A DNA stretch of 64,000 nucleotides from Rubrobacter sp. (lineage in GTDB: Bacteria; Actinomycetota; Rubrobacteria; Rubrobacterales; Rubrobacteraceae): NCBI GenBank assembly GCA_013697825.1, contig JACCWD010000113.1:1-64000 (forward strand). The letters are read 5' to 3'. Below are positions 1 to 64,000 of the stretch, piece after piece; position 1 is the first letter of the stretch, and every line of letters begins with the position of its first letter. The position numbers were made by a program, and so were the translations under genes. The notes under the pieces were generated by a model. The model was not told the origin of the DNA. It ran no database searches and saw only the letters and a list, made by a program, of their open reading frames with translations.

Positions 1-54
1 GAGGCATTCGTAGAGCGAGTGGCGGAAGGCGTGGAGAGCGTCGGAAGGTTCCAT
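1..54 (-). CDS. 5' end of a possible DDE transposase (MEPSDALHAFRHSLYECL...), truncated by window edge
   Basis: ATG at 54-52 on minus strand; the FRxxLYxCL motif resembles the N-terminus of actinobacterial IS701-like transposases; only 18 residues visible. Confidence 0.3.
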   Translation of the reverse strand, partial: MEPSDALHAFRHSLYECL

Positions 55-148
55 GATGCGTTCATCATGCCCCCGCCGACGGCTCGCCGCATCCTTTCCC
101 CGCCATTGGAGTTAAAACGCAAGCTAAAGACACGGCGTTACGCTTTTG

Positions 149-754
149 TTACGGAGCCGGGATCTCTCCGAAACTCAACTGGTCTTCGAGCAGCACGAGT
201 TCGCGCTCCCCGGCGTAGCGCCGTACTTCATCGTCGTCTCTCAGGGCGTCCGGCTCCAGCAAGGGGATGCCGTTGTCGGCGCACACCCTTCTCAGCGCGG
301 GCCACTTCCGCGCGGCCAGTTGCTTGTAGTGGGGACCGTCGTGGGGTGGCGACTTGCGAGGGGTCGGCGCGAAGAGGGCGAGTATTTTGGCGACATCGCA
401 CTTGAACCCTCTCTCGTGCAGTTCGAGGTTTCCCCACCCCGCCACGACACCTCCCGCCATGTGGACCGTGGTCTCGCTGTTGGAATCGTCCCTCCGACCA
501 TAAGCGTAAAATCCACACCCGCACTCCGGCTCGGGAACTTCACCGTGATCTTCGATAGAGAGATCCGGATCGAACTTGAGACGCAGGCATTCGGCGTGGT
601 TGGGGTTCACCAGATCCCAGCGACAGAGGGGTTGTTGGAAATTGTACTTGTACATGCCTTCCAGCAAGAGGGGCTTGTTCTCTTCATCTCTCAGCGAAAA
701 ATGCCATTTCCTGAAACCCAGGGTGGCGTTCGCATAGAACTCCGGCTCGTTCAT
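149..754 (-). CDS. Hypothetical protein (W/C/G-rich small protein with CGCGFYAY and WGNLELHERGFK motifs)
   Basis: 201-aa ORF; resembles a common actinobacterial uncharacterised small-protein type. Confidence 0.5.
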   Translation of the reverse strand: MNEPEFYANATLGFRKWHFSLRDEENKPLLLEGMYKYNFQQPLCRWDLVNPNHAECLRLKFDPDLSIEDHGEVPEPECGCGFYAYGRRDDSNSETTVHMAGGVVAGWGNLELHERGFKCDVAKILALFAPTPRKSPPHDGPHYKQLAARKWPALRRVCADNGIPLLEPDALRDDDEVRRYAGERELVLLEDQLSFGEIPAP

Positions 755-904
755 GCCGACACTCTTTCCCTTCGCTTTGGCTTCACTTTTGGAATGAGCC
801 TCCGCGCCGGCTCGCGGCCCGGTTCTCTGAGCGGTTCCTGAACCGTCCTCTTCCTCCTCGGGCCTATCTCGGCCATAGTCGTTCTCCTCCTTACGAAACT
901 TTCG

Positions 905-1258
905 TTACCTCAGGTTCATCTGCGCCGTGAAGCTCTGCGTCAGGATCTTCGGTCCGAAAAAGATCAAGGTCTCGGTCGCGAAGGGGAGGTCGGGGTCCAC
1001 CGTCCAGACGATGTACCCGATGTTCCTCGCCGCCGCCGGCCGCGATGCCTCGAAGATCGAGCCGGGCGAAAAGCCGGCCATAAACGCTTCAAAGAACGCT
1101 CTTATGTCTTCTCTCCCCCGCATGGCGCCGTCCGGCGTGAGGAGCGCCGCGCTCTCACAGTAGTCGGACATGAGGGCGTCCACGTCGCGTCCGGCGAAGG
1201 CCCGCGCGTGGCGGAACAGCGCTTCGTCCATCCTTTGTTTCGTTTCTGACAACATCAT
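905..1258 (-). CDS. NTF2-like / SnoaL-type (DUF4440-like) protein
   Basis: ORF 117 aa; ARAFAGRDVDALMSDYCESAALLTPDGAMRGREDIRAFFEAF pattern typical of NTF2-like folds. Confidence 0.7.
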   Translation of the reverse strand: MMLSETKQRMDEALFRHARAFAGRDVDALMSDYCESAALLTPDGAMRGREDIRAFFEAFMAGFSPGSIFEASRPAAARNIGYIVWTVDPDLPFATETLIFFGPKILTQSFTAQMNLR

Positions 1259-1276
1259 GGAGTTCTCACCTTTCGC

Positions 1277-2053
1277 TCACAGCACACTCGCGACCGCCGA
1301 CGCTCCCCAAATTATGAGCAGCACGCCCGCCACCCGGCCCACCCGATGTCCCGCCGGGACGACCTTTTCGAGGAGCATGAACGCCGCGAGCGCGGCCATC
1401 CAGAGCAGGTTCATGACCCCGAGGACGAACATGAGCGCCATGAGCGCCCAGCAGCAGCCCGCGCAGTAGGCTCCGTGGCGAAGCCCCATCTTCAACGCGC
1501 CGCCGGAACCGGGGCGCCACTCGGCCATGAGGAACCCAACGGGCGTGCGGCAACGGTCGAGGCACGCATACTTGAGCGGTGTCAGTTGGAACGCTCCCGC
1601 TACAAGGAGCAATCCGCCGGCGAGGTAGGGACTCATGCTCGCCCCCATCGGAGACAGCACAGCGGCCGCCTGAAACACTCCTTGCGCGAAGGCCGCCAGC
1701 GCGCTGTACGCCGTCCACACGATCACGTACCCAAGCACGAACAGGCCCGTGCGCGCGAAGGGGCGGGCGTCGCTCCGGCACCGTTCAAGCGACGAGAAGG
1801 TCAGGATCATCGGGGAGGCCGAGGGCAACATCATCCCCACCATCGTCACGGACCACATCGCAAAGGCGGAGAGGAAGCCGGAGAGGCCCCACGCATGGGC
1901 GTGGGGCGAGGACATCTCCATGTGCATCCCGTGCATGCTCCGAGCTATGTCCGCCAGGTACAGCCAGGAGAGGGCGACGAGGGCCGCCAACCCGCCGGCG
2001 ATGATCAGGCGGTCGCGCCAGAGTATCGCTTTTATGGAAGCTCCCGCCGACAT
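1277..2053 (-). CDS. DUF2182 integral membrane protein
   Basis: MVGMMLPSASPMI, FQLTPLKYACLDRCRTPVGFL, MGLRHGAYCAGCCWALMALMFVLGVMNLLWMA motifs. Confidence 0.8.
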   Translation of the reverse strand: MSAGASIKAILWRDRLIIAGGLAALVALSWLYLADIARSMHGMHMEMSSPHAHAWGLSGFLSAFAMWSVTMVGMMLPSASPMILTFSSLERCRSDARPFARTGLFVLGYVIVWTAYSALAAFAQGVFQAAAVLSPMGASMSPYLAGGLLLVAGAFQLTPLKYACLDRCRTPVGFLMAEWRPGSGGALKMGLRHGAYCAGCCWALMALMFVLGVMNLLWMAALAAFMLLEKVVPAGHRVGRVAGVLLIIWGASAVASVL

Positions 2054-2054
2054 G

Positions 2055-2660
2055 TCACGGCCCGGCGTAGCTGAACGGCGAGGTCATCGTCTGGCGACCG
2101 GCGACATCGAACTCGATGCCGCAGTCCTTGAAGGCCGCCCTGCTTGCCTTGCCGACCACCGCAGGGTAGCCCGGCGCCACGGCCAGCGGGTGGTTCTCAA
2201 CAGTGACCGCCTGTCCATTCTGTCCCTCGATGGGCTCCCACTCGGCGCCGCCGAGGTCGCCGATCCCGATCCTGCCCCGCTTGCCGTCGGTCTCGAAGTC
2301 GAGCGGAACGACCGCCACGCCGGCCACCTCCCCGATCAACTTCGCAAGCTCGCCGGGATGCCCGCCGGCCTGCCCGCCCCAGATATCCCCGAGCGCCCCT
2401 TGCTGCTCAGCGCTGGCGCCGTCATCGAGGTAGAGAGCCGCCTTCCAGTTTCCGTCGGCCATGTTCCCCGGCGAATGAAGCGCGACAACGACGTTGAGGC
2501 CGTCGAGCGGCACGCCGCCATAGTTGCCCTCGTCTATATGCCAGCCCACCACGGCGGTGCAGTAACCCTCGGTCGGGTCGTTCAGCATGATGCAGGGACA
2601 GGCCGCCTCGCACGTGCAGGCTTCCATATACATTCCTTCAAGTCTCCATTGCTCCGGCAT
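2055..2660 (-). CDS. DUF1326 domain protein
   Basis: N-terminal MEACTCEAACPC motif and overall DUF1326 pattern; abuts the DUF2182 gene. Confidence 0.85.
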   Translation of the reverse strand: MPEQWRLEGMYMEACTCEAACPCIMLNDPTEGYCTAVVGWHIDEGNYGGVPLDGLNVVVALHSPGNMADGNWKAALYLDDGASAEQQGALGDIWGGQAGGHPGELAKLIGEVAGVAVVPLDFETDGKRGRIGIGDLGGAEWEPIEGQNGQAVTVENHPLAVAPGYPAVVGKASRAAFKDCGIEFDVAGRQTMTSPFSYAGP

Positions 2661-2794
2661 GGGATTCAGTCTCCTTCCTTAATTGGCCCCGATCAACCCG
2701 CGCAACACGGCGGACAACCTCTTTGTCAGTCCGCTTATAGTGGCTCCTTTATTCGTCTCCGCTCTGCAAGGTTCTTACCGGAAGGCTATCCACC

Positions 2795-2816
2795 CGGCAT
2801 TACGCTTTTGTTACGG
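2795..2816 (+). promoter_or_regulatory. Candidate SARP-type operator (heptamers TTACGCT-TTTG-TTACGGC, 11-bp period) upstream of the SARP gene
   Basis: CGGCATTACGCTTTTGTTACGG; near-identical second copy at 133-154. Confidence 0.4.
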
Positions 2817-2967
2817 CAGCGAAAGATCGCAAACCCGCGCGAGGTCGACGTGGAAATCTCGAAAACTCACTCATCTGAGTGATGCGCCCCGTTTTATCGG
2901 CTGTTATGGTGGAGGATGCAACAAGCGGAGCATAACTCGGGCTTCGAGTCCGGGGAGGTGGGTTGCG

Positions 2968-5900
2968 GTGGGGCTGAAGATCAATCTGTTCGGTCGGTTC
3001 CGGGTCTGGCGCGGCGGGAACCTTGTCGGGGACGAGGAGTGGGATCGGCGGAAGACGCGCTCGCTCTTGAAACTCTTGCTCACCCGTCCGGGCCGGGTTT
3101 TCTCCCGCGACGAGATAGTGGAGGCGCTGTGGCCGGACTCCTCCCCCGCCTCCGCCGAGAGGAGCCTCCGGGTGGCGGTCAGCCTTCTCCGCCGGGTGGT
3201 CGAGCCGGGCCTCGACCACGGCCCCGGCTCCCGCTACGTCGTCAGCCGACGCCCCGGATACATGTTCGACCGCGAGGCGGACTGCGAGGTGGACGCCTGG
3301 GAGTTCGAGGAACTCTGGGAAAACGCGGAGGCGGCCCGAAATGCGGAGAACCTCGACGAAGCCATCCGAATGTACCGTTCCGCCCTCGATCTCTCGAAAG
3401 GCGAGTTCCTCGCGGAGGAAACGTACGAGGATTGGGCGGCGACCGCCCGGGAGGAGTGGCGGGAGCGGCGCCTCGCGGCCCTTTTGGAACTGTCCGAGTG
3501 CCTGGCACTTCGGGGCCGATACACCGAGGCCATAGAGTCGTGCGAGCGGGCTATGGCTCTCGACGGATACCGTGAGGATCTCCGCCGCCGGCTCATCCTC
3601 TACCACTACTGCGCCGGAGAGCAAACCCTCGCCCTTCAGGCATACCGGCGTTACGCCCGGAGGCTGAAAGAAGAGCTTGGCGCCTCTCCATCGCCGGAGT
3701 TGACGAGGCTGAAGGAGCGGGTCGAAGCCCGCGACGTGCCGGGGGTGGACGGAATGCGTCGCTATCCCAAACCCCGCCGCCCCTTGAAACTTCCGTACTC
3801 CCTCAGCCGCACGCACTTCGTCGGGCGGGATAGGGAGTACGCGCTCCTCGTCGAGCGGCTGCGGGAGGCCGGAGAAGGTTCGGGCGGCGCCGTCGCCATC
3901 GAAGGCGAGGCGGGCGTGGGCAAGACGCGCCTCGCCGAGGAGTTCTTGGGTTACGCTCGCGGTAAAGGCGTCCGGGTGCTCTCCGGGCGCTGTTATGAGA
4001 GGGAGCTTGGCCCCCCGCTGGAGCCGGTGCTCGACGCTCTCGAAGGGACGGTGGACGTGGCCGGGATGCTCCCCGAGGCGCCCGACCGCGAGGAAAAGGA
4101 GCTCGGCTATCTGCGGACGGGCGAGTCCCGCGACGACGCCCGCTTCCACCACGCGCTCACAAGGGAGATAATCCGCACCTCCCGCGACGGTAAGCAAAAC
4201 GCCCTCATCCTCTTCCTCGACGACATCCAGTGGGCGGACGCCGCCACGCTGGCCTTCCTCTCTTGTCTGACGAGGCGCGTCTCCGGCGAGAGGGTTTTGC
4301 TCCTCTTCACGTACCGACTGGAGCAAAGGCCCGAACTCGCCGGATGGCTCGACGGGCTGGCCGAGCGTCGGATGCTCGACACCCTGAGCTTGAACCGCCT
4401 CTCACCGGAGGACATCGCCCGGCTTCTCGACAGCATGTCCTCCCGCGGCTTCGGCGAACGGGCTTTGCTCGCGGACTTCCTCCACCGTGAATCGGAGGGG
4501 AACCCGTTCTATGCGGTGGAGTATTTGCGGTGGCTCATCGAGTCCGGCGCCGTCGCGGTGGATTCCCGGAGGCGCATTTGCGGGCTGAAGGAGGAGGCTC
4601 TCCGGGAACGTGTGCTTCCCTCCGGGGTGAAGTCCCTTATACAGGCCCGCTTCAACGCGCTCGGCCAGGAGGCAAGGGAGCTTCTCGAACTCGCCGCCGT
4701 CACGGGGCGCGACTTCGAGCCAAGCCTCCCCGTCAAAGCCGCCGTCCTCGACGAAACCCGCGCCGCCGCCGTCATGGAGTCTCTATTATCTTCGGCGTTC
4801 ATCGTCGAGACCGGGACGACGTATTACTTCTCCCACGACAAGCTCAGGCAGGCGCTCTACGAAGACATCGGCGTTCTGCGGCGGCGGGAGCTCCACTTGA
4901 AAATCGCGAAAGCTCTCGAAGAGGACGGCGGGGAACCGGCGGAGTTGGCCCACCACTACCTCCACGCCGAGGCGTGGCCGCTCGCGCTGGAGAACCTCGT
5001 CCGGGCGGGGGAGCGGGCCGAGGAGAGTTATGCATGGGACGCCGCCTCGGAGAACTACGCCCGCGCGCTGGCGGTCGTGGAAAAGCTGCCAGATTCCGAC
5101 GAGAGGCGCTTCGAGTTGCTGGTTGCGCGCGAGCGTTTTCTGGAGCACATGGACCGGCGGGAGGAGCGGGCGGAGACGGTGGATGAGATGTTCGCGCTGG
5201 CGCGGCGTCTGGGGGACCTCGAAAAAATAGCGGAGGTTCACATCCGGCGCATCGGAGTTTTCATGTCGTTCGCGGAACCCGGAGGCGCGGCGGAGGCGGC
5301 GCGGGAGGCGGTCTCCATCTTCCGGGAGTTGGGGAACCGGGCGGGGGAAGCGCGGGCTTATCGGGAGCTTGGGTACGTGCGGTGGATGAACTGGGAGTAT
5401 CCCGGCGCGCTGGAGGCGAACTTGCAGGCGATCTGGATCCACCGCGAGCTCGGCAACCAGCTGGCGGAGGCCGCCGACGCGGGGAACATAGCCCACGTCT
5501 ACCGGAGCATGGGCGACCACGACAGCGCGCTGCGGTGGAACGAGGAGGCAATCCGCATAGACCGCGAGATGGGGTACAGGATCGGGGAGTCCTTCCGGCT
5601 GAACAGCATGGCCCTCATCCAGCGCGAGCGCGGGGATCTCGAAGCCGCGCTCTCCCTCAACCTCGAGAGCCTGCCGATCCTCGCCGAACTCGGAGCCAAG
5701 AACCTGAGCACCACCCAGCACGTCAACTCCGGGACGCTGTACCTCAGCCTCGGCTCCCCGAAAGAAGCCCTCGAACACTTCCGGACCGCCGTCCGGCTCA
5801 GCCGGGAGACGGGATACGTCCGGGACGAAGGGTACGCGCTCATGAGCGTCGGCGTCGCCCTCGAGCAAACCGGAGACCCGGCGGGCGCGGCTGGCTCCTA

Positions 5901-6597
5901 CCGCCGGGCGGCCGAGCTTCTGGAAAAAGCCTACGAGGAGTCCGAGTTCCCCAAAGAACTTTCCGCGAAGGCCGACGCTCTCACCCTCCTCGGCGCCGCG
6001 CTCCATCGCTCGCTGGACGAGCCGGAGGAGGCCCTCGACGCCTACGAAGCCGCCGCCGGTATATACTGCGGCCTCGGCGAGGCCGGGCGGCTGCGGAAAC
6101 TCCTCATGAACCTGGCCGGACTCCTCTGGCAAACGGGAGATCCGGAAAGCTCCCTCCGCAACTACGAAGAAGCCCTGAAACTGGCGCGGGAACAAGGCGA
6201 GAAAGCGCACGAGGCCGCCGCTCTCGCTTGCCTGAGCGTCGTCCACCAGAACCTCGGCGGCTATAAAAGATCCATCCGGCGCGGCAGGGAAGCGCTCGAG
6301 CTGCTTCAAGAACTGGAGGATCCGCAGGCCGAGGCATACGTGCTCACCAGCCTCGCCGAGAGCCACAACGAACTCGGCCACTACCCTAGCGCCCTCTCGT
6401 GCCTCAAGCGTTCATTGCGGCTCCGCAGGGAGATCGGAGATTTGGAGGGTGAGATCGGGGTTCTTCACGACCTGTCCGAAGTCTACGAGCGTCTGGGGGA
6501 GACGACCCGCGCGCGGGATTCTTCGGAAGCGGCCAGGTCAAAACAAAAGGCGTCGGAGGGTGCCTGCGCCCTGCACCATGTGGAAAGGAGCGAATAG
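2968..6597 (+). CDS. SARP/AfsR-type regulator: N-terminal OmpR-type winged helix + BTAD, AAA ATPase, C-terminal TPR repeats
   Basis: LFGRFRVWRGG start, BTAD region, Walker A GEAGVGKTRL, many TPR-like repeats; GTG start at 2968 with GGGGAGG upstream. Confidence 0.85.
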   Translation: MGLKINLFGRFRVWRGGNLVGDEEWDRRKTRSLLKLLLTRPGRVFSRDEIVEALWPDSSPASAERSLRVAVSLLRRVVEPGLDHGPGSRYVVSRRPGYMFDREADCEVDAWEFEELWENAEAARNAENLDEAIRMYRSALDLSKGEFLAEETYEDWAATAREEWRERRLAALLELSECLALRGRYTEAIESCERAMALDGYREDLRRRLILYHYCAGEQTLALQAYRRYARRLKEELGASPSPELTRLKERVEARDVPGVDGMRRYPKPRRPLKLPYSLSRTHFVGRDREYALLVERLREAGEGSGGAVAIEGEAGVGKTRLAEEFLGYARGKGVRVLSGRCYERELGPPLEPVLDALEGTVDVAGMLPEAPDREEKELGYLRTGESRDDARFHHALTREIIRTSRDGKQNALILFLDDIQWADAATLAFLSCLTRRVSGERVLLLFTYRLEQRPELAGWLDGLAERRMLDTLSLNRLSPEDIARLLDSMSSRGFGERALLADFLHRESEGNPFYAVEYLRWLIESGAVAVDSRRRICGLKEEALRERVLPSGVKSLIQARFNALGQEARELLELAAVTGRDFEPSLPVKAAVLDETRAAAVMESLLSSAFIVETGTTYYFSHDKLRQALYEDIGVLRRRELHLKIAKALEEDGGEPAELAHHYLHAEAWPLALENLVRAGERAEESYAWDAASENYARALAVVEKLPDSDERRFELLVARERFLEHMDRREERAETVDEMFALARRLGDLEKIAEVHIRRIGVFMSFAEPGGAAEAAREAVSIFRELGNRAGEARAYRELGYVRWMNWEYPGALEANLQAIWIHRELGNQLAEAADAGNIAHVYRSMGDHDSALRWNEEAIRIDREMGYRIGESFRLNSMALIQRERGDLEAALSLNLESLPILAELGAKNLSTTQHVNSGTLYLSLGSPKEALEHFRTAVRLSRETGYVRDEGYALMSVGVALEQTGDPAGAAGSYRRAAELLEKAYEESEFPKELSAKADALTLLGAALHRSLDEPEEALDAYEAAAGIYCGLGEAGRLRKLLMNLAGLLWQTGDPESSLRNYEEALKLAREQGEKAHEAAALACLSVVHQNLGGYKRSIRRGREALELLQELEDPQAEAYVLTSLAESHNELGHYPSALSCLKRSLRLRREIGDLEGEIGVLHDLSEVYERLGETTRARDSSEAARSKQKASEGACALHHVERSE

Positions 6598-6753
6598 ATG
6601 CCACGGTACATCGTGCCCCGGACGGTTGGCGTGATCTCCCAGGAGGAGTTTCAGGCCACCGCGAAGACGGCTTCGGAAACCGCGGATCATAAGCAGTCCG
6701 CGAAACCATTCAACCAAAAGGAAGGAGGAGCCAGATGCCCAAATACATCCTGA
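6598..6753 (+). pseudogene. Truncated DUF4242-like ORF (51 aa) immediately after the SARP stop codon
   Basis: MPRYIVPRTVGVISQEEFQATAKTASETAD aligns by eye with MPKYILIRTVGEVSEEEMEAAAKRSIEVIE of the next gene, then loses similarity. Confidence 0.5.
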
Positions 6754-6998
6754 TCCGGACGGTCGGGGAAGTCTCCGAAGAGGAGATGGAAGCCGCGGCC
6801 AAAAGATCCATAGAGGTCATCGAGCAGATGCCCAGCGTACGCTGGATCCGCTCATACTACTCCGCCGAAGAGGGAAAACTCTACTGCGAGTACGAAGCCC
6901 CCAACGTGGAACTCGTCTTCGAACACGCCCAGCGAGCCAGGCTCCCCCTCGACCGGGCCGAAGTCGTCCGCGAACTCGAACCCGCGATGTTCCGGTAA
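6735..6998 (+). CDS. DUF4242 domain protein
   Basis: MPKYILIRTVGEVSEEEMEAAAKRSIEVIEQMPSVRWIRSYYSAEEGKLYCEYEAPN; GGAGG SD. Confidence 0.8.
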   Translation: MPKYILIRTVGEVSEEEMEAAAKRSIEVIEQMPSVRWIRSYYSAEEGKLYCEYEAPNVELVFEHAQRARLPLDRAEVVRELEPAMFR

Positions 6999-7164
6999 AC
7001 GGTCGCTTCGCTCGACCACGATGCTTCGACGCTCACCACGCACAGCGGCTTGCGTAAGGATTGATCCTTCCACAATCCGGGCTTCAGGCTTCAGGTTTCA
7101 GGCATCAGGAAATACCACCCCGGACAAGCCATGCTCGCGGAGTGGAACCTCGCCAAAGAGGGGA

Positions 7165-8091
7165 TCAACCTTCATGAACTCCGCTGGCAGACTCGGAGTC
7201 CCGCAAATCACCGATCAAATCCGACGCCGAAATCCCATGCTTCCGCAAATATCCCTCGAACTCGCCGAGGATGTCCTCCGGGTCGCGCACGAAGCTCGCC
7301 GTCCCGACCTGCGCCGCCGCCGCCCCCGCCATCATGAACTCCGCCACATCGAGGCCGGTCGAAACGCCCCCGCTCGCGATGACCGGAACATCCACCGCCG
7401 CCGAAACGTCGTAGACGGCCCGCATCGCCACAGGCTTTATCGCAGGGCCGGAGAGGCCGCCTTTGACAAGAACCCTCCGGGCGTCCGCATCCACGGTGAG
7501 GGCGGGGATCGTGTTCATCACCGTGAGCGCGTCCGCGCCCGCCGACTCGGCGGCGACGGCGTTCCCGACAACCCCCTCGAACGTGAGCTTCGCCGAGAGC
7601 GGCTTTCCGGAGACCTTCCGACACGCCGAGACGACCTCTTCCACCGAAGAAGGCCCGGCGCAAAACGTGAGTCCGCCATGCTCCACATTCGGACATGAAA
7701 GGTTGAGTTCGACGGCGAACACACGCTCGTCGGCGGAGACTTTTTCACAAAGCTCGCGGAACTCGTCGGTGGTGTTTCCCGCGACGGATACGAGGATCGG
7801 GACACCGAGATCGAAGTCGTCGAGGTTCTTCATGAACTCTTCGACACCCGGATTTTGAAGCCCGATGGAATTCACCATCCCGGCGGGAGTCTCCGCGATG
7901 CGCGGCGTCGGATTCCCATCCCGGCGGCGCGGAGTCGTCGTCTTCGGGAGGATGGCTCCATATATGCCTCTCACTTCCCCGACGGCCTCCTTCGAGAGCG
8001 TCCCGGACGCGGGCATGAGCGGCGTGCCGAGTCTCCGTCCGAAAAGCTCGACGGAGAGATCCACATCCGTCTTCCTCCGCTCCATCACCAT
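7165..8091 (-). CDS. pyrD: Dihydroorotate dehydrogenase (class 1B catalytic subunit)
   Basis: GLQNPGVEEF, ELNLSCPNVEHGG, SGGVSTGLDVAEFMMAGAAAAQVGTA motifs; ATG overlaps pyrK stop. Confidence 0.9.
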   Translation of the reverse strand: MVMERRKTDVDLSVELFGRRLGTPLMPASGTLSKEAVGEVRGIYGAILPKTTTPRRRDGNPTPRIAETPAGMVNSIGLQNPGVEEFMKNLDDFDLGVPILVSVAGNTTDEFRELCEKVSADERVFAVELNLSCPNVEHGGLTFCAGPSSVEEVVSACRKVSGKPLSAKLTFEGVVGNAVAAESAGADALTVMNTIPALTVDADARRVLVKGGLSGPAIKPVAMRAVYDVSAAVDVPVIASGGVSTGLDVAEFMMAGAAAAQVGTASFVRDPEDILGEFEGYLRKHGISASDLIGDLRDSESASGVHEG

Positions 8092-8816
8092 GCGAGAACC
8101 TCCGCGTCGAAAACGGGGCCTTCGATGCACGACCGGACGTATCCTCTTTCCGTCGGTACGACGCATCCATTGCACGAGCCGTTGCCGCACCCCATCCGCT
8201 CCTCGACCGAAAGCTGGCAGATTTTAGCCCCGTTCGCCGCCCGCTTCACCGCTGCGAGCATCGCGTTCGGGCCGCACGCATATATCGCGGAGTATTCGGA
8301 GAGATCACCGACCGCATCCAAAACCGTCCCGCGGACGCCGAACGACCCGTCCATCGTGGCGACCTTCGCTCCGGGAAAATCCCCCGCGACCCCGGCGACC
8401 CCCTCGTCCTCGAAGCCGAGGGCGACATCGTGCTCGACTCCGAGTTCATAGAGCCTCCGCGAGAGGAACTTGAACGGCGCGACGCCGACTCCCCCTCCGA
8501 GGAGAACGGCCCGTCCGGCCACCCCATCCACCCGGAACCCCTTTCCGAGAGGCCGACTCGCCTCGATCCGCTCCGTCGCTTCGGCGAGAAGCTGCGTACC
8601 CCGACCCCGAACCTCGAATAGGAGGCTCGCCGTCTCTCCATCGTAGTCATAGAAAGAAAAAGGCCGGGCGAGGAAGGGGTCGAAGGTCGTCGGATATCCG
8701 GCGGCTCGGGCCATCGTGAACTGACCCGGCTCGATGGAGCCTTCCCACCGGTAATGGAGAAGGACGTATCGTCCGAGAGTCTCGATCCCCTCGATTTCGA
8801 CGGTGTGGAATTTCAA
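8085..8816 (-). CDS. pyrK: Dihydroorotate dehydrogenase electron transfer subunit
   Basis: FAD/NAD region LLGGGVGVAPFKFL and Cys cluster MGCGNGSCNGCVVP; TTG start overlaps hicB stop. Confidence 0.88.
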   Translation of the reverse strand: MKFHTVEIEGIETLGRYVLLHYRWEGSIEPGQFTMARAAGYPTTFDPFLARPFSFYDYDGETASLLFEVRGRGTQLLAEATERIEASRPLGKGFRVDGVAGRAVLLGGGVGVAPFKFLSRRLYELGVEHDVALGFEDEGVAGVAGDFPGAKVATMDGSFGVRGTVLDAVGDLSEYSAIYACGPNAMLAAVKRAANGAKICQLSVEERMGCGNGSCNGCVVPTERGYVRSCIEGPVFDAEVLAW

Positions 8817-9040
8817 GCGATCCGCCGGGGCTTCGGCTCGGGGATCGGCTTTCCCGACTCCTCGGCGACCTCGATGTGCGATCGTATGGCTTCCTTCGTC
8901 ATCGCGAGCGCATCCTCCATCGTCGCTCCGTGTCCTCCCGCATACGGCATGCCGGGTATTATGGCGATAAAAACATCGTCCTCGTCGCTCCACGCGATGT
9001 CGATCCCGTATCGTTTCTCGAGCGGCAATTTTTCAGCCAT
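8813..9040 (-). CDS. HicB-family (antitoxin-like) protein, no recognisable HicA partner
   Basis: YGIDIAWSDEDDVFIAIIPGMPYAGGHGATMEDALAMTKEAIRSHIEVAEESGKPIPEP is typical HicB. Confidence 0.85.
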   Translation of the reverse strand: MAEKLPLEKRYGIDIAWSDEDDVFIAIIPGMPYAGGHGATMEDALAMTKEAIRSHIEVAEESGKPIPEPKPRRIA

Positions 9041-9294
9041 CTTCGCATCCTTTCCCGGCCATGATCCGCGTCCTCCGACGGGAGGCGACCACCGTGTCGT
9101 CTCCCCGAAAAGGGCATCGCCATCCACTCCCTGTCGCCTCCATGCCGAATCCGGCTGAACGCGCTCCATCGTGCGCGTATACGCGAGACCGTGAGGCGGC
9201 GTGGCCGCGCTCGTCTTCCCCAATCCCGCGCAGCGAATAGCTCCCGCGACCTCACGAACCATGCACGGTGCGAAGTGTCCGACCGGATCCCGCA

Positions 9295-12200
9295 TCATAT
9301 CTTCGTCGTATACAAGTTTTGCAGGGAATTCACGCTTCGGGTGTGGCCGCGTATTTTCGCTTCGATGCCTTGTATAGCGGCGGTCGCGGCGGCGAGGGTC
9401 GTTATGCACGGGACGGCGTGCGTGAGGGCCGAGCGACGGATGAGATATCCATCGGTTCTCGCGCCGCGGCCCCATGGGGTGTTCACTATGAGATCCACCT
9501 CTCCGCCCTCGATCATGCCGAGAACGTCCCCCCCGACCTCCCCGATCTTCGGCACGACCGTCACCGGAAGCCCGTTGTTTTGAAGGACTTCGGAGGTGCC
9601 TTCGCTAGCCGATATCTCGAACCCAAGATCCGCGAAAGCCCGAGCTATGAGAACCACCGCCCGCTTGTCCCGGTCCGCCACCGAGATATACACCCGCCCG
9701 CTCTCCGGCAATTTCTGCCCGGCGGCGATGATCGCCTTCGCGAAAGCCCCGCCGAACGAGCGGTCAATCCCCATCGCCTCCCCCGTCGAGCGCATCTCCG
9801 GCCCGAGGAGCGGGTCGGCCTCCGCGAAACGGTCGAACGGAAACACGGGCGCTTTGACGGAGAAATGGCCGCTCTGCGAAGCACGCAAATTCATGTCCTT
9901 GATTTTCTCCCCCACAAGAACCCGGGTCGCCACCTTCGCGAGCGGAACCCCCGTCGCCTTCGAGATGAACGGAACCGTCCGCGAAGCCCGAGGATTGCAT
10001 TCGATCACAAGCACATCCTCACCCCGCACAACGAACTGAATGTTCATCAATCCCACGACCCCGATGGCGAGAGCCATGCGCCTCGTATAGTCTTCGATCT
10101 TTTCCAAAAGCGCCCGCCGGAGCGTGATCGGCGGCGTGACGCACGACGAGTCCCCCGAATGAACCCCCGCCTCCTCTACATGCTCCATGATCCCGCCGAT
10201 GTACACATCCTCACCGTCCGATACAGCGTCAACGTCAACCTCGACGTGAGCCTCCATGAACTTGTCAACGAGGATCGGATGCTCGGGACTCGTACTCACG
10301 CTCGATTCGAGGTAAAGGTCGAGATCCTCGTCGTTATACACGATCTCCATCCGGCGTCCGCCGAGAACGTATGAGGGGCGCACAACGACCGGATAGCCGA
10401 GATCCCGCGCGACCGCCCGAGCCTCGTCGGCGGTCGTCGCCGTCCCGAAGTCAGGATGGGGAATATCGAGATCCTCCATGAGCCTCCCGAACCGCGAGCG
10501 GTCTTCGGCGAGGTCGATCGCGTCCGGCGAAGTCCCGAGTATCTTCACCCCGGCCTTTTCGAGTTCCCTCGCCAATTTCAGCGGACTTTGCCCGCCGAAC
10601 TGGAGGATGACCCCATCTGGCCTCTCGCGCCGAATAACTTCGAGTACATGCTCCGCCGACAAAGGCTCGAAATAAAGGCGCGTCGAGGTATCGTAGTCTG
10701 TCGAGACCGTCTCCGGGTTCGAGTTCACCATCACCGCGTCGAAGCCGCTCTCGATGAGGGCGTAGCTCGCGTGTACGCACGCGTAGTCGAACTCGATGCC
10801 TTGCCCGATACGGTTCGGCCCGCTCCCGAGGACGACGACCGACGGCTCCTCGCCGCGCTCCACCTCGTCCTCGACTTCATACGTCGAATAATAATAAGGT
10901 GTCCGGGCCGGGAATTCCCCGGCGCACGTGTCCACGGATTTGTACGTCGGGGAGACGCCGAGGGCTTGCCGTACCCCTCTCACCACCTCCGTCGAAGTTC
11001 CGGCGGAAGCCGCCAATACCTCGTCCGTGAAGCCGACCCGTTTCATTTCGCGGATCGCCTCGCGGTCGAAGCTCCCGGAGACGGAGCCTTCGGCGGCGAC
11101 GATGCGGGCTATGGAGGCTATGAAGAACGGGTCTATGGCGGTGCGGTTGTGGATCTCCGGTATGTCCATCCCCGCCCGAAGCGCCTCGAAGACGGCGAAG
11201 ATGCGGTACGGACTCGGCTCGTCGAGGCGCGGGATTATGTCGGCGCTGTCTACCTCGAGCGAAGCTATAGCCTTCAGTAAACTTTCGGTGAAGGTTCGGC
11301 CTATCGCCATGACCTCACCGACGGAGTGCATCCGGGTTGTGAGCCGGGCGTGCGTGCCGGGGAACTTCTCGAACGCGAAGCGCGGTATCTTCGTCACCAC
11401 GTAATCGAGGGCGGGCTCGAAGGAGGCGGGCGTCGCCTCGGTGATGTCGTTCGGTATTTCGTCGAGCGAGTACCCGACGGCGAGCTTGGCGGCGATTTTG
11501 GCTATCGGAAATCCGGTCGCTTTGCTCGCGAGCGCGCTCGACCGGCTCACCCTCGGGTTCATCTCGATGACGTAGAATTCGTCGCTCTCCGGGTCAACCG
11601 CGAACTGTATGTTCGATCCCCCCGTCGAAACCCCGATCTCTCGTATTATGCTGAGCGAGGCGGTTCGGAGGGTTTGGTATTGGCGGTCGGAAAGGGTTTG
11701 CGCCGGGGCGACGGTGATGGAGTCCCCGGTGTGGATGCCCATCGGATCGACGTTCTCGATCGAGCATACGATGACGACGTTGTCGGCGAAGTCGCGCATA
11801 ACCTCGAGCTCGAACTCCTTCCACCCGGCGACGCTCTTCTCGACGAGGACGCGGTTTATGGGACTCGCGTCTATGCCCTCCTCGACCGTTCGCCGGAGGT
11901 CGCGGTGGTCGTACGCGATGGCCCCGCCCTTTCCGCCGAGGGTGAAGCTCGGGCGGATGATGAGCGGAAATCCTATGCGGGCGGCGAGTTCGTCGGCCTC
12001 CGAAAAACTCTTCACGACCCGGCTCTCGGGGACTTTGAAGCCGATGCGCTCCATCGCTTCGCGGAAAAGCTGGCGATCCTCGGCTTTGTGGATGGACTCG
12101 ATGGAAGCTCCGAGGATCTCGACCCCGTGCTCTTCGAGGATTCCGGCCTCGTGAAGCTCGATCGCAAGGTTGAGAGCCGTTTGCCCGCCAAGCGTCGGGA

Positions 12201-12459
12201 GGAGAGCGTCCGGGAGTTCCTTTCGGATAATTTCAGAGACGGCTTCCACGGTGAGAGGCTCGACATACGTTACGTCGGCGACTTCGGGATCGGTCATGAT
12301 CGTCGCCGGGTTCGAGTTCACGAGGATTATTCGGTATCCCTCTTCGCGGAGGGCGTGGCATGCTTGCGTGCCGGAATAGTCGAACTCGGCGGCTTGCCCG
12401 ATCACGATCGGGCCGGATCCGATTATGAGGATGCTTCGTATATCGTCACGGCGCGGCAA
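9295..12459 (-). CDS. carB: Carbamoyl-phosphate synthase large subunit
   Basis: [45 protein letters not shown]; two ATP-grasp halves and MGS domain; likely TTG start at 12459. Confidence 0.95.
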
Positions 12460-12645
12460 AGAGAACACCCCCGAAACCTTCGATGAAGCCGTGCATACCC
12501 GAGGCGGGACTCGCGAAAATTTTCGGCTCACCGACGAGGCCGCGACTCGCAGCCACGCTTCGCCCGGTAACGCTTTTCCTGAAACCTGAAACCCGAAGCC
12601 TGAAACCCGGCCTCATACACGCGCCATCCTCGCGAAAACCCACCG

Positions 12646-13755
12646 TCACGCCTTCGCCCTCGATCCGGATATGAGACCCACGAAGTCATCGAAGAGATAG
12701 CCGGAATCGCGGGGGCCGGGACTCGACTCGGGATGGTATTGAACGCTCCACGCCCGGAGCGCCCGGTCCGAGATCCCCTCGATGGTTCCGTCATAGAGGT
12801 TCGTGTGCGTGAGTTCGACACCATCGGGGAGCGAATCTTCGCGGATGGCGAAGCCGTGGTTTTGGCTCGTTATCTCGATCCTCCCCGTCTCGATGTTCCG
12901 CACCGGGTGGTTCGCCCCGTGATGCCCGAACGGCATTTTATACGTCTCGCATTCGAGCGCGAGGCCGAGAAGCTGATGGCCGAGGCAAATCCCGAACACC
13001 GGAACCTCCCCGAGCATCGGTCGGAGATTCTCGACGGCGCGGCGAAGAGCCGCCGGGTCTCCCGGCCCGTTCGAAAGGAACACGCCGTCCGGCTCCGAAG
13101 CGAGGACTTCCTCCGCATCCGTCGAGCCGGGGAGGGCGAGGACGGTCGCGCCGCGCTTCCGAAGCTCTTTGTATATCGAGCCTTTCACCCCGTAATCGAG
13201 GGCGGCGACTTTGCAAACCTCCTCGCCGATGGCGGGCATGAGGGTCGGCTCCTCGAACTGCGAACTCGACGAGGCGAGGTCGAGGCCGGACATCGAGGGG
13301 TGAGAGATGGCTTTCTCCCGAAGGGCGCTCGTGTCGCGCTCGACGGTGGATATGACGCCGCGCATCGAGCCTTTGTCGCGGAGATGGCGGGTGAGTGCGC
13401 GAGTGTCCATGCCTTCGATACCCATGACGTTCGCTTCGCCGAGCATCTCCGCGAGGGACATCTCGCTCGCCCAATTACTGTGGTGCGGCGTGTACTCGCG
13501 CACGAGGACGGCGGCGGCTTGAACTTTACGCGACTCCTCTTCGCCGGGGATGACACCGTAGTTTCCGATCAAAGGATATGTGAAAAGGATTATTTGTCCG
13601 CGGTACGAAGGGTCGGTGATCGTTTCCTGATAACCCACCATGCCCGTCGTGAAGACGACCTCGCCAAGGACTTCGCCTTCTCCGGCGAAGCTCCATCCCT
13701 CGAAGGTCGCGCCGTCCTCGAGGACGAGTACCGCTTTGCTACGCCCGTATTCCAA
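12646..13755 (-). CDS. carA: Carbamoyl-phosphate synthase small subunit
   Basis: [34 protein letters not shown] glutamine amidotransferase motif. Confidence 0.95.
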
Positions 13756-15070
13756 ACTTAGCCCCCGAAAAAATGTCGTGTATATCGTGGACGATCTCTC
13801 CGCCGACTATTGTACCGACGATGCGCGAGGCCATCGCCTTCCCGACATACGGCGAGTTCGACGATTTGCTCGCCATCGTGTCCCGGTTCACCGTCCACTC
13901 CTCCGAGAGATCCACGAGCGCGATGTCCGCCGGAGAACCGGCCGTCAAACTCCCCGAACCCCCGACCCACCTTCCGGGCGCGCAACTCATCGCCTCGACG
14001 AGCCGCGGGAGGGAGAGCTTCCCGCCCGTCACAAGCTCCGTATAAAGCGCGGGGAACGCCATCTCATGGCCGAGGAAGCCCGGCGAGGCTTCTTCGAGCG
14101 GGAGATCCTTCTCCTCGGAGGCGTGCGGCGCGTGATCCGTCGCCACGAAATCGAGGACTCCGTCCCGGAGCGCACCCCCCACCCCGTCGCGGTCATCGTC
14201 CGGTCGAAGCGGTGGATTCACCCGGTACATCCCGTCGAGCGTCGAGACGAGCTCATCGGTGAGGGTGAGATGGTGCGGCGTCGTGTCGGACGAGATATCG
14301 CCTTTGTCCTTGAAGAAACCGACGAGGGCCGCCGAAAGCTCCGTGCTCACGTGCGTGATGTGCACCCTCGCCCCCGTCTCCGCCGCGAGGATGAGGCCGG
14401 TCGCTGTCGCCACATCCTCCGCGCTCGCGGGGATGCCCGGAAGCCCGGCGAGCGCGGCGTGCGCCCCGTCGTGGACGACGCCCGTCGAGAGCGTGTGATC
14501 CTCGCAATGGAGGATGACCGGAAGCCCGGCGGACTTCGCATAAAGCATCGCGTTCCGAAGTACGCCCGCGCTTTGCGTGCCGAGTCCGTCGTCGGATACG
14601 CAAAAAGCGCCCGCCTCTTTGAGAAGGCGCATCTCGGTGAGCCGTTCGCCTTTCAGGCCGACGTGGAGGGCGGCGGTGATGTATGCCCGGACGCGCGACT
14701 CCTCGGAGATCCTCTTTGCGAGGCCGCTCACGACGATGGGTTTGTCCACCACCGGGTCGGTGTTCGGCATCATGACGACGCTCGTGAAGCCGCCCGCCGC
14801 CGCGGCCGCCGCCCCGCTCTCGATGTCCTCTTTATGTTCTTGTCCGGGGGATCGCCAATGCGCGTGGACATCCACGAATCCGGGGAAAAGATGAAGCCCG
14901 TCCGCGTCGATTTCGCGCGAACCGCGAATTCCGATTCCGACCTCCGCGATGCGTCCGTCGGAAACCTTCACATCCATCATGCCATCGAGGCCGGATGGTG
15001 GATCGAGGACATGCGCCCCGCGAATCACGAGTTCCCGGCTCTCTCCGCTCCGGGTGTTCGGTGCTTTCAT
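13739..15070 (-). CDS. pyrC: Dihydroorotase
   Basis: [42 protein letters not shown]; start uncertain (ORF open to 15157). Confidence 0.93.
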
Positions 15071-15188
15071 ATCGAGTCCGGTCGAAGAAGCTTGCATCCA
15101 CCGTTCGCGCAGCCCGTGGGGGCGACTCGACCATCCACCCATACGAGGTCGCGCCATGCCGTGAGGAACCGATCACCCATGTTCGGCA

Positions 15189-16671
<1,483 letters not shown>

Positions 16672-16684
16672 TTACCTCCTTCGC

Positions 16685-16696
16685 GCCTCGCGGGAC
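16685..16696 (-). promoter_or_regulatory. Candidate PyrR-binding RNA loop in pyrR 5' UTR
   Basis: Minus-strand GUCCCGCGAGGC fits the core of the PyrR consensus ARUCCNGNGAGGYU, 5 nt upstream of the pyrR SD. Confidence 0.6.
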
Positions 16697-16765
16697 GCCG
16701 TTAAAGGCCGGTCAACTTGCTGGGAGGAAAGCTATCAAAGAGGGGGAGGCGAGTCAAGCTCGAAC

Positions 16766-17845
16766 TCACACGACAAGCGCACCTGCGTCCGCGATCACCT
16801 TCCCGTCCACTTCGAGCGTCGTGCCGGGAAGCTCGAAGTCCACGTTGAGGGAGGACTCGTTCTCGCCGCTCATGTACCGATTCTCGCCGAAGGCCACGAC
16901 GAGGCATCCGGCCATGTTCTCGTCCACGAGCGTCCATCCGAGAGGGGTTCGAAGCGTCGGATTGAGGCCGAGGCCGACATGGCTCACCCTTCGCGGCTGG
17001 CCGGAATGGGCGTCGAACATGGCTTCGAGTTCGTTCGCCCCGGACTTCGCGGAGATTTCGACGATGCGGCCCCGCTCGAAGCGAAGGAGCACGTCGGTCG
17101 CGTCTTCCGTGCGTGGAAAGTGGATCTCGCCCTTCGTCTCGTCTTCGAGGACGGTGGTGTATATGGAGCCGGCAGGAAGGTTCGATACGACCCCTCCGCG
17201 TTTCACGCCCTCCTCGTCTATGAGGCCGTCGTCGGGAATCCACGGCCTTTCCCCGAGCGTGAGCCGAAGCTCGTATCGTCCGCCGCCGCTTCGGAGGATC
17301 ATGAAGCGTCCGCCGCGAACCGCCGAGAGTATGCGCGAGATCGTTTCACCAAGCTCGTCCGGCTCGACGAGAAGCGCGGACAAAACCTTCGCTTCGAGGT
17401 CTTCGAGGGGCATGCCGAGTTGGCGCGCCCGATCTTCCGTCGGTATCGCCGCGAGCATGAACGGGAGTGGGCCGGCCTCTTCCTCGGTCTCGGTGAGGCG
17501 GTGCGTCGCCGTCCGCCACTCTTCGAGGTTCGCTGCCGGGAGGTCATTCTCCCCGAGTTCGCCACCTTGCAAAACGACGATTCGATCCGTGCGTTCCATC
17601 CACGTTTGGCGATGGAAGTCCCATCGGGACAAATAATCCGGCGCGGCTCCGGCGAGCATGCGCCTCACATACTCCGGGGGAGTGACCTCGGGCAATGGAG
17701 TCGCCCCCGCGAACTCGACGGCGAGAAGTATTTCTTGCAAAACGTCGAATCTTCCGGCATGGTCTCGAATCTGGATCAATTCGCCCGGCCTCACGCCGAC
17801 TCCCGCGACGATCCTCCGCGCGACCTCCGTCCAAACGGAGCTCAT
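16766..17845 (-). CDS. M29-family aminopeptidase
   Basis: ARRIVAGVGVRPGELIQIR, EVTPPEYVRRMLAGAAP, GLGLNPTLRTPLGWTLVDENMAGCLVVAFGEN. Confidence 0.8.
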   Translation of the reverse strand: MSSVWTEVARRIVAGVGVRPGELIQIRDHAGRFDVLQEILLAVEFAGATPLPEVTPPEYVRRMLAGAAPDYLSRWDFHRQTWMERTDRIVVLQGGELGENDLPAANLEEWRTATHRLTETEEEAGPLPFMLAAIPTEDRARQLGMPLEDLEAKVLSALLVEPDELGETISRILSAVRGGRFMILRSGGGRYELRLTLGERPWIPDDGLIDEEGVKRGGVVSNLPAGSIYTTVLEDETKGEIHFPRTEDATDVLLRFERGRIVEISAKSGANELEAMFDAHSGQPRRVSHVGLGLNPTLRTPLGWTLVDENMAGCLVVAFGENRYMSGENESSLNVDFELPGTTLEVDGKVIADAGALVV

Positions 17846-18732
17846 GCTCCGCCCGAAAACCCGATAGAAGCCACCGACCCCCGAAGGTCGTCCGGCACCT
17901 TCGCCTCGAACTCCACCTTCTCCCCACTCGCCGGATGCTCGAACCCGAGACGCTCGGCGTGGAGCCAAAGGCGGCGATCTTCGACGGCGGCTCCATAAAG
18001 CGGGTCGGCGTACACGGGGTGTCCGATGGCGGAGAGATGCACCCGTATTTGATGCGTCCGTCCGGTTTCGAGGCGAACCCGGAGCATGGTGCGCGCGCCG
18101 GACTTCTCCATCACCTCGAAATGCGTGACGGCGGGCTTTCCGACCCCGGCGGCCATAAGCGTGGGATTGTCCGGGTCGCGCCCGACGGGCGAGTTTATGG
18201 TTCCCGTTTCCGGCAGGCCCGCTCCGACGACGACCGCCCGATATATCCGGCTCACTTTCCTTTTCGAGAGCATCCCGACGAGCTTCGAGTACGCGGGCTC
18301 TCCCTTCGCGACTACCATGAGGCCGGAGGTGTCGCGGTCGAGACGGTGGACGACGCCGGGGCGAGTCGGGTCTTCGCCGCCCGAGATGCCGTGTTCGAGG
18401 AGGGCGTTCACGAGGGTGCCAGAGGGGTTCCCCGCGCCGGGATGCACGACGAGTCCGGCGGGTTTGTCCACCACAAGGAGATTCTCGTCCTCGAAAACGA
18501 TGGGAACGTGGATATCCTCCGCTTCGAGTTCGTTCGATGGGAGGTTCGCGCAGACGCGCTCTCCGGCGCGGAGTTTATGAGACGGTGAGGTTTTCTCGCC
18601 GCCGGCCGTGATCTCACCGGAGGAGATCAACTTTTGAGCCGCGCTCCGGGTGATGCCGAGCCGACGGGCGGCGAGCTTGTCGAGCCGCCCGCCCGCCTCC
18701 GATGATTCGACCTCGAAGCTCTCCGGTTCCAT
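17842..18732 (-). CDS. RluA/RluD-family pseudouridine synthase
   Basis: S4 domain, PGVVHRLDRDTSGLMVVAK, ETGRTHQIRVHLSAIGHPVYADPLYG. Confidence 0.92.
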   Translation of the reverse strand: MEPESFEVESSEAGGRLDKLAARRLGITRSAAQKLISSGEITAGGEKTSPSHKLRAGERVCANLPSNELEAEDIHVPIVFEDENLLVVDKPAGLVVHPGAGNPSGTLVNALLEHGISGGEDPTRPGVVHRLDRDTSGLMVVAKGEPAYSKLVGMLSKRKVSRIYRAVVVGAGLPETGTINSPVGRDPDNPTLMAAGVGKPAVTHFEVMEKSGARTMLRVRLETGRTHQIRVHLSAIGHPVYADPLYGAAVEDRRLWLHAERLGFEHPASGEKVEFEAKVPDDLRGSVASIGFSGGA

Positions 18733-18824
18733 AATGCCCCCACTAATTCGGTTCGCCGCCCATGGATTCGACGATCCACGATTTTCGCCCGTCCGGCTCT
18801 TCCGCGCCCTCCCCGAATCCCATC

Positions 18825-19127
18825 TCACAGATATTTCGCGAGAATTCTCTCGACGGCCGACGATTCCACGCCGCGCACGAGAATGGCTTTGTCGCGGCTC
18901 GATGCCCCGCGCACGACCTCGACGTCGGACTTTCGGACGCCGAGGAAGTTTGCGAGGAGGCTCTCCACCTCTTTGTTCGCCTTGCCGTCCACGGGCGGAG
19001 AGGCGACTTTCAGTTTTATAGAGTTTTCTCCATACATGCCTTCGACACCGCTTTTCTTCGCTCCGGGAGACACGCGAAGCGCGATAAGCACACCGTCGTC
19101 GGAGGAGCGTAAAGCGACTTTCACGAC
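18825..19127 (-). CDS. DUF167 (YggU) family protein
   Basis: LRVSPGAKKSGVEG, IKLKVASPPVDGKANKEVESLLANFLGVRKSDVEVVRGASSRDK. Confidence 0.88.
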   Translation of the reverse strand, partial: VVKVALRSSDDGVLIALRVSPGAKKSGVEGMYGENSIKLKVASPPVDGKANKEVESLLANFLGVRKSDVEVVRGASSRDKAILVRGVESSAVERILAKYL

Positions 19128-19265
19128 GTCCGCCTTTCGACTACGAAGAAAGCCCGCCGCGCTCGAAAAACCGACGAGCGTAGCGGGCTTGTATTGAAGT
19201 ATCATGCTACGTTTCTACTGGCTGACAAGCGCGAAGCGCATTCGTGGCGAGGCCGACGAACCGCC

Positions 19266-20267
19266 TCACCCCCGGCGGCGGAGGAAGCGGCTGGCGCGGA
19301 AGATGCGGCTGTCCTCTTCCTCTTCGGCTTCCTTGTCGTAGCTGCCTTCCTCACGGCTGTCCTCGAAGAAGTCGTCGGCGTTGGTTCTCTCCTTGTCGCC
19401 CTCGGAGAACGCCGCCTCGTCCCGCTCCTCGCGGTCGAGGCCGGTCGAGTCCGAGACGACGGTCTCGTCGGCGTCGGACTCGGCGGTCGAAGGCTCGACC
19501 TCCGGCTCCTCGGCTTCGAGGGACTCGTCCGACTCCATGTCCGGAAGCTCCGAGAGGTCTATGCGCTGCGTCTCCTCCGAGGAGGAGTCGGTCGCGAAGG
19601 CCGCGTCGCCTTCGCCCTCCTCCTCGTAGAGGGGGCCGCTCGCCCCGCCCTCGTCGGTCAGCTTCGGCTGGTCGCTGTTCGCGGCTTCGCGGGCCACGGC
19701 GATGGACTCGGTGTCGAGGCGTTGGCGCAGCGACGACTCAATGCCTTTCGCGGAGGTTATCTCCATGTCCTCCATCACGTCCATGTACGTCTTGAGAAGC
19801 TGGCGGAAGTCCTTCGTGAACTCTTGCTTCGCGTCCTGCAAAGCCTCGTACGAATCCTGGACCCGCTCGACGCGGCTCGACGAGTCGGAGAGCATTTGAT
19901 GCGCTCGTGCTTGCGCTTCTTGTATCGTGATCTCCGCTTCCCTTTGCGAGCTCGCCCGGAGGCTCTCGGCCTCCCTTTGAGCGGAGTGGCGGAGATCCTC
20001 GGCCTCGCGCTGGGAGGTGTGGCGGAGGTCATTGGCGGCTTGTTCGGCGTGGACGAGCGCCGAGCGAATCGAGCCTTCGAGTTCCTCGAATTGCTGGAGG
20101 CGCTCGCGGAGAGAAGAAACTTCTTCCCTCATTCTTTGGTTATCCGTGTATGCGCGCTCGAACTCGTCGGCTACCTGGTCGAGGAAGTCGTCGACTTGGT
20201 TCGCGTCGTAGCCGCGGAAGCCGTTCGAGAATTCTTTTCGCCTCACGTCTATTGGTCTAATCGCCAT
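19266..20267 (-). CDS. divIVA: DivIVA/Wag31-family polar growth/division protein
   Basis: IRPIDVRRKEFSNGFRGYDANQVDDFLDQVADEFE; long coiled coil and acidic tail. Confidence 0.9.
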   Translation of the reverse strand: MAIRPIDVRRKEFSNGFRGYDANQVDDFLDQVADEFERAYTDNQRMREEVSSLRERLQQFEELEGSIRSALVHAEQAANDLRHTSQREAEDLRHSAQREAESLRASSQREAEITIQEAQARAHQMLSDSSSRVERVQDSYEALQDAKQEFTKDFRQLLKTYMDVMEDMEITSAKGIESSLRQRLDTESIAVAREAANSDQPKLTDEGGASGPLYEEEGEGDAAFATDSSSEETQRIDLSELPDMESDESLEAEEPEVEPSTAESDADETVVSDSTGLDREERDEAAFSEGDKERTNADDFFEDSREEGSYDKEAEEEEDSRIFRASRFLRRRG

Positions 20268-20273
20268 GCAAGA

Positions 20274-20612
20274 TCACCCCGTAACAGGTTCGATGAAGTT
20301 TTCTATTACAAGCAGGAGAAGCCTCCTCGCTATCAGGAGTCCGATTATGGCGATTATCGGCGAGAGGTCAAGCCCGAAGCCCCCGATCCGGAGCATCGGT
20401 ATCCTCTCGCGTATCGGTGAGAGTATCGGCATCGCCACCGCCCGCACCGCGTCATAAATCGACTGCATCACCGTACTCGATGGATACCCCGGAAACCACG
20501 AGAACAAAATGTTCGCGATGATGAACCCGAAGAGGATGTAATAACTGTAGTTCACGATCCCCGACAAAAGCCCCACCACCGAGAACCCGAACTCCGGAAT
20601 CTGGGCGATCAT
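20274..20612 (-). CDS. YggT family membrane protein
   Basis: YILFGFIIANILFSWFPGYPSS ... PILSPIRERIPMLRIGGFGLDLSPIIAII. Confidence 0.85.
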   Translation of the reverse strand: MIAQIPEFGFSVVGLLSGIVNYSYYILFGFIIANILFSWFPGYPSSTVMQSIYDAVRAVAMPILSPIRERIPMLRIGGFGLDLSPIIAIIGLLIARRLLLLVIENFIEPVTG

Positions 20613-21397
20613 TCGCCAAGCTCCTTCGACTGCCGCGCCGCCGCGCTCACGCCGTCATACACGGCCCCGGTGAACCCGGACCTCTCCATCGCCACGAACG
20701 CCGCCGCCGTCGTCCCGCCTGGCGTCATCACCTCGTCCCGGACTTGATGCGCGCTCCGATCTTTCAATAATTCGGCTGTTCCTTCGATCGTCCCGATCAC
20801 GAGCTTCCGAGCCACGTCCCGAGGAATCCCCTCACGAACCCCGGCCTGTATGAGCGAGTCCGCGAAAAGCGCGACATACGCCGGGCCGCTCCCATGAAGC
20901 GCCGTCGCCGCGTCGAAGAGCCGTTCGGGAAGCTCCATGACTTGCCCGACGTGGCTGAAAATCTCCATGAGGAGCGGGAGCGTCTTTTGCCCCGCCTCGT
21001 TCGCGGTGACGACCGCCGAGCCGAGCCCGACGGAGGCGCACACGTTCGGCATCACTCGGAGAAGCGCCGCCTCGGAAGGAGCGTGCTTCTCCATCGTCGA
21101 GATCGGGATTCCGGCGGCGACGCTCGCCACCGCTTTATTCGATCCTTCGAGGATGGGTGAAATGCCGTCGAGGACGTTCGCCACGTCCCACGGTTTCACG
21201 GCGATCACGATGAAGTCGCTCGCCTCGGCGAGTTCCTTGTTCGAGGTCGTCGTGTTTATGCCGCCGTATTCTTTATATCGGGCGAGTTGTTCGGTGTGTA
21301 TGTCGGCGACGGTGAGGGTGAACTTTTTGGAGTCGGCGAGGCGTGTGAGGAGAGAACCCCCGATCTTGCCCGCCCCGATGACCCCGATGGACTCCAT
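20609..21397 (-). CDS. proC: Pyrroline-5-carboxylate reductase
   Basis: IGVIGAGKIGGSLL, MPNVCASVGLGSAVVTAN, LHGSGPAYVALFADSLIQAGVREGIPRDVA. Confidence 0.93.
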   Translation of the reverse strand: MESIGVIGAGKIGGSLLTRLADSKKFTLTVADIHTEQLARYKEYGGINTTTSNKELAEASDFIVIAVKPWDVANVLDGISPILEGSNKAVASVAAGIPISTMEKHAPSEAALLRVMPNVCASVGLGSAVVTANEAGQKTLPLLMEIFSHVGQVMELPERLFDAATALHGSGPAYVALFADSLIQAGVREGIPRDVARKLVIGTIEGTAELLKDRSAHQVRDEVMTPGGTTAAAFVAMERSGFTGAVYDGVSAAARQSKELGE

Positions 21398-21993
21398 TAA
21401 AGCTGGTTGAAGAACGCCCGCTCGGCGAGTTTCTTCCGCTCCTCCGCCGATACTTCGACATCCCTCGGGGTGAGGAGGAACACCCGGTTCGCCACAGTTT
21501 GTATGTTCCCGTCGAGGGCGTACGTGAGGCCCGCGCAAAAGTCGACCATCCGGCGCGAGAGATCCCCGTCCACGCTTTGGAGGTTCAAAATCACGGGTTG
21601 CTGGCGTTTGAAGCGGTCGGCGAGGGCTTGCGCGTCGTTGAACGAGGACGGTTCGAGGACGCTGACTTTAGCGGGTCTTTGATCCGGAACCGCCCGGAGG
21701 TGCGGGGAACTCGCGGCGGAGCCGTATCCGCCAGCGGCGGAGCTTCCGTATCTTTCGGAGGAGCCTTCGCTCCCGAAGAGGTCTCCGAGGGAGGTTCCGA
21801 ACGCCGAGGAACGTTCGGCGCGGCCGAGACGCCTCACGGCGGGGCTTGGCTCGGCTTCGCGGTTCCTTGCTCCGTTGGCGTACGGGTCTCTCACTTGGCG
21901 GTCCTCGTCTTCCTCTTCGTCGTAGTAATCGTCCTCTTCGACACCAAAGCCGAACCAGGCCGCGACCCGCTCTAGCTGGTCTCTAACTCCCAT
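21397..21993 (-). CDS. sepF: Cell division protein SepF
   Basis: EPSSFNDAQALADRFKRQQPVILNLQSVDGDLSRRMVDFCAGLTYALDGNIQTVANRVFLLTP. Confidence 0.93.
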   Translation of the reverse strand: MGVRDQLERVAAWFGFGVEEDDYYDEEEDEDRQVRDPYANGARNREAEPSPAVRRLGRAERSSAFGTSLGDLFGSEGSSERYGSSAAGGYGSAASSPHLRAVPDQRPAKVSVLEPSSFNDAQALADRFKRQQPVILNLQSVDGDLSRRMVDFCAGLTYALDGNIQTVANRVFLLTPRDVEVSAEERKKLAERAFFNQL

Positions 21994-22708
21994 CCTGCCT
22001 CCTTACGGGCACATCCTCCTCGATCAGCGTTCGCCCGATTCTTACAATGGTGGCACCCTCCTCAACCGCTACCACGTAATCACTACTCATCCCCATGGAA
22101 AGTTCCGAAAGGTCGAAGCGAGGGCTCCAGCTTCTATTTAGGCTATCACGTATTCCTTTGAGCTTCGCGAAAACATAGCGTACTTCTTCCGCCTCTTCAA
22201 CCATCGGAGCGAGCGTCATTAAACCCCGGACTTCGACTTTGCCCCCCGTCCGAGCCGCCGCCTCGAGAAGCTCCTCGACCCCATCCTCCCCCACCCCATA
22301 TTTCGACTCCTCCCCGCTCACGTTGATTTGGAGCAATATTCCAATGCCTTTGTCGTCCGCCCTTTTCGCTAATTCCTCGATAAGCCGCACCGAATCCACC
22401 GAGTGGATGAGCGAGACGCGGGGCGCGATGTCCTTCGCCTTCCGCCTTTGGACGTGGCCGATGAAATGCCACTCGAAATGCCACTCGAATATTTCCTGCT
22501 TCGACGCGAGATCCTCGGCCCGGTTCTCCCCGAGAAGAGTGGCCCCCGCCTCTTTCAAGGCGGCCATTTGCTCCGGTGAATAATATTTGCTCGCCACGAG
22601 AACCCGCACTTCCTCCCCCGAACGGCCGCTCCGTTCGAGGGCCGCCCCGATATTCCCATGCACGACTTCGAGCCGATTCCGTATCTCCGAAGCGACGACC
22701 TCCGTCAC
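21983..22708 (-). CDS. YggS-family pyridoxal phosphate-binding protein
   Basis: VLVASKYYSPEQM, LGENRAEDLASK, WHFIGHVQRRKAKDI, LSMGMSSDYVVAVEEGATIVRIGR; GTG start at 22708. Confidence 0.92.
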   Translation of the reverse strand: MTEVVASEIRNRLEVVHGNIGAALERSGRSGEEVRVLVASKYYSPEQMAALKEAGATLLGENRAEDLASKQEIFEWHFEWHFIGHVQRRKAKDIAPRVSLIHSVDSVRLIEELAKRADDKGIGILLQINVSGEESKYGVGEDGVEELLEAAARTGGKVEVRGLMTLAPMVEEAEEVRYVFAKLKGIRDSLNRSWSPRFDLSELSMGMSSDYVVAVEEGATIVRIGRTLIEEDVPVRRQDGS

Positions 22709-23646
22709 GATCCGGCCTCCGATGACATCGAAATCGCGGCGAGATTCCGGCCCGTCGCGGGCTTTTCCTTCCGGTGCGAGAAGAAGAGGTCGGGTCGGCA
22801 TCCGGTGCACATCCCGAGGTCGTGTATCTCCGAAACGCCGGAGCGTACGAGATCCACACGGATCGCATCCGGCAAAGAAAGATTCCTCCCGGAAACCACA
22901 TTTTCTCCGAACTCACGGGCGAACTTTTCAGCCATCTCTTCGGACACCTCATAACAACAACGCCGGATGCACGGCCCGATGTACGCCGCGATTTCCGACG
23001 CCGCGCCGCCCGAAGACGGGACGTTCGTCTCCGACGGACTCGACACCGGGGTTTCCGTCGCCGGGTGGCTCGACATCGGGGAGTTCGCGGCGACATCCAC
23101 CTCACCCTTCGTCCCGAACACACCTCCGACCATCTCACGCGCGGCCTTTCCCGAAATGCCGGACAACGTCCCGCGCCACCCGGAATGAACCATCCCGACG
23201 CTCTCTTCCCCGACGAGCGCGACCAGGACGCAATCCGCCACCCCGACGACGAGGCTCAAACCGCTCTCGTTCGTGATGAGAGCATCGGCCTCGCCCGCGA
23301 ACCCGCCCTCGGAAACGCGGACGACTTCATCCCCGGCGACTTGCTTCACCCACGCCGACGGATTCCCGTCCATCGCATCGCGGATGCGCGAGAGGTTCTC
23401 CTCGACGTTCCCGGCCTCGTCCCCAACCTTCGTGGAGACGTTCAAGGAATCGAAAGGAGGTTCGGAAACGCCGCCGAGGCGGGTGAAAAATTGCACCTTC
23501 GCGTTCTTCGGCGCGGGGTTCGGCTCTATAAAAACCGCGCCCCCGGCGGCGGTGATGGCCGTGCCGGGGGCTAATGCTTCCGTGTGCTTCGGCGCCACCG
23601 AAGAATCTCTAGCGGCGGCGCAGGAAGGCCGGGATGTCGAGGACAT
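22705..23646 (-). CDS. pgeF: Peptidoglycan editing factor PgeF / YfiH laccase-domain protein (start uncertain)
   Basis: [57 protein letters not shown]. Confidence 0.88.
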
Positions 23647-24697
23647 CGGCCTCTTCCTGCGGCGGGGCCGGCTCGTCGTCCGGGTGGCGGTAGTCGTGCG
23701 CCGGCGCCGGCTCCTCAGCCGGACGTGCCTCGCGCCGCTGGTTGGCGATCCGCTGGTCGAAGCCCGTCGCGATGACCGTTACGGATACTTTATCTCCATA
23801 ACTATCGTCCACGACCGCCCCGAAGATGAGGTTCGCATCCTGGTGCGCGGCGTTGTGGACGATCTCCGCCGCCTCGTTCACCTCGAAGAGGCCGAGGTCC
23901 GTGCCGCCCGTGATATTCAAAATAAGCCCGGTCGCGCCCTCGATGCTCGCTTCGAGGAGCGGACTCGATATCGCCGTCTTGGCGGCTTCCTGCCCGCGGC
24001 TCTCGCTGCTCGACTCGCCGATGCCCATGAGCGCCGAGCCGGAACTCGCCATGATCGTCCTCACGTCCGCGAAGTCCAAATTGATGAGGCCCGGAACGGT
24101 AATGAGGTCCGTGATCCCCTGAACGCCTTTCCGCAAAATATCGTCGGCCATCTTGAAAGCGTCCATCATGCTCGTCCGCTTCTCGGCGACTTGGAGGAGA
24201 CGATCGTTCGGAATAATTATGAGCGAATCCACATTCTCCTTGAGGCGCTTTATGCCCTCTTCGGCGAACGTCGAGCGCCGTCGACCCTCGAACGTGAACG
24301 GCCTCGTAACCACCCCGACCGTCAAAGCACCGCCCTCGCGGGCGACCTTCGCTACGACGGGGGCCGCTCCGGTTCCGGTGCCGCCGCCCTTTCCGGCGGT
24401 GACGAACACCATGTCCGCTCCACGGAGAGCCTCTTCGATCTCGGCTTTGTTCTCCTCGGCGGCCTCCATCCCGATCTTCGGGTCGGCGCCCGCGCCGAGT
24501 CCACGGGTCAGCTTTTCACCGATGTGGATTTTCTGGTCGGCATCGCACATCTGGAGAGCCTGCGCGTCCGTGTTGATCGCTATGAACTCGACACCCTGCA
24601 AACCAGAGCCAATCATGCGATTCACAGCGTTGGTCCCCCCGCCGCCGATCCCGACAACTTTTATTACCGCCAGATAATTAGTTCCCGCGTCCAACAT
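23609..24697 (-). CDS. ftsZ: Cell division protein FtsZ
   Basis: [30 protein letters not shown] tubulin signature, C-terminal DIPAFLRRR. Confidence 0.98.
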
Positions 24698-24741
24698 CTC
24701 TCCCTAGCCCTCCGTCAACTGCTTTTTCCGTGCCGGTTTCC

Positions 24742-25944
24742 TTATCTTCCTCGGAACCAACTCTTGACCGCCTCCACAATGCTACCAAAATTGATCTCCG
24801 ATGCACCTTTACTCTTTCCTCGAAGGTTATTGTTTTTAGACGAGAAGTATATCAAACCTATAGCCGTCGAATACTGAGGCTTCCGTAAAGGTTTAGAGTC
24901 GTCCTTTATGAGGCGCAGCGTCGCGGTCGCGGCGCGGACGCCGAGGATCTCCTCTGAAAGCTCGGGCATCCCGTCGAGGAGCGAGCCTCCACCGGTGAGG
25001 ACGACCCCGTGCGGGATGGAGTCGAGGAGGCGCGCCTCGGAGATCGAATCGCGGGCGTATTCGAGGACTTCGCGTGCGCGGTACTCGAGTATTTGACTGA
25101 GGAAGCTCGCGTTGTAATGGCGGTCGCCGAGCCGCACCGGAGCCACCGAATCCACGATCCTCGACAGTACCGTTCCGTACCGAACCTTGAGTTTCTCCGC
25201 GTCGGCGAATGGGATTTTGAGTCCGTACGCGACGTCGGATGTGAAGCTCTCGCCGCCGAGCGGGACGACGGCGGTGTGGGTGAGCGCGCCCCGGACGAAG
25301 ACGGCGATGTCGGTGGTTCCGCCGCCGATGTCAATGAGGGCGACGCCGTCCTCGCGGGCTTGCTCGGTGAGGCACGCCTCGGCGGAGGCGAGGGGTTCGA
25401 GGACGACGTCCGAGACCTTCATTCCGCAGTCCTCGACCGCGTGGAGGAGGTTTTGGATGCTCGACACCGCGCCGCTCACGACGTGCGCCCGCATCTTCAC
25501 CTTCCGGGCTTCGAGGCCGACGGGGTTCTTCACGCCCTCCGTGCCATCGAGGACGTACCCGCGGGGGACGACGTGGATCACCCGCTCGTCCCCGCCGAGG
25601 CTTACCTGTCGGGCTTCGGCCTCGAGTTTTCTGAGGAAACGCTCGGAAATCTGGAGGTTGCGGCCCCGGTTGAGAAGGGCGACCTCCGTGTTCGCCGAGG
25701 AGATATGCCCGCCTGCGATCCCGACGACGGCGCGGGCGCTTTTGAACTCGCAAGCCTCGATCGCCTCGGAGATCGCATCGGCGGCGAGGCCGCGGTCAAC
25801 GACGACCCCGCGTTTCAATCCGCGGCTCCTCGCCTCCCCGACCGAGAGGACTTCGACGCGGCCCCGGCGTGGATCGACGCGCCCGGCGACCGCCACGATC
25901 TTCGTGGTTCCGACGTCAATGCCGTATACGAAAGATTGAGCCAC
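24742..25944 (-). CDS. ftsA: Cell division protein FtsA
   Basis: YGIDVGTTKIVAVAG, IDIGGGTTDIAVFVRGAL, VVLTGGGSLLDG. Confidence 0.95.
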   Translation of the reverse strand: MAQSFVYGIDVGTTKIVAVAGRVDPRRGRVEVLSVGEARSRGLKRGVVVDRGLAADAISEAIEACEFKSARAVVGIAGGHISSANTEVALLNRGRNLQISERFLRKLEAEARQVSLGGDERVIHVVPRGYVLDGTEGVKNPVGLEARKVKMRAHVVSGAVSSIQNLLHAVEDCGMKVSDVVLEPLASAEACLTEQAREDGVALIDIGGGTTDIAVFVRGALTHTAVVPLGGESFTSDVAYGLKIPFADAEKLKVRYGTVLSRIVDSVAPVRLGDRHYNASFLSQILEYRAREVLEYARDSISEARLLDSIPHGVVLTGGGSLLDGMPELSEEILGVRAATATLRLIKDDSKPLRKPQYSTAIGLIYFSSKNNNLRGKSKGASEINFGSIVEAVKSWFRGR

Positions 25945-25950
25945 GTCCCG

Positions 25951-26637
25951 CTATCCCTCGGGCTCGACATCCCCGCCGACTCCCGCCCCGACGACCACCC
26001 GATCCGGAGACCGAAGATCGAAGACGGGAGCCTCCGGATTCTCCTCCATCACGTCCGGCAAAGCGCGAATCTGGCTCGCCTCGACCCCGCCGGAAAAGAT
26101 CACCGAACGACCCTCGACCGTCGCCTCCACACCGCCCGGCCCGATGCCGTCCACCGACGCGAACCTCACGCCATTCTCCTCGAAAGTCCGCACGGTATTC
26201 AAAATCTCCGGCACCCGATCCCCGTCCACCTCGACCACACTCAAATCCGCCCCTCCGAGCCCCGGAAGCTCCGCCCCGTCCCCGGAAAACACGACCCGCC
26301 GACCCTCGATCTCCGCATAAAAAACCGGACAGCGTTCCTCAACCTCAACTAAAACTATACTCGAATCCCATTCCTTCCGCACCCGAGCGACCTCGACCCA
26401 CGGATTAGCCTCGACCTCCTCTTCGACCCTCCGGGAGTTCAAAGTGAGGAGGCTCGAATACCCCGAAACGAGGCTTTCGGCCTCCGATTCGGGATACATT
26501 TCCGCCCCCGAGACCTCGATCCCATCGAGCGGAAAAAGTACATACGCCGCCACGAAAACACACGCCACCGTCGCCCCCGCCACCACGACCGAGAGCAAAA
26601 CAGCCCGGAAGATCCTCGTGGCGGCGGAAGGTTTCAT
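25951..26637 (-). CDS. ftsQ: Cell division protein FtsQ (POTRA)
   Basis: Single TM then FPLDGIEVSGAEMYPESEAESLV POTRA and NPWVEVARVRKEWDSSIVLVEVEERCPV. Confidence 0.85.
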   Translation of the reverse strand: MKPSAATRIFRAVLLSVVVAGATVACVFVAAYVLFPLDGIEVSGAEMYPESEAESLVSGYSSLLTLNSRRVEEEVEANPWVEVARVRKEWDSSIVLVEVEERCPVFYAEIEGRRVVFSGDGAELPGLGGADLSVVEVDGDRVPEILNTVRTFEENGVRFASVDGIGPGGVEATVEGRSVIFSGGVEASQIRALPDVMEENPEAPVFDLRSPDRVVVGAGVGGDVEPEG

Positions 26638-26681
26638 GGGGTCGCTCCGCCTTCGGCTCCGCTCCGGTCGTTCCACGACCG

Positions 26682-26744
26682 TTCTTCGTTCTTTGTTCTT
26701 TGTTCTTCGTTTTTGCCAAGAACCAAGAACCAAAAACCAATAAC
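26682..26744. repeat. Heptad hairpin array (9 x 7 nt) between murC and ftsQ
   Basis: TTCTTCG TTCTTTG TTCTTTG TTCTTCG TTTTTGC CAAGAAC CAAGAAC CAAAAAC CAATAAC; flanked by GTCGC...GCGAC arms. Confidence 0.8.
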
Positions 26745-26758
26745 CGGAGCGAAGCGAC

Positions 26759-28120
26759 TCACAATATCGCGAGGAGTTCCTCGCCGACGCGAGAGACGTC
26801 GCCCGCGCCAAGCGTTATGACCGTGTCGTTCGGGCCGGAGATCATGCGGAGGACGTTCGGGATGGATTCTTGATCCGGGACGTAATAAACCTCCGGGTGG
26901 TTTTGCGTCTCGCATATGGCATCCACGATAAGCTTCCCGCTCACCCCCGGCTCGGGCATCTCCCCCGCTCCGTACACTTCCGTGATGACGACCGCGTCCG
27001 CCGCCCCGAACGACTCACCGAACTCCCGGTGGAACTTCCGCGTCCGCGAGTACCGGTGCGGCTGGAAAACCGCGACGACCCGCCCGTCCGATGGAGTCGT
27101 CGCGCGGGCGACGTCGAGGGTGGCGAGGACTTCGGTCGGATGGTGGGCGTAATCGTCCACGACCCGAACGTCGGCCTCGACGCCTTTTATTTGGAAACGG
27201 CGGCGGACTCCCCCGAAGTCTGAGAGGGTGCGGGCCGCCTCGTATGCGTCATGGCCGAGCCAGCATGCGATGGAGACGGCGGCGAGAGAGTTCAAAATAT
27301 TGTGCCGTCCGTGGACGCCGAGTTCGACGATGCCGCGCTCCTCGCCGCCCTCGAAGAGGCGATACATGTTCGAGGCGAGGATATCCGCTCGGAGGTCGCC
27401 GCCGGAGATTCCGTATGTCGCGACGCGGCATGGGGAGTTTTCGGCGAGTCGCATGCAGTTCGCGTCGTCGGCGCAAAGGACGAGGTGGCCTTCGGGGGAG
27501 AGGGCGGCGACGAACTTTTCGAACGTCTCGATCACGTCGTCGAGGGAGGAATAGAAATCCGGGTGGTCGAACTCGACGTTCGTGATGATGGCCGCTTCGG
27601 GGTGGAGGTGGAGGAGAGAGCGGTCGCTCTCGTCGGCCTCGGCGACGACGAGGCCCGGCTTCTCGACGCTCGATTTTCCGAACGCGACGTTCGAGCCGAT
27701 GTCGTTGAGTTCGCCGCCGACGAGCGCGGTCAGATCTTCGCCGAGGGCGTGGAGGACGTGGGTCGTCATGCTCGTCGTCGTCGTCTTTCCGTGCGTCCCG
27801 GCGACCGCGACCCCGCGACCGTCCTCGATGATCGTCGCGAGCGCGGCGGCTCGCGGGACGACGGGGATCGAACGCCGATGGGCTTCGAGATACTCCAGGT
27901 TAGTCTTCGGAATCGCTGTCGAGACGACGACTTCATCGGCGTCCCCGACTTGCCCGGCGACGTGTCCGATATACACTTCGATGCCCGACTCCACGAGACG
28001 TTGCGTATACGGCGACTCTTTCAAATCCGAGCCGGTGACAGTGTGGCCTTTTCTCGTGAGAACCTCGGCGATGCCGCTCATGCCCGCGCCGCCGATCCCG
28101 ATCATGTGTATCTTCTTCAT
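26759..28120 (-). CDS. murC: UDP-N-acetylmuramate--L-alanine ligase
   Basis: IHMIGIGGAGMSGIAEVL, VAGTHGKTTTTSM, DDYAHHPTEVLATL. Confidence 0.96.
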   Translation of the reverse strand: MKKIHMIGIGGAGMSGIAEVLTRKGHTVTGSDLKESPYTQRLVESGIEVYIGHVAGQVGDADEVVVSTAIPKTNLEYLEAHRRSIPVVPRAAALATIIEDGRGVAVAGTHGKTTTTSMTTHVLHALGEDLTALVGGELNDIGSNVAFGKSSVEKPGLVVAEADESDRSLLHLHPEAAIITNVEFDHPDFYSSLDDVIETFEKFVAALSPEGHLVLCADDANCMRLAENSPCRVATYGISGGDLRADILASNMYRLFEGGEERGIVELGVHGRHNILNSLAAVSIACWLGHDAYEAARTLSDFGGVRRRFQIKGVEADVRVVDDYAHHPTEVLATLDVARATTPSDGRVVAVFQPHRYSRTRKFHREFGESFGAADAVVITEVYGAGEMPEPGVSGKLIVDAICETQNHPEVYYVPDQESIPNVLRMISGPNDTVITLGAGDVSRVGEELLAIL

Positions 28121-29331
28121 GCGTCCCCCTCTTTGTGTTCGTTGTCGCGTCTCGCGCCGCGCCGCGCGCCTTCTTCTTCCACCCGGTCGTTCTTCGCGCC
28201 CCCGGCTCGCGCCGCTTCGTTTTCCGAGCCTCCGCGCTTCGTGTCGTTCGTTCCGGCGGCGAGGAGCTTGTCCGCGACCTCGTCCGCCGCGGCCGGAGTC
28301 GCGAGTTCGCGTATGCGCTCGGCGAGTCCGTTTCGCCTCTTCTCGTCTTCGAGCAAGTTTTCGATGCTCGCCTTTATGGACTCCGGCGTTACTTCGAAGT
28401 CGGGAAGAAGGACCGCCGCGTCCCGCTCGGTGAAGTACCGGGCGTTGTGAAGTTGATGGTCGCCCGTCGCGTGCGGATACGGAACGAACACCGCCGCCCT
28501 CCCCGCCGCCGCGACATCGAAGAGAGATCCCGCCCCCGCCCGGCTCACGACGACGTCCGAGGCGGCGATGTACTTCCACACGTCGTCGGCGTATTCGAGG
28601 ATGCGATGCCTCGGGTTGTCCGTCGAGAGGCGAGAGAAGTCGCGCTTCCCGGCGACTTGGACGACCGTATACGGCGTCGGTAGGCGGAAAGCCTCCATCG
28701 CGGCGAGGTTTATTTTGAGCGCGCCGCCGCTCCCCCCGAAGATGAACGCGACCGGGGGGCGAAGCCCGAGTTCGGAGAGTGCGGCATCCTTCTTCGTCTC
28801 GAAGAACTCCTTTCGGGTCGGCATCCCGACCGTCTTCGCGCCTTCGAGATGCTCGGCGGCCTCGGGAAACGTCGCGAGGACTTCCTTCGTGAAGCGGCTC
28901 GCGAAGCGGTTCACGCGGCCCGGCACGGAGTTTTGCTCGTGGAGGAACGTCGGGATTTTGAGCGTGTTCGCGGCGATGACGGCGGGCGCGCTCGCGTACC
29001 CGCCGACCCCGAAGACGACGTTCGGGCGGGACTCCTTCAAAATCCTCCGGCAGCTTATGACGGCTCGCATGAAGAGGAACCCGGCCCGGATGCGGTCGTC
29101 CACGCCACCGGCGAATCCCGCGAGGGGGAGGGAGTGGAGTTCGAAGTTCGCATTCGGAACGAGAGTGGCTTCGATGCCGCTTTCGGCTCCGATGAACTCG
29201 ACGTAGGCTCCGCGTTCACGCAGGCGGTCGGCCACGCAGAGCGCGGGGATCGCGTGTCCCCCAGTCCCGCCCCCGGCTATTATTATGCGTGCTTGCGTTG
29301 GAGCGACGCTTTGGCTTCGCTTCTCTGGCAC
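28117..29331 (-). CDS. murG: UDP-GlcNAc undecaprenyl-PP-MurNAc-pentapeptide GlcNAc transferase
   Basis: IIIAGGGTGGHAIPALCVADRL, GVGGYASAPAVIAA, HEQNSVPGRVNR, VSRAGAGSLFDVAAAGRAAVFVPYPHATGDHQ. Confidence 0.96.
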   Translation of the reverse strand: MPEKRSQSVAPTQARIIIAGGGTGGHAIPALCVADRLRERGAYVEFIGAESGIEATLVPNANFELHSLPLAGFAGGVDDRIRAGFLFMRAVISCRRILKESRPNVVFGVGGYASAPAVIAANTLKIPTFLHEQNSVPGRVNRFASRFTKEVLATFPEAAEHLEGAKTVGMPTRKEFFETKKDAALSELGLRPPVAFIFGGSGGALKINLAAMEAFRLPTPYTVVQVAGKRDFSRLSTDNPRHRILEYADDVWKYIAASDVVVSRAGAGSLFDVAAAGRAAVFVPYPHATGDHQLHNARYFTERDAAVLLPDFEVTPESIKASIENLLEDEKRRNGLAERIRELATPAAADEVADKLLAAGTNDTKRGGSENEAARAGGAKNDRVEEEGARRGARRDNEHKEGDA

Positions 29332-30382
29332 GTTCGCTATCCTCCGATATGCGGTAAAGGATCCCGACCATCGCGAAGCACGCGATGAGGCTCGACCCCC
29401 CGTAGCTTATGAACGGCAATGTGATTCCGGCAAGCGGCAAGACTACCATCACCGCCCCCATGTTGAACACCGCCTGAACACAGATCATCGTCGTGAGTCC
29501 GGCGGCGAGGCACCGCCCCATCACCGTCGGAGCATGGAGCGAGATGCGGAACCCGGCGATCGCGAGGAAAGCGAAGCACCCAATGACGACCATCATCCCG
29601 GCGAGTCCGAGTTCCTCGCCGATGAGGGCGAAGATCATGTCCGTCTGAATCTCTGGCACGATCGCGCTTTGCCCGCCGCCCCCCGCCCCCGACCCGAAGA
29701 AATCCCCGGCCTTTATGGCGACCATGGATTGAACGACTTGGTAGCCGGAGCCATCCGCCACCGACCACGGATCGAGGAAAGTCATGAACCGTTGCCGACG
29801 ATACGGCTCGACGAGCATCACCATGACGAGGAAGAAGAACCCCGCAGCGCCGCAAAGCACGAGGTCGCGCGTCCTCACCTCCGAGGCCCACAAAGCCCCC
29901 GCGACCCCGGCGAGAAGCACCACCGAAGTCCCGAAATCCGGCTCGACGAGGACGAGAATGAAGAGCGCGCCGACGGCGGCGAGCGGACGAAGCGGGAGTC
30001 CGGATCCGGGCGGGATGCGCGAGAGAGCCACCGCGAGTGTCAAAACGGCGACTATTTTGGCGAACTCGGCGGGCTGCAAACTTATGAACCCGAAGTCGAA
30101 CCACCTTCTCGCCCCCCCGACTTCCTGCCCGATCCCCGGTATGAGGACGAGGAGCAAAGCCGCGAGTACCCCGAAGTACATCCACATCGCGTGCTTCCGC
30201 CACGCCGTGTATCTCACCCGGCTCGCCGCGAAGAACACGAGAACCCCGAGCGCGACGTGAACGCCCCGGATCGCCAAATACTCCGCCCCGAAGCCCCGGT
30301 ACGTCGCCGAATAAACCATCACCATTCCGAGAAGCGAAAGCCCGAGCGCGACGAAGAACATATTGGCTCGCAGCGACGTCAT
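29216..30382 (-). CDS. ftsW: Peptidoglycan glycosyltransferase FtsW
   Basis: SEDS motifs: GARRWFDFGFISLQPAEFAKI, GEELGLAGMM, GITLPFISYGGSSLI. Confidence 0.95.
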   Translation of the reverse strand: MTSLRANMFFVALGLSLLGMVMVYSATYRGFGAEYLAIRGVHVALGVLVFFAASRVRYTAWRKHAMWMYFGVLAALLLVLIPGIGQEVGGARRWFDFGFISLQPAEFAKIVAVLTLAVALSRIPPGSGLPLRPLAAVGALFILVLVEPDFGTSVVLLAGVAGALWASEVRTRDLVLCGAAGFFFLVMVMLVEPYRRQRFMTFLDPWSVADGSGYQVVQSMVAIKAGDFFGSGAGGGGQSAIVPEIQTDMIFALIGEELGLAGMMVVIGCFAFLAIAGFRISLHAPTVMGRCLAAGLTTMICVQAVFNMGAVMVVLPLAGITLPFISYGGSSLIACFAMVGILYRISEDSERAREAKPKRRSNASTHNNSRGRDWGTRDPRALRGRPPA

Positions 30383-31908
30383 CCACCGACCGCCCCCCGC
30401 TCCGCCGACACTACCCGCGCCATCCGGGCGAAAGCCTCGCCCCGCTCCGCATACCCCGCGAACGCGTCGAAGCTCGCGCACCCCGGCGAAAGCAAAACCG
30501 CGTCGCCGACTTCCGCGAGGGACGCGCTCATTTCGACCGCCCCGCCGAGGTCGTCCGTGAGGTGGGAAATCCCCCCGAAACCTTCGCTTCCAAGATACTC
30601 GAAGATGCGCGGCCCGGCCTCGCCGTGGCACACGACGGCGCGGCATGCGTCGAGGCGCGGCAAAATCTCGGCGAAGTCCGTGTCCTTCTCCGAGCCGCCG
30701 AGTATGAGGACGACCGGACAGCGAAAGCTCCCGAGGGCCGCCGCCGTCGCGGCCGGATTCGTCGCCTTCGAGTCGTCCACCCAAATGACCCCGCCGCTTT
30801 CCGCGACGACCTCCATCCGGTGCGGTTTGAGGCGGTATCCGAGGAGCCCCTCGCGGACGCCTTCGAGCGTCGCCCCGAGCTTTCGCGCCATCTCCGCCGC
30901 GAAGAGGGCGTTCTCGTGGTTGTAGATCCCGGCGAACGGAAGCTCCTCCTCCGAGGCGATCTCCTCGTCGCGCAAAAAGAGCGCCCTGTCTCGAACCGTC
31001 GCGATTTCCTCGCCGACGACGATGGTTTCGGCGGAGAGTTCCGGTGCGGCTCCGGCTCCGATTTCGTCGTTCACGCTCACGAGGGCGAGGTCGTTCTCGC
31101 TTTGCCCGGCGAAGATGCGAAGTTTATCGTCGGTGTATTCCGCGAAGGACGTGTGCCAATTTAGGTGATCCGGGCGCACGTTCAAAAGCGCCGCCGCCTC
31201 GAAGCCGGGACTCTCCATATAGTGAAGCTGAAACGACGAAAGTTCGAGGACGAGCGTCCCGTTTTCCCGAACTTCGTCGAGGCACCCGCACAAAGCCCTC
31301 CACGAATTCCCGGCGACGGTGTGGGGAATGTTCGACGCTTCGAGAATGGAGCGGAGCATATCCACGACGGTCGTCTTCCCGTTCGTCCCGGTCACGGCGG
31401 CGACCCGAACCGCGCTCTCACGTCCGTACCCGACTCCATACCCAGACTCGCCACCGAATTCGTCCACGGACTCGCTCCCGGTTTCTTTTCCGTCCCCCTC
31501 CCCGGCTTCGTCTCCAAAGTCCCCGCCAGGCGCGCCCCCGGCTTCCTCTCCACGCTCGATCTCGCCTTCGCCCCCGGCCTTCTCTCCGATCCCGCCCCCC
31601 GCACCGATTTCGCCGCCGAGCAACGAGAGGCCGAGGGCGGCCTCGGAGAGTATCGGGATGCCCCTCGACTCGGCCTCCGACAAAATCCCGTCCTTCGGTG
31701 AGATTCCGGGACTCGCGACGATCCGCTCGATGCCTTCGAGGACTTCCGGCCCGGCTCCGAGGACGCCATCGGTTCCGAGAGCTTCGAGGCTCTCCCGGAG
31801 GCCTTCATTGTCGTTTTTGTCGGCGGGAAGAACGTCTTCACCGCGTTCGATAAGGACGCGGGCGGCTGCGATTCCCGATTCTCCGAGGCCGTATACGAGG
31901 GTCGTCAT
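30379..31908 (-). CDS. murD: UDP-N-acetylmuramoylalanine--D-glutamate ligase with Gly/Glu-rich insertion
   Basis: VYGLGESGIAAARVL, VTGTNGKTTVVDML, LNVRPDHLNWH, VWVDDSKATNPAAT-type motif (IWVDDSKATNPAAT). Confidence 0.94.
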   Translation of the reverse strand: MTTLVYGLGESGIAAARVLIERGEDVLPADKNDNEGLRESLEALGTDGVLGAGPEVLEGIERIVASPGISPKDGILSEAESRGIPILSEAALGLSLLGGEIGAGGGIGEKAGGEGEIERGEEAGGAPGGDFGDEAGEGDGKETGSESVDEFGGESGYGVGYGRESAVRVAAVTGTNGKTTVVDMLRSILEASNIPHTVAGNSWRALCGCLDEVRENGTLVLELSSFQLHYMESPGFEAAALLNVRPDHLNWHTSFAEYTDDKLRIFAGQSENDLALVSVNDEIGAGAAPELSAETIVVGEEIATVRDRALFLRDEEIASEEELPFAGIYNHENALFAAEMARKLGATLEGVREGLLGYRLKPHRMEVVAESGGVIWVDDSKATNPAATAAALGSFRCPVVLILGGSEKDTDFAEILPRLDACRAVVCHGEAGPRIFEYLGSEGFGGISHLTDDLGGAVEMSASLAEVGDAVLLSPGCASFDAFAGYAERGEAFARMARVVSAERGAVGG

Positions 31909-31912
31909 ATCG

Positions 31913-32905
31913 CTATCCGAGGTTGTAGAGGAAGAGGTAATAGATAATGAAGCCGAGCGCGGCAAAGGCGGACTGAACGATCCAAAACCGCACAACCACT
32001 TTGTTCTCCTCCCACCCGATGAACTCGAAATGGTGGTGGATAGGCGCCATCTTGAACACGCGATGCCCGGTCAGCTTGAAAACGACGACCTGGATCATCA
32101 CCGACAAAGCCTCGATCACGAACAGCCCGCCGATGATCGGCAAAAGCATCTCGGTCTTCGTGAGGACGGCGGCGGCGGCGAGCATACCCCCGATGGCGAG
32201 CGAGCCGGTATCCCCCATGAAAATCTGGGCGGGGTGCGAGTTGTACCAGAGGAAGCCGATGATCGCCCCGACCATCGCCCCGCAAATTATCGCGAGGTCG
32301 TATTGCCGCTCGAGGAACGCGATCGCCGTATAACAAAGAAGCGCGATCCCCCCCGCACCCGCCGCGAGTCCATCGAGGCCGTCCGTCAAATTCACTGCGT
32401 TCGTCGTCCCGACGATGACGAAGAGCATGAGCAAACTGAAAAGCCCCACCCCGACGATCCCCGGCCCGAGGACGAGGTTCGTCGGCAACCCCGGCACGAT
32501 CACATTCTGCGTCACCCCCACGAAATAAAGCGCGAGCACGTCCGCCACCACGACCGAGAGCGTGAGAAGGAGAAACTTGTATTTCGCGCTCAAACCCTCG
32601 CTGTGGCGCTTCGATATTTTCTGCCAGTCATCGTAAAGCCCGACCCCCGCCGCCGCCGCGACGAGTATGAGCGTCGTGAACGTCGCCGGGTTCGGACGGG
32701 CGACGACGACGAGCGCGGCGACCATGCCGAGGAGAATGACGACCCCACCCATCGTCGGCGTCCCCGCCTTTATGAGGTGCGTCTGAGGCCCGTCCTCCCT
32801 CACGAACTGCCCGAACTTCCGAGTTTGGAGAAACTCTATGAACTTCGACCCGAGGGCGACGGTCACGAAGAAAGCGATTCCAGCCCCGAGCACAACGCTA
32901 AACAA
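31913..32905 (-). CDS. mraY: Phospho-N-acetylmuramoyl-pentapeptide transferase
   Basis: GTPTMGGVVILLG, NLTDGLDGLAAG, FMGDTGSLAIGGML, HHHFEFIGWEENKVVVRFWI. Confidence 0.96.
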   Translation of the reverse strand: MFSVVLGAGIAFFVTVALGSKFIEFLQTRKFGQFVREDGPQTHLIKAGTPTMGGVVILLGMVAALVVVARPNPATFTTLILVAAAAGVGLYDDWQKISKRHSEGLSAKYKFLLLTLSVVVADVLALYFVGVTQNVIVPGLPTNLVLGPGIVGVGLFSLLMLFVIVGTTNAVNLTDGLDGLAAGAGGIALLCYTAIAFLERQYDLAIICGAMVGAIIGFLWYNSHPAQIFMGDTGSLAIGGMLAAAAVLTKTEMLLPIIGGLFVIEALSVMIQVVVFKLTGHRVFKMAPIHHHFEFIGWEENKVVVRFWIVQSAFAALGFIIYYLFLYNLG

Positions 32906-34268
32906 GATCTAACCTCTCCCTCAACTCGCGGGTGAGGGCGTCGAGTCCGACCCCCCTCGAACCTTTGACGACGACATAATCTCCGGGCGCGAGGCTTTCG
33001 TGGAGCCCCTCGGCGGCGGAGTCGGCGTCCTCGAAGAAGAGTGTCTCGCCGGAGAAAGCCTCTGCGTACCACCGGGCTTCTTCGCCGACGCACACGAGGA
33101 GGTCCACGCCGGCCTCCGCCGCTTGCTCGCCGGCCTCGCGGTGGTATGCGCGGGCGTTCGGGCCGAGTTCGAACATCCCGCCGAGGACGGCAACGAGCCG
33201 TTTTCCTTGCTGGCTCGCCTGCCCCGCGCCGTATCGAAGCACGGCGGAGACCGCCGCCGGAGAGGCATTGTAAGAGTCGTCGTACACGATGATGCCGTCC
33301 CGCAAACGGTAAAGTTCGCCGCGAAGCCCGGTCCTTTTCAGGCGGGCGACCCCGGCGGCGCACTCTTCGAGGCCGAGTCCGAGCGATACCCCGCCGCCCA
33401 TCGCGGCGAGTATCGGCTGGACGAGGTGCGTCCCGAACACCGGGGTGCGAACCTCGACCGACTCGCCGCCCATGTTCGCCGTGAAGCGGATGCCCTCTTC
33501 CGTCTCTTCGACCTCCGAGGGCCACAAATCCGCGCCGTTCGAGCCGAAGGAGATCCGGCGCGAGAGGCTCCGGTCGCTCCCCGTCGCGGTCGTCGGAGCG
33601 TTCACCGGAAAGACGAGGGAGCCGTCGTCCGGGAGGCACACGGCGAGTTCACCTTTCGCTTCAGCGAGAGCTTCGAGTGTCTCGAATGAATCTAAATGAA
33701 CAGGTGAGATCGCCGTGAGGATTCCGACTCGGGGTGAGGCTATATCGCAGAGTGCGGCGATGTCCCCGGCATGGGTCGCCCCCATTTCGAGGACGAGTAT
33801 TTCGGTTTTCGGGTCGGCGGAGAGGACGGTGAGCGGGAGCCCGATCTCATTATTGAAGTTCCCCGCCGTCGCGGAGACTTTCCTTCCGGCGTGCCGGAGG
33901 ATCGCCGCGAGGGCGTCCTTCGTCGTCGTCTTCCCGACCGTGCCAGTGATCCCGACGATGGCGGGCGGCTCGGCGTCCTCGCGAACGAGGTTCCACCGGG
34001 CGAGGGTTTGCATCGCGCCGAGAACGTCCCCGACGACGAGCGTCGGGACATCGAGCGGTCGGTCGGCGACCGCGGCGACCGCGCCTTTCTCATGCGCGTC
34101 GGCGGCGAACTCCGCGCCGTCGGTTTGTCCCTTCAAGGCGAAGAAGAGATCCCCCTCGCGAATCGTCCGGGAGTCTATGGAAGCGCCGCTCGCGAGCGCG
34201 TCCGGATCGCCGGAGGCGAGGCTCGCTCCGATGGCTTCGGCGACCTTCGCCAAAGACACGGGCTTCAC
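32898..34268 (-). CDS. murF: UDP-MurNAc-tripeptide--D-Ala-D-Ala ligase
   Basis: SIDSRTIREGDLFFALKG, GITGTVGKTTTKDAL, DDSYNASPAAVSAVL; GTG start at 34268. Confidence 0.95.
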   Translation of the reverse strand: MKPVSLAKVAEAIGASLASGDPDALASGASIDSRTIREGDLFFALKGQTDGAEFAADAHEKGAVAAVADRPLDVPTLVVGDVLGAMQTLARWNLVREDAEPPAIVGITGTVGKTTTKDALAAILRHAGRKVSATAGNFNNEIGLPLTVLSADPKTEILVLEMGATHAGDIAALCDIASPRVGILTAISPVHLDSFETLEALAEAKGELAVCLPDDGSLVFPVNAPTTATGSDRSLSRRISFGSNGADLWPSEVEETEEGIRFTANMGGESVEVRTPVFGTHLVQPILAAMGGGVSLGLGLEECAAGVARLKRTGLRGELYRLRDGIIVYDDSYNASPAAVSAVLRYGAGQASQQGKRLVAVLGGMFELGPNARAYHREAGEQAAEAGVDLLVCVGEEARWYAEAFSGETLFFEDADSAAEGLHESLAPGDYVVVKGSRGVGLDALTRELRERLDLV

Positions 34269-36325
34269 TGCGAGGCTCCGGGGGCGGTGTCGTCCGGTGG
34301 GACGTTGAAATAACTCAAAGTGTGGCTCATGACTTTTTGGAAGGCCGGGGCGGCGACTCTTTCGCCCCATATGGATTTCCGCGGCTCGTCCACGACGATG
34401 AGCGTGACGAACTCCGGGTCGCTCGCAGGCGCGAATCCGATGAAGGATGCGTAGTATTCCTCTCCGTATGTCCCGGTTTCGGGATCCACTTTCTGGGAGG
34501 TTCCGGTCTTTCCGGCGATGGTATATCCGGGAACTTGGGCGAGATGGCCCGTCCCGCTCTCGACGACGCTCTGCAACATTGTGCGTACTATATCCGAGGT
34601 CTCCCCGCTTATCACCCTCGCCCCCGCTGGATCCCCGCCCTCCGCTCCGCCTTCCGCGTCTTCCGTAACTTCCGATATATGCGGCTCGACTTCGTGGCCT
34701 CCGTTGGCGAGGGCGGCGTATCCGGCGGCGAGCTGCAAAGGCGTCGTCGTGAGTCCTTGCCCGATGGGGATGTTCCCGATGGACGAGCCGCTCCACTCCT
34801 CATAGTCGGGGACATTGCCCGCGTCCTCGCCCCACAAGTCCACGCCCGTCTCCTTCCCGAATCCGAACCGGGAGACGTATTCGTCCACCACCGCGCCGCC
34901 GACGAGTTGTGCGATCTGAACCGTCCCCACGTTGCTCGACTCGGCGAGTATGCCCGCCGGGGTCGTAACCTCCGTCGGGTGCGGCATCGAGTCGTGTATC
35001 ACGCGGTCGGCGACGGCCATGCTGTCGGGGACGGTGAAGAGGCTGTCTTCCGCAACGGCTCCTTCCTCGAGAGCGGCGGCGACGGTGAATGGTTTGAACG
35101 TCGAGCCGGGTTCGTACGGGTCGGTGAGGACGCGGTTTCTTTGCTCCTCGGCGGAGGCGTCGTTGAAATCGTTGTTGTCGTAGCTCGGGTGGTTCGCGAG
35201 GGCGACGATCCCCCCATCATCCGCCCGCATGACGATCCCGACGGCGTCCTTCGCGCCGTTCTCCTCGACCGCTTCGGCGAGCGCGGCTTCGAGTTCTTCC
35301 TGAACCGTCGTGTCGAGGGTGAGGTTCGCGTCTTCGCCGGAGGCGAGGCTTTCGTCGTACCGGCCCTCGACCCCGCCGAAAGCCTCGCCGTATTCGCCGA
35401 TATATCCGACGGTTTGGGAGGCGAGGGAGCCGTCCGAGTATTTACGTTCGGTCGAGGGTTCGACATATAAACCCTCGATCCCGAGTTCGGAGACCTTCTC
35501 GGCGACACTCGGCTCGACGGTCGAAACGACGCTGTATCCGTCCGGCTCTCCCTCCTCTCCGTGGCCTTCGAGGAGTTTCTTTATCTCGGCGGCGGACTGT
35601 CCGGTGGAGGGTGAGATGGCTTCGGCGAGTTCGGTGGAGGCGGCTTCCGGGTTCTCTATTTGGTACGGGGTCGCGATGATTTTCATGGCTTCAACGCTCT
35701 TCGCGAGTTCGCGTCCGTCCGCGCTCACGATGCTTCCGCGCTCGATGAGGGGTTCGGAAACCGCCCCGATCTCGGCGGCGAGGGCGGTGAAGCGCGGCTC
35801 GTCGGCGAACGTCATGTGGACGGCGCGGGCGAGGAGGAAGAGGCTCGCGAGCGAGAAGACCGCGAGGACGACCGCGACGCGGCGGCGTCCCACCGTCCGA
35901 AGTTCCCCGGTCGTCGAGCGGCGGCGGATTTGGCGGACGGCGTTCTTCGCTCGGCGGTTCCGTGGAAACGGGACGATCCTCGCGCCGGAGGAGCGGCGCC
36001 GAGACCCCTTCGATTTCGAGGCGGGGGTTCGTTTGCCGGAGCTTCGGGGGCGCGAGGGGTTCGAGTCCGCGAGATGGATATTCTCATTCGAGCCTCGGCG
36101 GCGATTTGGCTCGACGGGAAACGCATCTTCGCCCGAAGTTCGGCGGCGCGGGGGCTGTGCTCCGGCGGGAGGTGTGGTCTCGGGCGAGCCTCGACCGTGC
36201 GAATCGCCGTCCTCTCGCATCGGGCGTTCCGTGGAATCGCGGCGGGCCTTCGCCCGGAATTTACCGGATCCCCTCCGCTTGCCGTTGTGTTCCACTCGTC
36301 GTCCCATCCTCCGCGTTGCCTTCAT
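34265..36325 (-). CDS. ftsI: FtsI/PBP2-type penicillin-binding protein with long basic N-terminal tail
   Basis: EPGSTFKPFTVAAAL, ESSNVGTVQIAQ, TIAGKTGTSQKVD motifs; one TM after ~150-aa R/S/P-rich region. Confidence 0.93.
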   Translation of the reverse strand: MKATRRMGRRVEHNGKRRGSGKFRAKARRDSTERPMREDGDSHGRGSPETTPPAGAQPPRRRTSGEDAFPVEPNRRRGSNENIHLADSNPSRPRSSGKRTPASKSKGSRRRSSGARIVPFPRNRRAKNAVRQIRRRSTTGELRTVGRRRVAVVLAVFSLASLFLLARAVHMTFADEPRFTALAAEIGAVSEPLIERGSIVSADGRELAKSVEAMKIIATPYQIENPEAASTELAEAISPSTGQSAAEIKKLLEGHGEEGEPDGYSVVSTVEPSVAEKVSELGIEGLYVEPSTERKYSDGSLASQTVGYIGEYGEAFGGVEGRYDESLASGEDANLTLDTTVQEELEAALAEAVEENGAKDAVGIVMRADDGGIVALANHPSYDNNDFNDASAEEQRNRVLTDPYEPGSTFKPFTVAAALEEGAVAEDSLFTVPDSMAVADRVIHDSMPHPTEVTTPAGILAESSNVGTVQIAQLVGGAVVDEYVSRFGFGKETGVDLWGEDAGNVPDYEEWSGSSIGNIPIGQGLTTTPLQLAAGYAALANGGHEVEPHISEVTEDAEGGAEGGDPAGARVISGETSDIVRTMLQSVVESGTGHLAQVPGYTIAGKTGTSQKVDPETGTYGEEYYASFIGFAPASDPEFVTLIVVDEPRKSIWGERVAAPAFQKVMSHTLSYFNVPPDDTAPGASQ

Positions 36326-36698
36326 AAACCGTGAAATTCCGCGCGCCGGGGTCTCTCATGTGGAGATCCCCCTCGGCCATAGCCCCGACTCTCCCCGAGC
36401 CGGAGAGCTCCGCGACGCGGACTACGAGAGACTCTCGCTCGGCCTCGGCGGCCGCGATCCTCTCTTCGAGGTTCGCCGTCCGCTCGTTGACATCCGCCGA
36501 CACGGTATGCAAATAAACGCTCCCGACCATGAGCGCGATCGGCACGAGCACGAGCGAGATGAAGCTCCGCCGCCGGAGCGCGGCCTTTCTCCGAGCCGCC
36601 TTGTCCGTCTTCCTCGCGGGCGACCTCCGCCGAGGCGGAGACTCGACCGGACGAGGCTCCGGCGCCCACGCGCCCGTGTACCGCGGGGCGGCCATCAT
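36261..36698 (-). CDS. FtsL-like single-TM coiled-coil division protein
   Basis: Position between rsmH and ftsI; basic N-terminus, one TM, coiled coil TANLEERIAAAEAERESLVVRVAEL. Confidence 0.7.
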   Translation of the reverse strand: MMAAPRYTGAWAPEPRPVESPPRRRSPARKTDKAARRKAALRRRSFISLVLVPIALMVGSVYLHTVSADVNERTANLEERIAAAEAERESLVVRVAELSGSGRVGAMAEGDLHMRDPGARNFTVYEGNAEDGTTSGTQRQAEGIR

Positions 36699-37645
36699 CC
36701 ACCGTCGCCTTCGAGCGGCTCGGAGGTTCGGATGGCGGTTCTCATCCTCGCCGACGCGCTCCGCAGGTTTTCGTCCACTTCGCTTTTCGACGGACGGCTC
36801 ACGGCTCCCCGGCGAAAGATGGGCTTCGCGCCACACACGCACACCGGGAGGTCGGGCGGGCAAACGCACTTCCCCTCGCGGTCGGCGATGAACCGCTTCA
36901 CGACGCGATCCTCGCCGGACTGGAAAGTGATGGCGACGAGCCGCCCACCGTCTCCGAGGAGCCTCTCGGTCGCGTCGAGGGCGCGCCGGAGGCTCCCGAG
37001 TTCGTCGTTCACATGAATCCGTATCGCTTGAAAGACTCGCTTCGACGGGTTTCCGCCGCGCTCTTTCCACCCGACCGCGTCCCGGACGGCGTTCGTGAGA
37101 TCCGCCGTCGTCGAGAGCGGACGCCGGGAGGCGACCTCGCGCGAGATCCTCGCCGCGTCCCGCCGCGGCACGTCGCCGTACTCGGAGAGGATGCGGGAGA
37201 TTTCGCGTGGATCGGACTCGTTCAAAAACTCCGCCGCCGAGGTTCCGGATTCGGGGTTCATTCGCATGTCGAGCGGGCCTTCGTGAACGTAGCTGAAACC
37301 GCGTTCGGCGTCGTCTATTTGGAAGCTCGAAAGGCCGAGGTCGAAGAGGATGGCGTCGGCCTTCTCGCCGTTCTCGGCCATCTCGGCGAGGACTTCGTCG
37401 AATGGGCCGGGCCAAAAAGTGAAGCGTCGGTCTCGAATGAGATCCGACGCCCTTTCGGCGGCTTGCGGGTCGCGGTCAATGCCGACGACCCGACCTCCGG
37501 GCGGGAGCTTTTCGAGTATCCGGCTGGTGTGTCCGCCGCCTCCGAAAGTCGCGTCCACGACGGTTCGGGCCTCCGTTCCGACCCCCGAAAGGTCGAGGGC
37601 GGCTGTGGCCTCCTCGCGCATGACCGGATAATGGCTCGTCGCCAT
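36695..37645 (-). CDS. rsmH: 16S rRNA (cytosine1402-N4)-methyltransferase
   Basis: HYPVMREEATAALDL, VVDATFGGGGHTSRIL, FDLGLSSFQIDDAERGFSY. Confidence 0.96.
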   Translation of the reverse strand: MATSHYPVMREEATAALDLSGVGTEARTVVDATFGGGGHTSRILEKLPPGGRVVGIDRDPQAAERASDLIRDRRFTFWPGPFDEVLAEMAENGEKADAILFDLGLSSFQIDDAERGFSYVHEGPLDMRMNPESGTSAAEFLNESDPREISRILSEYGDVPRRDAARISREVASRRPLSTTADLTNAVRDAVGWKERGGNPSKRVFQAIRIHVNDELGSLRRALDATERLLGDGGRLVAITFQSGEDRVVKRFIADREGKCVCPPDLPVCVCGAKPIFRRGAVSRPSKSEVDENLRSASARMRTAIRTSEPLEGDGG

Positions 37646-38085
37646 CACGCGCCGAGATCCCGTCCGGCGAACTCCTCGACTATTTCGGCGAAGGTTTCGT
37701 CGGCTGATGTGAGGTATCCGTTCCATTCGTCTGTGTCCCAGATTTCCAATCTGTCGTCCACTCCGGTTATCGTGACGTTTTTGCTGAGGCCCGCGTACTG
37801 CGCGAGCTTCGGGGGGACGAGAACCCGCCCCTGGCGATCGAGCGTCGCCTCGAAGGCCATCGAGAAGAACATCCGCGAGAGTTGGCGGCCCCTCGACGAG
37901 AGATCGGTGTTCGCCTTTATGTTGGCTTTGAACGCCGACCACTCCTCGGGAGGAAAAGCGAACAAGCACCGATCGACGCCTTTGGTGACCACGATGCCCC
38001 CATCGAAATAGGGACGGAGCCTCGAAGGGAGAGTCAAACGTCCCTTCTCATCCAGCGTGTGCTCGTACTCGCCTAACAGAGCCAG
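37645..38085 (-). CDS. mraZ: Transcriptional regulator MraZ, CTG start inferred
   Basis: LALLGEYEHTLDEKGRLTLPSRLRPYF...; the conserved N-terminus GEYEHTLDEKGRL lies upstream of the first TTG (38037); no ATG/GTG/TTG in frame between it and TAG at 38103-38101. Confidence 0.9.
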   Translation of the reverse strand: MALLGEYEHTLDEKGRLTLPSRLRPYFDGGIVVTKGVDRCLFAFPPEEWSAFKANIKANTDLSSRGRQLSRMFFSMAFEATLDRQGRVLVPPKLAQYAGLSKNVTITGVDDRLEIWDTDEWNGYLTSADETFAEIVEEFAGRDLGA

Positions 38086-38096
38086 GGTCTTATCCT

Positions 38097-38121
38097 CCCA
38101 CTACGTTCCACTTCGACCCAC
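38097..38121 (-). promoter_or_regulatory. MraZ-binding boxes (three direct repeats with 5-nt spacers)
   Basis: Minus strand GTGGG-tcgaa-GTGGA-acgta-GTGGG, third box overlapping SD GGGAGG. Confidence 0.8.
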
Positions 38122-38427
38122 GATGGCGAAATTCTGTCATATGCACGGTAAATACGCAATCTCCACCCCGCATCTCTCACGCAATTCTCCGTTTTCAGCC
38201 ACCAAAAGTTACATATACCCTCCCCCATAGGGATTAGGATCCCCCTAAAAGGTGGACGACAAACGAAGAGCGTAGCTGCGATGAGATCGCGTCGAAGAAG
38301 TGATGGCAGTCCATATGTTGTATGAATACGAAATTTCCCACAACATATTGGCGTTTCGTTAATTCGGGGTTGGGAAAGCGGAGTTTTTGGGATGAAGAAG
38401 GGCTTGGAAGGGGATTTGAAAGGAGTA

Positions 38428-38501
38428 TGGGCCCACCAGGACTCGAACCTGGGACCGTCCGATTATGAGTCGGATGCTCTAACCGACTGAGCTATGGGCC
38501 C
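38428..38501 (-). tRNA. tRNA with CAU anticodon (Met elongator or Ile2)
   Basis: Cloverleaf GGGCCCATAGCTCAGTCGGTTAGAGCATCCGACTCATAATCGGACGGTCCCAGGTTCGAGTCCTGGTGGGCCCA; loop CTCATAA. Confidence 0.93.
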
Positions 38502-38531
38502 CTATCTCGGGGCGAACGACCGCCCCGGATG

Positions 38532-38604
38532 CTCCCCCGGCTGGACTCGAACCAGCAACCCTCTGATTAACAGTCAGATGCTCTGCCTATTGAGCTACAG
38601 GGGA
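38532..38604 (-). tRNA. tRNA-Asn (GTT)
   Basis: TCCCCTGTAGCTCAATAGGCAGAGCATCTGACTGTTAATCAGAGGGTTGCTGGTTCGAGTCCAGCCGGGGGAG; loop CTGTTAA. Confidence 0.95.
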
Positions 38605-38644
38605 TCGGCAGCGGATGAGATTATACGGGCAAGCGCGATGTGCT

Positions 38645-41548
38645 TCAAGACGGGGCCGTGATCCCCCGCAAACCCTCCCGAAGCGTCTGAAGCTCCTCCC
38701 GGAACCTTTCCTTCGCGTCGAAGTCGGCGGCCTCCTTCATCTTTCGCTGGCGGCTGAGAATTCCGAGGCGAAGCCACGCCTCCCGCACCGAGGATTCCGT
38801 CGGATAAAGCCTCTCGCCCGCCGCCGCGAGCGAGCCGATGTGATCCATGAAAGGCCGCACCTCTTCGTCCGCGAGGAGCGAATCGAGGTCGTCTCCGGCG
38901 TGCCTCGCAAGGAGCGCGAAAAGGCGCGAATGCCCCTCCTTCCCGAAGTCATCGGGCATGAGGACGAAAGGCTCCGCGTGGCCGGGAACTTCGATGCCGC
39001 CTTCGATGAGGTCGGAGGTGAGATCCGGGCGGGCGAGTATGAGTGCGAGAACGTCATACCCGGCTTGATCGAGCGGCGTCCGCGCCTTCGACTCCCGCCG
39101 AGACTCCGACACGGAGGTCCGGCTCCTCACAGCCCCGAGCGCGTCCGGCGAAACCCCGAGAGCCTCGGTCGCCAAACGCCGCGCCTCCCGCTGGAAAACC
39201 GGGTCCTCGATCTGCCCAAGGAGATCCCGTATTTCCTGCAAAACCCGCGACCGCTCCGCCGCGTCCGCCCCCCGCACACCCTCGGCCTTCACCCGAAAAA
39301 TGTACGAGAGTGCCGGCTCCGCGCCACCGAGCATCTCCCGAAACTCCTCGGGCGAATGCTCCGAAAGCCAGTCCGCCGGATCGTCCGAAAGCCGCAAAAC
39401 CTGAAGGTCGAGCTTGAGTTCCGCCGCCGTCGCCGTCGCCCGCTCGACCGCCTTCTCCCCCGCGGCGTCCGGGTCGAAGAGGACATAAATCTTGTCCGCA
39501 TACCCACTCAAAGTCCGCAGATGAGCGGGCGACGTGGCCGTCCCGAGTGTCGCCACCGCATTCTTTATCCCACTCTGCCAGAGCATGAGTACGTCCGTAT
39601 ACCCCTCCACCACGAGCGCGGCCCGCTCCTTCCGAATACCCTCCATAACTTGCGGGAATCCGTAAAGAAGACTCCGCTTGTCGAACACCTCCGTCTCGGG
39701 GGAATTCAAATACTTCGGCTGATCGTCGCCCATCGCACGCCCCCCGAAACCCACGATCCTCCCCCGACGATCGGAGATCGGGAACGTGATCCGCCCCGCA
39801 AACCTCTCCCCCCCACCCCCCGACACAAGCCCCGCCGCCTCCAAAACCGACCGATCAAACCCGAGCCTCTCCGCCGCCTTCATGAAACCCCCGAAACCTC
39901 GCGGCATCGCATACCCCAGCCTAAATTCTTCTATAGTGGAATTATCGAATCCCCGCCCTTCGAGGTACTTCCGGGCGGCATCGGCTTGTTGAGATTGTGA
40001 TTTCAAGAACGTTTTATGGTAGTAAACGGCGGCGGCGGCGAGGGCTTTGTGGATGTTTCGGCGGCGTTCGCCGCGCTTCTTCGCGGCATCGGCGTCGGCG
40101 GAGGTTCCCTCGTATTCGAGTTCCATGTTCGAGCGTTCGGCGAGGTATAAGACGGAGTCGGTGAAGGAGAACGATTTGAGGTCGCCGACGAGTTTTATGG
40201 CGTCGCCGCCTTTTTGGCAATTATGGGTGATTCCCATCTTTGTCAGAAATGTGTGCGAACCGGTGGTGGCGATGTCAACGACCGTCGTGGGTTCTTCGTA
40301 GTCGATCTCGACCTCCCGAACCATAGACCAGAAATACATCGTGCCGGATATCGACGCGAAGAATCCTTTGAGCGATTCTTTGCAAAGCAAATGCACCGTA
40401 TAAAATCGTCGGTGTTTCGTGCCGTCTTTGCCGACGTATTCTGGCCAGGCGTTTATGGAGCAAACTTTCCGGGTTTGGACGCAAAGGGCGAATATCCCGT
40501 AAGCCAATCCCTCCGAAACCGAAGCGGCGCTCGTGACTTTTTGATACGTGCAGCCGTCTCCGACCATGTAGCCGTCGATCGTCGCTTCTTGGCATGGAGC
40601 CGTCCAATGCAACGCCTCGGTCGGAATCCGTTTGTTTTCGCACCCGCGTCCGAGCCAGCGTTCGAAGAGCGCGGCGAGATCCGTACTCGAACACATCACC
40701 TCGCAAATATTCTTCTCCGGCCGGACAATCGTAGTCGCGGGCCGCTCGAACTCCTCTTCGAGAATCCGCACGACCTTCGGAGCCAAAGTCTCGGTTTCGT
40801 GGACGCCGAAACTCCACTTCACGCCCCCCCTGTAAAGCGAGCCTTCCGCCAGCCAAACCCCGAACAGCCAAGCCGTGTCCTCGTTCACGTGCAACTCGGT
40901 GATCCGCTCATTCCTCGGACCCATCGTATACGCTTTGATAACGCCCTCGCCGGACAACGGCGAGTCGGCGCGCTCATGGTCGGGGATCACGGGATACAGC
41001 CAGAAATCCCCCGGTCGGATATTCGAGGCGCGATCCACGGTAATCTCGCCGTCGCCATTCAGAGCACGCAGCTTTCTCGAAAACCTGAGCGCATCCTCGC
41101 CTTTATGTCGAAAGTGGACGCGCGGATTCACCCGCATCGCCTCGCTCTTCTTGACGAAGACGCACCAGTGATCCGGAGTCAGACTAATGCCCTCCTTCGC
41201 CGCCCCCGTCTTTATCCTCACGGTCGATCCGGTTTTGACCAACTTCTCCGTTATGGACTCGCGCCGCCCGTCAAGCCCGATGACCTCATCGCCGACCTCC
41301 GCCTCCGCAATCCGGATAAAACCCCTCGAAGTCCATATGCGCTCGTTCTCCTCAAGGCACCCGAAGCAATAATAAAACCCCTTCTCCGCGTCCACGCTGA
41401 AAGACCCCGTCTTCTCCGAGTGGTCGGGGTAAGGGCAAAGCCCGACGAAGCGCGCCCCTTGCCGCCGGAGCGCGGTGAACTCCGAGGCGACCTCGACGAT
41501 GTCCGCCGACTCCCTCACGGCCTCGATGCTATTTTGAGAGATTCTCAA
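38645..41548 (-). CDS. dnaG: DNA primase DnaG, intein-containing precursor
   Basis: Zn-finger GLCPYPDHSEKTGSFSVDAEKGFYYCFG|C...GGDAIKLV split by intein; TOPRIM VVEGYTDVLMLWQSGIKNAVATLGTA, YVLFDPDAAGEKA; TTG start at 41548 with AAGGGGGAG SD. Confidence 0.95.
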   Translation of the reverse strand: MRISQNSIEAVRESADIVEVASEFTALRRQGARFVGLCPYPDHSEKTGSFSVDAEKGFYYCFGCLEENERIWTSRGFIRIAEAEVGDEVIGLDGRRESITEKLVKTGSTVRIKTGAAKEGISLTPDHWCVFVKKSEAMRVNPRVHFRHKGEDALRFSRKLRALNGDGEITVDRASNIRPGDFWLYPVIPDHERADSPLSGEGVIKAYTMGPRNERITELHVNEDTAWLFGVWLAEGSLYRGGVKWSFGVHETETLAPKVVRILEEEFERPATTIVRPEKNICEVMCSSTDLAALFERWLGRGCENKRIPTEALHWTAPCQEATIDGYMVGDGCTYQKVTSAASVSEGLAYGIFALCVQTRKVCSINAWPEYVGKDGTKHRRFYTVHLLCKESLKGFFASISGTMYFWSMVREVEIDYEEPTTVVDIATTGSHTFLTKMGITHNCQKGGDAIKLVGDLKSFSFTDSVLYLAERSNMELEYEGTSADADAAKKRGERRRNIHKALAAAAVYYHKTFLKSQSQQADAARKYLEGRGFDNSTIEEFRLGYAMPRGFGGFMKAAERLGFDRSVLEAAGLVSGGGGERFAGRITFPISDRRGRIVGFGGRAMGDDQPKYLNSPETEVFDKRSLLYGFPQVMEGIRKERAALVVEGYTDVLMLWQSGIKNAVATLGTATSPAHLRTLSGYADKIYVLFDPDAAGEKAVERATATAAELKLDLQVLRLSDDPADWLSEHSPEEFREMLGGAEPALSYIFRVKAEGVRGADAAERSRVLQEIRDLLGQIEDPVFQREARRLATEALGVSPDALGAVRSRTSVSESRRESKARTPLDQAGYDVLALILARPDLTSDLIEGGIEVPGHAEPFVLMPDDFGKEGHSRLFALLARHAGDDLDSLLADEEVRPFMDHIGSLAAAGERLYPTESSVREAWLRLGILSRQRKMKEAADFDAKERFREELQTLREGLRGITAPS
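40220..41359 (-). other. Intein (380 aa) with LAGLIDADG homing-endonuclease domain inside DnaG zinc finger
   Basis: Starts CLEENERIWTSRGFIRIAEAEVGDEVIGLDG (Hint block A), block B GISLTPDHWCVF, DOD motifs LFGVWLAEGS and IDGYMVGDGCT, block F TTVVDIATTGSHTFLT, ends GITHN|C. Confidence 0.95.
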
Positions 41549-42007
41549 CTCGTTCTCCCCCTTCTCGTGATGCCCGTCCGACAATATTACCCGAAGAGGC
41601 TTTCGATTCAGCGACGTTTCATACGAAAACCGGGTGAGGCCGGAGCCGGGCTTCGGGTTTCGTCTCGACGCCCTCGCGAGGCGCGTCGCGGAGAACGCTT
41701 CGCTCCCCGCGTGAGGTCGTGAGTCGAAAGGAGCGGGGTCGGGAGTGCGACCTCGAAACTTCATTCATTCCCCATACGCCAAAATCCCTCGAAGGCCGGG
41801 AGCCGGATGGTCGTATCTCCCCGCGCTCCGCATCGTGTGTCGTATTATCCGCCCTCGCGAAGCGGAGCGAGTACCCGGATCCCACACAAACGAAGCCGCG
41901 TCCGGACGCGATGCCCCTCGACCGAGAACGGTCGGACGAAGTATGCGGCAAACGGCCTCGCGCCGGATATGTCGTCTCGACGGACGGCTTCGGCCGCACG
42001 GCTCCCG

Positions 42008-42964
42008 CTACGCGAATATGTCGCCCCTCGGGAGGAAGATGCGCTTGTACGTCGCGATGGCGTACCGGTCGGTCATCCCCGCGACGAAATCCACCGTCTC
42101 GGAGACATCGTCCGGGTCGCTCTTCGCCCGCTCTTCGGGGTGGGCGAGGAAATATTCGAAGAGAGCCTTCACGACGGCCCCGGCTTTCTGTTTCTGGCTC
42201 GAGGCCGGGTTCCGGTACACGTTCTCGAAAAGCCACGAGCGGAGGGACATGAACGGCGCGTAAATTTCGCCGGAGAGGGAAATCTCCCCGCGCTTCTCCG
42301 AGGTCGAGATCATGCCCCGCACGAGCGTGTCTATCCGGTCGCTCATCCTCTCCCCGAGAACCTCGATCGGCTCCTTCGGAAGGTCGCCTATCGAGATGAT
42401 CCCCGCCCGGAGCGCGTCGTCCACGTCGTGGTTCACGTACGCGATCCGGTCGGCGGTTTGCACGATGGCCCCCTCATGCGTGGACGGCGATCCTTTCCCG
42501 GTGTGATGGAGGATGCCATCGCGCACCTCCATCGTGAGATTGAGTCCCGCCCCCTCACGTTCGAGGAGATCCACGACCCGGAGCGAATGCTCGTTGTGCC
42601 GGAAAGACCGTCCATGCGGCGCGAGGGCGCGGTGAAGCTCCTCCTCCCCCGTATGCCCGAACGGCGTATGTCCGAGATCGTGTCCGAAGGCGATCGCCTC
42701 GGCGAGATCCTCATTCAGCCCGAGGGCGCGGGCGATAGTGCGCGAAATTTGCATCACTTCGAGCGTGTGCGTGAGGCGGGTTCGGAAATGATCGCCGTCC
42801 GGGGAGATGAAAACCTGCGTTTTGTGCATGAGCCGCCGGAACGCCTTCGAGTGGATGATGCGATCCCGGTCGCGCTGGAAATCGCTCCTCACCCCGTCCG
42901 GCGGCTCGGGCCGAACCCGACCCGAACTCCCACCGCACGCCCACTTTCCTTCGGCGCGGCTCAC
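42008..42964 (-). CDS. dgt: Deoxyguanosinetriphosphate triphosphohydrolase-like protein
   Basis: RDRIIHSKAFRRLMHKTQVF, RLTHTLEVMQISRTIARALGLNEDLAEAIAFGHDLGHTPFGHTGEE. Confidence 0.93.
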   Translation of the reverse strand: MSRAEGKWACGGSSGRVRPEPPDGVRSDFQRDRDRIIHSKAFRRLMHKTQVFISPDGDHFRTRLTHTLEVMQISRTIARALGLNEDLAEAIAFGHDLGHTPFGHTGEEELHRALAPHGRSFRHNEHSLRVVDLLEREGAGLNLTMEVRDGILHHTGKGSPSTHEGAIVQTADRIAYVNHDVDDALRAGIISIGDLPKEPIEVLGERMSDRIDTLVRGMISTSEKRGEISLSGEIYAPFMSLRSWLFENVYRNPASSQKQKAGAVVKALFEYFLAHPEERAKSDPDDVSETVDFVAGMTDRYAIATYKRIFLPRGDIFA

Positions 42965-43163
42965 TCGAATCCTCCCTCGAAAGTCGAAATCCGAAAAAGA
43001 GAGGGTTGCGAATCCTTCATCCCCCGTGAACGAAGAAGATGAAGCCCGGCGAAAACCCGTCCCGCGCCGAGTCCGATGAAGGAAGAAGAGAAAGTCGAAA
43101 CCGCCCCGACTCCCGACTCCCGAAGCGAGCGGAGCGGAGCGCCTCCCGACTCCCGGTCTTTGC

Positions 43164-43910
43164 TCACGCGGGCCTCCGCCCTCCGCCCTCGGAGATGAGG
43201 GCGTTCGACGGGGCGTGGGCGATGACGTGCGAGCGAACGACGCGGCGGAGAGCCTCGCTCATCCGCTCCGTCTCCGGGAGTTCTTTGAGCGGAAGCCGGA
43301 CGATGGCCCGGAGCCGCTCGAGCGCGCCCGGCGGAAGCGGGAAGGAGTCGCGCGACCCGCCGCCGCACTCGGCGCAAAGTATGCCGCCGAGATCCGGGGC
43401 GAACCGGATCATCCCTTCCAAATCTTCCGGCTCCATCCCACATTCGACGCACGCATCGAGTTGCGGAGCATACCCGGCCAAAATCGCGAGCTTCATCCCG
43501 AACGCCGCCTCCATCACCTCGAAGCCGGAACCCCGGCCTTCGAGCGCGTCGAGCGCGTGATAAAGAAGATTGAAAACCCGGCGGTCGGCCTCGTCGCCCC
43601 CGGAGAGCGACTTCACATACCCGACCATCCGGGCCGCCGCGTCGAAGCGGACGAGATCCTCCCGAATCTTATGGAAGCTCCGAAGCGTCTCGGCTTGCGT
43701 GAGGGTGTCGAGCGAGCGCCCGCTATACGCCATGAACTCCACGCACGAGAGCGGTTCGAGCCTCGCCCCAAATTTGGATCTCGTCTTTCGGATGCCTTTC
43801 GCGATCGCCGAGATGAGTCCGGCGTCTTGCGTATAAAGGTCGAGGATGCGGTCGGCCTCGCCGAAGCGTATGGATCGGAGCACGATCCCTTTATTCCTGT
43901 AAACCGCCAT
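43164..43910 (-). CDS. recO: DNA repair protein RecO
   Basis: GIVLRSIRFGEADRILDLYTQDAGLISAIAKGIRKTRSKFGARLEPL. Confidence 0.93.
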   Translation of the reverse strand: MAVYRNKGIVLRSIRFGEADRILDLYTQDAGLISAIAKGIRKTRSKFGARLEPLSCVEFMAYSGRSLDTLTQAETLRSFHKIREDLVRFDAAARMVGYVKSLSGGDEADRRVFNLLYHALDALEGRGSGFEVMEAAFGMKLAILAGYAPQLDACVECGMEPEDLEGMIRFAPDLGGILCAECGGGSRDSFPLPPGALERLRAIVRLPLKELPETERMSEALRRVVRSHVIAHAPSNALISEGGGRRPA

Positions 43911-44598
43911 CTTCCGCTTCCTTCATCACCGCGACGCTCGCGCTCATCCCGAGCCGCGACGCCCCCGCATTGAGCATTTCGAGTGCATCGTCGAGCGTCC
44001 GTATCCCCCCCGAGGCTTTCACCGCGAGTCCTTCGGGAGCCTCCTCGCGGAGTATCGCAACATCCTCGGGGGTCGCACCGGAGGGCGCGAAGCCCGTCGA
44101 GGTCTTCACGAAGTCCGCGCCGCTCGCGGCCACGATTTGCGTCGCGAGGCGCTTCATTTTGTCGTCGAGGTATGCGGTCTCGATTATGACCTTCACAACG
44201 ATGTCGTTGAGGCCATTGTTCATCGCGACGACGCTCACTTCCTGGTTGAGGCTCGCAAGCTCCTCCGCGACGTAATTGAAATCCCCCGAAAGAAACCTCG
44301 AAATGTTCATAACCACGTCGATCTCCGACGCGCCGCCCACGATCGCGTCGCGCACGGCGGAGGTCTTTATAGCCATCGTGTCCGCGCCGAACGGGAACGA
44401 GATGACGGTCGCCACCTTCACGTCCACACCACTCAATTCCCTCGCCGCCCGCCTCACATACCCCGGCGGAATGCACACGGCGGCAAAGTGGTATTCGGCG
44501 GCTTCTTCGCAGATACGGACTATCTCCTTCTCCGTCGTGTCCGGCTTGAGAAGGGTGTGATCCACGGTCTTCGCAAACTCCCTAACCCTCATAGCCAT
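43891..44598 (-). CDS. deoC: Deoxyribose-phosphate aldolase
   Basis: TVDHTLLKPDTTEKEI, VATVISFPFGADTMAIK, DFVKTSTGFAPSGATPEDV, VKASGGIRTLDDAL. Confidence 0.94.
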   Translation of the reverse strand: MAMRVREFAKTVDHTLLKPDTTEKEIVRICEEAAEYHFAAVCIPPGYVRRAARELSGVDVKVATVISFPFGADTMAIKTSAVRDAIVGGASEIDVVMNISRFLSGDFNYVAEELASLNQEVSVVAMNNGLNDIVVKVIIETAYLDDKMKRLATQIVAASGADFVKTSTGFAPSGATPEDVAILREEAPEGLAVKASGGIRTLDDALEMLNAGASRLGMSASVAVMKEAEDGGLQE

Positions 44599-44658
44599 GA
44601 AATTCCCTCCTCACTCAAAGATGTCGAAAACCAACCCGCCCATTATAACCGCCGCCAA

Positions 44659-45570
44659 CTATAACCCGAGCCGATCCAAAAACTGCGGATCCCCCCTCCA
44701 CCCCGGACTCACCTTCACTTTGAGGTCGAGGTAAATCCGAACTCCAAGTAGACGCTCAACGTCGAGTCGAGCTTCACTCCCGATCCTCTTTATGGTCTTC
44801 CCGTCCTTGCCGAGCACGATCATGCGCTGACTTTTCCGCTCCACATGGAGGATCGCATACACCACCGTAACGTTCTCCTTCCGCTCGACATCCTCCACCT
44901 CGACCGCGACGGCGTGCGGAACCTCATCCCGAAGCGCATTCAAAGCCTTCTCGCGTATGTACTCCGCGAGGATGAACGTCTCCGGATAGTCGGTCGCCAC
45001 GCCCTCGGGGAAATATTGCGGGCCGGGCGGAAGGAGTTCGAGGACGGAATCCATGAGCGGGTCGGTATTCAGTCCGGTGGACGCGCTCATCAAAAACGTC
45101 TCGCGCCACTCGCCGAGTCCGGTGAGGGCGGCGACGATGGGGAGGGCTTCGTCGCGCTTTTCGAGGAGATCCACCTTATTCACGCACGCGATGGCGGGCA
45201 CGCCAGACTCGGAGACGATGCGGGCGACGTACCGGTCTCCGCTTCCGAGTCCTTTCGTCGCCTGCGAAGCGTCGAGGAGGAAGAGGATCGCATCGGACTC
45301 CGCGAGGCTCGCGAGAACTTGTTCCTGCATGCGAGAGCGAAGCGTGTCCTTCGGCTTTTGCGATCCGGGCGTATCTACGAACACCGCCTGACAACCGGGC
45401 GCGTTCCGAACCCCGCGGATCGGCCCCCGCGTGGTTTGCGGGCGAGGCGACGTGATCGAAACCTTCTCCCCGACGAGCCTATTCACGAGCGTGCTTTTCC
45501 CGACGTTCGGCCTTCCGACGACGGCGACGAACCCGCTCCGGAACCCGTTCTCGGGCGAAATCTCAGACAC
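44659..45570 (-). CDS. era: GTPase Era
   Basis: VAVVGRPNVGKSTLVNRLVGEKVSITSPRPQTTR, VFVDTPG; KH domain; GTG start 45570. Confidence 0.95.
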   Translation of the reverse strand: MSEISPENGFRSGFVAVVGRPNVGKSTLVNRLVGEKVSITSPRPQTTRGPIRGVRNAPGCQAVFVDTPGSQKPKDTLRSRMQEQVLASLAESDAILFLLDASQATKGLGSGDRYVARIVSESGVPAIACVNKVDLLEKRDEALPIVAALTGLGEWRETFLMSASTGLNTDPLMDSVLELLPPGPQYFPEGVATDYPETFILAEYIREKALNALRDEVPHAVAVEVEDVERKENVTVVYAILHVERKSQRMIVLGKDGKTIKRIGSEARLDVERLLGVRIYLDLKVKVSPGWRGDPQFLDRLGL

Positions 45571-46324
45571 GATGAGCCTCGAAGGTGAAAGTTTGATCCG
45601 CGCTCGACGGAGCCTTCCTGTGTTCATACTCGGCGGAGACGGTGATCTCCGAGAAACCTTCGCTCTCGAGGATGAGCTTGAATTCCTCGATGCCGTACCA
45701 CCGGAGCGGGAAACGGTGGAGTTCGGCCTCCGTGAGTTTTCCGTCGCGCCACTTCTCGTACTTAAGGAAAACGACGGCGTATTGGTCGAGGAAGTTCACT
45801 TCGAAGAGCTTCGATTCGAGCGTGATGAGATCCCCTTCGGATGTCGTGAACGTCCTCGTCGAGACATGGTCGAGGCAGAAATCGGTGCGGAGTTCGAGAT
45901 CGAGAATGAGCCGCCCGCCCGGAACGAGGTGTTCGCGGAAACGCCGGAGGGCTTCGAGGGAATCCCGGCGGTCTTCGAGGAGAAGGAAGGAACCGGCCGG
46001 GACGATGACGGCCTCATACCTCTCCGGGAGGGAAAAAGACTCCATTCCTCCTTCGCGGAGGGTCGGGTCGAGTCCCCTCTCCGAGCAATGTTTCCGACAC
46101 CGGGCGAGCATCTCCGGCGAGGAGTCGAGGCCGTCCACAACGAGTCCGGCTTCGAGGAGCGGAATGAGAATCCGCCCGTTCCCCACGGCGGGTTCGAGTA
46201 TCCGGCCCCGGCAATCGGCGAGACGATCCCGGTAAAATTCGACATCCCCGAAGGAGTGTCCGACCACCGGGATGCCGATGTCGTACACCTCCGCCGCGAG
46301 TTCGCTCCGGTACGCCGCCTTCAC
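45563..46324 (-). CDS. Class I SAM-dependent methyltransferase
   Basis: RILEPAVGNGRILIPLLEAGLVVDGLDSSPEMLARCRKH; GTG overlaps cdd stop. Confidence 0.85.
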   Translation of the reverse strand: MKAAYRSELAAEVYDIGIPVVGHSFGDVEFYRDRLADCRGRILEPAVGNGRILIPLLEAGLVVDGLDSSPEMLARCRKHCSERGLDPTLREGGMESFSLPERYEAVIVPAGSFLLLEDRRDSLEALRRFREHLVPGGRLILDLELRTDFCLDHVSTRTFTTSEGDLITLESKLFEVNFLDQYAVVFLKYEKWRDGKLTEAELHRFPLRWYGIEEFKLILESEGFSEITVSAEYEHRKAPSSADQTFTFEAHRV

Positions 46325-46716
46325 AGCGCCTCCGGACCGAAGGAGTTCGGGAGGATGTCCCGCTCGAAGGGGAGGCGTCGAAACCCGCCACTTCCGTCCT
46401 CGACGACGACCTCTTTGCAGCCGAACTCGCGGAGGACTTGTCGGCACGCCCCGCACGGGAAGCACGGCGCGGCTCCGGGGCTGTGGACGGCGACGAGTCG
46501 TATCGAGCGGTCGTCCAGGTCGGCGAGGGCCATCGCGGCGGCGGCGTTCCGCTCGGCGCATATGGCGAGTCCATACGAGGCGTTCTCGACATTGCATCCG
46601 GTGTGGACGGAGCCGCCCTCCGTCATGATCGCCGCGCCGACATGGAAGCCGCTGTACGGCGCGTATGCGTTCCGCGAAGCCTCGCGGGCCGCCTCCATTA
46701 TCTCTTCGAGTTCCAT
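46321..46716 (-). CDS. cdd: Cytidine deaminase
   Basis: AYAPYSGFHVGAAI, GCNVENASYGLAICAERNA, PCFPCGACRQVLREF. Confidence 0.95.
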   Translation of the reverse strand: MELEEIMEAAREASRNAYAPYSGFHVGAAIMTEGGSVHTGCNVENASYGLAICAERNAAAAMALADLDDRSIRLVAVHSPGAAPCFPCGACRQVLREFGCKEVVVEDGSGGFRRLPFERDILPNSFGPEAL

Positions 46717-47331
46717 GCCCCCTCTTTCATCGCGTCCGAAAATCATGTCCCGCCGCCGGGGAAGCCGCTCCGCAAAGTATACGCTCCGGCAAAGCGTCTC
46801 CATGAGACACGGCTCCACATTTCCGCCCCCGGCATCCGTATCCCTCCGCCGAACCGCGCCCGTTTCGGCGAATGTCGCCTCGGGAAAACCTCGGCCACGC
46901 GCCGCCCCATTCGCCGGGGAAGCCGCGTCTCGCCATGAATGCGCCCCGGCGGAACGCATCTTCGAGCCGGGAGCGGAGACATGTGCCGGGTTTCGGATTC
47001 GCCACCGTTCGCCGCTTCGGCTTCCCCGCTTCGAGGGTGGCTCGACGGGAGACGGCCCGCCGAGCATCACCGCGACGGACGGTATCGAATCCACAAACTC
47101 GGAGTCGGCATCGCCCCCGGTTCGGCGTGTCCGTCGGGACCTCCGCCTTCCACATCCGCCGCTTCCACGGCTCGGCGAGCGCACGGCGGGCCGTGACGAG
47201 GCGCGCCTCCTTCGCCGGGCGGCGGAGCCGTGCCCGGAGTCGGCGTCGCTCCCCTCCGCCGATACTTTCTGTCTCGGTTCGGCGACCGCCCGGCGAGACG
47301 CGACGGAGCTTCCCGGTCGCACACGTCGCTC

Positions 47332-47739
47332 TCACCACGATCCGAGGATGCTCGCCGCGAGTTCGATGGCCCTCGCGCCGAAGACGATCGCGCCGACGAT
47401 CGCCGCTCCGATGCTCGCGACGAGGACGGCTCCGGCGGCGGCGTCCTTCGCGATCTTCGCGAGCGGGTCGAACTCGGGAGAGACGAGATCCACGATGGCC
47501 TCGACCGCCGTGTTCACAAGCTCCATCGCCATGACGAGCGCGATGGCGAAGAAGAGGACGGCGAACTCCGCGACACCGACGCGGAAGACGAGTCCCGCGA
47601 CGACGACCGCGACGGCGGCGAGGGCGTGGAAGCGCATGTTCCGCTGTGTACGGACGGCCCGGACGATGCCCTCCCACGCATGGTCGAAGCCCCCGATGAA
47701 GGCGCGATCCTCCGTCTCCTTTTCCCCCTTCACGGACAC
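47332..47739 (-). CDS. dgkA: Diacylglycerol kinase / undecaprenol kinase (DgkA type)
   Basis: FDHAWEGIVRAVRTQRNMRFH, AIALVMAMELVNTAVEAIVDL, AKDAAAGAVLVASIGA; start approximate. Confidence 0.9.
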   Translation of the reverse strand: MSVKGEKETEDRAFIGGFDHAWEGIVRAVRTQRNMRFHALAAVAVVVAGLVFRVGVAEFAVLFFAIALVMAMELVNTAVEAIVDLVSPEFDPLAKIAKDAAAGAVLVASIGAAIVGAIVFGARAIELAASILGSW

Positions 47740-48175
47740 GCTCCGTGGAAGGAAACCCGGCTCCTCATCCGGCGAGAATTTTCGGGGACGCGCCGCTCCG
47801 ACGACTCTTTCCGGCAGCGAGTCTCCTCGGCGACGAGTCCGTTTCGCGGAAAGCCTTCTCCGACGGCGGAGATCCGGCGCGCGTCCCGGGTTTCCATCGC
47901 GGAGGATTTCGAGGGCATCGAAGGGGGACGCGCCGCCCTCCGAGAGCGAGGGGCGCCCCGCACACGCGAAGCCCCTCCCATCCGCGAGAAACCCGCGCCC
48001 ACGCGAAGGACATCCCCACTGTCGAATCCGATGCCGGGATACCCGAGTTCCCTCGCGCGGCGAGTATGCTCGGCGACCCGCATCGGACACTGCCGAATCG
48101 GATGTCGCCGAATCGAGTGTCGCCGAATCGAGCGTCGCGCATGAAACTCGCCGCCATCGCTCGCTCGGGGTTCCA

Positions 48176-48574
48176 TCACGCCTTTTCCATGACCTTCGTT
48201 TGGATTTCCGACATCTCGCTCGCGCCGAAGTCTTCGCCGTGATCCATGCCCGCGAGGTGGAGCGAGCCGTGGACGACGAGTTCTTCGAGATCCATATCGG
48301 CGGCCTCGGGGCATATGACGATCTCTCCGACCATCTCGCCCGACAACGGGCCGTCCATCTCGAAGGAGAGGACATCGGTGGGATAGTCTTTCCCCCGGAA
48401 ACGCTCGTTGAGGGAGCGCATGTCCTCCGGGCCGACGAGGGCGATGGAGACTTCGCCGAGTTCCTCCGGGTCGAAGCCGCGCTCGGCGAAGGCGAGGGCG
48501 GCGAGTCGGGTGGCCCGCTCCGGGTCGAGGGAGGCGAGGTTCCCTTCGTCGAGGAGCGCGACGGAGAAAGTCAT
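48176..48574 (-). CDS. ybeY: Endoribonuclease YbeY
   Basis: RFRGKDYPTDVLSFEM, HGSLHLAGMDHGED zinc motif. Confidence 0.93.
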   Translation of the reverse strand: MTFSVALLDEGNLASLDPERATRLAALAFAERGFDPEELGEVSIALVGPEDMRSLNERFRGKDYPTDVLSFEMDGPLSGEMVGEIVICPEAADMDLEELVVHGSLHLAGMDHGEDFGASEMSEIQTKVMEKA

Positions 48575-48590
48575 GAGGTTTCCAGTGGGA

Positions 48591-50819
48591 TCACGTCGGG
48601 TTTCCGGCGGCGGGTTTGGCGGTTTGCTTCGGCGGCTTCGACTCGGCCTCCGGGTATTCGATGCGAGGGCCGAGGAAGCCGATGACCGCTTCGCGGATCG
48701 CCTCTCCGACTTCGTGGATCTCACGCAGAGTCAGCTCGCATTCGTCGAATTGCCCGTCGTCGAGCTTCCGTGAAATCGTGTCGCGGATGACGTCCTCGAT
48801 GCGCTTCGGGGTCGCTTTCGGCAACGCTCTCACCGTCGCCTCCACCGTGTCGGCGAGCATGAGGATGCCGGACTCCTTCGATTTCGGACGACCGCTCGAA
48901 TACCGGAAGTCCGACTCGCGCACGGACTTTTCGCCCTTCTCATCGAGGGCTTTCCGGTAGGAATATTCGATGCGCGTCGTGCCGTGATGTTCGGAGATGA
49001 GGCTTATGATCTCCTCCGGGAGACCCCACGCACGCCCGATCTCCACCCCGTCCTTCACGTGTCGTTTTATGATCTTCGCGGAGAGGGCGGGCGAGAGGTT
49101 TTCGTGGGGGTTCATTTGGGCGATCTGGTTTTCGATGAAGTACCCCGGATGCTCCATCTTCCCAACGTCGTGGTAATATGCCCCGACGCGGGCGAGGAGC
49201 GGGTCGGCCCCGATGCGGTCGGCGGCGTTCTCGGCCATCACACCGACTTGCATGGAGTGCGAGAAGGTTCCGGGCGTCTTCCGAAGCAATTTTTGCAAAA
49301 GCGAGGCTCCGGGGTCGGAGAGTTCGAGGAGCTTCATCGGCGTGAGGAGATTGAAAGCGTTCTCGAGGAGCGGGAGGAGAACCATCGCGAGCATGAGCGA
49401 AAGCGCGCCGTTCCCGAGGCCGAGGACACCTTGCCAAAGAGCGACGCTCATGGTGCTTCCGCCGACGAGGCTTATGGCGAAGGTCACGCCCCCGGTCACG
49501 AGGGCGATGATGAGGCCCGCTCTCAAAAGTTGCTCGCGGGAGTCCACGCGCACGACCGTATAAATAGCGAACCCCGAGGAGATAAGGAGCGCCGAGGCGA
49601 GGAGGAAGTCGTTTCCGGCGATGATCCCCACATTGATGCTCGACACGACGACCATGAGGAACATGAGCCTCGGGCCGAGGAGTATCGTCCCGAGTACGGA
49701 CAGCCCGGCGAGCGGTATGAGGTACGCATTGAACGAGAGAAGCACGAAGGCCCGCGCCATGAGGGTGAAGAGGATCATGAGCGAGGCGGCGAGGAGGAGT
49801 CGGATGGCGGCTTTGCTTTTGAAGATGCGCTTCCCGAAGCGCTCCAAAAAGTACCATGCGACGCCGAGTTGCGCGGCGATGACGAGTGAGATGCCGAGGA
49901 GGACCGTCCACGGGTTCGTGTCCCGGATCTTGCCGAGGGCTTCGAGTTGCGCGACGCTCTCGCGGTCAATGACCTCCCCGCGGGCGATGATCCTCTCGCC
50001 CGGCTGGACGGCGCTTTGCACAGGCTTGACCTGCGCGACCGCCGCCGCGCGAGCCTCCTCGGTGGCTTGGCGGTCTATGACGTAGCTCGGCTGGAGGAAG
50101 CCCCGGCTGAGAGCCTCGGTGAGAAGCCCCACATCGCCCGAAGCGTCGCCCTCGGCGGCCTCCGAGAGGCGGTTTCGGGCCTCGGTCAATCGTATCGCCG
50201 AGGGTGGGATGTCCATGACGCTGTCCTCGGCCACGACGGCGGCGGTATAAAGAGCATCGAGGTTCTCCGAGACGTATCGTTCCGCGTCGTCGAGGTCGTC
50301 GGCGGAGATGAAGATCAAAGCTCGGGCGACGTCGTCGGTGAGGAAGAACGGCGAGGTGTCGGAGACTCGGGCGACCTTCTCGTCCTCGGGCCTCTCGGAC
50401 TGGCGAAGGTCGCGCACCCGGTCGAAGAACTCCCCCACGTTCCCCTCGACTTGCTGCGGAACGGCGTTGCTTTGCTGGTAGATCTCCGCGATCGCGCCCG
50501 CCGCCTCGTTCCTCGCCTCCTCGGTCGCCGCCGGGTTTTCGTAACTCACCGCCCGCGAGGCGAACTCGTCGCGCTGCGCGATGTCCCCCGCCTGGTAGCC
50601 CGGCTCCGCCCGAAGCCCGACCGCCGAGAGATGGCTCGAGTCGAGGCCGATGATCGCGGTGAGCGCGAGCCACGTTACGGCGGTGAGGGCGACGTACAAT
50701 TTGAGGCGCGGCAACCTGTCCACCCACGCCCGGAGACGCTCGAACGCCGTCGGCGGGCGGTGGACCTCGTCCACCCGCTTCCCGTTCGCCTTTTGCACGG
50801 TTTTGTCGTTGAGGGGCAT
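48591..50819 (-). CDS. 7TM-HD family membrane phosphohydrolase (PgpH/YqfF-like)
   Basis: TM region then TPGTFSHSMQVGVMAENAADRIGADPLLARVGAYYHDVGKMEHPGYFIENQ HD motif. Confidence 0.92.
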   Translation of the reverse strand: MPLNDKTVQKANGKRVDEVHRPPTAFERLRAWVDRLPRLKLYVALTAVTWLALTAIIGLDSSHLSAVGLRAEPGYQAGDIAQRDEFASRAVSYENPAATEEARNEAAGAIAEIYQQSNAVPQQVEGNVGEFFDRVRDLRQSERPEDEKVARVSDTSPFFLTDDVARALIFISADDLDDAERYVSENLDALYTAAVVAEDSVMDIPPSAIRLTEARNRLSEAAEGDASGDVGLLTEALSRGFLQPSYVIDRQATEEARAAAVAQVKPVQSAVQPGERIIARGEVIDRESVAQLEALGKIRDTNPWTVLLGISLVIAAQLGVAWYFLERFGKRIFKSKAAIRLLLAASLMILFTLMARAFVLLSFNAYLIPLAGLSVLGTILLGPRLMFLMVVVSSINVGIIAGNDFLLASALLISSGFAIYTVVRVDSREQLLRAGLIIALVTGGVTFAISLVGGSTMSVALWQGVLGLGNGALSLMLAMVLLPLLENAFNLLTPMKLLELSDPGASLLQKLLRKTPGTFSHSMQVGVMAENAADRIGADPLLARVGAYYHDVGKMEHPGYFIENQIAQMNPHENLSPALSAKIIKRHVKDGVEIGRAWGLPEEIISLISEHHGTTRIEYSYRKALDEKGEKSVRESDFRYSSGRPKSKESGILMLADTVEATVRALPKATPKRIEDVIRDTISRKLDDGQFDECELTLREIHEVGEAIREAVIGFLGPRIEYPEAESKPPKQTAKPAAGNPT

Positions 50820-50840
50820 GTCTCTCCGGCGATCTCCGCC

Positions 50841-51818
50841 TTATCCTCCGCGCTTCTCCGACTGATCTTCCGCCTCTTCGTATGCGTCCACTATCCGCAT
50901 CACGAGGTCGCTCCTCACTATGTCGTCGCGGCCCATACCCACGAATGATACTCCCTCGACCCCCGCGAGGGCGCGCCTCGCGTCATGAAGCCCGCTCATA
51001 TTCCCCCGAGGAAGATCCACCTGCGTGAGATCCCCCGTGACGACCATCCTCGAGCCGAAGCCGAGTCGCGTGAGAAACATCTTCATTTGCTGCGGGGTCG
51101 TATTCTGCGCCTCGTCGAGGATGATGAAGGCGTCATTAAGCGTGCGGCCCCTCATAAAAGCCAATGGCGCGATCTCGATTATGCCCCGCTCCAAATGGGC
51201 CTGGAACTTCGCCGGATCGACCATCTCGTAAAGCGCGTCGTAAAGCGGTCGGAAATACGGATCGACCTTCGCCATCATATCGCCCGGCAAAAACCCGAGC
51301 GACTCCCCCGCCTCCACAGCCGGACGGGTGAGTATGAGGCGCGTAACGTCCCCGCGATTGAGAGCGTCCACCGCGAGCGCGACGGCGAGGTACGTCTTCC
51401 CCGTCCCCGCCGGCCCGATGCCGAACGTAACTTGACTCTTCCGGATAGCGTCCGTGTACCCTTTCTGGTTCCTCGTCTTCGGCGCGACCCGCCTCCCCCG
51501 GTGCGTGAGGATCACATCCCCGAGAACCTCCCGCCCGTCGCCGCCCGCGCTCATCTTGTAAAGCCGCTCGGCGGTCTCGGTCGTCGGATGATGTCCCTCC
51601 TCCGAAAGCTCGACGAGGCCGTTGAAAACCGACTCCGCCCGGTTCACCGCATCCTCGCCGCCTTTCAAAGTGATCTCATTGCCCCTCACGATGACCTCGC
51701 AATCCACGATCTCCTCGATGCGCCGAAGCACCACGTCGCGCTCCCCGAACACATCGAGCATCCTTCCGGGCGGTATCACGAGCCTCGCCTCTATCTGACT
51801 ATCCGTGATGTTCGTCAT
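50841..51818 (-). CDS. PhoH-like ATPase
   Basis: FGIGPAGTGKTYLAVALAV, LTRPAVEAGESLGFLPGDMMAKVDPYFRPLYDAL, FIILDEAQNTTPQQMKMFLTRLGFGSRMVVTGD. Confidence 0.95.
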   Translation of the reverse strand: MTNITDSQIEARLVIPPGRMLDVFGERDVVLRRIEEIVDCEVIVRGNEITLKGGEDAVNRAESVFNGLVELSEEGHHPTTETAERLYKMSAGGDGREVLGDVILTHRGRRVAPKTRNQKGYTDAIRKSQVTFGIGPAGTGKTYLAVALAVDALNRGDVTRLILTRPAVEAGESLGFLPGDMMAKVDPYFRPLYDALYEMVDPAKFQAHLERGIIEIAPLAFMRGRTLNDAFIILDEAQNTTPQQMKMFLTRLGFGSRMVVTGDLTQVDLPRGNMSGLHDARRALAGVEGVSFVGMGRDDIVRSDLVMRIVDAYEEAEDQSEKRGG

Positions 51819-51838
51819 TCCTTTCGTTCGCTTTGCGA

Positions 51839-51862
51839 GCTTGTCAGCATTTCAGCTTTCAT
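51839..51862. repeat. Short octad array (GCTTGTCA GCATTTCA GCTTTCAT) at the 3' end of yqeY
   Basis: 8-nt periodicity; begins CGCTTTGCGAGCTTGTCAGC, related to the reverse complement of GCTGACAAGCGCGAAGCG. Confidence 0.6.
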
Positions 51863-52302
51863 TGCAATCGACTCCGCACGAGGGCGGAGAGTTCTTTCCC
51901 GTCGGCCCGGCCTTCGGAAAGCTCCACCGCCCTTCCCATCGCCCGCCCCATGTCCTTCATGCCCTCGGCCCCGGTCTCGGAGACGGCGCGATCCACGATG
52001 GCCGACATCTCCTCTTCGGAGAGGGATCTCGGGAGGTACGCACGTATGATCTCCGCCTCTGCCGACTCGGCGTTCGCCGACTCCTCGCGCCCGGCCTTCC
52101 GAAACGCCTCGGCGGACTCCTCTCGCTGTTTTAGCTGGCGGCGGAGGATCGCCGTCTCCTCCTCCTCGGATATCGGCTCCCCGGTTTCGAGCTCCGCGTT
52201 TCTGAGCGCGGCCCCGACCATCCGTAAAGCCCCGAGCCTCGCTTTGTCGCGCTCCTTCATAGCCGTCTTTATGTCGCCCTGTATTTGATCCGATATGCTC
52301 AT
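51859..52302 (-). CDS. GatB/YqeY domain protein
   Basis: IKTAMKERDKARLGALRMVGAALRN, DMGRAMGRAVELSEGRADGKELSALVRSRL. Confidence 0.9.
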   Translation of the reverse strand: MSISDQIQGDIKTAMKERDKARLGALRMVGAALRNAELETGEPISEEEETAILRRQLKQREESAEAFRKAGREESANAESAEAEIIRAYLPRSLSEEEMSAIVDRAVSETGAEGMKDMGRAMGRAVELSEGRADGKELSALVRSRLQ

Positions 52303-52313
52303 CTTTCCTCCGC

Positions 52314-53015
52314 TCATCTTTCTCTCTTCATGGTTTCATACTTCGCTTCGAGAGCGGCCCCCGCCCTCGCGACAGCGGCGATACCGGCGGTCTCGCTCCG
52401 AAGCCGATGCGGCCCGATTCTCGCGAACGCCGCCCCGACCTCCCCCGCATACTCCATCTCCGCCTCGCTCCATCCCCCCTCCGGCCCGACGAACAAACTC
52501 GCCGGAGACGAAACGACCTCTTCGAGCGACGGAACCCCCTCCCCATTGTGAAGGAGAATCGCCCCCTCCGCACCTTCGAGAGCCTCCCGGAACGGTGTCG
52601 GAGCGACAACTTCCGGCACCACGGTTCGGAGCGACTGCCGCGCCGCCGACTCGGCGATCCTTCGCCACCGTTCGAGTTTGCTCCCCTCGCCCGCCTTAAC
52701 CACCGAACGGTCGGTGACGAGCGGCACGATCCTCGTCGCCCCAAGCTCCGCCGCCTTCTCCACGACGACATCCATACGCTTCCCCTTCGGAACCGCCTGA
52801 TAAAGCACGACCCCGAACGATTCGCTCTCCTCCGAAAAAACCTCCTCGACGACAAAAGCCTCGCCGCCATCGAGAAGCTCCGCGACGAAAACCCTCCCGC
52901 CGTGTCCGACGACCTCGAACGTATCGCCCGGCTTCGCCCGGAGGACATCCGTGAGGTGGTGCGCTTCGTTTCCGAGGAGCGCGAAAGCCGTGTTCGGTTG
53001 CGGCGAATGGTTCAC
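52314..53015 (-). CDS. rsmE: 16S rRNA (uracil1498-N3)-methyltransferase (start uncertain; may begin upstream)
   Basis: HHLTDVLRAKPGD, AVPKGKRMDVVVEKAAELGATRIVPL, LFVGPEGGWSEAEM, RIGPHRLRSETAGIAA. Confidence 0.92.
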   Translation of the reverse strand: MNHSPQPNTAFALLGNEAHHLTDVLRAKPGDTFEVVGHGGRVFVAELLDGGEAFVVEEVFSEESESFGVVLYQAVPKGKRMDVVVEKAAELGATRIVPLVTDRSVVKAGEGSKLERWRRIAESAARQSLRTVVPEVVAPTPFREALEGAEGAILLHNGEGVPSLEEVVSSPASLFVGPEGGWSEAEMEYAGEVGAAFARIGPHRLRSETAGIAAVARAGAALEAKYETMKRER

Positions 53016-53051
53016 GAAGATGCGTGTGATTCTCTCTCGCGTGGCCCGGCC

Positions 53052-54191
53052 CTACCTGAAAACCCCTCGTAGCCGCTCGAAGAACGAGGCTCCGCCGCCG
53101 TTGTACGTCTCCGCGCCGCTCATTTGCTCGAACTTTTCGAGAAGCTCGCGCTGCTCGGGCGTGAGCCTCGTCGGCATCATCACGTCCACCACGACCTTTA
53201 TGTCGCCGCGACCGCGGCCACGAATCCTCGGCATCCCCTCGCCCCGGAGCCGGATCGCCGCCCCCGGCTGCGTCCCCGGCTCGACCGTCACCGGAGAATC
53301 GCCCTCCAAAGTCGGAACCCGAAACTCCGTCCCAAGCGCCGCCTGAACGAAGTTAACCTTCATCCGGTGGATGAGATCCTCGCCGTCCCGCATAAGCTCG
53401 GGATGCTCCTTCACCTTTATGTTTATGTAAAGGTCTCCGGGCGGAGAGCCGGACTCCCCATCGTGGCCCGCGCCGGAGACGCGGAGCCTCATTCCGTCCT
53501 CGATGCCCGCCGGAACCGCGACCCTCCGGGAGGCGATACTCGACACCTTCCCGCTCCCCCGGCACTCGTCGCACGGAACGTCCACGATCCTCCCGGCTCC
53601 CCGGCAATCCGGACACGCCGACTGGCTCACCATCTGCCCGAGGAGCGTGTCCCGAACCGTCCTCACCGCTCCCGCGCCACCGCACATCCCGCAAAGATGC
53701 GTCTCTTTCCCGCCCGATCCGCTACAAACCGAGCAATTCTTCACAACCTGAACGTTCACTTCACGCTCAACCCCGAAGGCCGCCTCGGCGAGTTCGAGCT
53801 CGATGTCCGCCTCGGCGTTCCGCCCACGCGCCGGGCCGCGCGAAGCCCCGCCGAAGCCCTCGCCGAACATCGAAGAGCCGCTAAAGCCGTCCCCGAAGAA
53901 AGCCTCGAAGATATCTTGAACGCCGCCAAACGGGTCACCGCCGGGCTGTCCGCCGCCGCCTCTCGGGACTTGGTGGCCGTACGTGTCGTAGGCTCGGCGG
54001 GCCTCCGCGTTGGAAAGGACTTCGTAGGCTTCGGTGAGTTCCTTGAAGCGTTCCTCGGCGCTCGCATCGTCCGGGTTCGCGTCGGGGTGGTGGTCGCGGG
54101 CGAGGCGGCGGTACGCCTTCTTCACTTCTTGCGCCGTCGCCTCTCGGGACACGCCTAGAATCTCGTAGTAATCGCGCTTCGAATTAGCCAA
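53052..54191 (-). CDS. dnaJ: Chaperone DnaJ
   Basis: RDYYEILGVSREATAQEVKKAYRRLARDHHPDAN; CxxCxGxG zinc repeats; TTG start at 54191. Confidence 0.96.
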   Translation of the reverse strand: MANSKRDYYEILGVSREATAQEVKKAYRRLARDHHPDANPDDASAEERFKELTEAYEVLSNAEARRAYDTYGHQVPRGGGGQPGGDPFGGVQDIFEAFFGDGFSGSSMFGEGFGGASRGPARGRNAEADIELELAEAAFGVEREVNVQVVKNCSVCSGSGGKETHLCGMCGGAGAVRTVRDTLLGQMVSQSACPDCRGAGRIVDVPCDECRGSGKVSSIASRRVAVPAGIEDGMRLRVSGAGHDGESGSPPGDLYINIKVKEHPELMRDGEDLIHRMKVNFVQAALGTEFRVPTLEGDSPVTVEPGTQPGAAIRLRGEGMPRIRGRGRGDIKVVVDVMMPTRLTPEQRELLEKFEQMSGAETYNGGGASFFERLRGVFR

Positions 54192-54193
54192 TA

Positions 54194-55228
54194 TTAAAAC
54201 CTTGCGTTCAAGTAATGGGTTAGTGTCTCGGACGCCGATCTCACGGTAGTGATCGCGGAGTCGTAGTCCATGCGCTTCGGCCCGATGAGGCTGACGACGC
54301 CATACGGACGCTCGTGGCTCGAATAAGCCGCCGCGACGAGGCTCGTCCCTCCGAGGCCGTGGAACACGTTCTCGGCTCCGATGGAGACAATGATGCCGCT
54401 CCCCCCGGCGGAGACCGATCTTTGCAAAGCATCGCCCATGAGATTGAGGAGCCACCGCCTCCGCTCGAAGATCTCGACGACGGCGGCGACGCTCTCCGGG
54501 TCGAGGTCGTCGAGATGCGAGAGGAGCGCCGACGCCCCTCGCACGAAAACGCCCCGCTCGTTCGCCCGCCCGAGAGCCTCGACCGCATCGAGGACGGCTT
54601 CGATCACGAGCGGGTCGTGGTCGGCGAGGGCGTTTCGGGCGGCCTTCGCGAGTTCGAGGTCGCGCCCGATCTCACGCCCGCCGAGCCACGAATTGAGGGC
54701 GGCGAAGATCTCTCGCAGCTCGTCCTCCTCGACCTCGGCGGGGAGCGAGACGGTCGCGCTCGAAGAAGAACCACTCTCCATCGAAACGACGAGAAGGAGC
54801 GACTTCTCGGGGAGCGGGAGGAAATCCACTCGCGAGAGCGACTCGCCGATCGCGCTCGGCCCGGCGACGACGGCGAGGAGCCTCGTGAGTTCGCTCATCC
54901 CCTCGGAGACTCCGCGAAGAAGCTCGTCGAGGTTGTCATGCCTCTCGACGGGTTCGAGCGGCGCGTTCATTCCGGGGCTTCCTTCGATGAGGGAATCCAC
55001 GTAAAAGCGGTATCCCGCGTCGGTCGGGACGCGCCCGGCGGAGGTGTGCGGGTGGGTCAAAAGGCCGCGGGATTCGAGGTCGGAGAGTTCCGCCCGGACG
55101 GTCGAACTGCTCGCCCCGACCTCGTCGGCGAGGACATGACTCCCCACCGGAGAACCCGTGGAAATGTACAGTTCAAGCGTCTTCAGCAGGATCTCCCGCT
55201 GCCTGTCGGTGATTTCGGGATGCTTCAT
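54194..55228 (-). CDS. hrcA: Heat-inducible repressor HrcA
   Basis: DRQREILLKTLELYISTGSPVGSHVLADEVGASSSTVRAELSDLESRGLLTHPHTSAGRVPTDAGYRFYVDSL. Confidence 0.95.
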   Translation of the reverse strand: MKHPEITDRQREILLKTLELYISTGSPVGSHVLADEVGASSSTVRAELSDLESRGLLTHPHTSAGRVPTDAGYRFYVDSLIEGSPGMNAPLEPVERHDNLDELLRGVSEGMSELTRLLAVVAGPSAIGESLSRVDFLPLPEKSLLLVVSMESGSSSSATVSLPAEVEEDELREIFAALNSWLGGREIGRDLELAKAARNALADHDPLVIEAVLDAVEALGRANERGVFVRGASALLSHLDDLDPESVAAVVEIFERRRWLLNLMGDALQRSVSAGGSGIIVSIGAENVFHGLGGTSLVAAAYSSHERPYGVVSLIGPKRMDYDSAITTVRSASETLTHYLNARF

Positions 55229-55266
55229 ATGACGGGGATTTTACCACCGTGAAGTCGCTTCGCTAT

Positions 55267-55329
55267 TTGGTTCCCAGTTCCCGGTTTTCAGTTTTCAGCC
55301 AAAAACCGAGAACTAAAAACCGAGAACCG
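55267..55329. repeat. Heptad hairpin array (9 x 7 nt) between lepA and hrcA
   Basis: TTGGTTC CCAGTTC CCGGTTT TCAGTTT TCAGCCA AAAACCG AGAACTA AAAACCG AGAACCG; GTCGC/GCGAC arms at 55254 and 55353. Confidence 0.85.
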
Positions 55330-55353
55330 GAGCGAAGCCGAAGGCGTAGCGAC

Positions 55354-57132
55354 TCAAATCCTTATCGCCGCGAGGAACGCTTCCTGCGGGATCTCGACCT
55401 TCCCGACTTGCTTCATGCGCCGCTTGCCCGCTTTTTGCTGCTCGAGGAGCTTTTTCTTGCGCGTGATGTCGCCGCCGTAGCATTTTCCGGTTACGTCCTT
55501 GCGATATGCCCGGACGGTTTCGCGGGCGATGATCCTCCGCCCGACCGCCGCCTGAATCGGAACCTCGAATTGCTGGCGCGGGATGAGCTCCTTCAGTTTC
55601 TCGACGAGGGCGCGGCCCCGTGCGTACGACTTCTCCCGATGCACGATGATCGAGAGCGCATCCACGACATCACCCGAGACCAGAACCTCAACTTTAACAA
55701 GGTCGGATATTTCGTATCCCTTTGAGTCATAGTCGTACGAGGCGTATCCTCGGGTGCGACTCTTCAACTGGTCGAAGAAGTCGGTGATGATCTCCGCGAG
55801 CGGAAGGTCGTACGTCAATTGAACGCGGCGCGTCGAGATGTATTCCATGCCGATGGAAACGCCGCGTTTCTCGTGGCAAAGGCCCATCACCGCCCCGATA
55901 TAATCCTTCGGGCAAATCACCGTCGAGCGAACCCACGGCTCCCGGATCTCTTCGAAGTCGTCCGGGAGATCGCTCGGGTTCGTGACCTCGGTGGTTTCGC
56001 CGTCCACTATAACTTCATACTTCACGCTTGGTGAGGAGGCTATGAGATCGAGGTCGAACTCGCGCTCGAGCCTTTCCTGGATGATCTCCATGTGGAGAAG
56101 CCCGAGGAAGCCGCACCGGAACCCGAAGCCCATGCGTGAGTTCTCCGGCTCGAAGTCGAGGGAGGCGTCATTTAACTGGAGCTTCGAGAGGGCGTCGCGG
56201 AGACGCTCGAACTCGTCGCCCTCCGTCGGATAAAGGCCGCAATACACAGTCTGGAAAACTTGCGCGTAGCCCGGAAGCTGCTCCGTCGCCGGGTCGTCCA
56301 CCTTCGTCACGGTGTCGCCGACGCGGAGGGCTTCGATGTCTTTGAGTCCGGCGATGACGTATCCGACCTCGCCGACGTCGAGGGTTCCGAGGGCGGTCGG
56401 CTTCGGCGAATAGCATCCCACTTCGAGGAGTTCGAAGACCTCTTCGGAGCCCATCGCTTGAACTTTGTCGCCTTTTTTCAGTTCGCCGTCGAAGAGGCGG
56501 ATGAGCGAGATGACGCCCCGGTACGGGTCGTAGTGGGAGTCGAAGACCATCGCTCGGGTTTGCTCGCGGGTCGTCTCGGGGGCGGGGACGCGATCCACGA
56601 CCGTGTCGAGCACGTCGAGGACGCCCTCCCCCGTCTTCGCCGAGATCTTCAAAATATCTTCTTCGTCCACGCCGAGAAGCTCGACGATTTCCTCGGTTGC
56701 GCCTTCGACATCGGCTATAGGGAGGTCTATTTTGTTGAGGACGGGGATAATTTCGAGGTCATGCTCCATCGCGAGATACAAATTCGCGAGGGTTTGGGCT
56801 TGAATTCCCTGGCTCGCGTCAACGACGAGGAGCGCGCCCTCGCACGCCGCTATCGCCCGTGAGACTTCGTACGTGAAGTCCACGTGGCCCGGAGTGTCGA
56901 TCAAATTGAGCGTATAGTCGCCTTCGGGGCGTTTATGGATGAGGCGGACGGCTTGGGCTTTTATGGTTATGCCGCGTTCGCGCTCGAGTTCCATGGTGTC
57001 GAGGATCTGATCCATGCGATCCCTCTCGGGGACGGCGTCGGTCAGGTCGAGGAGCCTGTCGGCGAGTGTGCTTTTACCATGGTCTATGTGCGCGATGATG
57101 CAGAAATTGCGCGTTCTTTCGAGGTTTTCCAT
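55354..57132 (-). CDS. lepA: Elongation factor 4
   Basis: [46 protein letters not shown]; LepA C-terminal domain. Confidence 0.97.
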
Positions 57133-57221
57133 TGGGGGGGAGTCTACCACGATTGCCCCTTTGTTCCGCTTGTGTTACATTCTTCGGGCTAAGCGAAAGA
57201 TCTCACCGACAGGAGCGAAAC

Positions 57222-57479
57222 GTGCCGGCACCATCCAAGCGCGACAAACAAAGCCTCAAACGCTTCGAGCAGAAGCGGGGCGACCGTACGAACCTCCGCA
57301 CCATCTCCAAAAATTTCTACCGGGCCGTGGATTCCGGCGACATGGAGAAGGCGCGCGAGATCCGGAACCACGCCCAAAAATCCTACGACAGCGCGGCATC
57401 GAGGAGCATCATCCACTCGAACAAAGCGTCGCGGAAAGTCAGCCGCTTCGACAAGGCTTTGGCAAAAACCGCCGAGTAA
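57222..57479 (+). CDS. rpsT: 30S ribosomal protein S20
   Basis: SKRDKQSLKRFEQKRGDRTNLRTISKNFYRAVDSGDMEKA...KASRKVSRFDKAL; GTG start with GGAG SD. Confidence 0.88.
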   Translation: MPAPSKRDKQSLKRFEQKRGDRTNLRTISKNFYRAVDSGDMEKAREIRNHAQKSYDSAASRSIIHSNKASRKVSRFDKALAKTAE

Positions 57480-57505
57480 TTTCGGGGACAAATAGATTCG
57501 CACCG

Positions 57506-57530
57506 CGCCCGGTTTTTCCGGGCGTTTTTT
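57506..57530 (+). terminator. Rho-independent terminator after rpsT
   Basis: CGCCCGG-ttttt-CCGGGCG-TTTTTT. Confidence 0.92.
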
Positions 57531-57543
57531 ATTGCGCCCACGC

Positions 57544-58476
57544 CTATCGGCGTTCGCCCCCCGAAAGCCCCACCACCGCAAGCTCGACTTGAAGCTCGTC
57601 GTCGAGATGCGAGCCGCCCTTCAAACCGCGTTCGAGATCGAGGATGAGCGAGAGGGCGTGTTCGAGATCCCTCTCGCCGAGCTTCCGGCTTTGCTCTTCG
57701 AGCTTCTTCGCGACGAACGGCGCGACTTTGAGATCCTTCGCCGCCTCGCTCCTCGGCACTCCGCGCCCGAAGAGGGCCGAAGCCCGTGAAATCAGCCGAA
57801 ACTGCCGCCGAACCATGACCATTATCTTCATCGGAGCTTCGCCGTTCGAGGAAAGTTTTTCGAGCATCTCGACGGCCTTCCCGCGCCGCCCCTCCACGAG
57901 GGCGTCAACGAAGGTGAAGATGTTCGACTGGATGTCCGGGGGGCAAAGGAGATCCACATCCCCCACCGTCGCCGTCCCCTCGCCGACGTAAAGCGAGAGC
58001 TTCTCGATCTCGTTCACGAGGCGCATTTTGTCGCCGGAACACCTCTCGATGAGATCCTCGGCGACATCCTCCGGCAATTCGAGGCCGATCTTCTTCGCGT
58101 GTCCCGTCGCCCATTTCGTGAGTGCCTTCCCCTTCGGCGACTCGAACTTGTGAACCTCGCCGGACTTCTCCACAGCGGCGAGGAGCTTCTCTCTCGCCCC
58201 GAGCTTCGCTCCGGCGAGAACGAGGTCGGCGTCCTCCGAAGGGTTTTCGAGATACGCCACGATCTTCGCTTTCTGAGCGGCGTTCCACGCATCGAGGTTT
58301 TTGAGAAGCACGAAAGTCCCGTCCCCAAAAAGCGACGACGAATTGCACGCCGAGACGACCGCTTCCGGCGAAGCGTCCGAAGCGTCGAAGGCATCGGTCT
58401 GGCGGCTCTTCCGCAGCCTCTCGATGCCCCGGGATTTCCGTTCTTCGTCGTCTCCGAGGAGCAAATAAACGGCCAT
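57544..58476 (-). CDS. holA: DNA polymerase III subunit delta
   Basis: AVYLLLGDDEERKSRGIERL, GDGTFVLLKNLDAWNAAQKAKIVAYLENPSEDADLVL, GDKMRLVNEIEKLSLY. Confidence 0.9.
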   Translation of the reverse strand: MAVYLLLGDDEERKSRGIERLRKSRQTDAFDASDASPEAVVSACNSSSLFGDGTFVLLKNLDAWNAAQKAKIVAYLENPSEDADLVLAGAKLGAREKLLAAVEKSGEVHKFESPKGKALTKWATGHAKKIGLELPEDVAEDLIERCSGDKMRLVNEIEKLSLYVGEGTATVGDVDLLCPPDIQSNIFTFVDALVEGRRGKAVEMLEKLSSNGEAPMKIMVMVRRQFRLISRASALFGRGVPRSEAAKDLKVAPFVAKKLEEQSRKLGERDLEHALSLILDLERGLKGGSHLDDELQVELAVVGLSGGERR

Positions 58477-58578
58477 GAGGATATTCTATATGGAATCCAC
58501 TCGACCGCCTCGGGTCGTCTCTCATCCGCGAGGTCTTGGAACCATGAGATCGCTTCGGGAGTTCGGTATTTTCCTCGG

Positions 58579-58620
58579 CTCGCAAAGGACGACTCGCAAA
58601 GGACGACTCGCAAAGGACGA
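58579..58620. repeat. 14-bp tandem repeat x3 (CTCGCAAAGGACGA)
   Basis: Exact copies at 58579-58592, 58593-58606, 58607-58620 upstream of holA. Confidence 0.95.
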
Positions 58621-58850
58621 ATGATGGACGCATTCATCCGGACTCCATATCGCACCGAACCCGGTCGGCGAATTCCACGACATATCTCCGCAACGTTCGT
58701 ATATCGGCGAAGGAAGTCGGCCCGGTGGGTCGCCTCCACGTTCGGATGAGGCTCACGGAGAAAGGAAGCGAGTCGCGTCCGGCGCGTGGCCGACGGCTTC
58801 CTCTCACAGCGAGTTTCGTGAGGAATCATCCTCACGAAATCCGCAGCGTT

Positions 58851-58922
58851 TCAGCCAGTCAGCCAATCAGCAATTCAGCTTTTTGCTTTTGCTGACAAGC
58901 TGAATTGCTGACACGCTGACAA
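58851..58922. repeat. Octad hairpin array (9 x 8 nt) between holA and comEC
   Basis: TCAGCCAG TCAGCCAA TCAGCAAT TCAGCTTT TTGCTTTT GCTGACAA GCTGAATT GCTGACAC GCTGACAA. Confidence 0.85.
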
Positions 58923-58958
58923 GCGCGAAGCGGAAGGCGAAGCGGAAGCGATCCGCCA

Positions 58959-60578
58959 TCACACGCTCGCAAGGCTCGCGAGCATGAGCCAAAGCGCCGT
59001 CCATACGACGAGGATGGCCGCCCAGAAAATCCACCGCTCTTCGGGGAGAAAGTTTTGGCAAAGGGCGGCGGGTACGCACCCGACATAGAAAAACGCGATC
59101 ATGAGCAAACTCACGCCCGGTGTCGAGACGGTGGCGAGCGGGAGCGACGCGGCGACCTCCGCGACGGTTTCGAGAGCCGATACGAGGAAGCCGTTCACAA
59201 AATTGAGCGGGAAGGCGAGGAGCGGGAGACCTTGACCGACGATGGCCGCGAGAAGCCCGAGCGTGAGGATCGGGCCGGAGAGCGGAACCGCCACGAGGTT
59301 CGTAAGAACTCCGACGACCGAAACCTCCCCGAAGGAGGCGACGATGATCGGGGCGGTCGCAATTTGCGCGGCGAGCGACACGGCGAGGAGGTTCGGCACG
59401 ACTTCGGGCAAGTTCACGAACGGTCGGAGGATCGTATTTTCGAGGAGCTTTTTCAGCGGCTTCCGAAGGAGGAGAATCCCGAATACGGCGGCGACGGAAA
59501 GTTGGAAGCCCGCGCTGTACACGAGCATCGGGTTGTACGCGAGGACGAGCGCGAGCATCGCCGCCATGAAGTGGAGCGGGGAAAGTTGGCGCCCGAGAAC
59601 CCCCGCGAGAAGCACGGGCGTCGCCACCACCCCGGCCCGTATCGCCGAGGGCGGCGCCCCCGCGACGAGGATGTACAGTCAAATGAGGACGAGCGTGATG
59701 GCGACTCTCGGCACGAGCGGAACGGCGAAGGAGCGGAGCGCGAAGTATATGAGCGCCGTGAGGATCGCGACGTGTTGCCCGGATATCGCCAAAATGTGCG
59801 TTACGCCGGACTTCCGGAACGCTTCGTCCACCTCCTCGGGGATGAGGGAGCGGTCGCCGAGGACCATGCCGCGCACGATGGAGGACTCCTTCGGGCGGAG
59901 GCCGTATCCGAGGGCGGTGTCGGTGCGGCGATGGACGGCACCGATCCAGCCACGCTCATCGTCCACCGGAGACGCCCCGATGCCCTCGACGACAGCGGAT
60001 ATGCGTTTAGTCGAGAGATAGCGGGCATAGTCGAAGCTGATCTCGGCGGAGTCGGGGAGCGATATCTCTCCGTCCACCCGCACCCGGTCCCCCACCCCGA
60101 CACCATCGAGTCCGGGAACGAACACCTCGACCCCGCCACCGCGAAGGATCTCCTCGTCGTCATGCCAGAGATGCTCGACCCGAACGTCGGCCCGGTGTCC
60201 GTATCCGCTCTGCACAGGCGGGGAGGCCACGACTCCGACTATGGAGACTTCGCCCGGCTCGATCGCGCCAAGCTCCTCCAAAGGATCCGGCGCGGAGGCG
60301 TGGAGAGCGGCGACCGCGGTTCCGCCGACGACGAAGAGCGAAGCGAGGAGCGCCATGAGCCGCCACTCGTCCGGCACGAGACCCTTCGAGAACATCGCCC
60401 CGAGCGAGACGACGACGCTCGCGAGGACGAGCATCGGTGAGATCGGCGGTACGACGGTGGCGAGGGCGATGCTCGCCGCGACCGTGATCGCCCACGGCTC
60501 CAGCCTCACGGGCGGGCGGAGATCGAGGTCGAGCGCCGGGCCGGGATGGGCCTCGGAGGGTGTTTCAGACTTTTGCAA
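58959..60578 (-). pseudogene. comEC: ComEC/Rec2 competence DNA channel, interrupted by an in-frame TGA at 59681-59679
   Basis: N-part FRKSGVTHILAISGQHVAILTALIYF...VAITLVLI, TGA, then LYILVAGAPPSAIRAGVVATPVLLAGVLGRQLSPLHFMAAMLALVLAYNPMLVYSAGFQLSVAAVFGIL in the same frame. Confidence 0.88.
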
Positions 60579-60975
60579 AGGGCTTTATCTTCCGGATCGT
60601 CTTCGGCCCGATGCCGGAGACTTCCTGCAATTCGTCCACGGCGTCGAACCTCCCGTTCGCCGTCCGGTGCTCGATGATCGCCTCGGCGGTCGCCGGGCCA
60701 ACCTGCGGAAGCTCGTCGAGTTCCTCCTCGTCGGCGGTGTTTATGTCTATTGTGAGCGAGCCTTCCTCCTCGACCGCGAGTTCTTCGAGGGAAGCCGTAT
60801 ACACGACCTCCGGAGCCTTCTCCGAAACGCGAGAAGCATAGAAAGCTCCACCGACGAGAAGGGCGACGACGAGACATGAGACGACGATCCGGGTTCGCCA
60901 TTCAGGTGGCACGGTGGGGTTATGGGAGTCGGACTCCCGCTTTTTGCGGGTCGTAGTGTCGAAACCTTCCGGCAA
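60565..60975 (-). CDS. comEA: ComEA helix-hairpin-helix DNA-binding protein
   Basis: TM anchor; IDINTADEEELDELPQVGPATAEAIIEHRTANGRFDAVDELQEVSGIGPKTIRKI. Confidence 0.92.
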   Translation of the reverse strand: MPEGFDTTTRKKRESDSHNPTVPPEWRTRIVVSCLVVALLVGGAFYASRVSEKAPEVVYTASLEELAVEEEGSLTIDINTADEEELDELPQVGPATAEAIIEHRTANGRFDAVDELQEVSGIGPKTIRKIKPFAKV

Positions 60976-61005
60976 CCGCTTTCCCCACGGTTGGGTAAAA
61001 AAGAG

Positions 61006-61078
61006 TGGAGCCGAGGGGGATCGAACCCCTGACCTTCGCGCTGCCAGCGCGACGCTCTCCCAGCTGAGCTACGGCCCC
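61006..61078 (-). tRNA. tRNA-Ala (GGC)
   Basis: GGGGCCGTAGCTCAGCTGGGAGAGCGTCGCGCTGGCAGCGCGAAGGTCAGGGGTTCGATCCCCCTCGGCTCCA; loop CTGGCAG. Confidence 0.95.
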
Positions 61079-61141
61079 GTAAGCCCGAAGAGTATAGTTT
61101 CGCGGGCGGGGAGTGTCAATGTGGTCGCTTCGCGACCGTTC

Positions 61142-61197
61142 CCGGTTTTCAGTTCTCGGTTCTCGGCTAAAAACTAAAAACCGAGAACCGAGAACTA
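61142..61197. repeat. Heptad hairpin array (8 x 7 nt) between rsfS and tRNA-Ala
   Basis: CCGGTTT TCAGTTC TCGGTTC TCGGCTA AAAACTA AAAACCG AGAACCG AGAACTA. Confidence 0.85.
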
Positions 61198-61590
61198 TTC
61201 ATCCCACTTCTCTTGCGGCGCGCTCCTCCACAGCGATTCGAGGCGGTAATAATCCCGCGCCTCGTCGGTGAAGATGTGGACGACGACGTCGAGGAAGTCG
61301 AGGCTTATCCACTGCGAGCCATCGTCGAGTCGCTTTGCGCGGGGGCGGTGTCCGGCTTCGATCATCTTTTCGACGATTTCTTCGGCGATGCGCTTCGTCT
61401 GGCGGTCGGTCTCGGCGCTCGTGATCACGAAATAGTCCGTGTACGAGACGTGGTCGCGGAGATCCACGATCGTTATGTCCTTGCCGAACATCTCGCTCGC
61501 CGCCCGCGCCGTCGTCTCGGCCATCTCGCGGGTGGTCGCCTCGCCGTCCGTGACACTTTGCCGCGCCGCGCCGCCGTCGGTTCCGTTCAT
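61195..61590 (-). CDS. rsfS: Ribosome silencing factor
   Basis: DITIVDLRDHVSYTDYFVITSAETDRQTKRIAEEI, WISLDFLDVVVHIFTDEARDYYRLESLW. Confidence 0.94.
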   Translation of the reverse strand: MNGTDGGAARQSVTDGEATTREMAETTARAASEMFGKDITIVDLRDHVSYTDYFVITSAETDRQTKRIAEEIVEKMIEAGHRPRAKRLDDGSQWISLDFLDVVVHIFTDEARDYYRLESLWRSAPQEKWDE

Positions 61591-62240
61591 GCGCTTCCCT
61601 CCTTCAAAGGCTCTCCTTCCTCCGTTCTTTGCCGACGCAAATCCCCCACATACAATTTCTTCTCCTTTATGATCTCGTACACTCCCTCCGGCACCATGTA
61701 CCGAACGCTCTTTCCCTGCAAAATCCTCCGCCGTATCCCCGTCGCCGATATGTCCACGCGCGAACACTCGACCGGGAATATGCGGTCGAAGTTCCGAAGC
61801 CCGGCTTCGAGATGGTCGAGCTTCGAGAGGTCGGAGCCGGGCCTCGTCGCCGCGACCATCACGACCTCTTCGAGGAGGCGGTCCGGCTCCTTCCACGTGA
61901 GGAGGTTCGACACCTCGTCCGCCCCGGTGACGAAAAACCACTCGTTCTCGGGGTGCTTTTCCTTGAGGAGCGGCACCGTCTCGACGGTGTGCATGGCACG
62001 TCCGGCGTCGATTTCTATGCGGTCCACCTCGAAGCGGTCGTTCTTTTCGACGGCGGCGTGAACCATCTCGCATCGGTCTTCGGCGCTCGCACGCACACTC
62101 GACGCGGCCTTGTGGGGCGGTATGCCGCCCGGCACGAAGAGGACTTTGTCGAGGCGCATCTCCTCCACGACTTGCTCGGCGATGATCATATGCCCGAGAT
62201 GAACCGGGTCGAAAGTCCCGCCGAATATTCCGACCCTCAT
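61587..62240 (-). CDS. nadD: Nicotinate-nucleotide adenylyltransferase
   Basis: VGIFGGTFDPVHLGHMIIAEQ, VPGGIPPHK, SATGIRRRILQGKSVRYMVPEGVYEII. Confidence 0.95.
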   Translation of the reverse strand: MRVGIFGGTFDPVHLGHMIIAEQVVEEMRLDKVLFVPGGIPPHKAASSVRASAEDRCEMVHAAVEKNDRFEVDRIEIDAGRAMHTVETVPLLKEKHPENEWFFVTGADEVSNLLTWKEPDRLLEEVVMVAATRPGSDLSKLDHLEAGLRNFDRIFPVECSRVDISATGIRRRILQGKSVRYMVPEGVYEIIKEKKLYVGDLRRQRTEEGEPLKEGSA

Positions 62241-62337
62241 CGAAGCCCCCTCCCGCTCACGCCATCCCCGCCACCGTTGCCGGAGAGACGGGACTCCGCG
62301 AGGGCGTGAAGAGGAAACCGCGCGTATGGACTCGGTG

Positions 62338-63588
62338 TCATTGGAAATCGAACTCCATCTCCCCGATCCTCACTTCGTCGCCCGTCTCCGCGCCCGCCCG
62401 CCGGAGAGCCGCTATGACGCCCTTCCGGTCGAGCTCGCGCCATCCATGCTCGGCACCCTCCCGGCTGTCCCAGTCCGTCTTCAACGCGATCCTCTCGACC
62501 TCCTCGCCGCGAACCACGTACACGCCGTCCTCCTCCTCGACGCGCATCCCCGCTCGTTCGGGGCGGAACGTTCGATGCTCGCGCCTCTCCTCCCCGTCTT
62601 CGCCGCTCGCGGTCGGCTCGTCCTTCATCTCGCGGAGCTTCGCCTCGAAGAGGTCACGGAGTTCCTCGACTCCCTCGCCCGTCTCGGCGGAGATGTGGAG
62701 AGCGCCGGGGAAGGCTTCCCGGAGATACTCGCGGAGTTCACCGTCGAGGAGATCCACTTTGTTCAAAGCCACGACAGTCGGTTTATTCGAGAGTCTCGCC
62801 GCATAAAGCTCGGCCCGAAGGGTGCCTTCCGCGCCTTCGGGGTCTTCGCTCGCGTCGAGGATGATCGCGATGAGCCTCGCCCGCGCGATGTGCCGGAGAA
62901 AACGATTCCCGAGTCCCCGCCCCTCGCTCGCCCCGGATATGAGTCCGGGAATATCCGCGACGACGAAGGGGTTCGCGTACTCTTTCTCATCCACGACCCC
63001 GAGCCTCGGCGAGAGCGTCGTGAACGGATAATCCCCCACCTTCGGGCGGGCCGCGGAAAGGGCGGCGAGGAGCGACGACTTCCCGGCATTCGGAAGCCCG
63101 ACGAGCCCCACATCCGAAAGAATGCGAAGCTCGAGCCGGATGTCGCGCTCCTCGCCCGGCAATCCTCTTTCCCGGAAGGCCGGAGCCTGGCGCGTCGAGG
63201 TGGCGAAGGAGGCGTTTCCGCGTCCGGCTTCGCCGCCTCGGGCGACGATGAATTCGTCCCCCGTCTCGGCGAGGTCGGCCAAAAGCCCGTCTTCGTCGAA
63301 GATGAGGGTGCCGATGGGGACTTCGAGGGTGATGTTTTCGCCGCGTTCCCCGGTTCGGTTGTTTCCGGAGCCGTGTCGGCCGCGGTCGGCCTTTATGACG
63401 TTCCGGTATGCGAGGTGTTCGAGGGTCGCGAGGTCTTCAGTGGCACGAATGAGGATCGAGCCACCGTCGCCGCCGCGGCCACCGTCGGGGCCGCCGCGGG
63501 GCTTGAATTTCTCGCGATTGAAAGAGACGCTGCCGTCGCCGCCGCGTCCGGCGCGAACGACGAAACGGGCTTCATCAATAAACTGCAA
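62338..63588 (-). CDS. obgE: GTPase ObgE/CgtA
   Basis: Obg fold FIDEARFVVRAGRGGDGSVSFNREKFKPRGGPDGGRGGDGGS, DVGLVGLPNAGKSSLLAALSAARPKVGDYPFTTL; OCT domain. Confidence 0.96.
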   Translation of the reverse strand: MQFIDEARFVVRAGRGGDGSVSFNREKFKPRGGPDGGRGGDGGSILIRATEDLATLEHLAYRNVIKADRGRHGSGNNRTGERGENITLEVPIGTLIFDEDGLLADLAETGDEFIVARGGEAGRGNASFATSTRQAPAFRERGLPGEERDIRLELRILSDVGLVGLPNAGKSSLLAALSAARPKVGDYPFTTLSPRLGVVDEKEYANPFVVADIPGLISGASEGRGLGNRFLRHIARARLIAIILDASEDPEGAEGTLRAELYAARLSNKPTVVALNKVDLLDGELREYLREAFPGALHISAETGEGVEELRDLFEAKLREMKDEPTASGEDGEERREHRTFRPERAGMRVEEEDGVYVVRGEEVERIALKTDWDSREGAEHGWRELDRKGVIAALRRAGAETGDEVRIGEMEFDFQ

Positions 63589-63616
63589 GGGGGCTAAGAA
63601 CCCCCGTGGAGCGGTC

Positions 63617-63892
63617 TCAGGCCGTGGCCTCCCCCACTAGCGCGTCGTCCATGACGCTCACCACGCCCCGGCCCCGGCTCTTCGCGAACGTCACGCGACC
63701 GTCGATCTTCGCGAAGAGCGTGTCGTCGGAGCCTTTCCCGACATTGAGGCCCGGATGAACCTTCGTGCCACGCTGCCGGATGATGATGCTCCCAGCCGTT
63801 ACGGGCGTGCCGCCGTACGCCTTCACGCCGAGCCGCCGACCTTCCGAGTCGCGCCCGTTGCGCGAGGAGCCTCCACCTTTCTTATGCGCCAT
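63617..63892 (-). CDS. rpmA: 50S ribosomal protein L27
   Basis: [48 protein letters not shown]. Confidence 0.96.
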
Positions 63893-63894
63893 TG

Positions 63895-64000
63895 TTAAAC
63901 CTCCGTGACCCGGATGCGGGTCTGTTCCTGCCGATGCCCGGTCTTCTTCCGGTGATCCTTCTTCGGCTTGTACTTGTAAATGTGGATCTTGTTTCCACGA
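63895..64000 (-). CDS. rplU: 50S ribosomal protein L21, C-terminal part (truncated by window edge)
   Basis: ...[31 protein letters not shown]. Confidence 0.9.

Follow-up and report, generated by a model that had tools for sequence, protein, structure and literature searches.

The window analysed here, i.e. the whole stretch of 64,000 nucleotides of Rubrobacter DNA, contains a dnaG gene whose open frame runs without interruption through a LAGLIDADG-type intein (Table 1). DnaG likely starts at codon 73 of the ORF, a TTG that is preceded by a purine-rich stretch. Counted from this codon the mature spliced DnaG comprises 587 aa, which corrects the 588 aa of the first-pass annotation. In the Pfam assignment of the ORF the zinc ribbon is split in two pieces, which are followed by DNAG_N and Toprim. 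The insertion point lies precisely after CFG, directly before the cysteine that serves as the last zinc ligand of DnaG. Motifs, length and junctions thus agree with the full-length intein that had been proposed for this position from the sequence.

Table 1. Features of the dnaG locus (window positions).
Feature	Position	Strand	Remarks
dnaG ORF, uninterrupted frame, 1039 aa	38645..41764	-	
Probable translated precursor, 967 aa	TTG start at 41548	-	
N-extein, DnaG start to ...FYYCFG	41360..41548	-	zinc-ligand positions Cys110, His115, Cys133 (ORF numbering)
Intein, 380 aa, Cys1 to Asn380	40220..41359	-	Cys136 to Asn515 of the dnaG ORF
Splicing block B, TPDHWCVFV	41153..41179	-	Thr61 and His64
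First LAGLIDADG-type motif, LFGVWLAEGS	40838..40867	-	intein residues 165-174; invariant catalytic-position acid Glu172
Second LAGLIDADG-type motif, IDGYMVGDGC	40550..40579	-	intein residues 261-270; invariant catalytic-position acid Asp268
C-terminal splicing blocks, VVDIATTGSHTFLTKMGITHN	40220..40282	-	His379 and Asn380
C-extein, CQKGGD...	38648..40219	-	Cys+1 is the last zinc-ligand position; followed by the domains DNAG_N and Toprim

Profile TIGR01391 matched the spliced DnaG in one stretch (372.8 bits, profile positions 1-408) and the unspliced protein in two (354.1 bits). Since the match becomes one stretch upon removal of the intein, and since relatives possess empty alleles, excision restores a conserved host protein and with it the CFGC zinc-binding site, as had been anticipated. 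The first residue of the C-extein, Cys+1, aligned to the cysteine that ends CFGC in 1D0Q, a structure of the DnaG zinc domain. This agrees with its earlier assignment as the last zinc ligand, a role that the cysteine is known to have in bacterial DnaG. The N-terminal ligand pair has the form CPYPDH (Cx4H; window 41420-41437) in most Rubrobacteraceae DnaG zinc ribbons, and a shorter Cx2H spacing is found in 1D0Q and in the genomes G003, G011 and G063.

A single dnaG copy was found in the source genome, a MAG that is 82% complete, and two more complete carriers of the intein (G028, G030) contain no duplicated dnaG. DnaG is essential in bacteria. With only one gene found for an essential protein, the precursor must splice.

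The residues of the insertion are those of a class 1 intein. The N-terminal cysteine of block A, Cys1, is invariant in all members. Block B follows the TxxH pattern with T61-P-D-H64, of which Thr and His are invariant (a phage homologue, see below, has T-A-E-H), and in every occupied allele the C-terminal His-Asn is followed by the nucleophile, HN/C (the slash marks the junction). Both dodecapeptides of the LAGLIDADG type carry an acidic residue, E172 and D268. Over the family alignment Cys1, Thr61, His64, Glu172, Lys243, Asp268, His379 and Asn380 are invariant, and the alignment thus contains no mutated catalytic residue for splicing or for the endonuclease.

Generic profiles recognized the window intein poorly. 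Alone it scored E = 0.05 with Pfam Intein_splicing and E = 0.1 with TIGR01445, below the curated family cut-offs (13.8 versus 35.8 bits for PF14890, 13.6 versus 24.5 bits for TIGR01445). Its relatives reached E = 6e-4 on the generic intein models, and LAGLIDADG_3 was matched by seven of eight members (best 1.8e-9), with the window member alone below threshold. Because these database matches were weak, we judged the intactness of the window intein from the motifs and the family alignment. These uphold the intact motifs of the first-pass annotation, although the generic scores do not add to them. A profile built from eight members detected solved intein structures, namely PI-SceI (3.9e-7), PI-PkoII (7e-6) and TliVMA (7e-5). 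PI-SceI and TliVMA were also the best Foldseek folds for a model of the intein (pLDDT 41, global TM about 0.2); the AlphaFold models, with pLDDT values of 30 and 41, are too low in confidence to support structural claims, and we consider the fold matches only as consistent with the profile result.

Distribution and probable exchange among Rubrobacteraceae

Nine further genome bins from the family proved to have a homologous intein at this DnaG position, 62-65% identical and each 380 aa long. One of these alleles lies on a short contig (G035:C53) that resembles genus g13, and the same bin also has an empty dnaG of the g3 type on contig C21. The occupied allele of this bin is probably a contamination, and discounting it leaves eight other bins. 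The public MAG contig of the uncultured Rubrobacteraceae bacterium AVDCRST_MAG14 (L053) carries the intein as well; it is identical to that of G027, such that the two probably represent one genome. In all remaining relatives with readable sequence at the site, the CFGC motif is intact and empty. Among them is G001, the only genome of the same genus, with 94% extein identity. An alignment of related DnaG homologs, which had been suggested as a check, thus revealed occupied alleles in some genomes and empty ones in others; in several lineages the two kinds of allele occur in sister genomes. Among 398 genomes of the phylum, no primase outside the family contained the junction HNCxxGGD. Five matches to this pattern outside the family were chance matches in short or unrelated frames.

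Some dnaG genes were irregular near this region. In two genomes of the same genus (G002:C2/C20 and G014:C30/C12; L056-L059) contig ends truncate dnaG at a near-identical codon (about 183-217 of the query), owing to either an assembly break or a rearrangement. The dnaG of G063 (L055) is without a stretch directly after CFGCSKGGDAI when compared to relatives, owing to either an in-frame deletion or an assembly error.

The incompleteness of the MAG (82%) and the poor performance of the intein alone on generic models could point to an assembly artefact, a pseudogene or a non-functional insertion. We reject these readings, whose probability is close to nil: the same insertion with the same length and catalytic residues occurs in independent assemblies, i.e. 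the nine other bins and L053, the frame is open without a stop, and dN/dS is low. The latter was 0.10-0.16 over the whole intein in the six pairs with unsaturated dS, and about equal in the Hint and the endonuclease regions, apart from the short C-terminal segment, where the values were noisy. Purifying selection on the endonuclease implies its recent use. Together with the invariant E172 and D268, the low dN/dS is in agreement with the earlier suggestion that the endonuclease may be active.

Several observations concern the mobility of the element. In six of eight pairs dS was higher for the intein than for the extein (e.g. 1.29 versus 0.51 for G026/G028), with G013/G035c and the near-saturated G000/G027 as exceptions and with dS values that are high or saturated in several pairs. 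A higher dS of the intein is as expected if it moved between lineages. Four of six lineages with an occupied and an empty sister showed extra divergence between the two alleles within 21 nt of the site, compared to the remainder of the region (Fisher-combined P = 0.003 for all six; P = 0.81 for nine control pairs). For the lineage of the window alone (G000/G001) the effect was weak (6/42 versus 19/270, P = 0.10). Because the empty G001 allele seems to hold the derived state at the differing residues near the site, gain and loss are not polarisable in this pair; the differences may stem from co-conversion when the intein was gained, from replacement when it was lost, or from an escape of the allele from cleavage. 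At position +2, Gln was present in 10 of 10 occupied alleles versus 14 of 27 empty ones (P = 0.007, with relatedness ignored).

An old intein of the family that was inherited vertically and is now only being lost, with an endonuclease that no longer drives spread, would account for the constant length of 380 aa and for the broad agreement between the intein and primase trees at the level of clades. We consider this unlikely. It leaves unexplained the purifying selection on the endonuclease region, which equals that on the splicing region, as well as the elevated intein dS in most pairs and the association with Gln+2, and precise losses would require a mechanism of their own. On balance, the data suggest that the intein has long resided in the family and is still being exchanged.

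We therefore favour, with a probability of roughly 0.88, a class 1 intein that is functional and mobile, contains a homing endonuclease of the LAGLIDADG type, resides in the only DnaG gene found and is kept by homing. As far as sequence comparison reaches, the exact site, the intact splicing and endonuclease residues, the purifying selection, the patchy distribution and the phage homologue are established. In the proposed mechanism, Cys1 would attack after translation, the zinc-ligand cysteine Cys+1 would then take over the N-extein, and cyclisation of Asn380 would release normal DnaG. The endonuclease, either excised or as part of the precursor, would cut intein-less dnaG alleles at the CFG/C codons, and repair would copy the intein into the cut allele. 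Location at an indispensable DnaG residue would make imprecise loss of the element hard. Splicing is taken to be constitutive under normal conditions.

The possible zinc site of the precursor

In the precursor the potential ligands are arranged as C110-x4-H115-x17-C133-F-G-C136, where C136 is Cys1 of the intein and directly follows CFG. Pfam Zn_ribbon_DnaG aligns with the N-terminal half through this Cys1. According to the first-pass annotation, the zinc site cannot form in the precursor before splicing. Because Cys1 of the intein occupies the position of the fourth ligand, such that four ligand-type residues follow each other in native order, this claim is unsupported as it was worded. Conversely, it is plausible that zinc at the precursor site or a Cys133-Cys1 disulfide could block the Cys1 nucleophile.

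Splicing might be conditional: Cys1 would complete a four-ligand Cys/His/Cys/Cys site, and zinc or a disulfide (Cys133-Cys1 or Cys1-Cys+1) would delay primase maturation until the metal or redox state changes. Apart from the native order of the residues and the profile match through Cys1, precedents from other inteins point in this direction. In the mycobacterial DnaB intein DnaBi1, splicing is reversibly halted by zinc bound to the initiating cysteine (PMC7360933), and Cys1-Cys+1 disulfides form in a SufB intein (PMC8529194) and in the Pab PolII intein (PMC8175363). Nevertheless, such a switch appears rather improbable. The cysteine ligands are conserved for the own need of DnaG and hence provide no evidence for it, without its second half (QKGGDAIKLV) the ribbon may be unable to hold zinc tightly, and many close relatives live without the intein. 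Similarly improbable is its broader form, in which Cys1 mimics the fourth zinc ligand, a lock on splicing set by zinc or a CxxC disulfide gates active primase, and the metal-gated site is common to phages and hosts. If true, replication initiation would respond directly to the metal or redox state.

Also with constitutive splicing as the preferred reading, the CFG-Cys1 junction offers an unusually clean test of zinc control over splicing by a host motif, since the splicing nucleophile and a metal ligand occupy one position.

Phage homologue and relation to known inteins

The viral contig IMGVR_UViG_3300035698_004868 encodes a 1239-aa protein composed of a DnaG-type primase and a DnaB-like helicase region (L066:3389-7108; L085). 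Its zinc finger reads HCFG/C...HN/CGVGFD and is interrupted by an intein of 376 aa (L066:3647-4774) that is 31-33% identical to the Rubrobacteraceae intein and has the endonuclease motif EGSLYRGG in common with it. As judged by the alignments, homologous inteins are present at the same residue of the same fold in bacteria and in one phage, represented by a single contig. The insertion point CFG/C is the same, whereas the phage has Gly at +2 instead of the Gln of occupied bacterial alleles, and its host gene, unlike bacterial dnaG, fuses the primase to a DnaB-like helicase region. The N-terminal ligand pair of the phage primase is Cx4H, as in Rubrobacteraceae. Two pattern scans of viral sequences returned the same contig again and otherwise chance matches. 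Matches from tblastn in named phages were weak, fell into genes annotated as methylase, 'tRNA synthetase' and ribonucleotide reductase, and were dismissed; with the phage intein itself as query, tblastn gave no matches in named phages. A primase zinc-finger site that is defined to the residue, that a phage has in common with bacteria, and that is occupied in some genomes and empty in their sisters makes a good natural system in which to follow homing.

Further inteins occur in the source genome in DNA polymerase I, DnaB (two), GyrB and UvrD/PcrA (contigs C201, C80, C194 and C74; L001, L002/L005, L003, L004). If DnaG is counted, this genome therefore has at least five proteins of replication and repair that must splice. 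Elsewhere in the same family, L019 (G019:C212:804-1136) is a related LAGLIDADG-bearing, intein-like insert in a non-primase ORF. Two SufB-like proteins with inteins (L020 in G046, with two in its frame, and L022 in G037; host identity judged by eye) surfaced as weak endonuclease-region matches.

DnaG is listed among the intein-containing bacterial proteins in Table 1 of a 2018 review, which gives neither site nor sequence (PMC5874633); the host protein is the same, and identity with the present allele is not checkable from that entry. A paper describing this DnaG site was not found in the open-access literature, which misses most subscription journals. The earlier impression of an uncommon insertion position thus holds for the site within that literature, but not for DnaG as an intein host. 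The phage intein at the homologous zinc-finger cysteine is new here.

A close likeness exists to the VMA inteins. Yeast VMA1 intein PI-SceI and the archaeal TliVMA and PhoVMA likewise consist of a Hint domain with an inserted two-motif LAGLIDADG endonuclease, and PI-SceI and the VMA inteins gave the best profile and fold matches of the DnaG intein. They differ in their host, which is a V-type ATPase rather than a primase, and identity is 12-16% in the fold alignments. Mycobacterial DnaB inteins, DnaBi1, also reside in the replisome and have documented zinc and redox control (PMC7360933, PMC6195587). In contrast to the DnaG intein, DnaBi1 uses a class 3 mechanism via the internal Cys118 and occupies another host protein and site. 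Compared with these systems we rate the present element as a known kind of intein in a known host, and as a new member with a testable junction.
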